IMG/VR virus record: IMGVR_UViG_3300047409_000184
Coordinates: 1-28,160 of that record
DNA length: 28,160 nt
DNA from: a virus
Reading direction: 5' to 3' (one strand)
Part shown: in pieces, positions 1 through 28,160 of the stretch
Layout: each line of letters starts with the position of its first letter
Position numbering within the stretch: position 1 is the stretch's first letter
Program-made: the position numbers and the translations under genes
The notes under the pieces: generated by a model
Told to the model about the DNA's origin: nothing
Database searches by the model: none
Seen by the model: only the letters and a program-made list of their open reading frames with translations

Positions 1-229
1 CGGGATCGTAGGAACCAAACAACGCCTCGACGATCGGGAAAAACCACGGCCCGCAGACCTCCCCCATCGTCGGCGTGCCGATCACGTCCGGCAGCCGCAG
101 CCGCTTGAACACCCGCAACGCCTTCGCCGCCTCGGCCTTGAACAGCGGCAATTCCGGCACCAGCGAGCGGCCGGACAGGATGCGCTCTTCCCAGTCTGGA
201 ACCGCCGTGTCCCAGGACCGCGTCAGCAT
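1..229 (-). CDS. terL: Phage terminase large subunit, N-terminal part (cut by window edge)
   Basis: This is the start of the packaging motor protein that cuts concatemeric phage DNA and pumps it into the prohead. Only about 76 residues are in the window; the ATPase and nuclease domains lie beyond base 1. The visible part reads MLTRSWDTAVPDWEERIL, then SGRSLVPELPLF, and a later LPDVIGTPTMGEVCG. This opening (W.TA.PDWE..I..GRSLVPELPLF..EA..AL..F..L.LPDV.G.PT) is typical of large terminases in alphaproteobacterial siphoviruses. The ATG at 229 is the only start after an in-frame TGA seven codons upstream. The gene is downstream of the small terminase and in the same direction, but an opposite-strand gene (320-823) sits between them. 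The family call rests on recalled sequence style. Confidence 0.85.
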   Translation of the reverse strand, partial: MLTRSWDTAVPDWEERILSGRSLVPELPLFKAEAAKALRVFKRLRLPDVIGTPTMGEVCGPWFFPIVEALFGSYDP

Positions 230-319
230 CTTTGGCCTACTTGCGCAACATCATGGCGTGATCCGTCAAACCAGCGCCGGCCAAGAACGGCTAGTACCCG
301 CAGTACCATCGGAGAAGCC

Positions 320-823
320 ATGTTCAAGACAATCGTGACCATCTGGGGCGCCGTCATCGTAGTGGGCGGGATCGCTATTGGCACCTCAACCCTTAACTCG
401 AGGTCGGCGCCCAGCTCGCCCGTGACCATCTCAGCGCCGGCAGCGCCAGTGCATCAGACGCCCATTCGCCTCGCCTACGACGAAGTCGCGCGCTACCCCG
501 AGCGCCACATTGGCAAGGCCGTTGTATTTACTGGCAAGGTCCTGCAGGTGCTCAACGAAGGCAGCAGCGTGCTTATGCGCGTGGTCGTAACCCAGGACAC
601 GCGCGGCTCGTGGATTTACGAGAATATCGTTCTGCTCAGGTATCGCGACCCATTGAAAAGCGATGGGCGCGTTCTTGAGAATGACATCGTCGAGTTCCGC
701 GGCATATTCAAAGGCACCCAAAACTACACGGCTATATTTGGCCAAAGCATCGGTAAACCGAGTGTCACGGCTTGCGATGTTCTTGTGATCAGCAATCCAC
801 GCGCGCCGCGGGACTGCACGTAG
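320..823 (+). CDS. Membrane-anchored OB-fold-like protein, probable phage moron
   Basis: Function unknown. Residues about 5-24 form one hydrophobic segment (TIVTIWGAVIVVGGIAIG), so the product is probably an inner-membrane-anchored or exported protein with the remaining roughly 140 residues in the periplasm. The body contains YPERHIGKAVVFTGKVLQVL, an alternation of beta strands (around 58-150) seen in small OB-fold domains of the type SPEKYKGKKVKFTGKV. A GGAGAAG ribosome site precedes the ATG. It lies on the strand opposite both terminase genes, ends 3 bp from the end of the small terminase and starts 90 bp from the large terminase start. An independent gene inserted in a packaging operon is typical of morons expressed in the lysogen, for example for superinfection exclusion; this role is inference. 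Confidence 0.7.
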   Translation: MFKTIVTIWGAVIVVGGIAIGTSTLNSRSAPSSPVTISAPAAPVHQTPIRLAYDEVARYPERHIGKAVVFTGKVLQVLNEGSSVLMRVVVTQDTRGSWIYENIVLLRYRDPLKSDGRVLENDIVEFRGIFKGTQNYTAIFGQSIGKPSVTACDVLVISNPRAPRDCT

Positions 824-826
824 CAT

Positions 827-1225
827 TCAATTCGCCCGGCCGTCGAACTCCAGGTCGCTGGCCCACTCGGTCGCCGCGCCCGCCGTCGCCGCGGCCTGCT
901 GCTGCAGTTCCTTCTTGCCGAATTGATGCTGATCATCCCACGGCTTTGGCTCGACCCAGCCGGCCCGGCACTTGAGCCAGAAGATGCACGCGGTCACGGC
1001 GCCCTGGCCGTTGCCCATCGCCTTTTTGTAGAGGCTTTGCGCCACCATCGAATTCGCTTGGATGTGGCCGGTCTCCAATTCATACGGATACCACTTAGCC
1101 ACAGTCGGCGCCGAGACGCCGATCACCCGCGCAATATCCACCAACGGCACGCCATAGCTCGCCATCGCTTCCACTTGCTTGCGACCCTGCTCGGTCGGCT
1201 CGTGCGGTTTCCTGCCAGCTTTCAT
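827..1225 (-). CDS. terS: Putative terminase small subunit (helix-turn-helix)
   Basis: This 132-residue protein has an N-terminal helix-turn-helix: GVPLVDIARVIGVSAPTVAKWY at about 25-46, followed by YELETGHIQANSMVAQSLYKKA and a middle part rich in W and K. Small terminase subunits use such an N-terminal HTH to bind the packaging site (cos or pac) and load the large subunit. The pattern HTH > 'ANS.VAQSLYKKA' > 'IFWLKCRAGW' is familiar from proteins beside terminases of Rhizobiales prophages, where they are often left as hypothetical. The ATG overlaps the TGA of the glycosyltransferase (ATGA), so the start is well supported. A simple HTH regulator is the main alternative; the position just before terL favours TerS. 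Confidence 0.7.
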   Translation of the reverse strand: MKAGRKPHEPTEQGRKQVEAMASYGVPLVDIARVIGVSAPTVAKWYPYELETGHIQANSMVAQSLYKKAMGNGQGAVTACIFWLKCRAGWVEPKPWDDQHQFGKKELQQQAAATAGAATEWASDLEFDGRAN

Positions 1226-2100
1226 GCGACGGCCTCCAGTGGCTCATTTCGGAGATACATGCCGTAATTGTCGGCCTCGTCGGCAATGTTGAGGTCACGG
1301 CGTAAGAGTTTGTTTTTGCGAAATTGACTATAGTCGACGTGATGATGCCAGCGCCCGAACCGCCACGCTAATTTTGCAACATCAGGGTGAGCTTTGACAA
1401 TCATCCGCGACTTTGGAAGCGTACCTTCGCTCGCATAAAACGCATCGGTATTGCCTCCTTTGATTGTCTGCGTCGGCAATTTGTATTGTAGGAATGCGTT
1501 GAACAGAATCGTACACCAGCCGGCCTTGAGCATCCGAAGCGATAGATCGACATCCTCGTTGTAACGGCAACGCCAACGAAAGCGAGTATCGTTGCGAATA
1601 AGGTTGCAGCTATAGATACGGGTATTTAGAACGAACGGCGGCATTTGTGACTTGCGCGACGCAAACATAAAGTAATTGGGACCAGCCATCGCGATGTTTT
1701 TGTATCGGAGAACAAAGTCCTCCATGCAGCGAAAGATCGTCCCGTCCGCAACCGGCACCTTGAGGTTATGATTGAGCCGGAAAAAGCCCCTGATGTTGTC
1801 GTCGACGATCCAGTGCCACGGTGCGCCTTGGGCAGCGGCGTGATCCCATGCGAAGTTACGCGCTGGACCCGAGCCCTTGCTGGCAGTGGAAGGAAACTCG
1901 CCGAACATGTCGTATTGGTCCTGGTATGCGCGATCGAGGACGAGCAGCCTGCTCGAATCGATAACCCTCGCGTAATCGCAAAATTCCTGTTCCTCAACGA
2001 TAACGCGGTAAGGAACCCTTAGCGCGTCCAAGTATCGAACCGTAATTCGACTCTCGGCGCGACCCTTGGACGGAATGTAGATAGGAAATTGCGGGTTCAT
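1222..2100 (-). CDS. TET-associated-type glycosyltransferase (putative DNA-modifying enzyme)
   Basis: The 292-residue product matches, by eye, the TET-associated glycosyltransferase family of phages, proposed to put sugars on hydroxymethylated pyrimidines in DNA. Key features are IYIPSKGR near the N-terminus (7-14), GPARNFAWDH (78-87), WIVDDNI with a DD pair at 100-101 (the DxD-like nucleotide-sugar and metal site), GTIF...EDFV (120-130), PPFVLNTRIYSCNLI (154-168), YNEDVDLSL (180-188) and KGGNTD further on. All appear intact and in family order. The start at 2100 is chosen because its ATG overlaps the TGA of the ParB-like gene; an upstream in-frame start would run 23 codons into that gene. 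It ends in an ATGA overlap with terS. No TET/JBP dioxygenase or nucleotide hydroxymethylase is in the window, so the acceptor base is unknown. Confidence 0.85.
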   Translation of the reverse strand: MNPQFPIYIPSKGRAESRITVRYLDALRVPYRVIVEEQEFCDYARVIDSSRLLVLDRAYQDQYDMFGEFPSTASKGSGPARNFAWDHAAAQGAPWHWIVDDNIRGFFRLNHNLKVPVADGTIFRCMEDFVLRYKNIAMAGPNYFMFASRKSQMPPFVLNTRIYSCNLIRNDTRFRWRCRYNEDVDLSLRMLKAGWCTILFNAFLQYKLPTQTIKGGNTDAFYASEGTLPKSRMIVKAHPDVAKLAWRFGRWHHHVDYSQFRKNKLLRRDLNIADEADNYGMYLRNEPLEAVA

Positions 2101-2780
2101 GTCGGCGGCGGTGCAGCCGTCGTATACTGCTTGTCGACGTAGCGCTCGATCTCGGCCTGTGGATACCAAACAAACCGGGTTTTAGGCGTGATCCGCTGAC
2201 CGATAAGGTTCGCGAAGAGGTCGACGGCTTCGGCGTCCTTGAAGTGGACGACGATCGTCTTGAAAGCGGCGGCGTTGTTCTGCTGAAACTCCGGCATCCC
2301 GACCCATTCCTCAAACGGATCGTTGACGCCCTCGGAGCCGAACAGCTCAATGGCGGCCAATTGCGCGTCATCAAACCCGATCACCCCGAGGTCAAACCCC
2401 AGGCCCTGCAGCTCGCCGAGCTCGAGCTTCAACAGTTCCGGGTTCCATCCGGCATTCAACGCCAGTTGATTGTCAGCCAGGACATAGGCTCGCTTCTGCG
2501 CCTCGCTCCAGCCGGCCGCGATGATCACCGGCACCTCGGCCAGACCCAGCTTCGTCGCCGCCAAGACCCGGCAATGACCGGCTATGATCCCGCCGGCCTC
2601 GTCCACCAGAACCGGGTTGGTCCAGCCCCATTCCCGGATCGACGCCGCGACCTGGTCAACCTGCTCGTCGGTATGGGTTCGCGCATTGCGTGCATACGGA
2701 ACCAGCCGGTCGAGCGCCCACCGCTCGACCTTGTCGGCCGGCCAGCGGGGTAGAATTTTCTTCTTCTGCGGCTTTGGCAA
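2097..2780 (-). CDS. ParB/Srx-like nuclease domain protein
   Basis: This 227-residue protein has a ParB N-terminal (ParB/sulfiredoxin fold) domain at about 20-90: LVPYARNARTHTDEQVDQVA, ASIREWGWTNPVLVDEAGG and IIAGHCRVLAATKLGLAEVPVI. The usual GHGR motif is GHCR here. The C-terminal half (FEEWVGMPEFQQNN..., then KTIVVHFKDAEAV and PKTRFVWYP) resembles the second domain of phage ParB-like proteins found next to DNA methylases and base-modification enzymes. It is followed directly by the glycosyltransferase (ATGA overlap), so a role in DNA modification or target choice is more likely than plasmid partition; no ParA is present. The start is TTG: no ATG or GTG lies between the upstream in-frame stop and this codon. 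Confidence 0.85.
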   Translation of the reverse strand: MPKPQKKKILPRWPADKVERWALDRLVPYARNARTHTDEQVDQVAASIREWGWTNPVLVDEAGGIIAGHCRVLAATKLGLAEVPVIIAAGWSEAQKRAYVLADNQLALNAGWNPELLKLELGELQGLGFDLGVIGFDDAQLAAIELFGSEGVNDPFEEWVGMPEFQQNNAAAFKTIVVHFKDAEAVDLFANLIGQRITPKTRFVWYPQAEIERYVDKQYTTAAPPPT

Positions 2781-2922
2781 AATGGCTAAATCCCTTTTTT
2801 ACCAAAAAATAATGCGGGAATTGCTAAAAGGGGCGGATATCATTTTGGGACCTGTTTATTTGAATCCTCCCCCCCCTTGATTGAGGAGGAGAATAATTTT
2901 CCCCTAGCAGAACTTTCTTCTC
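2781..2922 (-). promoter_or_regulatory. AT-rich gap upstream of the ParB-glycosyltransferase-terminase operon
   Basis: This 142-bp gap is clearly more AT-rich than its surroundings and separates the HNH-kinase gene from the ParB operon, so it is the likely place for a promoter reading leftwards. A short inverted repeat (TCCTCC / GGAGGA, about 2865-2890) with a run of C could be a weak hairpin behind the kinase gene; no U tract follows it on the minus strand. I could not find a convincing -35/-10 pair. Confidence 0.35.
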
Positions 2923-3735
2923 TCATCGCGCAGCCATCTCGCGCATCATCCATTGATCGACCCATTGCAACTGCAAGTCGCATATCCGTTTGCGCTCGGG
3001 ATCGCCCATGATCCTGCGCTGTAGCTCGGCCAAGGGTGGTACTAGCACCACCAGGTCCTCGGCCTGCACACCCAGGGCATTGCACCACCACTGCCGTACC
3101 TTCTGCCCTGGAGCACCAACGATCACCCATGCGGTACGCTGGGCAGGCTCATGTGCAAGGGCAGCAAGCATGGCGTTGCGTTCCTGCAACAGTACGTTAG
3201 TTATATACTCTGGCCTATTGCGGCCATACCCATAACCCCTTGCGATAACATCGAGATCAATGACTATGTCAGTAGTGCTGGCGTTATCCCGCACATAGGT
3301 AGACTTCCCTGATGCGGGTGGGCCACAGACCAGAACAACCCTGCACCCTGGCCTTGGCAGGGATGGGCGCGTGTAACTACCAGACCAGGCCGCAGTCCTT
3401 AACTGCCTGGCCTTAAATGTCTTTCTCTCGTGGTGTACCGCACACAGGCACTGCCCATTCCACACATCGAACGGGTGTCCACCATCACGTAATTCGATGA
3501 CGTGGTCGGCGTACATGCGATGGGCTGGGTGTGCCTTCCGGCACCTTTCCCCATCCTCGATATGCTCGCACCGATTCCCTGCCCTGAACACGACCTGGGC
3601 GCGCCAGGCCCGAAAGGCCGGCGTGTTGTAGATTGCATCCGGCCGCTTTTGCGGTGCCTGGATAGTCCGCGTGCTGAGAGTGCGGAACAGCGGGGCCAAA
3701 CGCCGAACCTTGGCCGGCCGTAGACCCATCGCCAT
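2923..3735 (-). CDS. HNH nuclease fused to P-loop (AAA/PNK-like) kinase
   Basis: The 270-residue product has two domains. The N-terminal part (about 33-112) is an HNH endonuclease: C56 and C65, then ADHVIELRDGG with D77-H78, N93 and LCAVHHERKT with H101-H102. The C-terminal part (132-270) is a P-loop NTPase: VVLVCGPPASGKST (Walker A, 138-146), a DLD that could be the catalytic or substrate acidic site, AWVIVGAP, and a basic lid DPERKR. The second domain is like polynucleotide-kinase and zeta-toxin kinases, including kinases of phage base hypermodification; end processing is an equally good guess. The start at 3735 (ATG-GCG-ATG) is chosen because upstream sequence in this frame overlaps the neighbour gene and is not protein-like; 3729 is the alternative. 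Confidence 0.8.
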   Translation of the reverse strand: MAMGLRPAKVRRLAPLFRTLSTRTIQAPQKRPDAIYNTPAFRAWRAQVVFRAGNRCEHIEDGERCRKAHPAHRMYADHVIELRDGGHPFDVWNGQCLCAVHHERKTFKARQLRTAAWSGSYTRPSLPRPGCRVVLVCGPPASGKSTYVRDNASTTDIVIDLDVIARGYGYGRNRPEYITNVLLQERNAMLAALAHEPAQRTAWVIVGAPGQKVRQWWCNALGVQAEDLVVLVPPLAELQRRIMGDPERKRICDLQLQWVDQWMMREMAAR

Positions 3736-3854
3736 TCGCCCTAGGAAGGCCGCTGGTGCGTTTATCTGGGTTGCCCTAGGGGTGGGGCGGTCTAGCCCAC
3801 TCAACACCACCAGGGCGCAAATCTGGTACCACTGCGTGATGCGTAATTCAATCC

Positions 3855-4337
3855 CTACACCACGGGTAGGGTTTGCCGATTGAGTTCCAGCGCAATGACA
3901 TGGGCGCCGGCGTCCACATATCGGTAGAACGTCGTCCGCGACCATCCCCGTTTGGCCAGCATTTTTCGCACTGATCGGCGATACGCCACGGCTGCGGCCC
4001 ATTGGGCCAGGCAAAGCCGTTCCTCGGGATAGGGCGCCAGCATGACCAGCCAGTCGTGTGCCTGTTCCATGCGCGAGATGTCGGTAGCCGAAACGCCGAG
4101 CCGGGTGAATTCCCAACTGTGAAACCGGTCTTTGCGATCGTCGTCGGCGCGCCCAACAATATCCGAGAATTCGACCGCCATGCTGGGCCAGGCACTGGCA
4201 ATCAGCAACCGCCGGCGCGCTTGCGGCAATCTGCGTTCCACGGAATAGGCCTCGATCAGGCGCCGTTGCACCCACTCGGCGGACCACTGCGCCGGCGCCA
4301 GGCCCTGGCTATCGGCCGCGATCGTGCTCAGGCGCAT
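3855..4337 (-). CDS. DUF6362-like phage protein with C-terminal HTH
   Basis: The 160-residue product has the plan of the DUF6362 phage family: W..E.V..RL.EA......LP near the start (WSAEWVQRRLIEAYSVERRL), a middle with WPSMAVEFSDIVGRADDDR, then ISRMEQAHDWLVML and a C-terminal helix-turn-helix, YRRSVRKMLAKRGWSRTTF, YRYVDAGAHVIALELN (about 118-155). The function is not known; the HTH suggests DNA binding, perhaps late-gene regulation. It overlaps the previous gene by 29 bp and is followed by a 119-bp gap (3736-3854) in which I see only two CCCTAGG repeats (3739-3745 and 3774-3780 region) and no gene. The family name is from memory of the pattern. Confidence 0.75.
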   Translation of the reverse strand: MRLSTIAADSQGLAPAQWSAEWVQRRLIEAYSVERRLPQARRRLLIASAWPSMAVEFSDIVGRADDDRKDRFHSWEFTRLGVSATDISRMEQAHDWLVMLAPYPEERLCLAQWAAAVAYRRSVRKMLAKRGWSRTTFYRYVDAGAHVIALELNRQTLPVV

Positions 4338-4587
4338 GCCGCGGTTCCACTGGTCGGCATTGGCAAATCCACGACATCAGGACGGAATACTGGCCGTGCG
4401 GTGTACCGTCGAGCGCAGGGCTCCGGTCGCAAAGGCTCGGGCACCAGCCGAGCCGCAGGTAGTCGCCGGCGCGGTCATGGCGGACGAAGCGGTGCCAGGT
4501 GATGCACTGGGCGATAGTCCACGGCCCATGATCTTCTCCGGTCAGTTGGCGAAGTTTCTCGCCGTCTGCCTCAAGGGCTTTTCTCAT
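4309..4587 (-). CDS. Conserved small phage protein, unknown function
   Basis: This is a 92-residue protein beginning MRKALEADGEKLRQLTGEDH and ending in a basic, charged tail. The central motif LRLGWCPSL...ALDGTPHGQYSVLMSWICQC is recurrent in small proteins next to DUF6362 genes in Rhizobiales prophages. No catalytic motif is visible; three Cys in the second half could bind metal. I choose the ATG at 4587 because it overlaps the TGA of an 11-codon reading frame with a very strong ribosome site (ATGA); the ATG at 4599 would add four residues but has no ribosome site of its own. Confidence 0.65.
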   Translation of the reverse strand: MRKALEADGEKLRQLTGEDHGPWTIAQCITWHRFVRHDRAGDYLRLGWCPSLCDRSPALDGTPHGQYSVLMSWICQCRPVEPRHAPEHDRGR

Positions 4588-4619
4588 TTCGTCGCCCATT
4601 TGGGCTGTCCATCCTTCAT
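4584..4619 (-). CDS. Possible 11-codon leader peptide
   Basis: A strong ribosome site (AAGGAGGA) lies just before the ATG at 4619. The frame MKDGQPKWATK ends after 11 codons in a TGA that overlaps the ATG of the next gene. This is the only good ribosome site in front of the 4309-4587 gene, so ribosomes probably enter here and reinitiate downstream. It could equally be just a landing pad without peptide function. Confidence 0.4.
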   Translation of the reverse strand: MKDGQPKWATK

Positions 4620-4642
4620 GGGTTCCTCCTTCGCTGTTGGTC

Positions 4643-4681
4643 GGGGTGCGCCGGCACTCCTGACAAGTTCCAGCGCACCCC
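4643..4681. repeat. Inverted repeat (9-bp perfect stem)
   Basis: GGGGTGCGC (4643-4651) and GCGCACCCC (4673-4681) are perfect inverted copies around a 21-nt loop. The element sits between the iteron cluster and the leader ORF. No T run follows on either strand, so a simple intrinsic terminator is unlikely; a protein-binding or structured-RNA element fits better. Confidence 0.6.
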
Positions 4682-4748
4682 TATCGGGCCGGGCCGAGAT
4701 GGGTCCGCCCGGACACCGAATTCTTTTTCTGAAGGCGTGCGTCAGTTC

Positions 4749-4929
4749 TGCGCCAGCGCAAGGCCAGTTTGAGCTTGCGCCAGTCGACAGTGTTTGGGGG
4801 GGTCTCTCTCCCGTAGGGAGAGACCCCCACTGGCGCACTGGCGCAAACTGTCCTTTTGCTGCGCCAGGGCGCGCCAGTGCTGCGCCAGTGCTGCGCCAGA
4901 AACCAAGGGAGAGATCAATCACTGGCGCA
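4749..4929. repeat. Cluster of TGCGCCAG iterons
   Basis: The 8-mer TGCGCCAG occurs at 4749, 4776, 4860, 4881 and 4892 on the plus strand and as CTGGCGCA at 4830, 4838 and 4922, with a one-mismatch copy at 4870 (CGCGCCAG). Eight exact copies in about 180 bp are far beyond chance. The last copy is inside the final codons of the primase-helicase gene. Together with the hairpins this resembles an iteron-type origin or a multi-site operator. Confidence 0.75.
4765..4850. repeat. Large nested inverted repeat with hairpin core
   Basis: Three nested pairs share nearly one centre: CAGTTTG (4765-4771) with CAAACTG (4844-4850), TGCGCCAGT (4776-4784) with ACTGGCGCA (4829-4837), and GGGGGTCTCTC (4798-4808) with GAGAGACCCCC (4818-4828). 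The inner stem is 11 bp with a 9-nt loop. The arms incorporate iterons, so the element can form a cruciform or a long RNA hairpin. No U tract follows it. Confidence 0.7.
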
Positions 4930-6861
4930 CTCCGCATTTTCGGCCGCGTGTGGTTCGGAATTACCACCGGCAGGGACGAAACAGGCCCGCGGCTTGCGAT
5001 CCTTGTCAGTCCGCTGTTCCTTGCCGATGACCCCATTTCGCACCCAGGTTGTCAGCACGGCGTTTATCCACTTGATGTTGCCGAGCTCGGTGACGCTGCG
5101 GCCAAACCGCTCAGCGAGTTCGTGCCCGAGCCAATCCGGCGAGCGACTGTCGGCGCGGTAGGTTTTTATACGCACCAGCTCGCGCACCCAGTCGGCATCG
5201 GCGAGCGAAATCTTGCCGAAGACCTTTGGAAACTCCCAAGGCTCGATCACGCCGACATTGTCGCCGTTGGCGATCTCGACCGACGCAAGATGAAGCCAGC
5301 GCGCCTTGTCGGGCGGCGCCATGTTGCTCTTGCCGCTGTCGATGCGCAGATAGAATGCCCGCTTGTCGCGCTCGATCTCGGCCTGTTCGGCTTCGATCGT
5401 GCTCATGATGTTGATCACCCGGCACGACCTAACTGCATTGACAATCGCGCCGGCGCCGCGGGCATCGTCGACCGTGATCTCGCCCTGTCCGCTCGGCCGC
5501 TTGCGGACATGGTGAGGCAGTTCGATGCACATGCTCTGCCGCGTGCAGATATCGCCGAGGCGCTTGATCAGCGCGTCCATGGCAGCGGTGTCGTTTTCGG
5601 GGAGATAATGGAAACTGATGAACGGATCGAAGATTGCAACGTCAATCTTGTGGCAAGCAATAACCGCTTCGAAGGCGTCGAGCTTAGCGTCGTCGAACAG
5701 CACGCCGCCGCCGCGCCCAGTCCGCGCGATCTTGAACGGGAATGAGAGTTTGTCATCGACGAAAAAGCGATCCTGTAGCTGGGCCGGCAGAATGCCGTGG
5801 CGTTGCACATAGGCGGCGATGCGTCGATCAAGTTCGGTGCGATCGTCCTCCGCGCTGATGTACCAGACGCAGAATCCATCCTTGATGATCTCGAGCGCCT
5901 CATAGATTGAGAGCGACGTCTTACCGTACCCACCTGGCGCGACCGTCGAGGCGACAATGCCGCGCATGTAATGGTGGAACTTAATCCATGCGCGCCGCGC
6001 CAGCGTTGCCGGGTCAGGCAACACATACGGCGTGGCAACAACGAGAGGCGGCGCATCTGCGCCGTGATGGTCTTTGCCGTTAGGTTTTCCAAACCCGTTG
6101 AGCTTGCTGATTTGATCGAGTGCCGGCAATTGCTCGACCATTGGCCAAAGCTGTTCGGCGGTGCCGCCCTGCTCGGCCCAGTCGCTGATATCGTCGCTAG
6201 GCTCGATCTTCGGCCAATACCGCGCGAGATCGAACAGCCTCACACGCTTGGCAACCGGGATAAGATTTTCGGCAACCATGCGGCCATGTTCATGGCCAGG
6301 CTCGTCGTTGTCGATACAAATGACAACATCCGCGCCCTTCAACAGCTCGTTGAATTCAGCCCACCATTTCTTGGCGCCCATCGGATTGCAGGTCGCGACA
6401 ATGCCGAGGCGCTGCAGTGTCAGAACATCCTTTTCGCCCTCGCAAACGAAGACTGTCTGATCGTTTGCGACCGCTTCCATCACCTCGGGCAGATGAAACG
6501 GCACAATGCGCACGCCTTTGATCGACCACCTTTCCTGATCTGGGCCGGTGCGCTGGCGAAATTCCTTCGGGCTGTTAATCGGCTCGAACCTTAATACCTG
6601 AAACAGCAGCTTTCCGTTTTCGTCGGTGTAATCATAGATAGCTTTGATCGGCCCGAGCTCGCCTGCTTTGCCCTGTTCAAATTTCTCACCGCTGCCTTCC
6701 TGGCAGGATTGGCAAAACCATACGACGCCGTCGTTTTTGATTTCGACGCTGAGATAATTATCCGAGCAGTTTGGACATTTAGTGGTGAACTTACCCTTGC
6801 GGGTTTCGACATAGGTAATTCTATGTCGCTGCAATAATTCCTGTGCAGAGAAAACCGCCAT
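4915..6861 (-). CDS. Phage primase-helicase (zinc finger, TOPRIM, RecA/RepA-like ATPase)
   Basis: This 648-residue replication protein has, in order, a zinc finger with C29-C32 and C50-C53 (CPNC, CQSC); a TOPRIM region, TVFVCEGEKDVLTLQRLGI with NPMGAKKW and DVVICIDNDEPG (about 135-215), whose Glu and D-x-D are the usual metal-binding acids; and a RepA-type hexameric-helicase-like ATPase with Walker A APGGYGKTSL (about 305-315), a DRTELDRRI segment, Walker B IDVAIFDPFISFH and PHHVRKRPSGQG. A C-terminal winged-helix-like tail follows. It should unwind DNA at the fork and make primers, as do combined primase-helicases such as T7 gp4, although the ATPase is of RepA type. It follows the HNH gene by 6 bp, and the iteron cluster begins inside its 3' end. 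Confidence 0.88.
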   Translation of the reverse strand: MAVFSAQELLQRHRITYVETRKGKFTTKCPNCSDNYLSVEIKNDGVVWFCQSCQEGSGEKFEQGKAGELGPIKAIYDYTDENGKLLFQVLRFEPINSPKEFRQRTGPDQERWSIKGVRIVPFHLPEVMEAVANDQTVFVCEGEKDVLTLQRLGIVATCNPMGAKKWWAEFNELLKGADVVICIDNDEPGHEHGRMVAENLIPVAKRVRLFDLARYWPKIEPSDDISDWAEQGGTAEQLWPMVEQLPALDQISKLNGFGKPNGKDHHGADAPPLVVATPYVLPDPATLARRAWIKFHHYMRGIVASTVAPGGYGKTSLSIYEALEIIKDGFCVWYISAEDDRTELDRRIAAYVQRHGILPAQLQDRFFVDDKLSFPFKIARTGRGGGVLFDDAKLDAFEAVIACHKIDVAIFDPFISFHYLPENDTAAMDALIKRLGDICTRQSMCIELPHHVRKRPSGQGEITVDDARGAGAIVNAVRSCRVINIMSTIEAEQAEIERDKRAFYLRIDSGKSNMAPPDKARWLHLASVEIANGDNVGVIEPWEFPKVFGKISLADADWVRELVRIKTYRADSRSPDWLGHELAERFGRSVTELGNIKWINAVLTTWVRNGVIGKEQRTDKDRKPRACFVPAGGNSEPHAAENAECASD

Positions 6862-6867
6862 AAGCTG

Positions 6868-7341
6868 TTACTCTTCGGAGTGAAGCTGTTCATGGCAACA
6901 TTGGCAGATTGCGACAAGCTCGAACAATGGCTCGTTAAATTGGTGCTTATAGCTTAGATGGTGGACTTGCGTGGCATAGATCGAACATCCATCTAGCCTG
7001 GCCTGACAGCGACGATTGTCGCGCGCGAACACCAGTTCACGCTTGCGTTGCCATTCGGGACTTTCGAGATATTCGTTATAGCGCTCCCACCACTGCTCCT
7101 GCTCAACCTCTCGGCGGCGTACCGTTTGCTGATAACGCTCCCGGTATGCCTCATTCTGCTGGTCCCATTGGCGCTGCCGTGCAGTTTCATCGAATGGCGG
7201 CGCATCCTTGGGCGCTTCAGAATGTTTGACGGCGGACCCGACGACCTGGAAGCAGTCGAGACATTGCCGCCAGTAGGCGACGACGCCATTCGACTGAACG
7301 CGCCGCCGTATTTCGGATCGGGGGTGCGCGCAATCGCTCAT
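6868..7341 (-). CDS. HNH endonuclease
   Basis: The 157-residue protein begins with a possible Cys/His metal site (C4, H6, and C27-C30 in YWRQCLDC), continues with a charged Gln/Glu/Arg-rich helix (about 50-100) and ends with an HNH domain: LVFARDNRRCQARLDGC, TQVHHLSYKHQFNEPLFELVAICQCCHEQLH, with H127-H128, N136, C147-C149-type ligands and H150/H154. Such nucleases are common in phage replication and packaging modules; whether this one nicks phage, host or competitor DNA cannot be read from the sequence. The start at 7341 is set by an ATGA overlap with the gene before it; the longer open frame is out-of-frame coding of that gene. Confidence 0.82.
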   Translation of the reverse strand: MSDCAHPRSEIRRRVQSNGVVAYWRQCLDCFQVVGSAVKHSEAPKDAPPFDETARQRQWDQQNEAYRERYQQTVRRREVEQEQWWERYNEYLESPEWQRKRELVFARDNRRCQARLDGCSIYATQVHHLSYKHQFNEPLFELVAICQCCHEQLHSEE

Positions 7342-7529
7342 ATCAGCCGACCCTTTTCGGCCATTGCCTGATAGTCCTTGACGATGCTTTCCATACAGGC
7401 GATTTCGTGTGCGGCTTTGCCGGCGGACATGCGCCCATCCGCAACCCACCGCTCATAGACATGCGTGCGCATTTTCAATTCGCGCTCGGCGCAAGCGAGC
7501 TTGTCGGCATTGGTGATGATATCGGTCAT
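7338..7529 (-). CDS. Small conserved phage protein, unknown function
   Basis: This 63-residue protein, MTDIITNADKLACAERELKM, continues RTHVYERWVADGRMSAGKA and a helical end with AMAEKGRLI. It is predicted almost all helical and charged, with no catalytic motif. The pattern REL.MR..VY.RWV..G.MS..KA..EI..M..I..DY is recurrent in early regions of alphaproteobacterial phages. It is locked by ATGA overlaps to the VRR-NUC gene before it and the HNH gene after it, which supports the chosen start and translation of all three. Confidence 0.65.
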   Translation of the reverse strand: MTDIITNADKLACAERELKMRTHVYERWVADGRMSAGKAAHEIACMESIVKDYQAMAEKGRLI

Positions 7530-7969
7530 TGCACCTTCACCCTGTCCATCAGCGCACCCCATTGTTTGAGTATCTTCACCGCCGCGTCATAGGTATCGCA
7601 AACCTCGTGCGGGCAGCCGTTGAGCCTACACCAGAGCGCGAAGCCCGCTTGATGCTCGGTGAGTTTCCCGCCGCGGCGCTTCATCTCGAGGAAATGAGGG
7701 CGCAAACACCAGTCGTTATTCTCCAACGGCGGAATGAGCAGCAGATCCGGCCACCCTGGCTGCACGCCCATCCGCTTGAGCCGCGCACCAGTCACGGCAT
7801 CCCGGCGTTCGCCCATTGGCAGGTGCGTCCAAATCCATCCCGGCGTTGCCCATCGGCGCAGCGTATCGGCGACCATGCAGTGCACGGCGAACTCGAGCGG
7901 CGCCGGCGCCGCAGTCCCGCGCTGCCGCTTCGAGCGGAAAAGATGGAGCTGCCGCACGTTGCTGGTCAT
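7526..7969 (-). CDS. VRR-NUC domain nuclease
   Basis: The 147-residue protein has the core of the VRR-NUC (PD-D/ExK) fold: GVQPGWPDLLLI with D75, HFLEMKRRGGKLTEHQAGF with E95-x-K97 and Q107, then LNGCPHEVCDTYDAAVKIL. Stand-alone phage VRR-NUC proteins are thought to resolve branched DNA during replication and recombination, which fits its place in the early operon and the presence of YqaJ/RecT genes across the control region. The ATG at 7969 overlaps the TGA of the winged-helix gene (ATGA); the ATG at 7975 would add two residues. Confidence 0.88.
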   Translation of the reverse strand: MTSNVRQLHLFRSKRQRGTAAPAPLEFAVHCMVADTLRRWATPGWIWTHLPMGERRDAVTGARLKRMGVQPGWPDLLLIPPLENNDWCLRPHFLEMKRRGGKLTEHQAGFALWCRLNGCPHEVCDTYDAAVKILKQWGALMDRVKVQ

Positions 7970-8256
7970 CGGCATGGTCTCGCCTTGCGCAGGAACCAGC
8001 GCCGCCGGTCGGACACGATCGAATAGTCGGTCTCGACCAGCAACTCATTGATCTGCCACATGTGGACCTTGACGGTATTCGCCTTGGGCGGCACGCGCTC
8101 GACGTAGAGCTCGCGCATGAGCTCCTCGGTGCTGATGCCCTCGTCGCCGGCGCGCTTGACCAGGTCGAACATCGAAGCCTTGAGCGGCGGCAGCCGAATT
8201 CCGACGCGCTGAAGGCGGATCGGCTGCCCGCAGGACCGACAAAGTTCCGCGGGCAT
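7966..8256 (-). CDS. Winged-helix DNA-binding protein with Cys motif
   Basis: This 96-residue protein begins with LCRSCGQPI, a short zinc-knuckle-like pair, then RVGIRLPPLKASMFDLVKRA and a winged helix (about 25-92): GDEGISTEELMRELYVERVP, NTVKVHMWQINELLVETDYS, IVSDRRRWFLRK, where the last strands are the wing. Its first position in the leftward early operon and its DNA-binding fold suggest an early regulator or a replication accessory factor; no direct evidence decides. It is preceded by a 21-codon ORF ending 3 bp upstream. Confidence 0.75.
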   Translation of the reverse strand: MPAELCRSCGQPIRLQRVGIRLPPLKASMFDLVKRAGDEGISTEELMRELYVERVPPKANTVKVHMWQINELLVETDYSIVSDRRRWFLRKARPCR

Positions 8257-8259
8257 TCT

Positions 8260-8325
8260 TTAGGCCAACGCTTCCAGAAGTTTTCGGTCATAACCATTGG
8301 TGACTTGCTTGGACTTTCTGGCCAT
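8260..8325 (-). CDS. Possible 21-codon peptide at head of early operon
   Basis: The frame MARKSKQVTNGYDRKLLEAL ends after 21 residues, 3 bp before the winged-helix ATG. A GGAAAGG ribosome site lies at good distance from the ATG at 8325. The winged-helix gene itself has only a poor ribosome site, so coupled translation is likely. Peptide function is unknown; it may be a leader or a decayed gene end. Confidence 0.4.
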   Translation of the reverse strand: MARKSKQVTNGYDRKLLEALA

Positions 8326-8778
8326 GGCAAAGCCTTTCCGTTGCCGGGGTAAAAACCGCGCAAAAGTTCGTTAGATGCTGTCGCTGGTTAGAGGGTAAAG
8401 GTTGCCACAGGCCGAATTGGCCGGGAAGTGAGCGACTTTTTACCTCTTCCGGTTTCCGGAAATCAGGTTTCCGCTTTTGCGCACATCCATGAATTGCGAT
8501 GCTTTGCGCAACCCCTTTCATGCTCGCTGCAAAATCCATTTACATGCGCGCGGCAATACCACCGCGAAAATAAATCCGTCAAAATTTGATCTTGCCGGCC
8601 GCGGATTTTTCCCTTTACAAATTCAAACCAAGACAAACGGAAACTTCACGGAACTCAACAAGACAATTCCCCGAGATCGAACCCTGGCAGTGCCGCACAC
8701 GCCAGGCACGGCCGGCCGCCGCGCTCACTGTCGCCCACTCCGGTGGGTGCGGCGGCCCGGTATAGGAGGTTTCCTGAA
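8326..8778. promoter_or_regulatory. Divergent early control region
   Basis: No gene is credible in these 450 bp between the two divergent early operons. The stretch about 8560-8660 is AT-rich. Repeats seen: the palindrome TTTCCGGAAA (8453-8462), GGTTTCCG twice (8451-8458 and 8466-8473), GCTTTTGCGCA (8473-8483) with GCTTTGCGCAA (8501-8511), and GTTAGA twice (near 8370 and 8387). These are candidate operators for a phage repressor. I could not name -35/-10 boxes with confidence. At 8764-8770 AGGAGGT is the ribosome site of the YqaJ gene. Confidence 0.5.
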
Positions 8779-9561
8779 ATGCTGTCCCCCGCCCAAATTG
8801 AAGCACGCAAAGGCCGGCTGACGGCGTCGCGAGTGGCATGCCTGATGACGGGCGATGCCGAGAAAATCCTGCGGCTATATCGCGAAATGATCGGCGAGGC
8901 CGTCGAGGAGGATCTGTCCGATGTGTGGGCAGTGCAGCTCGGTGCCGCAACCGAAGGTGTGAATCTCGATTTTTATGAACTGCGGCGCAACCCATTATCC
9001 CGGCGCGGCGCCGTCGTCGTTCATCCGCGCCATGATTGGGCGGCAGCAACGATCGACGCATGGGACGACACGCTTGCCTGCCCGGTCGAGGCCAAGCACG
9101 TCGGCGGACGCGAGCCGCTCGAGGTCATCGTCGACCGCTACCAGCCGCAGATGCAATGGCAGATGGAAGTCACCACGGCCAATCAATGCGGCCTCTCGGT
9201 CATCATGGGCGCCAGTCCGCCAATCGTGGAATACATTGAGCGCGATCCCGACTATGCCGCCGAGATGATTCATCGTGGCGCGCAATTCATGGAATGTGTC
9301 GCCCGCCGGATCATGCCGGTGCATCTCGCTCCCGTCGCGGGGCCGGTCGTCGTCTCCAAGGACTATGACATGTCCGGCAACAATCACTGGGCGAGCGCGG
9401 CTGCGACCTGGCTTATGACCAAACTCGCCGCGCGCGACCACAACGAGGCCGAAAAAGACCTCAAGGCGATCGTGCCGGACGATGCCAGGAAGGTCACCGG
9501 CTATGGCGTGTCGATAACGAGAGATCGGGCCGGCCGCCTCAGTCTTAGGGAAATCGCATGA
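8779..9561 (+). CDS. YqaJ-like viral recombinase (5'-3' exonuclease)
   Basis: The 260-residue protein is a lambda-exonuclease-type nuclease of the YqaJ family. Visible motifs are ARKGRLTASRVACLMTG at the start (9-25), E59 in LGAATEG, D93 in TIDAWDD, the E104-x-K106 pair in CPVEAKH, and YQPQMQWQME (121-130), the Q-rich motif of the family. It should resect double-stranded ends to give 3' single strands for the annealing protein two genes downstream. The ATG at 8779 has an excellent AGGAGGT ribosome site 8 bp upstream, so the longer ORF start at 8743 is rejected. This is the first gene of the rightward operon; its end overlaps the next gene (ATGA). Confidence 0.88.
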   Translation: MLSPAQIEARKGRLTASRVACLMTGDAEKILRLYREMIGEAVEEDLSDVWAVQLGAATEGVNLDFYELRRNPLSRRGAVVVHPRHDWAAATIDAWDDTLACPVEAKHVGGREPLEVIVDRYQPQMQWQMEVTTANQCGLSVIMGASPPIVEYIERDPDYAAEMIHRGAQFMECVARRIMPVHLAPVAGPVVVSKDYDMSGNNHWASAAATWLMTKLAARDHNEAEKDLKAIVPDDARKVTGYGVSITRDRAGRLSLREIA

Positions 9562-9776
9562 CCGATAGGTATGTCGCATTCACCATGATGGAAGTCGTTG
9601 AAACCCTGGCGCATCTCCAGGATGCGATGACGGCTCTGCGCTATGACGTTTGCGTAAATGGCGACCACGCCGATTTTCAGCAGGTCAAGCTGAACAGCCA
9701 GAAGCTGAGGCGGCAGGTGGATGCTTTGGAGCATGCCCTTGAGCACCAGGGCGAGACCGTTGGAGGCGAGGCATGA
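9558..9776 (+). CDS. Small helical protein between YqaJ and RecT-like genes
   Basis: This 72-residue protein, beginning MTDRYVAFTMMEVVETLAHL, is predicted mostly helical (about 8-65, with a heptad-like pattern near KLRRQVDALEHALEHQ). I do not recognise it. ATGA overlaps with yqaJ-like before and the RecT-like gene after suggest it is co-translated with the recombination pair; it could be an accessory to either. Confidence 0.6.
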   Translation: MTDRYVAFTMMEVVETLAHLQDAMTALRYDVCVNGDHADFQQVKLNSQKLRRQVDALEHALEHQGETVGGEA

Positions 9777-10474
9777 ATATCCCCGTCAAAAGCGACATCA
9801 TGGAATCCGTCATCGTCAAGGGCGACCTCGCCAAGCTGACGCCCGACGAACGGGTGCGGTACTATGGCGAGGTTTGTCATAGCCTCGGCCTTAATCCTCT
9901 GACCAAGCCATTCGAATACATCACGTTGAACAACAAGCTGACTCTGTACGCTTTGCGCAATTGCACCGACCAGCTTCGGACCATTCACGGCGTCTCGGTC
10001 GACGACCTGGCTGAGACCGAGCACGACGGCGTGTTCATCGTTACCGCCAAGGTCCGCAACCGGGATGGCCGCACCGATATTGCCAAGGGTGCCGTCGCAA
10101 TTGCCAACCTCAAAGGCGAGGTGCTCGCCAACGCAATGATGAAAGCCGAGACCAAGGCCAAGCGCCGGGCAACGCTTTCGCTTTGCGGCCTGGGCTTTCT
10201 CGACGAGACCGAGGTCGCCGATATTCCGCTTACGCACAAGCGCCCGCCGAGCCCGGCACCGAATGCGATGCTATCGCATGACCTGCAGACTGGAGAGGTT
10301 TTGCCGCCCGATGACGAGCCGGCTGCGTCGCTTGAGGATATGGCGCGAGAGGCCGCAATGCAGGGCGAGGCGGCGTTCAAAGCATTCTATGCCGACCGCA
10401 CCAAGTCCGAAAAAGATCGGCTCAAATCGATCGGCGACGAACTGCGCACGCTGATGCAGGAAAACACGAAATGA
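9773..10474 (+). CDS. RecT-like single-strand annealing protein (putative)
   Basis: The 233-residue product has features of the RecT/Redbeta-type annealing proteins of phages: CHSLGLNPLTKPFEYI (35-50), NKLTLYALRNCTDQLR (54-69), a beta-rich stretch with VTAKVRNRDGRTD and KGAVAI, and MMKAETKAKRRATLSLCGLG followed by FLDETEV. The tail (from about 165) is acidic and low in structure, like the C-terminus used for protein contacts. Annealing proteins work with the exonuclease of the same operon, here YqaJ, two genes upstream. Family assignment is by pattern and position; an exact Pfam family could not be tested. Confidence 0.65.
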   Translation: MNIPVKSDIMESVIVKGDLAKLTPDERVRYYGEVCHSLGLNPLTKPFEYITLNNKLTLYALRNCTDQLRTIHGVSVDDLAETEHDGVFIVTAKVRNRDGRTDIAKGAVAIANLKGEVLANAMMKAETKAKRRATLSLCGLGFLDETEVADIPLTHKRPPSPAPNAMLSHDLQTGEVLPPDDEPAASLEDMAREAAMQGEAAFKAFYADRTKSEKDRLKSIGDELRTLMQENTK

Positions 10475-10731
10475 AGCGCCGAAGAAAACCGACGCTGCCG
10501 TCAACAAGCCCGGATGACGACTACGGCCGCCTGCTGCCGCTGCCGCGCGTGCAAGAGATACTGATGTGCTCGCGGCAAAAAATTTACAAACTCTATGAGG
10601 CCGGCACCCTGAAACTGGTGAAGTTCGGCGGCCAGACGCGCGTCACTGATGCTTCGCTGCGAGCGATGATGACCGGTCTGCCGCCGGCCGAGCTCAAGCG
10701 CACCTATTCGCCGAAACCGAGGGGAGGCTGA
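10471..10731 (+). CDS. Excisionase/AlpA-like helix-turn-helix protein
   Basis: The 86-residue protein has a MerR-type winged HTH of the excisionase family (about 20-65): LLPLPRVQEILMCSRQKIYK, LYEAGTLKLVKFGGQTRVTD, followed by ASLRAMM. Such proteins bend attachment-site DNA as excisionases or regulate early genes. It is followed later in the same operon by the integrase, which suits an Xis role, but the two are 1.7 kb apart, so regulation of the operon is equally possible. It overlaps the RecT-like gene (ATGA). Confidence 0.75.
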   Translation: MKRRRKPTLPSTSPDDDYGRLLPLPRVQEILMCSRQKIYKLYEAGTLKLVKFGGQTRVTDASLRAMMTGLPPAELKRTYSPKPRGG

Positions 10732-10771
10732 AATTGATCAGAGGCCCTGGGAACGCGCCCAATGGGCGGGA

Positions 10772-11005
10772 GTGACGAGGATGGGCGAGAATCCGAAAGG
10801 CATCATCATGGCAAGCCGAATTGACGGCGCAGGAACCCGGCAGGACTCCCGGCCTTCAAGTCGCAAAGCAGCGACCGCTGATAATGGCAAAGATCACCGC
10901 CGGCAGGTTGGGACGCCCCATGATGACTGGAATTCACCGTCGATAAGGTTTCGCCGGGAGTACATGGAAAGCGAACGCACGCTTACTTATGCGTCACCGG
11001 AATGA
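10772..11005 (+). CDS. Hypothetical protein with GTG start
   Basis: This 77-residue frame starts at a GTG and is basic and rich in Ser/Arg/Gly, with no recognised motif. Evidence for translation is indirect. A TTG-started 13-codon frame (10734-10775) with a GGGGAGG ribosome site ends in a TGA that overlaps this GTG (GTGA), and its own stop overlaps the ATG of the DnaA-like gene (ATGA). The composition looks poorly structured. It could be a disordered linker protein or non-coding. Confidence 0.4.
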   Translation: MTRMGENPKGIIMASRIDGAGTRQDSRPSSRKAATADNGKDHRRQVGTPHDDWNSPSIRFRREYMESERTLTYASPE

Positions 11006-11445
11006 AGCATCATCTTGATCATCTCCTCGTCGGCCGCGCCGAGCAGCAGCGCCGACATGCTGAGTTTGCGCGCGTGCTTGCCTACGCAAAGCCGGCGCAG
11101 AAGCCGACGCAAAAATCCTTCGATGACGACCACGAGCGGCTGCGCTGGATGCGTGATGAGTATCAGGCGCGATGCGAGCGCGCGCCGGCCTGGGCGTCCC
11201 GCGGCATGATCCTTCGCCGTGTTGCCGGTGCGGCATTCGGCATCGACGAGGCCGTGCTGGCCTCGCGCCGCAGAGGCAAGCCGGTCGCGCGCGCGCGGCA
11301 GCAGGCGATAGCGTTCGCAAGCCTGTTCTGCGGGTGGTCGACCACGCGGATCGGCCACGTCTTCGGGCGCGACCATTCGACCGTAATCTTTAGCACACGA
11401 AAGTATCGCGCCCTGGTCGAGGAGGCACTGCATGGAAAATCATGA
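11002..11445 (+). CDS. DnaA domain IV-like DNA-binding protein
   Basis: Residues about 69-140 of 147 match DnaA domain IV, the DnaA-box-binding helix-turn-helix: MILRRVAGAAFGIDEAVLAS, then RGKPVARARQQAIAFASLF and the signature FGRDHSTVIFSTRKYRAL (121-138). This corresponds to GRDHTTVLHACRKI of host DnaA. There is no AAA+ ATPase domain, so it cannot itself melt an origin; it should bind DnaA-box-like sites and compete with, or help recruit to, the host initiator. The N-terminal 65 residues are charged and helical with no known domain. It overlaps the previous gene (ATGA) and the next by 14 bp. The early phage operon suggests a role in phage replication or regulation. Confidence 0.82.
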   Translation: MKHHLDHLLVGRAEQQRRHAEFARVLAYAKPAQKPTQKSFDDDHERLRWMRDEYQARCERAPAWASRGMILRRVAGAAFGIDEAVLASRRRGKPVARARQQAIAFASLFCGWSTTRIGHVFGRDHSTVIFSTRKYRALVEEALHGKS

Positions 11446-11656
11446 CGACGGCAAGCGCGGCTTCGCCCCGCCCTTTCCCGACCGCCTGACCGAGGCCGAC
11501 TATGCTCGATTCCGTGCCGACCCTGCCCTGCGCCGCGCGATCCTGGCGAAGAGTGCCCCGTGGTGGCGCCGCGCGCTGGCAAAATTGCCCGACCCGAAGA
11601 AGCCGCTCGAGGATTGGATTGAATCGGCAAAGACCAAGGCACGCAATCGACCATGA
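11432..11656 (+). CDS. Hypothetical protein
   Basis: This 74-residue protein, starting MENHDDGKRGFAPPFPDRLT, has a C-terminal basic stretch (AKTKARNRP). No family recognised. It is compact, with Trp pairs (SAPWWRRALAKLPD). It overlaps the DnaA-like gene by 14 bp and the next gene by 4 bp (ATGA), which supports both frames as translated. Function unknown. Confidence 0.6.
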   Translation: MENHDDGKRGFAPPFPDRLTEADYARFRADPALRRAILAKSAPWWRRALAKLPDPKKPLEDWIESAKTKARNRP

Positions 11657-11862
11657 GCATGCAGATGCCCACGACCTTCAGCACCGGCAGCAGCGGCGAG
11701 GCCACCGAATTCCGCATCGCCGGGTCCAGGGCATTCGTCGACGCCGAGCTCGCCCGCATCGTCGATGCCCTCGATGCCGACCGGGCGTGGTTGCGGATGA
11801 TGGGGCCGTTTCAATGGGGCGGCGAATGGATTGTTCACGGCACGTTGCGCGAGAAGGACTGA
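11653..11862 (+). CDS. Hypothetical protein
   Basis: This 69-residue protein begins MSMQMPTTFSTGSSGEATEF and contains AFVDAELARIVDALDADRAWL. It is acidic, with one alpha helix predicted in the middle and a C-terminal WGGEWIVHGTLREKD. No family recognised. The start overlaps the previous stop (ATGA), and the stop overlaps the start of a 32-codon frame (TGATG). Confidence 0.55.
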   Translation: MSMQMPTTFSTGSSGEATEFRIAGSRAFVDAELARIVDALDADRAWLRMMGPFQWGGEWIVHGTLREKD

Positions 11863-11874
11863 TGAGAAGAATGC

Positions 11875-12234
11875 ATGACCGATCACAGAAAGACCGCGCA
11901 AATCTGGACTGGCTTTTTTTATTTGGCATTGCGCGATGGCATGAGGACCAATCATCGTGAATCAGATTTGGACTTTGCCTTCATCATCAATGAGGCAAAC
12001 GCCTTACACTTGGCCGCGCGAGTGGCTTGCGAGCAGGCGGGGATTGAATTCAGTGAATTGCGCGAGGCAATGCGCGACTTTTTTGACAAGAGGTCAGTAA
12101 AGATCGCGCGGGAATATTTCGCAAAAGAGCGAAAGAGATGGGAAAAATCAACGCCGCCGCGAAGACGGAAAGTCCAAAAAATGCCCTCCAGTTGTCCCCC
12201 GGCCGGGGTTCCCAGTCCCGGCCATGTAGAGTAA
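11875..12234 (+). CDS. Hypothetical protein in less GC-rich segment
   Basis: The 119-residue frame has a convincing middle (about 32-92): LDFAFIINEANALHLAARVA, CEQAGIEFSELREAMRDFF and SVKIAREYFAKERKRWEK, probably a helical domain. The N-terminal 22 residues (WTGFFYLALRDG) and the Pro-rich end look less certain. An alternative, ATG 11862 (TGATG overlap with the previous gene), reads a different frame that stops at 11960, so the true start could be 11875 or the Met at 11941. A run of seven T at 11914-11920 lies in the shared part; a +1 shift, or one T fewer, would fuse the 11862 frame to this one. The segment is less GC-rich than its neighbours. Function unknown. Confidence 0.45.
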   Translation: MTDHRKTAQIWTGFFYLALRDGMRTNHRESDLDFAFIINEANALHLAARVACEQAGIEFSELREAMRDFFDKRSVKIAREYFAKERKRWEKSTPPRRRKVQKMPSSCPPAGVPSPGHVE

Positions 12235-12253
12235 GGCGCAAGGTTGAGTAAAA

Positions 12254-12469
12254 ATGTCGCGTGCTGCCGCCAGGTTTCGTGAGGCCGATATTGCCCGCAT
12301 TTTCAAGGCGGCGGGCAAGGCCAAGGTTGCGGTGCAAGTGGTGATCCGGCCGGACGGCGAGATCGTGGTTTCGACTCTCGACGGCCCCGTGCCTTTGACG
12401 AGCGGCAATGAATGGGACGAGCTCAAGCATGGCCAAGATCAGACTAGCCTACGTTCACGAATTCGCTGA
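12254..12469 (+). CDS. Small integrase-associated protein, unknown function
   Basis: The 71-residue protein, MSRAAARFREADIARIFKAA, has a helix then a strand pair, VQVVIRPDGEIVVSTLD, and ends NEWDEL plus a tail. The motif ARF...D..R..KAA....V.V.I.PDG.I.....NEWD is recurrent just upstream of tyrosine integrases in Rhizobiales prophages, so it is likely genuine. It overlaps the integrase start by 41 bp. Function unknown. Confidence 0.65.
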   Translation: MSRAAARFREADIARIFKAAGKAKVAVQVVIRPDGEIVVSTLDGPVPLTSGNEWDELKHGQDQTSLRSRIR

Positions 12470-13502
12470 TCGCCACGGCACGGTCCGGCGTTACTTCCGA
12501 CGCCGCGGCAGTCGTATCCCACTGCCCGGCCTGCCCGGCTCCACAGAGTTCAGCGACGCCTACGCGCGAGCGATCGATGAGGCACCGCCGCCGGCCGAGG
12601 TCGGCGCCAGCCGCACCTTGCCCGGCAGCATCAACGCCATGGCAGTCGGCTATCTCGGCTCGGCGGCGTTTTACAATTTGGCGCCTACATCGCAAACGCA
12701 ATATCGCCGAATCCTCGAAGAGTTGCGGCAGGCACACGGCGATAAGCACATTGCGAAACTGGAGCGCCGGCACGTCGTGCTCATGCTCGATGCCAAGTCC
12801 GAGACGCCTTCGGCGGCGCGTGATTATCTGCGGTGCCTGCGGCTGTTGGTGCAATACGCAATCAAGCTCGGCATCCGCGACAACGACCCAACGGTGGGCG
12901 TGCGGGTATCGCTGCCCAAAAGCGGCGGGTTTCGCACTTGGAGCGAGGACGATATCACCGCCTTCGAGCTAGCCTATCCGATTGGCTCGAAGCCCCGCCT
13001 GGCGCTCGCGTTACTGCTTGGCACGGCACTGCGCTGCGCTGACGTAGTGCGCGTCGGGCGTGGCAATGTTCGCAACGACACGATCACGATCACGCAGCAG
13101 AAAACCAAGACCACGCTCGCCATCCCGGTCACGGCCGCGCTGGCAGGCGCCATCAACGCCATGCCGGGCGAGGCAATGGTGTTCCTGCTAAACGAGCATG
13201 GTCGCGCATTCACCGCGAAGGGGTTCGGCAAATGGTTCACGGCGCAGTGCCAGCGGATCGGCCTGCACGGTGTGTCGCCTCATGGTCTGCGCAAGGCGGC
13301 CTGTCGCCGGCTGGCCGAGGCCGGATGCTCGGCCAATGAGATCGCCGCCATCAGCGGCCATAGGAGTCTCAACGAGGTCGCCCGCTACACTCGGGCCGTC
13401 GACCAAGCGCGCATGGCGCGCAACGCCATGGCGCGGACAGAAGGGCAACCTCGATTGGCAAACTTCGATTCGCCGACTGGCAAACCTGCTCAGAAACGCT
13501 GA
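12429..13502 (+). CDS. int: Tyrosine recombinase / phage integrase
   Basis: The 357-residue protein is a tyrosine integrase that joins attP and attB in lysogeny. An N-terminal arm/core-binding part (about 60-160: INAMAVGYLG..., QYRRILEELRQ, YLRCLRLLVQYAIKLG) precedes the catalytic domain with R202 (GTALRCAD), a Lys in QQKTKTT near 225-227, H285-x-x-R288 (PHGLRK), H311 (GHRS) and the nucleophile Y320 (ARYTR). All catalytic residues are present. The ATG at 12429 starts the conserved MAKIRLAYVHEF segment; 12408 is an upstream alternative. In an integrated prophage the integrase normally lies at an end, but here phage genes continue on both sides. Confidence 0.9.
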   Translation: MAKIRLAYVHEFADRHGTVRRYFRRRGSRIPLPGLPGSTEFSDAYARAIDEAPPPAEVGASRTLPGSINAMAVGYLGSAAFYNLAPTSQTQYRRILEELRQAHGDKHIAKLERRHVVLMLDAKSETPSAARDYLRCLRLLVQYAIKLGIRDNDPTVGVRVSLPKSGGFRTWSEDDITAFELAYPIGSKPRLALALLLGTALRCADVVRVGRGNVRNDTITITQQKTKTTLAIPVTAALAGAINAMPGEAMVFLLNEHGRAFTAKGFGKWFTAQCQRIGLHGVSPHGLRKAACRRLAEAGCSANEIAAISGHRSLNEVARYTRAVDQARMARNAMARTEGQPRLANFDSPTGKPAQKR

Positions 13503-13636
13503 TAAACGGGCACTTCTTGATGTGTGGGGAAAATCAGGCCGATTTGCGGATTGTCTGTAATTCTGCGGGGTTGGCTTGGCAACCCCACCCCAACGCGAAG
13601 ATTGAAACTAAAAGGCAAATTCCGCTAGTGGCAAAC
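13456..13636. repeat. TGGCAAAC repeats around the integrase 3' end, possible attP arm sites
   Basis: TGGCAAAC occurs at 13456, 13478 and 13629, with a near copy GGCAAATT near 13614, and GATTCGCC also occurs twice. Repeats near int resemble arm-type binding sites of integrases. No tRNA-like core was seen, so attP itself is not located. Confidence 0.35.
13567..13586. other. Short hairpin after integrase
   Basis: GGGGTTG (13567-13573) and CAACCCC (13580-13586) are perfect inverted arms with a 6-nt loop. It lies between the integrase stop and the oppositely directed RHH gene. There is no U tract, so it is a weak terminator at best. Confidence 0.4.
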
Positions 13637-13645
13637 TCGGACGTG

Positions 13646-13897
13646 CTACCGATTCGCCTTGCGCCGCCGCTTCCGCGGCTTCGGCGGCGGCGGCTGCTTC
13701 CGCAGATTCGCCACCACCTCGATAGCGGCCAGCACGCTAGCCACCGCCGTGCGTATGAACTGGGCGCGCCTGTTGGGGCCGACCAGGGCGTCGATCCGCT
13801 CGGCGGTCCCCTTCGGAAATCGTACCGGCATTGCCGGCTCCAATCCCAACGGCGGGCGTCCCATGCCCGCTGCGCTAACCGATACCTGAATTGCCAT
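13646..13897 (-). CDS. Ribbon-helix-helix-like DNA-binding protein
   Basis: The 83-residue protein has a ribbon-helix-helix-like core, MPVRFPKGTAERIDALVGPN then RRAQFIRTAVASVLAAIEVV (about 23-62), with strand-helix-helix order like CopG/Arc proteins, and a very basic Pro/Lys/Arg tail (PPPPKPRKRRRKANR). It reads left, against the integrase, and may regulate the integrase or att region. The ATG at 13897 has a G-rich ribosome site; a TTG one codon upstream is possible. Its target is not known. Confidence 0.65.
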   Translation of the reverse strand: MAIQVSVSAAGMGRPPLGLEPAMPVRFPKGTAERIDALVGPNRRAQFIRTAVASVLAAIEVVANLRKQPPPPKPRKRRRKANR

Positions 13898-13942
13898 CAA
13901 CCCCCCGCCAATAGGGATATGGCGGTAAACACGGCATCGCTT

Positions 13943-13971
13943 TTGTCACCCATAAGCGACGCCGATTATCT
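13943..13971 (+). promoter_or_regulatory. Candidate promoter for the repressor-like gene
   Basis: TTGTCA (13943-13948) and TTATCT (13966-13971) are spaced by 17 bp in an AT-richer gap upstream of the Cro/CI-type gene. This is the best sigma70-like pair I found in the lysogeny region; it is only a match by eye. Confidence 0.35.
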
Positions 13972-14056
13972 CATCAATAGACAAAATCCAGCGGGAAGAT
14001 CGGCATGGAAAAAAATATACGTTTGGATAAGTGGCGTCGCCTATCGGCAATTGACG

Positions 14057-14077
14057 AGCCGTCCAAAACGGTTTTTT
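14057..14077 (+). terminator. Weak intrinsic terminator or attenuator
   Basis: AGCCGT and ACGGTT pair around a CCAAA loop (14057-14073, with one G-U pair), followed by a T run (14072-14077). It lies in the leader between the candidate promoter and the repressor-like ATG at 14170, so it may attenuate that gene. The stem is short. Confidence 0.35.
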
Positions 14078-14169
14078 CTGTCAGGAAGCCATCAGAAAAG
14101 AAACGTCACCGCCCAGAGGCAAAAACAAGGAGATCGCACCAAAAATCCCAAGAGAACCACGAGGCCCAA

Positions 14170-14403
14170 ATGGCAAGCCTAGGTCAAAGGCTGCAGGCTA
14201 TTCGTCGCGCAAACAACATCACCCAAGCCAAACTCGCCAAGATGGCGGGCGTCACTGACCGGCAGGTTCGGAACTGGGAAGACGGGACCAGCGATCCGCA
14301 TGGTCGGCTGCCCGAGATCGCCGCCGCACTCGGCGTCACCGAAATCGACATCCTGGACATCGACGGCCCGATCCCGCCACCACGCAACCATAGAGGCGGG
14401 TGA
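14170..14403 (+). CDS. Cro/CI-type (XRE) repressor-like protein
   Basis: The 77-residue protein has an XRE HTH (about 3-60): MASLGQRLQAIRRANNITQA, KLAKMAGVTDRQVRNWEDG, LPEIAAALGVTEIDILD. It lacks a C-terminal peptidase or dimer domain, so it is more Cro-like, or the shorter type of phage repressor. I chose ATG 14170 (GAGG upstream); ATG 14005 would add 55 low-complexity, basic residues but would put the candidate terminator inside the gene. It is followed at 14407 by a small gene. Targets are probably the repeats in the divergent early region; this is inference. Confidence 0.75.
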   Translation: MASLGQRLQAIRRANNITQAKLAKMAGVTDRQVRNWEDGTSDPHGRLPEIAAALGVTEIDILDIDGPIPPPRNHRGG

Positions 14404-14406
14404 CCA

Positions 14407-14643
14407 ATGAGGGCGTGCGGCGATCAGACGGCGGAATTCAGCGTCTATTGGTTCGATCCGCAGGATTTTTCGCATGCGCAATTGTGCGGCGTCGACGCGA
14501 AGACTGCCGTCGAAATGGCGCGCGATCTGACCTTGCGACCGGCGGCGCAAATCGGAATCATACGCCGTGTGATCATCACGGACGGCGGCGACAATACCTG
14601 CTTTGAGTGGAAGTATCTCGAAGGCATCACGTTCGGCACATAA
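14407..14643 (+). CDS. Small conserved protein, unknown function
   Basis: The 78-residue protein begins MRACGDQTAEFSVYWFDPQD and contains HAQLCGVDAKTAVEMARDL and VIITDGGDNTCFEWKYLEGI. The C-terminal motif DGGDNTCFEWK.. is familiar from small proteins in Rhizobiales prophages and suggests a beta-rich end. Function unknown. It starts 3 bp after the repressor-like gene and ends 1 bp before the oppositely directed membrane protein gene; convergent and tight. Confidence 0.65.
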   Translation: MRACGDQTAEFSVYWFDPQDFSHAQLCGVDAKTAVEMARDLTLRPAAQIGIIRRVIITDGGDNTCFEWKYLEGITFGT

Positions 14644-14644
14644 C

Positions 14645-14923
14645 TCACGGCTTCGGCTTGTTCAGCTCGCGGGTCATGATGTCGACAATCCGTTCGAGCC
14701 GCTCCTTGTTTTCCCTGGTCTGGCTCTCCAGCACGGTGAGCCTGCCGTCAATCTTCTCCAGATGCGGCGACCCGCGCACCTCCAATGTATTGACGCGCGT
14801 CTCGAGCCGCACCGAATAAGCCACGATGCTGATCACCGCGGCGCCGATGGCGATGGCCTGCGCAACAAGAAAATAAACGAGCGTCTGGTTCTCCGAGAAC
14901 CAGGACCGCACGCTCGTCATCAT
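14645..14923 (-). CDS. Small membrane protein with coiled coil, lysis-region (holin/spanin-like)
   Basis: The 92-residue protein has one transmembrane helix (about 15-37: VYFLVAQAIAIGAAVISIVA) and then a charged heptad-like region (RLETRVNTLEVRGS, KIDGRLTVLESQTRENKERL) ending in a basic, Pro-rich tail. This topology occurs in phage lysis clusters as an accessory membrane protein, DUF-type holin-like protein or inner-membrane spanin. It is the last gene of the late operon, directly after the endolysin (TGATG overlap). Holin identity is not shown; one helix would fit a class III holin or a spanin. Confidence 0.6.
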   Translation of the reverse strand: MMTSVRSWFSENQTLVYFLVAQAIAIGAAVISIVAYSVRLETRVNTLEVRGSPHLEKIDGRLTVLESQTRENKERLERIVDIMTRELNKPKP

Positions 14924-15864
14924 GGCCGACGATACGGAAAGATAACCTCGACCTCGTCATCGGTTTTGAGGCCGAGGTCGGCCAGCAGGCCAGGGCTGAG
15001 ATCAGCGACCCGGCCGGTATTCTCGTTCGGCCCCCAGTCGGCCGGGAATGCCGTCAGCTCGATGCCGCCCGCGCGCACCAGCGCGAGCTCCTCGCGCATC
15101 ATCGCCTTCGGCGTCACGGCGTAGTCCCACCGGCAGGCCACATAGTGAACGTGCTGATTTAGTCTCCGCGCCAGGCCGGTCGTCCCTTCCGGCTGATACG
15201 GCAGGAACAGATGCGGCGCCTGCTCGACCTCGGAAATGAATGCCAAACCTTCGCTCGGCGATACGCCGGTGTCGTCCGGCCCGCCGAAATGCGAGCACTT
15301 GCCACTGACCTTGAACAGCGGCGCCGGCGCCTCGGCGATACCTTCCAACGGCTCCCCGCCGAGCTCGTCGGCGATGGCCGTGCAAATCTCATAGAACTGC
15401 GCCTCGTAGAGCTTGGCGTCGGCCTCGCTGTCGACGAAACAGATCTCGAGCAGAATCGCCGGCTTCTCGGTGTTGTTGAGAAAGAACAGGTCGGTGGTCC
15501 GCTTCGCGCCGCGGTTGATGAAGCCGCAGGAGGCAATGGCGGCGGACATCTCGGCGGCGAGCGCCTCTTGCGTCACGTACCAGACCTCGGTGCCGACGGG
15601 ACCTTCCCGCTGTTCAAATGCATTGAAGTGGCAACTGATATCGACATCGCGTTCTTGCGCGTTGTGGAAGTTCACGATCGCATTGAGGTTCTCGTTCTGG
15701 CTGCGACTGCTGTTGTCGTGAAACACCATCACGTCGGCGCCCCGGCTCTGCAGCTCCTCCGCAACGCGGTTGACTACCCTGCGAGCCTCGTCGACCTCGT
15801 CGAGGATGCCGCAGGCGCCGCGGACGTAGAGACCGTGGCCCGACGAGATTACAACTTTTTGCAT
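14920..15864 (-). CDS. Endolysin: N-acetylmuramoyl-L-alanine amidase (Amidase_3) with extra C-terminal domain
   Basis: The 314-residue protein has an Amidase_3 zinc amidase domain (about 1-170): SSGHG with H10, DEVDEAR with E23/E26, HFNA with H79 and LLEICFVDS with E140 as catalytic Glu. It cleaves the amide between MurNAc and L-alanine of peptidoglycan. The C-terminal 125 residues ([20 protein letters not shown] and on) are a second domain, rich in beta segments, maybe for wall binding; [14 protein letters not shown] and [11 protein letters not shown] are the clearest marks. No signal peptide, so it needs a holin or the membrane protein downstream. A GAAAGGG ribosome site lies before the ATG. 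Confidence 0.85.
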
Positions 15865-15951
15865 GGTACCCTTTCAGCTAGAATGCGCAGCGGCCGAACG
15901 GTGAGACGTTCAGCCACCACTTCACAAGCAACCTTTCAGAGGAGGTTTGCC

Positions 15952-16491
15952 GTGCGATTCATTGATATCACGGGACATCGATACGCGCGCCTAACCGTCG
16001 TGTGCATGGTAGAACGAAAAAACGGACGGCCGCTGTGGCGTTGCCGTTGCGATTGTGGAAATGAAATTACGATCCTCGCGAATATGCTGCGTCGGGGCAA
16101 TACAAAATCATGTGGCTGCCTTAAACTTGATCGCGTTAGACAATTGGGAAAAACAAATCGGACGCATGGTGAAAGCAAATGCGGCGGGCAGCCATCGCGT
16201 GAGTATCGAGCATGGCGTGGCCTGCGCGAGCGCTGCACAAATCCCCGCAATAAAGATTTTGCCAAATACGGCGGGCGCGGCATTAAAGTTTGCGAACGCT
16301 GGGTAATTAGCTACGAAAATTTTCTTGCTGACATGGGTCGCTGTCCTCCCGGTCACTCGATTGACCGAATTGATAACCACGGGCCTTATGCTCCCGAGAA
16401 TTGTCGCTGGGCTACCTTGAGCGAGCAAAATCAAAACAGACGCCCGCTAAAGCGAAATGACAAAGGAACATTTGTGTCTCGGACGATATGA
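15952..16491 (+). CDS. HNH/AP2-like DNA-binding endonuclease, probable selfish insertion
   Basis: The 179-residue protein has a Cys-rich N-terminal part (about 1-60: [21 protein letters not shown]) and a conserved half, [42 protein letters not shown]-type [29 protein letters not shown]. This is the widespread phage family with zinc-finger plus HNH/AP2-like domain, likely a free-standing homing-type endonuclease. It starts at GTG 15952 with a strong AGAGGAGGT site. It is opposite in direction to all late genes around it and separates the endolysin from the small membrane gene. Repeats at its two ends (15868-15878 and 16494-16503) suggest insertion. Enzyme activity is not proven. Confidence 0.7.
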
Positions 16492-16498
16492 CGACCCT

Positions 16499-16600
16499 TC
16501 AGCGCATGAACATCAGAAGCAGCAGCACGACCAGGATCGGAAGCGTGCTGGCGGAAACGATCTGCGCCACCAGCAAACGGTCGATCGGTCTTCGCATCAT
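16499..16600 (-). CDS. 33-residue single-helix membrane peptide
   Basis: The product MMRRPIDRLLVAQIVSASTL continues into PILVVLLLLMFMR: a short basic N-terminus and one hydrophobic helix. The ATG overlaps the TGA of the upstream tail protein (ATGA), so it should be translated. It lies just before the lysis genes, so a small holin-like or antiholin-like peptide is possible, but the hydrophobic helix alone does not prove it. Confidence 0.5.
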   Translation of the reverse strand: MMRRPIDRLLVAQIVSASTLPILVVLLLLMFMR

Positions 16601-17181
16601 AGGCTCGTCGAGAAATTTACGTTGAGCGTGTCCCCGTTCACCACAGCCTTGTCGCCCGTGCTGAACGTCCCGGCCGACCATAGCACGCCGCCGGTGTCGT
16701 CCTTGGTGGCGACCGCGCCGGTGCCGAAGACCAGGAACGCACCCTTGACGGTCCCCGTCGATGTGATCGCGAACGACAGCGCCGCCGACAGCGCCTTACC
16801 GCCCGCCGTAGCCGCGGACCACACCGCGGTCTTGCGGTTGCCGGTATAGGCTGGCGTGTTGGCGCCGCCGGCCTCGAGCCATCCCGAATGCGACGCCATG
16901 GTGTCGCCGGCCGCGACTGCCGAATAGGATGTCGACGAGATCAGGCCCATGTACGGCCCGACCACGGTATAGGCGGCGCCGGCAAAGGCGGTATCCAGCA
17001 TCAAATTCTTGCCGACCGTGCAGACCACGTTCTCGATCGTATCTCGCCACTTGAGCTTGCCGTCCGCGCCGATGCATTCGACCTCGTACCGGCCATGCGC
17101 CTCGGCACGCTCGCCGATGCCGGTGCCGCGGACAACGGACGCATCATTACATTCGCGCGCCTGCGCGCGTTCATCGGTCAT
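16597..17181 (-). CDS. Phage tail-tip/decoration-like structural protein
   Basis: The 194-residue protein has KWRDTIENVVCTVGKNLMLD, YTVVGPYMGLISSTSYSAVA, MASHSGWLEAGG, RKTAVWSAATAGGKALSAAL, then TGGVLWSAGTFSTGDKAVVN and GDTLNVNFSTSL. This Gly/Ser/Thr-rich, beta-strand style occurs in a widespread family of phage proteins near tail fibres. It begins with a charged, unstructured stretch (about 1-35). It lies between the fibre-like 17205-19004 protein and the small membrane peptide. Exact location on the virion is unknown. Confidence 0.6.
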   Translation of the reverse strand: MTDERAQARECNDASVVRGTGIGERAEAHGRYEVECIGADGKLKWRDTIENVVCTVGKNLMLDTAFAGAAYTVVGPYMGLISSTSYSAVAAGDTMASHSGWLEAGGANTPAYTGNRKTAVWSAATAGGKALSAALSFAITSTGTVKGAFLVFGTGAVATKDDTGGVLWSAGTFSTGDKAVVNGDTLNVNFSTSL

Positions 17182-17204
17182 GGGTTTCTCCTTTTGAGGA
17201 TTCG

Positions 17205-19004
17205 TTATGTGAGCGCCGGCAGCGGGTCGATGTAATACGTCGTCGACGCCTTGGCCGCTTTGATGGTGATGTAGATAAAACCCTTCATCGCCAACTGCGG
17301 CGACGACAGCAAGGCGGTCAGCTTGAACGGCGACCAGCCGGCCCCCGAGCCGCCGCCGTTCCAGGTCGAGCCATCCGACGCCACCGCGGCATTGGCCGCC
17401 AGCACACTGGCCTTGGTGGTGGTGACGATGGTGCCCAGCGGTGACGAGCTCGAGCCGAGGTATTCCACCTCCATCCAGATTTCATCATTGAACGGCAGCG
17501 CGCCCGCATTGACCGTCCCATAAACCGTCACCGTGACGTTGGCGCCGGTGGTCTCGTTCCAGATCGCCAGCGGCATCGCCGTGAAAGGCCGCAGCCACTG
17601 AGCATTGGCCGTGGTCGCCATCTTGTCGCTGGAGGGCGTGACGCCGTCGGTGGCGCCGCCGACGCGCGTGATCGACGTCTCGGTGGTCTGGATGCCCTCA
17701 AAGGCGTAGCGGGAGGATTTGTAGTTGGTGGCGCCGGAGTCGGAACGGACGAGCTGAGTGGTCTGGCCATAAGCTTGCGGCGCCGGCACCGTCATCGCAG
17801 CATTCAGCTTGCAATCCTTGACTAGCCAGGTGCCCATCTCAAAAACGGCGCCTTGCCTATCGAGAGCGCCGGTAAGCTGACCGAGGTCGAGAGCCTCCAG
17901 CACAAGATTGCATAAACGGGCATTGGCACTTTGTGCCAGCAAGCCGGTGGGAATTACCGATCCGCTCGCCAGGATCGGGCCAGTGTTCTGCCAGGTAAAA
18001 CTGATGGTTCCAACGTCGATGTAGTTGGAGGCATTCCCAAAATACACGGTGCAATTATTCCACAAGACAATACTTGAGGCGCCGCACTGTATCAGACAGG
18101 AAGCGGTCGCGGTGCTGGCAATCTTGAAAAGACAGGCGTCGAAATAATAGCTCGCATTCAGACCTGTCATGATGATGTTGACAAGACCGTTAGAGCCGAC
18201 TCCGGCCAAAAATGAAATACCGTAAACGTAGATCCCGCCGCTCGTCGGGTTGAACGTGATGCCCACCACCGCCGTAGTCGAGATCGTCGCTCCAATCATC
18301 AGGTCGGAAGCCGCAGGCGGATAGCTGCCAGAATGATTGTGACAGAGTATCCGGCCAATGGTCGCAACAGATAACACGGGCGTAATCGTAATCGCCGTCG
18401 CCTGCGACTCGGCGTGATTGTCGCCGACGTAGACCGTATTGCCGGCAGCGAACCAAGTCCCTGCGCAGGCACTGGCAAGACGAGCGTGCGGGGCCCCACC
18501 TCCGGTGAAGTTCCCCACGACGCCGAGACAAGTCCACGTCGTCGTTGCATCGGCCTGTGTCGTCCCCGCGGTGTCGTTCGGCCATGCCGGCTCGCTTGCC
18601 CCCATCGTGCCAGCGGTGCTGCAAATCCAGTAGCTGGCGCCGTTGTTGCGCTTGATGATCGCGCCCAGGGTCGGTGCGCCGATCGCCTTGGCCGTTGCCC
18701 AGGTCGGCGTATTGGCCGCGTCACCGTTGACGGCGGACGCACCCGTGCATTCCTGCCATGTCGCGGTGCCGTCCGTCGTCTTCGCGCCGCGCGTCAGCAC
18801 CCAGGTCGCGTCGGTGACATTGCCGGTTGTCCCCGCGACGATGCAGACAAACACGCGCTCGCTGCCGACTGCCGGCGCGGTGAACTGCCGACGCAATACC
18901 CCGGCCGCCACCGCAGTATTCTGCGGGCGAACAGTGACCGCATAGTAGCCGGTGGTCGACTGGTTGCCGGCGTTTGCGTACCAGGTGGTGTCGTAGAAGG
19001 CCAA
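17205..19004 (-). CDS. Large tail fibre/spike-like protein (beta-helix style)
   Basis: The 599-residue protein is rich in Ala, Thr, Gly and Ser, has repeated short strands and many Asn/Cys/Ile turns (for example GLVNIIMTGLNASYYFDACL, CGASSIVLWNNCTVYFGNAS), as in right-handed beta-helix tail spikes and fibres. An N-terminal region (about 1-150) has repeats of the type TWATAKAIGAPTLGA... and SEPAWPNDTAGTTQADATTTW, likely small beta domains. No enzyme motif is visible; a depolymerase cannot be excluded. It probably binds the host surface. The start is TTG (19004), with an AGGGGA ribosome site before it; no ATG or GTG precedes it in this frame at the right distance. Confidence 0.6.
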   Translation of the reverse strand: MAFYDTTWYANAGNQSTTGYYAVTVRPQNTAVAAGVLRRQFTAPAVGSERVFVCIVAGTTGNVTDATWVLTRGAKTTDGTATWQECTGASAVNGDAANTPTWATAKAIGAPTLGAIIKRNNGASYWICSTAGTMGASEPAWPNDTAGTTQADATTTWTCLGVVGNFTGGGAPHARLASACAGTWFAAGNTVYVGDNHAESQATAITITPVLSVATIGRILCHNHSGSYPPAASDLMIGATISTTAVVGITFNPTSGGIYVYGISFLAGVGSNGLVNIIMTGLNASYYFDACLFKIASTATASCLIQCGASSIVLWNNCTVYFGNASNYIDVGTISFTWQNTGPILASGSVIPTGLLAQSANARLCNLVLEALDLGQLTGALDRQGAVFEMGTWLVKDCKLNAAMTVPAPQAYGQTTQLVRSDSGATNYKSSRYAFEGIQTTETSITRVGGATDGVTPSSDKMATTANAQWLRPFTAMPLAIWNETTGANVTVTVYGTVNAGALPFNDEIWMEVEYLGSSSSPLGTIVTTTKASVLAANAAVASDGSTWNGGGSGAGWSPFKLTALLSSPQLAMKGFIYITIKAAKASTTYYIDPLPALT

Positions 19005-19022
19005 AGGCTTATCCCCTGCTTG

Positions 19023-19478
19023 CTACCGAGCCGTCAGTGCTACGCCGGATCGCAACCGGCTCGTGCGTGGCGTGCCTGTCGTAACGATCACTGGCTCCAT
19101 ACCTGCGACCGTGGCGGTTCTGGCGGTCGCCGCCAATGCCGCGGCGTCCTGCGCGGACGCTGCAGTTGCCGCCTCCACCACCGCCGCACTCCAGACAGTA
19201 GGCATTGACCCCGATGCGTGGTCGGCCGCGGTGACTGCCTCGACGATGGACGCTGCGTAGGTGAGCCCCGCATTGACGGTCGCGCTCGCGTTCGCCGCCT
19301 CGCGCATGATCTGCCCGAGGAAAGCGTCGACGTGATCGCCGACCGAGGCCGGATCGTCGACCAGCGCGGCAAAGACGACATTCCCGGTCCCTGGCGCATC
19401 GACTGCCGCGGCAGACTCGGCAATGTCGGCTGCGATCGCCGCCCGCCGTCGCAACTGGCTGACGCTACAGACGAGCAT
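19023..19478 (-). CDS. Hypothetical tail-region protein
   Basis: The 151-residue protein is Ala-rich with two conserved-looking stretches: GTGNVVFAALVDDPASVGD and AFLGQIMREAAN, followed by many Ala/Ser/Thr residues. The pattern GNVVFA.LVDDP.SV.D.VDA.LG.IM.EA recurs in Rhizobiales tail operons. It has no enzyme motif. It is likely a small virion protein near the tail tip, or a chaperone for the fibre. The ATG has a poor ribosome site but lies 6 bp after the upstream stop. Confidence 0.55.
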   Translation of the reverse strand: MLVCSVSQLRRRAAIAADIAESAAAVDAPGTGNVVFAALVDDPASVGDHVDAFLGQIMREAANASATVNAGLTYAASIVEAVTAADHASGSMPTVWSAAVVEAATAASAQDAAALAATARTATVAGMEPVIVTTGTPRTSRLRSGVALTAR

Positions 19479-19484
19479 TCGCGT

Positions 19485-20132
19485 TCATTCATTAGCAGCA
19501 GTAAACGAGACGCCTGGTGGGTCCATGATCGCATTCAGGATACAGGTCAGGGTTTCTCCACTCTCGGCCCTTCCGGCTTTCGACAAATCGGGCGGTCGCA
19601 TTCCGGGTATGATTGCGTTGGCGGATGCCACCCACTCATAATGATTGTCCAAAGAAATGCTGGCAAGGAAGTCCAGTGGCGGCAAGTTCATGACAACCTT
19701 TATCTGTACTATGTTTTGACCCAGAAACGGTTTCCATATCCCCGGCTGGGTTGTGGAGCTGTCGTAGCTAACCCCGGCGCCCACAAGCCCGGTAAACGGC
19801 TGTTGCCGAAGCGACCAGATAGCTTTCAGCGTGCCCGACTCTCCATCTGGCATGGTCAGTTGCGTACTGCCACCGATATCGACTTCTTCCATAAAAGGCG
19901 GCGGGGGAATATCTGTATTCGCCGGCCAGTTTACTTTGAACGTACTAGGATCGAGCAGTGGCAAATTCTTCACCGACAATGTCGCGACGGTCGGGGTGTC
20001 GTCTTTATAAAATCCGGTCGGCCTGGTAGAAACGATTATTGATAAGCTTGCAACTGAAAGGCCCTCATCACCCCAATGCACATTGTAGATGCGCGTTAGC
20101 ACATCTTCAGAGTACCCATCATCAGCCGTCAA
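19485..20132 (-). CDS. Hypothetical tail-region protein with TTG start
   Basis: The 215-residue protein has strand-rich segments (SVASLSIIVSTRPTGFYKDD, TLKAIWSLRQQPF, NIVQIKVVMNLPP). I do not recognise a family. It probably is a tail-tip or baseplate component, judging from position between two tail proteins. The TTG at 20132 is the only start near the in-frame stop upstream; a GGAG ribosome site is about 9 bp before it. The base composition is slightly more AT-rich than its neighbours, so it may have been exchanged as a module. Confidence 0.5.
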   Translation of the reverse strand: MTADDGYSEDVLTRIYNVHWGDEGLSVASLSIIVSTRPTGFYKDDTPTVATLSVKNLPLLDPSTFKVNWPANTDIPPPPFMEEVDIGGSTQLTMPDGESGTLKAIWSLRQQPFTGLVGAGVSYDSSTTQPGIWKPFLGQNIVQIKVVMNLPPLDFLASISLDNHYEWVASANAIIPGMRPPDLSKAGRAESGETLTCILNAIMDPPGVSFTAANE

Positions 20133-20156
20133 GACGGCGTCTCCACACCTGGTGCA

Positions 20157-20963
20157 TCAGATATCCGTGCGCAGGAACGGCAGCGTCACCGACAGCCCGG
20201 ACGGCTCGGCGTTGTCGGACTGCGTGACCCGGAGCGCATAGGCATCGCCCTCGGCAAATTCCGCCAGCGCCGGAATGTTGAACACCCCCGGCTGTCCGCC
20301 ATAGGCATCGATGCCGACGCCGACTGCAAACGTGATGGTGCCGATCTCGGTGTGGGTCCCGGGGTTGTTCTTCTGGATCGACAGGATGATGTTAGTCCCC
20401 GTGGCGACGCCGACGTCCAGATATGCGTGGCAATATGCATTTCCGCTCGCCAGTTTCATCGTCCGGTTGGCGATCGCCTGGAACAGCAGCTCACCCGCCG
20501 CGCGCTGGACTGGCCCTGGCACAAAGATCGCGGCGTCGTAGTTGATGTCATACAACGGCATCCAGAACGAATAGAGCGGGTTCCCGGAACCATCCGTCGC
20601 GTTTGGGTCGAAGGCCGCCGGCATGGGCGGCGTCGTATGGTTCACCAGCACCTGGAACATGCCGAGGCCATGAACCGAAACCATTTGGCCGCGGGTGTAG
20701 GGCGTGCCGTTGGTCCACTGCCCGACATAGGTGATGACGGCAATCGGCAGCGGGATGACCTGCGACGTCCCGTCCGTGTAGTGGACCGTCATCGTGGTGT
20801 CGGTATAGGTAATGCTGTCGATGCGCTTGCCATCGGCAAGGTCGACATTCAGCGCAACGATGCGCTGATCGACATCGTGGAAATTGCCGTCGACCTGCGC
20901 CGCGCTGTTCGGCGTGCCGCTGCCGGCACCCCAGGCGCCGGTCGTGACGTAGACGATGGTCAT
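20157..20963 (-). CDS. Tail fibre/tip-like protein
   Basis: The 268-residue protein begins MTIVYVTTGAWGAGSGTPNS and AAQVDGNFHDVDQRIVALN, a motif (WG.G.GTPL.A.QVD.NF) frequent at the N-terminus of phage fibre-type proteins. A middle segment, YVGQWTNGTPYTRGQMVSVH, resembles a small carbohydrate-binding-like beta domain. The C-terminal part is a beta-rich domain (NAYCHAYLDVGVATGTNIIL). It is likely a structural tip protein. The start overlaps the previous gene (ATGA). Confidence 0.6.
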   Translation of the reverse strand: MTIVYVTTGAWGAGSGTPNSAAQVDGNFHDVDQRIVALNVDLADGKRIDSITYTDTTMTVHYTDGTSQVIPLPIAVITYVGQWTNGTPYTRGQMVSVHGLGMFQVLVNHTTPPMPAAFDPNATDGSGNPLYSFWMPLYDINYDAAIFVPGPVQRAAGELLFQAIANRTMKLASGNAYCHAYLDVGVATGTNIILSIQKNNPGTHTEIGTITFAVGVGIDAYGGQPGVFNIPALAEFAEGDAYALRVTQSDNAEPSGLSVTLPFLRTDI

Positions 20964-21349
20964 GAGCCCCGCACCTGGTCGGCCGCGATAATCTCGACAT
21001 TCGGGCGAGAGGGCGGATCGTCATAGAGCATTTTATACGGACCCTCCTTCCGCTCCAGTCTGACTTTTTTCAGACGCTCGACGTCGACGTAGTTTTGCCT
21101 GTTGATGCCGCCACCAGCGTCTTGCTGAAAGACCCGCTCCGTGTCGAACTGCCGCTTTTGTTCCTTATGCGGCTTGTCACGGGACAGGCTGACGCTCCAA
21201 CCGGACGACGCGCTAAGGCTCCGCGATGGCTGCCCGCCGATGGCGATCATGCCTTGGGTGGGGTCGTCCTCGGCCGGCAGCACCTGCGCCGGGGCCGGCC
21301 GGATGTTGGGGAAGACCACAGGCCGAACGATGAGCTCGAAACCAGCCAT
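20960..21349 (-). CDS. Small phage structural-region protein
   Basis: The 129-residue protein begins MAGFELIVRPVVFPNIRPAP and contains IGGQPSRSLSASSGWSVSLS and EVKRQFDTERVFQ-type charged sequence (KEQKRQFDTERVFQQD). The N-terminal part is strand-like, the C-terminal half charged and possibly flexible. No family recognised. It follows the tail hub gene by 3 bp and overlaps the fibre-type gene. It may join the hub to the fibre. Confidence 0.5.
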   Translation of the reverse strand: MAGFELIVRPVVFPNIRPAPAQVLPAEDDPTQGMIAIGGQPSRSLSASSGWSVSLSRDKPHKEQKRQFDTERVFQQDAGGGINRQNYVDVERLKKVRLERKEGPYKMLYDDPPSRPNVEIIAADQVRGS

Positions 21350-21352
21350 TTT

Positions 21353-23245
21353 TTATGCCGCCTCCAGATCATAGCCTGTCGTGACTTTCAAATCGGTAAC
21401 TTGCACGTCGTAATCGGTCGAGAACGCGCGGTTCATGCTCTTGAGCTTGAGCGTAACCTTGCCGAGTTTGCTGGCGTCGTAGAAGAACGGGATCGCAATC
21501 ACGTCCTCCGCTGTCAGGGTGGACAAGAAGTCGATCCCGTCATCGTTCGGATGAGCCGACGGCGGTTGATAACCAACCGAAGAGTCGAGGAACAAAACCG
21601 TACGGCCGGTGAACTGCTGATAATCGTGGCCGGCATAATCGATGCTGCAATAAGTCGGGGTGCCGTCCGCAGCGACCGCCGACCCGCCACGGCCAATGGC
21701 ACAACCGATGATGGCTTCGCATTTAATCCTACCGTCGGAGCCATCCAGCGCAACCGAATAGCCAATGACCTTGCCGACCGCCTCGCCGATACGCGGCTCC
21801 ACCAAGTATGCATTTTTGCGCAGAGTGATTTCCGGCATGCGTGACAGCCTGGGCGCAAACGCAATCTCCACGACCCTCGCTCTCTTGAGCAGGTGTGCCC
21901 GCGCCAGCGCAATCAGATGCTCGAGGCTGCGATTGCCGCGGTCGGTCGCGATGTAGGACCGCCGCCGCGGATCGCCGATCGGCACATAGGCATCGGGGCC
22001 CTCCCCGATCGATTCGCTCAGGTTGACCGATTTTACGTCATCGACCCGCAACGCCTCGCCGTCCTCGGGCAGAGTCAGGACATGCTGCACATCGGCAAAC
22101 AACGAAAACGACACCAGCTCCGTGCATTGCCGCTTGGCTGAATAGCCGGCGTCCAGCGTCGGCACGATGTAGTTCAGCGGCGTTATGGTCCAGGTTTGCG
22201 AATAGGTACGGCTGTAGGACGACGTATAGGTGGATGTCCCGACGTCGCTGACCTCATCCGGCGAAGTGGTGACCGAAATGTTGTCTGTGATGGACGGCGG
22301 ACCACTTATGGAGCCCGGCCCGACATTGGGAATGCTGCTGCTTTCAGAATATGTCGTTGTCTGAGTCGACGGCCCGAACCAGGACGAGTCCGGGAACACC
22401 ACCGTCATCGTGCTGCCGGAACTCTGGGGATGGACTTCTTCATCGTAGAGCGAATGAGCGGTCGAATGGTCGACGACCCAGCCATCGCCGAGCGTGGCCC
22501 CGGTTTTAGGCCAGTCGCCAGCCGTAAGATTGAAGGACGTGATGTAGGTGGCGCCCGGTCCCATCCAATGGTCGAGCAGGTAGCGCGTCAGGCTGACGGT
22601 CCCCTGCGCCAACTGGGTCCACGTGAACTCGGCATTAACGTCGACCCGCGTCAGCGGGCCGCTGGTCAGCGTGAGGCCGAGCCCGTCGTAAAGCACCGTG
22701 TTAGCTTCATCCGTCCCGTCGAATTCGACCAGGCCGTCCTCGCCGTCGACCTCGTCCGAGATCGAAAGGACATGCGTCTCGCGGTCGTAATGCCAGATCG
22801 CGGAGTAGCCCTCCAGAACAACCTCGGGATCGGTGCGCCGCGCCTTGTCGATCACGACCTCGTCGTAATACGGCAGCACCCTCAACGTCGCGGCGAGAGC
22901 TTCCTTCTGCGCCACAAGGTCGATCGGCCGCGCGACAAATTCCAGCGTCACCAGCTCCTCGAATATCGATGTCGGGACGCCGACAAGCCGGCCGCGGAAG
23001 CGGACCAGGTCCGGCCCGCAGTCGAGCGCGAACCACGCCCAGATCTTGCGGCCGGGGCCGAGCAGCCCGATGGCATTGCCGGCCGAATTGCGCGGCCGGC
23101 GGACGACCAGCGTCAGGCTCGCCGGATCGCCCTCGGACTGCTTGAGGGCGAACGAGAACACGTCCTCGTCCCAGCGCAAATGTTCGGGCGCGAATACCGT
23201 CTCGGTCGGATCGACCCAAGCGAAGTACGGCATCCCGGCAGGCAT
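21353..23245 (-). CDS. Large tail tip/hub protein
   Basis: The 630-residue protein is in the position of the tail hub/host-specificity protein, after the tape measure and a 127-residue tail protein. The N-terminal part (about 1-130), MPAGMPYFAWVDPTETVFAP, SFALKQSEGDPASLTLVVRR, LVRFRGRLVGVP and LEFVARPIDL, resembles phage hub domains with SPASL/AYLVEP-type beta barrels. The rest has long Ser/Thr/Tyr-rich stretches (Thr-Tyr-Ser repeats near 370) and a C-terminal all-beta region. It forms the tail tip and probably contacts the host. The start is 23245: its ATG overlaps the TGA of the gene before (TGATG); an upstream frame of 57 residues is the shadow of that gene. Confidence 0.7.
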   Translation of the reverse strand: MPAGMPYFAWVDPTETVFAPEHLRWDEDVFSFALKQSEGDPASLTLVVRRPRNSAGNAIGLLGPGRKIWAWFALDCGPDLVRFRGRLVGVPTSIFEELVTLEFVARPIDLVAQKEALAATLRVLPYYDEVVIDKARRTDPEVVLEGYSAIWHYDRETHVLSISDEVDGEDGLVEFDGTDEANTVLYDGLGLTLTSGPLTRVDVNAEFTWTQLAQGTVSLTRYLLDHWMGPGATYITSFNLTAGDWPKTGATLGDGWVVDHSTAHSLYDEEVHPQSSGSTMTVVFPDSSWFGPSTQTTTYSESSSIPNVGPGSISGPPSITDNISVTTSPDEVSDVGTSTYTSSYSRTYSQTWTITPLNYIVPTLDAGYSAKRQCTELVSFSLFADVQHVLTLPEDGEALRVDDVKSVNLSESIGEGPDAYVPIGDPRRRSYIATDRGNRSLEHLIALARAHLLKRARVVEIAFAPRLSRMPEITLRKNAYLVEPRIGEAVGKVIGYSVALDGSDGRIKCEAIIGCAIGRGGSAVAADGTPTYCSIDYAGHDYQQFTGRTVLFLDSSVGYQPPSAHPNDDGIDFLSTLTAEDVIAIPFFYDASKLGKVTLKLKSMNRAFSTDYDVQVTDLKVTTGYDLEAA

Positions 23246-23628
23246 CAGGCGATCACCCTTTGCTCTGCCTCGAGCGTCCACGCGACCTCGGCCGCCCACT
23301 CGTCGCGCGAGGTGTTCCAGGCCGTGACCTTCGCCAGGATGGTCAGCACGTCGCCGGCCCCGTTGGCAGCGCCGAGCCCAGGAATACAGGTGATGGTGAT
23401 GTCCGTCCCCGGCCACACGTCGGTGAGCTCGGGCGCCTCATGGTCGGTGCAGGTGATCGAAACCTTGTGCTGCCGAAACTGCGCCAGCGAGATGTCGGCC
23501 AGCGCCCCGCGGCAGTCGCGCGCCAGAGCTGCCGCCTGGTCGATCGGCGCGAGCGTCATGGTGATGCCGCGCACGGCGTACTGGCTGAAGTCGATGCCGT
23601 CGATTGCGAGCAGCGTGTAGGCAGGCAT
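23245..23628 (-). CDS. Distal tail-like protein
   Basis: The 127-residue protein begins MPAYTLLAIDGIDFSQYAVR and has GITMTLAPIDQAAALARDCR, then a beta-rich segment VSITCTDHEAPELTDVWPGT, DITITCIPG. It is a small beta-type protein between the tape measure and the hub; in siphoviruses this is the place of distal tail or adaptor proteins (lambda M/L region). Family not named with confidence. TGATG overlaps connect it to both neighbours, so expression of the three is coupled. Confidence 0.55.
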   Translation of the reverse strand: MPAYTLLAIDGIDFSQYAVRGITMTLAPIDQAAALARDCRGALADISLAQFRQHKVSITCTDHEAPELTDVWPGTDITITCIPGLGAANGAGDVLTILAKVTAWNTSRDEWAAEVAWTLEAEQRVIA

Positions 23629-25214
23629 CAGCCATACCGGCTCGGCTTGCGACCGCCCGAACGGACCTGCGCCATCGCCGCGGCATTGCGCAACTGATCG
23701 ACCACGGCAGACGACGCGCGCAGGCCGCTGATCTCGGGCAGGCCGGGAAAATGGATGCTGACGTGATTCATCCCGCCGCCGGCAAAGGCCGGGATCGACA
23801 GCCTGGGCGCAACCATGCCGCCCAGGGCAAAGCGGCCCATGCCGTTGAGCACGGCACGCAGATTGCCACCCGAAAAGCGCAGCGCCTCGAGGAAGGCCAG
23901 CACGCCGGGCTGGCTCACGGCGCGCGCCGGCATGATGTGCTCGCCGCGCGAGACCCAGGCGAGGTTTGAGTCACTCGTCCCGCTGCCGCGACCGCCGAGC
24001 AGGCCGCCGCTGGCAAAGCCGTCGCCGCCGCCCGCGGGCGAGGCCGCCGCGCCGGTGCCGGTGAATATGCTTTTGAACGACGCCCACTTCTCGGCCATCC
24101 AGTCCAGCACGCTCTGGAAACTATCCTTGAGCCACTGCCAGGCGTCGCCGACCGGCGTCGTGACCCAGGTCTGAATGGTGGCCTGGACCTCTGCGACGAC
24201 AGCATTGAACGCCGCGGGAATACTTTGAAAAGCAGCAATGATAGGGTCGATGATCGCGTGCTCCAGAGCGCCCAAGCTCTGCAGGTCTTTTATGAAATTA
24301 TCCAGCCCCGCTCCCAAATCCTCGACCGGCGCGGGCGCAAAACTCGAAGCCACAAATGCCGTGGTTAGCTTGGTCCAGGATTGGGCAAGTGCATCCACCG
24401 CCACCTTATGCCGCTCGGCCGCGGCCTGACTTTTCGCGAGTGCCGCCGACCCCTTCTCAATAGACGCGATGGTATCTGGTGGAACCTTCAAACCCTTCAG
24501 CGCATCATCAAAGATGGTTTTCCCGATCGGCGTCAGCCCCTCGCGCCACTTCGCAAGCTCAAGAGTGGCTTTCTGGAAATTCACGCCCAACTTATCCGCA
24601 CTGGCCCCAATATCGTCGATCGATATTTTGGCGTCTTCCAGTTTGGTTACGATCGCCTTCTTCATTGTCTCCGGCGAAGTCAACGCGCTGATGGCGCTGA
24701 AGGTGGTCCTTGCCCGCTTTTCCAAGTTTCCAAGCTCATCCGCGATCAGTGCAATGTTGTTTGATGCCTCTTTCCCGCCGGCCAGCTCCGGGTGCATTTC
24801 CGCACTGACCTTGGCAAACTCGGCCATGGTCGCGGTCGTGGCCTTCAACTGCTCCTCTGCCTCCTTCATCTTGCTCTTAAAGAAAGAGAACGCGGCGGCC
24901 ACCGCGAACACGGACGCGCCAAACGCCCCCAATGTCATCCCAATCCTTGCAACCCCCACCGCGGTGCCGGCGAGCTCGCCCGCGCCGAACTCCTTCATGA
25001 TCTTGCCGAGGGATCGCAGCTCGCGCGACGAGACGCCGGACTTCTGCGAAACCTGGTCCAGCCCCTTGCCGAGTTCCAGCGTGCCGCCAGCGGTGCTTGC
25101 AGCCGTGGCCTGGACGTCCTCGGTCGCCTGGCCGACCTTCTTGATCTCGGCGGCAGCCTGGTCGGCCCCGTCGACTTCAATCTTGATGGTCTGGACGATG
25201 TCGTCGGATGCCAT
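23628..25214 (-). CDS. Tail tape measure protein
   Basis: The 528-residue protein has the features of tape measures: an N-terminal coiled-coil-like part (about 1-75: IKIEVDGADQAAAEIKKVGQ, LRSLGKIMKEFG), a hydrophobic helix (about 85-112: VGVARIGMTLGAFGASVFAV), long Ala-rich helices in the middle, and a C-terminal Gly-rich repeat (GDGFASGGLLGGRGSGTSD, GGMVAPRLSIPAFAGGGMN). It sets tail length; at about 0.15 nm per residue, 528 residues would give a tail of about 80 nm (inference). It lies between the 180-residue tail protein and the distal tail protein, as in lambda. Confidence 0.85.
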   Translation of the reverse strand: MASDDIVQTIKIEVDGADQAAAEIKKVGQATEDVQATAASTAGGTLELGKGLDQVSQKSGVSSRELRSLGKIMKEFGAGELAGTAVGVARIGMTLGAFGASVFAVAAAFSFFKSKMKEAEEQLKATTATMAEFAKVSAEMHPELAGGKEASNNIALIADELGNLEKRARTTFSAISALTSPETMKKAIVTKLEDAKISIDDIGASADKLGVNFQKATLELAKWREGLTPIGKTIFDDALKGLKVPPDTIASIEKGSAALAKSQAAAERHKVAVDALAQSWTKLTTAFVASSFAPAPVEDLGAGLDNFIKDLQSLGALEHAIIDPIIAAFQSIPAAFNAVVAEVQATIQTWVTTPVGDAWQWLKDSFQSVLDWMAEKWASFKSIFTGTGAAASPAGGGDGFASGGLLGGRGSGTSDSNLAWVSRGEHIMPARAVSQPGVLAFLEALRFSGGNLRAVLNGMGRFALGGMVAPRLSIPAFAGGGMNHVSIHFPGLPEISGLRASSAVVDQLRNAAAMAQVRSGGRKPSRYG

Positions 25215-25219
25215 GTGCC

Positions 25220-25762
25220 CTAAGCCTTTTTCATCTCGTCCATGAACAGATCACGTTGCTTCTTGGCCTCGTCACGAATGATCCGCAGTAGGTGGAATTT
25301 CCTGCGAATGATGACCTTCTTGACCCCGATGTACCGCACCCGCCTGTCATCGGCCGACATCAGCAACGGCGTGTCGCGCTTCTTGCGGCGCTTGACCTGG
25401 AACAGGCGGCCGGGAAAGTCGCGCGCCGGCGGCCCGCCGGGGTCGACCGGAATCCACAGCAACGGCTTGCCTTTGATGGTCGCCCCGCTCTGAAAGACGC
25501 GCCAGAGCGGGTTCGAGTGATGAAAGACAATCGACCTGCTCTTGCCGCCCTCACCCGTGATTTCGTAGGTGAAGCCGGATATCCAGGCGCCGGTAAACCG
25601 GCCGGCGGCGGCGATGTCGGCGCGCCCCTCGCGAAGGATGTTGTCGGCGACCTGCTTGGTGGAGGAAGTCGCCGCCGTCTGGATGCGCTGCTTTAGCTTT
25701 GCAACGGTCTCATCCAGTTGCGGCTTTATTGACTGTGATTTGAGGCGAACGCGGACTGCCAC
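25220..25762 (-). CDS. HK97 gp10-like / DUF6441-like minor tail protein
   Basis: The 180-residue protein is basic, begins MAVRVRLKSQSIKPQLDETV and has GRFTGAWISGFTYEITGEGG, HHSNPLWRVFQSGATIKGKP and LLWIPVDPGGP. The F..GATI.G..LLWIP pattern is like the DUF6441 and HK97-gp10 type tail-completion proteins. Its position, after the tail chaperone and before the tape measure, is unusual for gp10-like proteins, which usually precede the tail tube. It starts at GTG 2 bp after the TAG of the frameshifted chaperone. Family name is by pattern and should be checked. Confidence 0.55.
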   Translation of the reverse strand: MAVRVRLKSQSIKPQLDETVAKLKQRIQTAATSSTKQVADNILREGRADIAAAGRFTGAWISGFTYEITGEGGKSRSIVFHHSNPLWRVFQSGATIKGKPLLWIPVDPGGPPARDFPGRLFQVKRRKKRDTPLLMSADDRRVRYIGVKKVIIRRKFHLLRIIRDEAKKQRDLFMDEMKKA

Positions 25763-25764
25763 GG

Positions 25765-26387
25765 CTAAGGCGTTCCCAGTTCCTTGATTGTTTTCTCGAT
25801 GGTCTTGCCGTCGCCCTGCGCGCCGATGGCGGCGATCGCGAGATCGTTCGCCCGCTCCATGCGATCGAGCCGCTCGTTCAGCTCGCGGTAGGCATCGACC
25901 TGGCGCCAGGTCAGCGTCATTGCATAGTCGGGCGGGAAGCCTCGCCTGATAATGGCGGTGATACCGAGGGCGATTTCTTCAAGCGCACTTTGACGGCCTT
26001 TGCTCCTTCGCCCGGCGCCCCGAGGGTCGACAGACGATTGACGAAGGAGCCAAAACCGTTTGGGAATGTAAGCCGCATAATTGCATCCAGCAGCTTTAAC
26101 TGATCTTCCATCAAAAATTTCTCGTTGGCGTGCTGCTCGTATCTCTCGTCCCCGAGATGCCCGCACCCGGCGGCAATGATCGAGCCGATCGAGGCGCCGA
26201 ACAATTCGATCAGGACTGGCACGATGTTATTGCCGAAGTCTCCGCTCGCCAGCCGCTTGAGATCGGGAAACCGCGACACGATGGATGCGACCGCATTGCC
26301 GTGCAAACCGCGCACGATGATCCGCTCGCCGTTGATCCTGACGACCTCGGATGCCGTCAGCGTTGCTATGTCGAGGAGGTCGGCCAT
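25765..26387 (-). CDS. Tail assembly chaperone GT, made by -1 frameshift of the G frame
   Basis: This 207-residue product joins the first 110 codons of the G frame to 97 codons of the -1 frame. The slip site C_CCA_AAC (26064-26058) is followed after 7 nt (26057-26051) by a perfect 9-bp stem (26050-26042 with 26010-26002). The T part contains LEEIALGITAIIRRGFPPDY and AMTLTWRQVDAY, a pattern (gfp..ya..lTwrqv.aY) seen in tail chaperone T domains, and the -1 frame is open across the whole overlap. G and GT load on the tape measure in lambda-type phages. The first frame ends normally at 25917; an ATG at 25920 (ATGA overlap) could also give a 51-residue T product, but it would lose the conserved T part. 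Confidence 0.8.
25917..26387 (-). CDS. Tail assembly chaperone G
   Basis: The 156-residue product of the normal frame is the lambda G-like chaperone; it begins MADLLDIATLTASEVVRING and has helical repeats GERIIVRGLHGNAVASIVSR, FPDLKRLASGDFG, VLIELFGASIGSII and FLMEDQLKLLDAIMRLTFPN. It lies directly between the tail tube and the tape measure side, which is the canonical G position. Most ribosomes should make G, with a small share making GT. The start overlaps the tail tube stop (TAATG). The last 46 residues, after the slip site, are less protein-like (Pro/Ser-rich). Confidence 0.75.
   Translation of the reverse strand: MADLLDIATLTASEVVRINGERIIVRGLHGNAVASIVSRFPDLKRLASGDFGNNIVPVLIELFGASIGSIIAAGCGHLGDERYEQHANEKFLMEDQLKLLDAIMRLTFPNGFGSFVNRLSTLGAPGEGAKAVKVRLKKSPSVSPPLSGEASRPTMQ
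26002..26064 (-). promoter_or_regulatory. -1 programmed ribosomal frameshift signal
   Basis: Minus strand order: slippery CCCAAAC (26064-26058) in the phase xxC CCA AAC of the G frame, spacer of 7 nt, then GCTCCTTCG (26050-26042), a 31-nt loop and CGAAGGAGC (26010-26002), a perfect 9-bp stem. Slippery site, spacer and stem have the canonical form for -1 frameshifting; the loop is long enough to form more structure or a pseudoknot. Confidence 0.8.
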
Positions 26388-26920
26388 TATGGCACCACCA
26401 CGGCTTCATGGACGGTGAACACACCGAACGTACCGTCCACGTCGTCCTTCTGCACCTCGGCCTCGATCTGCAGCGTGCTGAAGTCGTCGGCGTCGGTGAT
26501 AAACGAGAAATCGCCGGTCGGGTTGATCGAGATGCGGCCGGTGAAGTCCACGTGCTGACCGATGTCGTTGGTGCCCTCGACCATGATGATGCCGGCAACC
26601 TCCAGCTTCTTGAATGCGCTCACCGTAACGCTGCCATCGACATCGGGAGCCCCGAGCTCGCCCAGGGTAAAAAGAGCGAGGTTCGGCCCGTTGATCTCGT
26701 CGAGCGTCAGCTTGATGGTCGCGCCGACTTGCGTGACGGCCGTGAAGTCTTTGACCTTGACGCCCTCGCGCGAGCTGAAGTGCTCTTTTTTCTCCACCGT
26801 CGGCGACCATACAAACGACGGCGCATTGCCGAGATCGACGAAGTCGGCGGCACCGTCCTCCTTGAACGAGACGATGCCTTTTCCGATGTGATAGTTTTGA
26901 ACGCTCGGTGCCGCGGGCAT
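26387..26920 (-). CDS. Major tail (tube) protein
   Basis: The 177-residue protein begins MPAAPSVQNYHIGKGIVSFK and contains FVDLGNAPSFVWSPTVEKKE, HFSSREGVKVKDFTAVTQVG, ATIKLTLDEI and TLGELGAPDVDG. The order, a beta-rich 'G..SF' N-terminus and a central tail-tube-like fold, and the GQHVDFTGRISINPTGDFSF segment, are typical of phage tail tube proteins. It lies immediately before the G/GT chaperone and after the tail terminator, the usual order. It builds the stacked ring tube through which DNA passes. Confidence 0.8.
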   Translation of the reverse strand: MPAAPSVQNYHIGKGIVSFKEDGAADFVDLGNAPSFVWSPTVEKKEHFSSREGVKVKDFTAVTQVGATIKLTLDEINGPNLALFTLGELGAPDVDGSVTVSAFKKLEVAGIIMVEGTNDIGQHVDFTGRISINPTGDFSFITDADDFSTLQIEAEVQKDDVDGTFGVFTVHEAVVVP

Positions 26921-26923
26921 GGC

Positions 26924-27361
26924 TTATAGCTCCTCTATTTTCAGTGGATATCGGAACACGAACTGCACGTTCATCGCGTTGAACTTTTCACGCAGCCAGC
27001 CGAAGTCCGTCTGGCAGCCGATGTACCGAATTGAGCCATTGCTGCCGACAAGCGCGATGAGTGTTGCGTCCCCGAGCACCCGCGTGACGATCTCGCGCCG
27101 AAACGTGCTCAGCTCCGAACCGGCCCCGTGCAACTCTTGGACGACGATCTCTGGCATCATGCTCGGGACATAAGCCCTGCCCGGCAGCCGCGCCGAGCGG
27201 TCTTCCGCGCCGTTGGTTTCCTCGTCGCCATCGAACACGGTAATGGCCGGCAATTTGTCTTCCGGGATGTCGACGTCGTTGCGAACGGTCGTGCGGATGT
27301 TGGGAATGCTGGCGACCACCACGAGCAGCCGCGCCAGGATATCCTCGCGAACGTCGGTCAC
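26924..27361 (-). CDS. Tail terminator-like protein
   Basis: The 145-residue protein begins MTDVREDILARLLVVVASIP (GTG read as Met) and contains IRTTVRNDVDIPEDKLPAIT, VFDGDEE and MMPEIVVQELHGAGSELSTF. The pattern DI..RL..V....PGI.TV.RN...IP...LPA....DG.E... is that of phage tail terminator or minor tail U-like proteins, which cap the tail tube at the head side. The start is GTG 27361 because it overlaps the upstream TGA (GTGA); the longer reading frame starting at 27430 lies inside the previous gene. Confidence 0.7.
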   Translation of the reverse strand: MTDVREDILARLLVVVASIPNIRTTVRNDVDIPEDKLPAITVFDGDEETNGAEDRSARLPGRAYVPSMMPEIVVQELHGAGSELSTFRREIVTRVLGDATLIALVGSNGSIRYIGCQTDFGWLREKFNAMNVQFVFRYPLKIEEL

Positions 27362-27714
27362 GCCGCCTCTTTCAGCAAAAAGCGCACCTCGCCCCAGTCC
27401 TCGCCCATCGGGCTGCCGCGCAATTCCCACGAGCGCGCGATCCAGGTCCGGCCGTTGAACGAAAGCACGGCATCGGCATAGTCGGCGCGGGTGATGCCTT
27501 TCCCGGCCAGCTCATAAACCCTGGCGAACGCGCCAGGTCCGACGCCGCGCACCTCGGCAGTTTGCGTGCCAGCCGAGACCGGCAGCACCTTAGGCTTGGT
27601 GTCGTCGATGACCGTGATGTCGACGGCAGCGGCGACGCCCACCGTCATTGTCGCCGGCACGCCGAGCTCGGCATAGACCGGATCGAACAGCAGTGCGCTG
27701 TAGTCGGTGGCCAT
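27358..27714 (-). CDS. Head-tail joining protein (putative)
   Basis: The 118-residue protein begins MATDYSALLFDPVYAELGVP and has ATMTVGVAAAVDITVIDDTK, VRGVGPGAFARVYELAGKGI and FNGRTWIARSWELRGSP. The opening LLFDP.Y...GV.A and the beta-rich body match small head-tail connector/joining proteins (gpFII-like). It is upstream of the tail terminator as usual in siphoviruses. The stop overlaps the GTG of the terminator gene. Confidence is moderate because only pattern and position are available. Confidence 0.6.
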   Translation of the reverse strand: MATDYSALLFDPVYAELGVPATMTVGVAAAVDITVIDDTKPKVLPVSAGTQTAEVRGVGPGAFARVYELAGKGITRADYADAVLSFNGRTWIARSWELRGSPMGEDWGEVRFLLKEAA

Positions 27715-27960
27715 TCAGGCGATGAGCCGCAACGCCAGGTCAGCGTGGACGATGCGCCAAGTCGGCAGCCCCAGCAGCATGGCCACGATCATGTACAGAA
27801 CGATCAGCAGCACCACGAGCAAGTACAGCCGCTGCACGTTCCAGTCGATGCTGTAGCCGAACCACTTCGCGACCATGACGATGATCGCGCCGATCAGCAC
27901 GAAGATGGCGGCCACGATCGCGATGTTGATGATCCCAAGCAGCAACCCGGTCAGCGACAT
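27715..27960 (-). CDS. Two-helix membrane protein in head-tail cluster
   Basis: The 81-residue protein is strongly hydrophobic with two membrane helices: about 5-32 (GLLLGIINIAIVAAIFVLIG) and about 42-66 (LYLLVVLLIVLYMIVAMLLG), separated by a short polar turn with WFGYSID. It ends with a charged tail. Such a protein is not needed in a head-tail joint; it may be a holin, a membrane-attachment protein or a lysogenic conversion factor. GAGGT ribosome site at a good distance from the ATG. It abuts the head-tail joining gene (1 bp spacing or overlap). Confidence 0.6.
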   Translation of the reverse strand: MSLTGLLLGIINIAIVAAIFVLIGAIIVMVAKWFGYSIDWNVQRLYLLVVLLIVLYMIVAMLLGLPTWRIVHADLALRLIA

Positions 27961-27969
27961 GGCGGCACC

Positions 27970-28160
27970 TCAAACATAGATACGCATGTATTTGTAGAGC
28001 ATGGAGTCGATGGTATCGGTCGCCGCCTGCAACGGTGCGGCGAGGCCGGCCTTGCCGAACATCTGCACCGGATCGAAATACTGCACGCGGGTGTCGCCAT
28101 GCATGACCGACCGCAGACCGCTCGTCATGCGTGCCTGCCCCCGCGCCGCCTGGATCAGCA
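27970..28160 (-). CDS. Phage structural-region protein, C-terminal end (cut by window edge)
   Basis: Only about 62 residues of the C-terminus are visible: LIQAARGQARMTSGLRSVMH, GDTRVQYFDPVQMFGKAGLA and TDTIDSMLYKYMRIYV. I do not recognise a family. The position upstream of the head-tail joining gene suggests a head-tail or head-associated protein. The start lies beyond base 28160. Confidence 0.5.
   Translation of the reverse strand, partial: LIQAARGQARMTSGLRSVMHGDTRVQYFDPVQMFGKAGLAAPLQAATDTIDSMLYKYMRIYV

Follow-up and report, generated by a model that had tools for sequence, protein, structure and literature searches.

The glycosyltransferase (GT) gene of the 28,160-bp virus record analysed here (the whole stretch is called the window below) lies beside a gene for a ParB-like protein, and comparison of related loci shows that the real unit is the GT together with a domain of about 62 residues at the C-terminus of that protein; the partner of the GT is a domain fused to ParB, not ParB as such. 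This domain, for which the name MPE was coined in this analysis, is a near-obligate partner of the GT, and ParB is its usual carrier. It has the signature W-x-G-M-P-E ... T-x-K-T-R-x-x-W-Y-P and no Pfam, NCBIfam or PADLOC model. Our preferred reading, to which we assign a probability of roughly 0.6, is that the pair forms a two-component cassette for the targeted glycosylation of phage DNA, with predicted chemistry and with a hydroxyl-making step that is either absent or not recognised.

The window is a fragment of a temperate phage, as its left edge falls inside terL (Table 1). At both ends of the GT gene the junction is a 4-nt ATGA overlap, and gene overlaps of this kind are typical among the relatives. 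A preliminary description of this DNA had the ParB-like gene and terS translationally coupled to the GT gene; both overlaps are present, and from them we infer that coupling is likely, in particular between the ParB-like gene and the GT. We judge terS to be a recurrent type of neighbour that stands outside the chemistry.

Table 1. Positions of the features of the GT locus in the window
Feature	Position	Strand	Basis
terL start, cut by window end	2..229	-	phrog_7622, E 8e-22
Terminase small subunit (terS); start overlaps GT stop	827..1225	-	phrog_309, E 3e-15
GT/TerS overlap, ATGA	1222..1225	-	Sequence
GT, TAGT family PF20691, predicted GT-A fold, 292 aa, ATG start	1222..2100	-	Pfam, PHROG, motifs, fold matches
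ParB/GT overlap (ParB stop, GT start), ATGA	2097..2100	-	Sequence
ParB-like protein, 227 aa, TTG start: predicted ParB-CTPase fold (residues ~17-155) and C-terminal MPE	2097..2780	-	
MPE domain, residues 158-219 of ParB-like protein	2124..2309	-	Own HMM
HNH endonuclease + AAA_33 P-loop protein	2923..3735	-	PF13671, PHROG matches

The earlier assignment of the GT, with its intact DD and other motifs, to the TAGT family is upheld by the Pfam model PF20691 (136.2 bits against a gathering cut-off of 27.5, E 1.8e-39) and by PHROG 842 (E 3e-46). The window GT has an intact W-IVDDN motif of the DxD type and an intact NED motif of the catalytic-base type, and the DxD-type and ED motifs are kept in 155-157 of 160 loci. 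Since tBLASTn finds a match of 54% identity (E 1e-91) in Aeromonas phage phiAS5, the GT is a real gene and not a chance open reading frame. No sequence-related solved structure was found, and the structural modelling proposed as a check was carried out on a fused homologue (locus L080). The GT part of its AF2 model, mostly with pLDDT above 90, has a GT-A fold matching GTs in the PDB, among them GalNAc-T2 (Z 14.5, 4.6 Å over 230 residues), which supports its reading as a TAGT-family GT-A enzyme. A protein search of plasmids with the window GT and a DNA search of E. coli genomes with the GT of an Erwinia prophage gave no match.

The pairing of MPE and GT holds in both directions. MPE, which scores 101 bits in the window with the HMM built in this analysis, is present in all 75 GT loci that have upstream sequence, and a GT is present in all 79 loci found by starting from MPE; the pair occurs in 148 of 152 non-redundant untruncated loci, and the remaining four include one with a weak MPE. 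The two are also joined in single genes, as MPE-GT fusions (L034, L057, L067, L080, Aeh1, PTm1, Kuja and 1.076.O) and as ParB-MPE-GT fusions (L177 and L217). ParB is dispensable, a point against the proposed cassette: MPE occurs in a locus lacking a ParB domain in 21 of 160 non-redundant loci. The AF2 models show MPE with no assigned strands or as a low-confidence domain, and fold searches barely cover it. The suggested link between ParB and glycosyltransferase therefore extends, through MPE, well beyond one window. That ParB, GT and the upstream HNH-kinase are merely unrelated neighbours is a reading to which the loci without ParB would lend something, and the near-invariant pairing and the fusions leave it a negligible probability; these rule out coincidence for ParB-MPE and the GT, and coincidence still stands for the HNH-kinase, which does appear unrelated.

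The HNH-kinase had been counted among the hypermodification genes, a proposal that we reject as no homologue was found in the first 80 related GT loci. Its gene is not coupled to the ParB-like gene, from which a 142-nt AT-rich spacer separates it. The protein matches PF13671 (E 5e-9), has an HNH part that matches phrog_589, phrog_144 and phrog_333, and also matches phrog_4581, a 'terminase small subunit' family (E 6.5e-28).

The ParB part passes the cut-off of PF02195 (28.2 bits against 26.3), has the G-H-x-R and A-D-N positions conserved, and matches phrog_620 and the methyltransferase-fused phrog_498. Its closest relatives are the N-terminal parts of DNA methyltransferases, such as the ParB part of PADLOC MTase_II (E 3e-37 over residues 12-144), and a Pfam search found no methyltransferase domain in the window protein, whose C-terminus is MPE. 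The AF2 model of the ParB part resembles Noc (7ng0; Z 15.8, 131 residues, 2.5 Å). ParB matches in Psychrobacter Y8A and Pseudoalteromonas SL25 were set aside, as they come with neither MPE nor GT. A second line of evidence is position: the earlier observation that the pair lies directly ahead of terminase recurs in many loci, with terminase genes of different families directly downstream (our own TerL profiles under-count these, at 24 of 94, and a family scan was therefore used). Together with a fusion of the GT to an SNF2 helicase (one case, L029), the ParB relatives and the terminase neighbours link the cassette to DNA. The MPE-GT pairing, the fusions, and a ParB part closest to DNA-methyltransferase fusions in the same pre-terminase slot support DNA glycosylation without proving it.

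A possible course of events can be proposed. The TAGT-family GT-A enzyme would draw on a nucleotide-sugar, which the host probably provides as a UDP-sugar, and ParB-MPE would dock on the GT and bring it to phage DNA, much as ParB domains fused to phage DNA methyltransferases may do. The sugar would be placed on phage DNA ahead of packaging and could shield it from host nucleases. The GT is thus predicted probably to glycosylate phage DNA; DNA is a plausible acceptor, ParB-MPE may serve to target the enzyme, and the phage may gain protection. If a protein were the acceptor instead, be it capsid, terminase or a DNA-binding protein of the host, base hydroxylation would not be needed, the frequent proximity to packaging genes would make sense, and polypeptide GalNAc-transferases and GnT-I are indeed among the closest solved folds. 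We consider this improbable, given that DNA is the target of characterised members of the family (PMC13216743), that the ParB and SNF2 helicase fusions point to DNA, and that the ParB part resembles DNA-methyltransferase fusions.

Other neighbours speak for sugar chemistry. In L017 the GT gene overlaps at its end with a gene for a UDP-glucuronate decarboxylase (UDP-xylose synthase), and some loci have beside the pair an FkbM or class-I methyltransferase, a second TAGT (only separate or tandem matches were counted, as this profile also matches every main GT) or a weak Glyco_transf_9 match. None of FkbM, Methyltransf_23, a second TAGT or GT9 is a universal partner, as each occurs in few loci. 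FkbM- and GT9-type genes also serve surface glycans, and the nearest folds include peptide and glycan GTs; both are points against DNA glycosylation. Lysogenic conversion, in which the GT and its FkbM- or GT9-like neighbours would alter host LPS or capsule, could draw on the UDP-xylose synthase, on the Erwinia prophage with a Methyltransf_23 gene and weak Glyco_transf_9 and MptE-like matches beside the pair, and on the FkbM methyltransferase with a sub-threshold RfbT match in L057. It is nevertheless highly improbable, since the pair is tied to ParB, adjoins terminase genes in many loci and is also found in large phages of other types (Aeh1, Kuja and PTm1), and since no recurrent membrane protein was seen among the neighbour clusters.

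Under the preferred reading of DNA glycosylation, the main difficulty is the acceptor. The absence of a TET dioxygenase or nucleotide hydroxymethylase from the window, itself a fragment, was confirmed by profile searches, which found no thymidylate-synthase-type, TET/JBP, 2OG-FeII_Oxy_6, C5-methyltransferase (PF00145), AGT, BGT or gp42 homologues there. TET/JBP (PF12851) was likewise not found in 45 related records or seven cultured phages with the GT, with the TET phage P12024L as positive control; for gp42, the dCMP hydroxymethylase, PTm1 alone matched, weakly and at 22%, against E 2.8e-172 for the T4 control; and T4 was the sole positive among 22 records for the alpha- and beta-glucosyltransferases (PF11440, PF09198). 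TET, thymidylate-synthase-type, 2OG-FeII_Oxy_6, alpha- and beta-glucosyltransferase and gp42 partners were not found in the MPE-GT records searched, apart from thymidylate synthase in the large cultured phages and a weak second match in PTm1. The near-complete Erwinia prophage showed no recognised hydroxyl-making enzyme (Pfam over the early half; PHROGs, best 25 of 86 families, over the late half), and its host genome gave no TET match in a search where the control gave no signal either. The TET/hydroxymethylase scheme suggested at first thus finds no counterpart in the relatives searched, and with no enzyme recognised for making 5hmC, 5hmU or 5-hydroxyC the usual DNA acceptor is missing.

A hidden first step, in which the base for the GT is one of these three and comes from a phage or host enzyme that belongs to no recognised family or is encoded beyond the sequenced fragments, is possible if doubtful; this is a special case of the preferred reading. 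TAGT relatives in T2 and T6 use such bases (PMC13216743), a TET gene adjoins the distant TAGT of P12024L, the window is a fragment, and a C5 methyltransferase matches in the Erwinia prophage and in 8 of 54 records overall, too few for a universal partner. Set against this, the MPE-GT records searched hold no TET and no convincing gp42 with controls positive, two Vibrio phage records of about 47 kb have no thymidylate-synthase-type or TET genes, and the one such gene in Aeh1 is for a td thymidylate synthase. Somewhat less likely still, the pair might transfer sugar to DNA without a pre-installed hydroxyl, for example to an exocyclic amine or other native group, and MPE would help to determine the acceptor; if so, many small temperate phages would use a short route to sugar-coated DNA. 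Our literature search found no modified-nucleoside measurements for phages with the cassette, nor the base composition of Aeh1, Kuja or PTm1 DNA. The acceptor question is now directly testable in small culturable carriers of MPE-GT, namely prophages of Chryseobacterium daeguense DSM 19388 and Rhodovulum euryhalinum DSM 4868, provided these can be induced, and Vibrio phage 1.124.O.

A 2026 study found 288 of 753 phage genomes to have a TAGT without an alpha- or beta-GT, left the function open and suggested that such 'solitary' TAGTs may be novel transferases (PMC13216743). The GT of the window belongs among them. The main text of that study makes no mention of ParB; from the present analysis one branch of these TAGTs gains an anatomy, with a near-obligate MPE, a usual ParB carrier and a frequent pre-terminase slot, and is set apart from TET and T-even systems. 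The T2/T6 beta-glucosyl-HMC-alpha-glucosyltransferase, described as placing a glucose on DNA hmC that is already glucosylated (PMC13216743), belongs to PF20691 by published assignment, and its DD and ED motifs align with those of the window GT; however, the T2 enzyme is about 12% identical to it and too short for an N-terminal MPE, and T-evens have gp42 and alpha-GT, whereas the MPE-GT phages searched lack both. Nonlabens phage P12024L, a small tailed phage with the order TET, TAGT, N6/N4 methyltransferase, has a TAGT of the same family at 21% identity; its TET adjoins the TAGT, unlike in any MPE-GT record searched. The ParB part shares a predicted ParB-CTPase fold with the CTP-dependent clamps ParB, Noc and KorB, but the window protein falls below the partition cut-off of TIGR00180 (ParB/RepB/Spo0J; 28.6 bits against 58.45) and ends in MPE. 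The closest parallel to the ParB part lies in phage ParB-DNA methyltransferase fusions (phrog_498, PADLOC MTase_II), up to 66% identical there (MW202613); the MW202613 gene occupies the same slot, followed by a small DNA-binding gene, terminase and portal, and the window has MPE and a separate GT, elsewhere fused, in place of the methyltransferase domain. Should the sugar go to DNA, ParB domains would appear to be a general module for delivering phage DNA-modifying enzymes, methyltransferases and glycosyltransferases alike.

All four genes named in the preliminary description of a possible DNA hypermodification locus were found on the minus strand (see the table): a TAGT-type (PF20691) glycosyltransferase (GT) gene, the parB-like gene and terS to which it is coupled, and a gene for an HNH-kinase upstream. 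The GT matches the Pfam TAGT model at 136 bits (cut-off 27.5), and its gene shares an ATGA overlap with each neighbour. The HNH-kinase gene is separated from parB by 142 nt of AT-rich sequence, set in surroundings of 61% GC, that may be an insertion boundary. As no homologue of the HNH-kinase was found in any of the 80 related GT loci, we no longer regard it as a member of the module. The record begins within terL and carries an integrase gene, so it is a fragment, probably of a temperate phage.

Positions of the genes, junctions and loci discussed
Record	Feature	Position	Strand	Remarks
Window	GT, TAGT-type, 292 aa	1222-2100	-	Pfam TAGT and PHROG 842
Window	ParB-like protein, 227 aa	2097-2780	-
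Window	TerS	827-1225	-
Window	HNH-AAA_33 protein (HNH-kinase)	2923-3735	-	matches phrog_4581, annotated 'terminase small subunit' (E 6.5e-28); TerS present separately
Window	ParB/GT junction	2097-2100		ATGA overlap
Window	GT/TerS junction	1222-1225		ATGA overlap
Window	HNH-kinase/ParB spacer	2781-2922		AT-rich
Window	167-aa ORF	320-823	+	hydrophobic signal-like N-terminus; antisense to its neighbours, between terS and the terL start; resembles an inserted accessory gene
Window	HNH-endonuclease ORF	15211-16491	+	phrog_374, residues 235-415; antisense overlap with endolysin gene; true start probably near 15870
Window	Endolysin gene	14920-15864	-
L067	Two successive MPE-GT fusion genes, then a third small MPE-like ORF	6912-9423
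L082	Single ORF: TAGT-like N-terminus (26.9 bits, slightly below cut-off), ParB and MPE	7352-8866		usual GT directly after
L251 (Erwinia prophage)	Methyltransf_23, Glyco_transf_9-like (slightly below cut-off) and weak MptE-like genes	13984-16044	-	upstream of ParB-MPE; possibly a larger sugar-modification cluster
L090 (Nonlabens phage P12024L)	TET dioxygenase, distant TAGT, N6/N4 methyltransferase	5122-7387

A scan with the window GT recovered 80 viral loci of 54-73% identity. A homologue of the ParB protein lies upstream in 75 of them, mostly overlapping or abutting the GT and at times with one gene between, and the remaining five are cut by a contig edge. In several loci the ParB protein is reduced to its C-terminal 62 or so residues, encoded by a small gene of their own or joined in frame to the GT, as in L034, L057, L067 and L080. 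We named this domain MPE after its motif W-x-G-M-P-E; an HMM of it matches all 75 GT loci having upstream sequence, as well as N-terminal GT extensions in Aeromonas phage Aeh1, Tenacibaculum phage PTm1, Vibrio phage 1.076.O and Vibrio phage Kuja, the last with two tandem MPE-GT genes. The link between ParB and GT is therefore general beyond the window, but the true partner is MPE and not ParB itself.

The reciprocal search, begun from the ParB-MPE alignment with a seed pattern within the MPE part, gave 79 further loci with MPE, some on contigs already seen, and the GT was present in all 79. When a typical MPE was compared with 50,697 phage records, matches up to E 1 fell only in GT-carrying records. 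Of 160 non-redundant loci, 148 contain MPE, eight are themselves truncated and four show no clear MPE (one of these has a weak one). The order ParB-MPE then GT holds in 124 of the 160, MPE occurs without ParB in the locus in 21, and ParB-MPE-GT forms a single open frame in L177 and L217; ParB is thus the usual yet dispensable carrier of MPE, and MPE a near-obligate partner of the GT. None of Pfam, NCBIfam and PADLOC gave a match to MPE, and in the window ParB protein the PHROG matches stop by about residue 165.

The L080 fusion protein, modelled from an alignment of 47 rows, contains a confident GT-A domain with blocks mostly above 90 pLDDT. Among solved structures, Foldseek matched it best to GnT-I (E 8e-5) and VIA-align to GalNAc-T2 (Z 14.5, rmsd 4.6 over 230 residues). 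For the ParB protein of the window a ParB-CTPase fold is predicted, which matches Noc 7ng0 at Z 15.8 and 2.5 A over 131 residues. The MPE part of these models shows either no assigned strands or a domain of low confidence. In L017 a gene for UDP-glucuronate decarboxylase (UDP-xylose synthase), whose product matches solved enzymes at E 3e-124, overlaps the GT gene at its end, and in three loci a cytidylyltransferase-like gene adjoins the GT. A minority of loci carry, beside the MPE-GT pair, methyltransferases of the FkbM or class-I type, an additional TAGT (on its own or in tandem within one protein) or a weak Glyco_transf_9 match. These neighbours suggest further elaboration of the sugar, though the same gene types also serve surface glycans.

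Several lines of evidence suggest DNA as the likely acceptor. The T2/T6 member of the family is reported to add glucose to glucosylated hmC in DNA (PMC13216743). The window ParB is closest to the N-terminal ParB domains of phage DNA methyltransferases (identity up to 66%), and in MW202613 a ParB-methyltransferase fusion occupies the same slot, directly ahead of a small DNA-binding gene, terminase and portal. A survey of 104 non-redundant loci took the longest ORF that begins within about 450 nt past the GT; this ORF often matched TerL of differing families (phrog_2 in 32, phrog_9 in 17, phrog_15 in 7) or TerS (phrog_83 and phrog_309, five each). In L029, a metagenomic locus, the GT is fused to an SNF2-type helicase. 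We put the probability that the cassette performs DNA glycosylation at about 0.58. With the genes, motifs, pairing, fusions and gene slot of the cassette established, we propose that ParB-MPE would dock the GT through MPE and so carry it to DNA, that the ParB part may act as an NTP-dependent clamp or loader, and that the GT would move a sugar from a host nucleotide-sugar onto DNA shortly before or during packaging, presumably for protection.

To our knowledge, glycosylated phage bases all rest on a hydroxyl installed beforehand. A hidden hydroxyl-making step, which would be a version of DNA glycosylation and not an independent rival, seems to us less likely than not. Searches for TET/JBP found nothing in the window, in related records or in seven cultured relatives (the P12024L control matches). 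In 20 MPE-GT records neither AGT nor BGT was found, nor gp42 beyond a weak 22% match in PTm1 (the T4 controls match). No gene of the thymidylate-synthase type turned up in 46 viral records or in two Vibrio phages of about 47 kb; large cultured phages usually have one, annotated as thymidylate synthase in Aeh1 and Kuja. The prophage of Erwinia sp. OLFS4 spans about 47 kb from integrase to tail genes; neither an oxygenase nor a thymidylate synthase appeared in a Pfam scan of its early half or among the PHROG matches listed for its late half. TET had no match in nine bacterial genomes with such prophages, in a search where the control was also silent. Hydroxylases of an unrecognised type are possible.

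Systems already described include TAGTs, solitary TAGTs and fusions of ParB to methyltransferases. The main text of a survey of ParB fusions contains no mention of glycosyltransferases (PMC12704722), and ParB-domain genes have been noted near CmoX in work on carboxymethylcytosine, where their role was not known (PMC12783734). The literature searched appears to contain no description of the MPE domain, of its near-obligate partnership with this branch of GTs or of ParB-MPE-GT fusions. The window GT has the DD and ED motifs in common with the TAGTs of T2 and P12024L, while overall identity is just 12% and 21%, respectively, and the P12024L cassette, in which the TAGT stands between a TET dioxygenase and a methyltransferase, contrasts with the arrangement in the window.

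Follow-up and report, generated by a model that had tools for sequence, protein, structure and literature searches.

A probable replication origin at the 3′ end of a phage primase-helicase gene and its covariation with the helicase tail

The window analysed here (IMG/VR virus record, 28,160 bp) contains a cluster of short repeats (iterons) around a hairpin, which is very probably the replication origin of the phage. The neighbouring helicase most likely recognises these iterons via a C-terminal winged-helix tail, since two residues of the tail predict two letters of the iteron. The origin assignment is inferred from the nature of the helicase (a RepA homologue), the position of the array, the hairpin, the recurrence of the layout in relatives, and parallels with other replication systems. 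Obtained from sequence alone together with a blind prediction test, it names an origin, its likely binder, and two specificity residues for a replication module with 523 relatives in a single collection scan. It could make origins readable in metagenomic phages and phage-plasmids whose origins are not annotated, and self-loading of a RecA-fold helicase and the role of a hairpin in priming become testable.

Repeat array and hairpin

The motif TGCGCCAG (complement CTGGCGCA) was found in 11 exact copies in the window, with 2.2 expected (standard deviation 1.55; none of 100 shuffles reached 11). Eight of the 11, in both orientations, are packed together with two near copies into 192 bp (Table 1). 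The count agrees with the eight exact copies of the preliminary description, and the motif is concentrated in the array rather than evenly spread over the window. Only one near copy had been reported; the one at 4870 stands, and a second at 4738 (CTGACGCA) had been missed. Along the minus-strand gene, the array consists of one inverted iteron, four direct iterons spaced at 10–11 bp, a back-to-back pair of inverted iterons, the hairpin, and three direct iterons. It begins within the final codons of the primase-helicase gene and runs on downstream. The earlier view that no gene explains the region needs one correction, as the iteron at 4922–4929 overlaps the gene and part of the region is thus coding.

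Table 1. Coordinates of the features of the replication module in the window.
Feature	Position	Strand	Remarks
Inverted iteron CTGGCGCA	4922..4929	+	Inverted relative to the gene; overlaps its last codons
Direct iteron CTGGCGCA	4892..4899	-	
Direct iteron CTGGCGCA	4881..4888	-	11 bp from the iteron at 4892
Near-copy direct iteron CTGGCGCG	4870..4877	-	
Direct iteron CTGGCGCA	4860..4867	-	
Inverted iteron CTGGCGCA	4838..4845	+	Member of the pair adjoining the hairpin
Inverted iteron CTGGCGCA	4830..4837	+	Adjoins the hairpin
Hairpin GGGGGTCTCTCCC-TACGG-GAGAGAGACCCCC	4798..4828	-	TA at the apex; no T-run after it
Direct iteron CTGGCGCA	4776..4783	-	Far side of the hairpin
Direct iteron CTGGCGCA	4749..4756	-	
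Near-copy direct iteron CTGACGCA	4738..4745	-	
Outer imperfect inverted repeat, 16-nt arms	4643..4681	.	
Putative initiator gene, 648 aa	4915..6861	-	Zinc ribbon; Toprim primase, aa 136–201; RepA-type hexameric helicase (AAA_25), aa 284–455; C-terminal winged helix
C-terminal winged-helix domain, probable iteron binder	4972..5205	-	About aa 553–630
Arg573 codon	5143..5145	-	Predictor of iteron base 1
Arg622 codon	4996..4998	-	Wing-turn residue; predicts iteron base 7

The central 11-bp hairpin noted previously was confirmed: the stem (4798–4808 / 4818–4828) is perfect over 11 bp and reaches 13 bp with one mismatch in another register. When folded, the strand is much more stable than shuffled sequences (z = -5.5). 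The 9-bp inverted repeat outside the array was also recovered as nine perfect outer pairs within 16-nt arms (4643–4658 / 4666–4681) that are 88% complementary. Both arms contain degenerate iterons, and the repeat precedes the next ORF by about 40 bp. Among the relatives that were read, nothing corresponding to it was noticed.

Scans of the region with Rfam and with models of sigma-70-like promoters and of terminators returned no known RNA, no promoter of this type, and no terminator. The reported lack of a U tract was borne out, with neither a T-run nor a terminator-like site called. No AT-rich opening element was found in the array. Its GC content equals that of its surroundings, and its lowest-GC stretch is ordinary (percentile 0.785 in the window, median 0.455 over 61 loci). 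GC skew, proposed earlier as a check, gave no signal at the site, either in the window or in the three complete plasmids analysed, and was uninformative.

To survey hairpins in 61 arrays, the iterons were masked and the best remaining hairpin was compared with those of 30 shuffles. It beat at least 29 of the 30 in 42 arrays. These strong hairpins directly follow an inverted iteron in 33 of 42 cases, a direct iteron comes next in 36, and a T-run follows in one. The apex is TA in 47 of the 61 hairpins, compared with 24% of hairpins from shuffled arrays. The stems of relatives are wholly unlike in sequence (e.g., GGGGGTCTCTC, GGGCCCCTCC, CCAGGCCCCCCCC, and TTGGGGGCGTCCC), which indicates that the pairing is kept and not the sequence. 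We also weighed a hairpin telomere and discarded the idea, given the loop in the stem and the ordinary integrase match in the phage.

Helicase tail and its covariation with the iterons

The 648-aa protein matched the Pfam families AAA_25 (4.7e-19) and Toprim_2 (6.8e-5). When a profile of the helicase part was searched against the PDB, RSF1010 RepA was the sole match (1g8y, hmmsearch E = 3e-29, profile positions 37–272), and the match ends before the last ~110 residues of the protein. An AlphaFold (AF2) model built from 46 sequences had a pLDDT of 90.8, with RepA as the top structural match and DnaB as the next one; superposition on RepA 1olo gave Z 25.5 and an rmsd of 2.9 over 235 residues. 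The helicase core is a RepA/DnaB-like RecA fold. The tail modelled alone (AF2, pLDDT 89.9) showed the order H-H-H-E-E, three helices and a two-strand wing, with residue 573 just before helix 2 and residue 622 in the wing turn. Its PDB matches, PadR-type winged-helix regulators among them, were all weak (none with E ≤ 0.001), and no family is therefore claimed for it.

Protein columns were screened for information on the iteron bases in a discovery set of 35 loci, most of which had three or more exact iterons. Residue 573 explained all the entropy of base 1, and residue 622 all that of base 7; no column of the helicase core did so for either base. Bases 4 and 5 had no partner column of comparable cleanness. 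At position 573, R or K (also N or H) goes with C at base 1, and Q (also T) with G. At position 622, R goes with C at base 7, and G (also A) with A. An arginine paired with an iteron C corresponds to an arginine facing G on the opposite strand, which is a common contact.

The rules were then applied blind to new loci, of which 38 were kept at less than 85% identity to the first set, the iterons being called by a script without the protein. Base 1 was predicted correctly in 23 of 23 loci and base 7 in 22 of 23; in the remaining loci of the blind set, no array was called. The single miss, L305, combined a faulty alignment with a stray repeat at +540, and it was dropped after the result had been seen. 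Five of the 23 loci carry the nearly self-complementary iteron GTGCGGCA, whose orientation is less certain; without these, base 1 was right in 18/18. Over all scored data, with L305 dropped, 60/60 loci agree at base 1 and 59/59 at base 7. In this set, Ala at 622 (L313, iteron GTGTGGAA) was grouped with Gly, and three loci are omitted: L286, with Gly at 573, and L318 and L361, in which residue 622 is unaligned or aligned otherwise than in the blind test.

A tree was built from the helicase core alone, without the C-terminal domain. On this tree, base 1 and residue 573 changed 13 times each, and independent pairs on well-supported branches were concordant at base 1 in 7/7 cases (p = 0.016). Support at base 7 is thinner, with five changes and two supported pairs. 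Close relatives differ accordingly: L226 (Q, GTGTCGCA) from L258 (R, CTGTCGCA), and L330 (R, CTGGGGCA) from L344 (Q, GTGGCGCA). The covariation shows the tail and the iteron to be evolving together, for which contact is the simplest explanation. If the residue-to-base rule is true, Q at 573 should turn the preferred site from CTGGCGCA into GTGGCGCA, and G at 622 into CTGGCGAA.

Relatives, proposed mechanism, and other explanations

An alignment scan of IMG/VR with the helicase part revealed 523 relatives, the best 80 of which were taken into the analysis. After removal of near-duplicates, and with the window, other fetched loci, and plasmid relatives counted, 51 loci had at least 300 bp of downstream DNA. 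A cluster of at least five copies of an 8-mer was present in 31 of them, and in 26 of these 31 the strongest cluster of the locus lay at -150 to +450 of the helicase stop, a zone that makes up some 7.6% of the DNA. Of the five remaining clusters, four are iteron arrays 0.8–3.5 kb downstream, and the fifth (L253) is another repeat. In several relatives no array was recognisable. The array lies about 0.8–1.5 kb downstream of the helicase in L226, L246, L254, L257, L258, and L273, and 3.4 kb downstream in L061; such distances imply that the putative origin is separable from the gene.

The comparison with relatives that the preliminary description had called for was informative, as both the array and its layout recur at the 3′ ends of the corresponding helicase genes. 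Past the helicase stop codon, distant relatives (down to 26% identity, from IMG/VR and alphaproteobacterial plasmids) share a stereotyped order: an inverted iteron, ~21 bp, a direct one, 10–11 bp, a direct one, one or more inverted iterons, the hairpin, and direct iterons ('< > > < hairpin > >'). The letters of the iteron vary by lineage yet fit [CG]T[GTC]NNG[CGA]A. The priming domain varies as well, being Toprim in the window, Prim-Pol in L003 and L275, a CHC2 zinc finger in L276, and RepB_primase in L220, with weak RepB_primase matches below the cut-off in L217 and L202; in Methylobacteriaceae plasmids, Toprim is on a separate gene. In L220, L217, and L202, RepB_primase is fused to a RepA-type helicase, which puts the primase and helicase functions of RSF1010 in one protein. 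Judged from these loci, the helicase, tail, and array stay together, and the primase part is exchanged between lineages.

Several further loci were recorded. A viral contig stretch in which no helicase homologue was found (L031:1512–1776) has eight CTGGCGCA iterons around a long inverted repeat. On the Lysobacter niastensis chromosome (L153:1305–1454), an array of ACTGGCGC lies at the end of a distant Toprim/AAA gene that scores 41.7 bits against the profile; this may be a remote member sharing the same iteron. A Microvirga lotononidis plasmid (L365) carries repB and repC plus a Toprim/RepA-helicase pair with a repeat-hairpin region, i.e., two replication modules. Genome contigs searched with the whole protein, and named phages searched at the DNA level, yielded no relative. 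Scans of viral and genome collections for iteron triplets returned mostly coding-looking repeats with a 12-bp period and gave useful loci only after filtering. An argument from plasmid relatives that the module is the sole replicon was dropped, as repB and repC occur on one Microvirga plasmid and an untyped HTH protein on another; on pVL1_6, no other recognised initiator was found among the ten larger proteins tested.

We propose that the winged-helix tail binds the CTGGCGCA iterons to either side of the hairpin, a step strongly supported by the covariation. The bound tail would place helicase rings flanking the hairpin; the helicase would open the DNA, and the hairpin would form on the exposed strand. 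The primase part could then begin synthesis at or near the hairpin, as RepB′ does at the ssi hairpins of RSF1010. Initiator and putative origin travel as a single unit, and the primase part is swapped between lineages. This joint reading of the region as an origin served in this way we consider highly probable. Counting against it are the lack of an AT-rich element, the uninformative GC skew, the arrays that lie 0.8–3.5 kb away or are not recognisable, and the M. lotononidis plasmid, where repB and repC mean that the module is not the sole replicon.

The preliminary description had left a choice between an origin and a multi-site regulator; the recurring layout at the helicase 3′ end and the two covarying tail residues favour the origin. 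Many iteron initiators also regulate themselves, which lends some plausibility to iterons forming a multi-site operator through which the helicase tail or a repressor controls transcription of the replication genes, and the next same-strand ORF begins ~140 bp beyond the last iteron. The array, however, is downstream of the helicase gene, a scan for sigma-70-like promoters was negative at the site, most relatives have the hairpin as part of the layout, and a replicative helicase is the likely binder. We regard an operator as unlikely. A reading in which the hairpin terminates transcription and the iterons serve separately in partition or packaging is very improbable. The hairpin does come shortly after the stop codon, and one complete plasmid relative encodes ParA; but T-runs after strong hairpins are as rare as given above, the terminator scan made no call, and covariation ties the iterons to the helicase.

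The DnaA-like, wHTH, and XRE proteins put forward earlier are not likely binders. Least probable of all is that the DnaA-like protein is the main iteron binder and loads the helicase indirectly, as a match to DnaA domain IV is found in only one of 11 related records (possibly fragments) although the array recurs, the iteron bases track helicase residues, and the iteron is not a DnaA box. The protein in question (11002–11445, +) matches Bac_DnaA_C (DnaA domain IV, 3.1e-12) and is not a full DnaA; the only record with such a match among the 11 is the one holding L221. Elsewhere in the window (8743–10474, +), a YqaJ-type exonuclease is followed by a 233-aa protein without a Pfam or PHROGs match, where a single-strand annealing protein would be expected.

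Beyond the origin assignment, the module may represent a widespread, so far undescribed class of phage replicon, a proposal we make tentatively and with slightly less than even confidence. In such a class, a RepA-type helicase with its own origin-binding winged helix would load itself at a stereotyped iteron-hairpin-iteron site without an AT-rich element. Specificity would change by a simple code linking residue 573 to base 1 and residue 622 to base 7, which would yield lineage-specific origins. No earlier description of the module was found in the searched literature, which excluded most subscription journals, and priority is not claimed.

Comparison with known replicons

The module resembles RSF1010 and the IncQ plasmids in its homologous hexameric helicase RepA, in the iterons at the putative origin, in the RepB-type primase domain of one relative (L220), and, as we propose by analogy, in the use of hairpins as priming sites (PMC4234260). 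The oriV of RSF1010 contains iterons and GC-rich palindromes (PMC7557826); RepC binds the iterons, RepA unwinds the DNA, and RepB′ primes at the ssi stem-loops (PMC4234260; PMC6925257). In the present module, origin binding would reside in a winged helix joined to the helicase, whereas RSF1010 has a separate RepC. The iterons are 8–9 bp long and stand in both orientations around one hairpin, compared with 20 bp in RSF1010; the module is phage-borne, and the window protein has Toprim instead of a RepB′-type primase. A search for RepC (PF06504) gave no match in 12 records, nor in any control genome. The module is not simply an IncQ replicon because it has no AT-rich region and the window protein has no RepB′ primase.

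In Staphylococcus, SaPI Rep and SCCmec Cch2 each use a C-terminal domain to bind iterons immediately downstream of the gene that encodes them (PMC7581432). The module shares with them the short iterons directly downstream of the helicase gene. The blind-tested covariation at two positions suggests that here, too, a C-terminal domain of the helicase may read the iterons. By profile and structure, however, its helicase core is of the RecA fold, RepA/DnaB-like, and the hairpin is a fixed component of the array. It is not a SaPI-type replicon, since the helicase class differs.

The alpha protein of the satellite phage P4 has a helicase of another class, and the P4 origin layout probably differs from the one described here. 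Alpha nevertheless combines a Toprim primase, a helicase, and, at its C-terminus, a winged-helix origin binder in a single polypeptide, and iterons are present at ori/crr (PMC4234260, and general knowledge). The plasmid pRN1 is similar in the C-terminal winged helix of its replication protein and in a stem-loop just downstream of the gene; this stem-loop is conserved in structure and not in sequence and is needed for replication (PMC4234260). Unlike the module, pRN1 lacks iterons and combines a helicase of the SF3 class with an archaeal-type primase. Taken together, these comparisons lead us to infer that the module would work like RSF1010 oriV and the SaPI Rep origins, but with a RepA-type helicase fused to its own origin-binding domain.

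Follow-up and report, generated by a model that had tools for sequence, protein, structure and literature searches.

Lambda G/GT-type -1 frameshift signals at a CCCAAAC heptamer in the tail assembly chaperone gene of an uncultivated phage clade

We think it very likely (a probability of roughly 95%, as judged from sequence comparisons) that the viral DNA described here encodes a tail assembly chaperone with canonical -1 programmed frameshifting of the lambda G/GT type. Within the window (that is, the whole 28,160-nt stretch that was analysed), the gene for the chaperone G contains the slippery heptamer C_CCA_AAC, followed by a short spacer and a stem, and the -1 frame continues past the stop codon of G. 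The first-pass annotation had proposed a frameshift cassette at this place, and all of the comparative tests agree with it: CCCAAA together with an open -1 frame is found in 93 of 93 distinct relatives, which is far beyond chance. The signals, their conservation, and the selection on the -1 frame can be read directly from the alignments.

The cassette and the predicted proteins

The features of the cassette and its neighbours are on the minus strand of the window:

26387..26920, minus strand: upstream neighbour, the major tail tube protein (NF052337 phage tail tube protein, 1.5e-24; phrog_807)
25917..26387, minus strand: G, tail assembly chaperone, frame 0, 156 codons encoding 156 amino acids (identified as an open reading frame and by PF23789, Pre_tape_measure)
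26058..26064, minus strand: slippery heptamer C_CCA_AAC, with CCA (codon 109) in the P site and AAC (codon 110) in the A site
26051..26057, minus strand: 7-nt spacer, GGTTTTG
26040..26050, minus strand: 5' arm of the stem, GCTCCTTCGTC, which includes the TTC of codon 115 (zero synonymous diversity)
26002..26012, minus strand: 3' arm of the stem, GGCGAAGGAGC, which pairs with the 5' arm
25765..26058, minus strand: -1 frame after the slip, encoding an Arg-rich linker and the T domain (97 codons and a stop)
25917..25920, minus strand: ATGA, in which a -1-frame ATG overlaps the TGA stop of G; kept in relatives
25220..25762, minus strand: gene between the chaperone and the tape measure, with a weak match to DUF6441 (PF20039, 6.2e-05, below the gathering cutoff)
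23628..25214, minus strand: tape measure protein of 528 amino acids (several tape measure PHROGs, the best at 1.6e-11)

Codons 108-110 of G read TTC CCA AAC, which puts the heptamer (26064..26058) in phase at codons 109-110, as the first-pass annotation had it. The spacer and the perfect 9-bp stem that it described are also there, and the stem is slightly longer than claimed: GCTCCTTCG and CGAAGGAGC form nine Watson-Crick pairs, or 11 pairs (including one G-U) if the stem is extended. After the slip, the -1 frame stays open until its stop codon at 25767..25765, and the next listed open reading frame starts with a GTG at 25762, so the -1 frame does end 2 bp before the next gene. Joining residues 1-110 of G to the 97 residues of the -1 frame would give a GT protein of 207 residues, which is the predicted size. 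G itself runs on for 46 codons past the slip site, and its TGA overlaps the ATG in the -1 frame (CAATGA). The dual-coding overlap is 44-55 codons long.

Both the predicted structure of G and its surroundings fit with a role in tail assembly. G matches the Pfam family PF23789 (Pre_tape_measure) with 28.5 bits (the cutoff is 27), and so do 30 of 30 relatives. The model of G's structure is confident at about residues 12-120 and disordered at residues 126-154. Its best match in the PDB is the tail assembly chaperone of HK97 (2ob9), with 94 residues aligned at 13% identity and a Z of 7.4, which lies in the range where a match may reflect a common arrangement, but which is clear of the lower-ranking matches and agrees with Pfam. 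The genes are in the order tail tube, chaperone, one intervening gene, and tape measure, so that G lies between the tube and tape measure genes. Both the modelled fold of G and the order of the genes are what one would expect of a tail assembly chaperone.

The model of the part that is encoded in the -1 frame has a disordered Arg-rich linker (residues 1-17) and helices at residues 22-38, 51-81, and 84-95. In the predicted GT, this part takes the place of residues 111-156 of G, which are its last helix and tail. The description of this segment as T-domain-like is based on its position, its conservation, and its predicted helical domain; a match to a known T domain in sequence or in fold was not found. 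In profile comparisons, T had no significant match to the T regions of AH2, RcWata, or Enc34, and the fold search with the T model returned generic helical matches only and no known T domain.

We also note a match to phrog_13355, a family of "unknown function" whose members are about 58 amino acids long (58 positions). It matches only 25768-25920, which is T from the Met onward. This restriction to the C-terminal part of T suggests that annotation has caught only a fragment, and judging from the sequence match, phrog_13355 is probably the C-terminal part of the T domain, or in other words a gene-caller fragment of GT.

Conservation of the frameshift signals

Relatives were collected in three overlapping scans of IMG/VR contigs, which gave 213, 226, and 197 relatives that were confirmed by tblastn; the best 80 of each were kept. 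The pooled set has 93 distinct sequences, which are 47-100% identical, and most of them were gathered without using the slip site. The 77 loci that were newly fetched with an exact 17-mer pattern were excluded from the heptamer tally because the pattern contains the heptamer. For the statistics on selection (stop codons and synonymous columns), we used the first 53 distinct sequences. None of 50,697 phage records yielded an isolate that is related by DNA or by G protein, and none of the pattern matches in contigs of representative bacterial genomes was confirmed as a relative.

Across the 93 distinct relatives, CCCAAA is invariant and only the last base of the heptamer varies (C in 88, T in 4, and G in 1). 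The relative with G (L064) has Lys instead of Asn at codon 110, which is the sole amino-acid change there in the first set, but it still has a heptamer, CCCAAAG. C_CCA_AAG is reported to be prone to shifting in E. coli (PMC5009743). For one of the scans, the query was residues 1-104 of a distant G, all of which precede the slip site; the resulting set is therefore free of bias towards the heptamer. It contains CCCAAAC in 59 of 63 distinct sequences (window included) and CCCAAAT in the other 4.

The synonymous sites give a similar picture. Of 45 conserved columns with degenerate codons in the 53 distinct sequences, just five are without synonymous variation: F108, P109, and N110 in the heptamer, F115 in the stem arm, and Q156 in the ATGA. 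At other columns, several codons for P, F, N, and Q are in use.

The -1 frame is free of stop codons from the heptamer to the stop of G in 93 of 93 relatives. In the first 53, it has 0 stops, as compared to about 67 that are expected from synonymous resampling, and the +1 frame has 117. Furthermore, diversity by codon position follows the pattern of frame 0 until about codon 135 and the pattern of the -1 frame at codons 136-156. Since the -1 pattern begins upstream of the ATGA, translation of the -1 frame must already be under way before the ATG on the stop codon of G is reached. Between the heptamer and the ATGA, none of the 93 relatives has an ATG, GTG, or TTG in the -1 frame. In several lineages (L036, at 3001-3536, L050, L074, L179, and L206), only some 24-26 codons of T remain beyond the ATG and G stop; the last helices of T are lost and the upstream part of the -1 frame is kept.

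The stem is more variable. On average, pairing of the 5' arm is stronger with the downstream stretch of the same sequence (mean of -19.35 kcal/mol) than with swapped ones (-16.55 kcal/mol), and 0 of 10000 permutations were as good. The stems are also better on average than synonymous resamplings (-13.8 kcal/mol), with p <= 0.05 in only 33 of 68. In the main class of stems (class A), 93.1% of cells are paired and four pairs have changed on both sides; this covariation is modest, as conserved amino acids are encoded in both arms as well. In L048, L079, L147, and L157, the 3' partner of the arm is another stretch that lies closer to it, and we consider these alternative pairings, predicted from sequence, to be stronger structural evidence than the covariation in class A. 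L024, L029, L068, L073, and L325 have weak stems. Chaperone genes with this type of frameshift often, but not always, have an RNA structure downstream of the slip site. As for whether relatives might have separate genes and lack the slip site or the stem, which was the check that had been suggested, the outcome favours the frameshift as regards the slip site and the -1 frame, which the relatives retain; most of them, but not all, also have the stem in its original or a rebuilt form, and its strength differs among them. The tests of the stem are inflated by the relatedness of the sequences, so although the putative stem is well supported, its support is less firm than that of the heptamer.

Alternative routes into the -1 frame

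If programmed frameshifting is correct, then the majority of ribosomes would make G (156 amino acids). In a minority, the Pro-tRNA on CCA and the Asn-tRNA on AAC would re-pair one base back, on CCC and AAA (tandem slippage), with the stem-loop 7 nt downstream assisting the slip. The shifted ribosomes would make GT (207 amino acids), in which the Arg-rich linker and the helical T domain replace the last helix and tail of G. If the lambda model applies here, the tape measure protein is the expected partner of the G part, T is expected to bring in the tail tube subunit, and the ratio of G to GT would set assembly. We infer the shift in cells, its rate, and the binding partner of T.

Could T instead be a separate gene that is translated from the ATG on the stop codon of G, by translational coupling at ATGA and with no frameshift? 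This overlap is nearly universal. The -1-frame ATG overlaps the stop of G in 92 of 93 relatives, and in the exception (L309), TGA occurs three bases earlier and there is a GTG, with an ATG next. The codon for Q156 is CAA in 53 of 53 sequences. The residue that follows the Met of T is T, S, M, N, or K, but its codon starts with A without exception, so the TGA that ends G is kept in 92 of 93. For example, when Ser is right after the Met, it is encoded by AGY (13 of 13), while TCN accounts for 50 of the 137 Ser codons in T downstream of this position. Also, phrog_13355 matches only the part of T after the ATG. Nevertheless, we consider a separate gene for T very unlikely. Selection already acts on the -1 frame at codons 136-155, before the ATG, and the first of the modelled helices of T (residues 22-38) also precedes the ATG (Met47), so a product that starts at Met47 would be truncated. 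The lineages in which T has been shortened to some 24-26 codons beyond the ATG also argue against a separate gene, and it leaves the frozen heptamer unexplained. On the basis of the upstream selection and these shortened lineages, we reject the ATGA start as the sole route to T.

Ribosomes might use both routes, so that GT is made by frameshifting and a short T' (about 25-60 amino acids) is made by coupled re-initiation at ATGA. This would account for the frameshift evidence as well as for the near-invariant ATG on the stop codon. On the other hand, the ATG may be kept only because T needs a Met and G needs TGA, T' would be without helix 1, and the bases that directly precede the ATG (TTCCCGCCCGACTATGCA) show nothing like a Shine-Dalgarno sequence. 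We suspect that re-initiation does not occur, and we would be somewhat surprised by a three-product locus in which G, GT with a T domain of an unrecognised family, and a re-initiated T' share one dual-coding overlap. Finally, transcriptional slippage or a second slip site farther downstream could lead into the -1 frame, given that any shift that takes place by about codon 135 would reach it. But there is no long homopolymer run, which makes transcriptional slippage unlikely, and from codon 90 onward, no other in-phase XXXYYYZ is common to more than 2 of the 53 relatives. Also, the frozen synonymous sites are exactly at CCCAAAC. We give hardly any credence to either of these routes, and we prefer frameshifting at CCCAAAC.

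Known systems and significance

In phage lambda, which makes gpG and gpGT, a low-level -1 shift adds the T domain to the tail chaperone (reviewed in PMC5009743). The window resembles lambda in having the chaperone gene between the tail tube and tape measure genes and in the predicted -1 shift that adds T. For the T domain here, no relation to known T domains was detected. The slip site of lambda is G_GGA_AAG near the end of G, whereas here, C_CCA_AAC is 46 codons before the stop of G, and GT would lose the last helix and tail of G.

Other phages show parts of this arrangement. -1 frameshifts have been predicted in the same type of gene in AH2 and KL1, with AAAAAAG and GGGAAAC as the slip sites (PMC3483164). 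AH2, which belongs to the Casjensviridae, has the same type of gene in the same place and a tail tube protein that is distantly related to the window's, but its two frames overlap for about 61 nt past the slip, and the window's G is not significantly similar to the G of AH2. G does resemble the chaperone of RcWata (E of 2e-4). As in the window, a single gene separates the chaperone from the tape measure in KL1 and HK97 (PMC3483164). The chaperone of HK97 is also the best PDB match to the model of G (2ob9), at 13% identity. The slip signal of HK97 differs from CCCAAAC. In the Caulobacter phages phiCbK and Colossus, the predicted -1 sites are AAAAAAC and GGGAAAC (PMC3556154), which have AAC in the A site, as here, but a different XXX, and these phages are unrelated; the phiCbK prediction concerns the same type of gene. 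Long overlaps are found elsewhere as well: 79 nt in Enc34 and possibly 124 nt after a heptamer in R16L. A literature search of limited reach found no report of a phage frameshift at CCCAAAC. This appears to be a known kind of frameshift, in an uncultivated clade without isolates among the collections that we searched, and its signals are conserved unusually well across that clade. We view the 44-55-codon overlap, the replacement of the tail of G in GT, the invariant CCCAAA, and the stems with alternative partners as mild novelties.

A few other genes in the window were noted as well. A tyrosine integrase (PF00589) is encoded on the opposite strand at 12408-13502, which suggests that the phage is temperate. 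Among the phage records that the integrase matches are those of Sinorhizobium, Agrobacterium, and Rhodobacter phages, and the best match is from a Pseudanabaena phage. The 648-amino-acid protein at 4915-6861 matches Toprim and AAA_25 and is probably a replication protein of the primase-helicase type. At 14920-15864 there is an N-acetylmuramoyl-L-alanine amidase (Amidase_3), which is a candidate endolysin.

As far as can be judged from sequence, this is a well-supported case of a conserved bacterial -1 frameshift of the CCCAAAC type. It also corrects the annotation: in place of GT, gene callers would report G and a short open reading frame. The natural variation at only the last base of the heptamer, together with the rebuilding of the stem, should be useful for testing what slip sites with AAC in the A site need, and the four rebuilt stems provide a natural series on the requirements for the stem.
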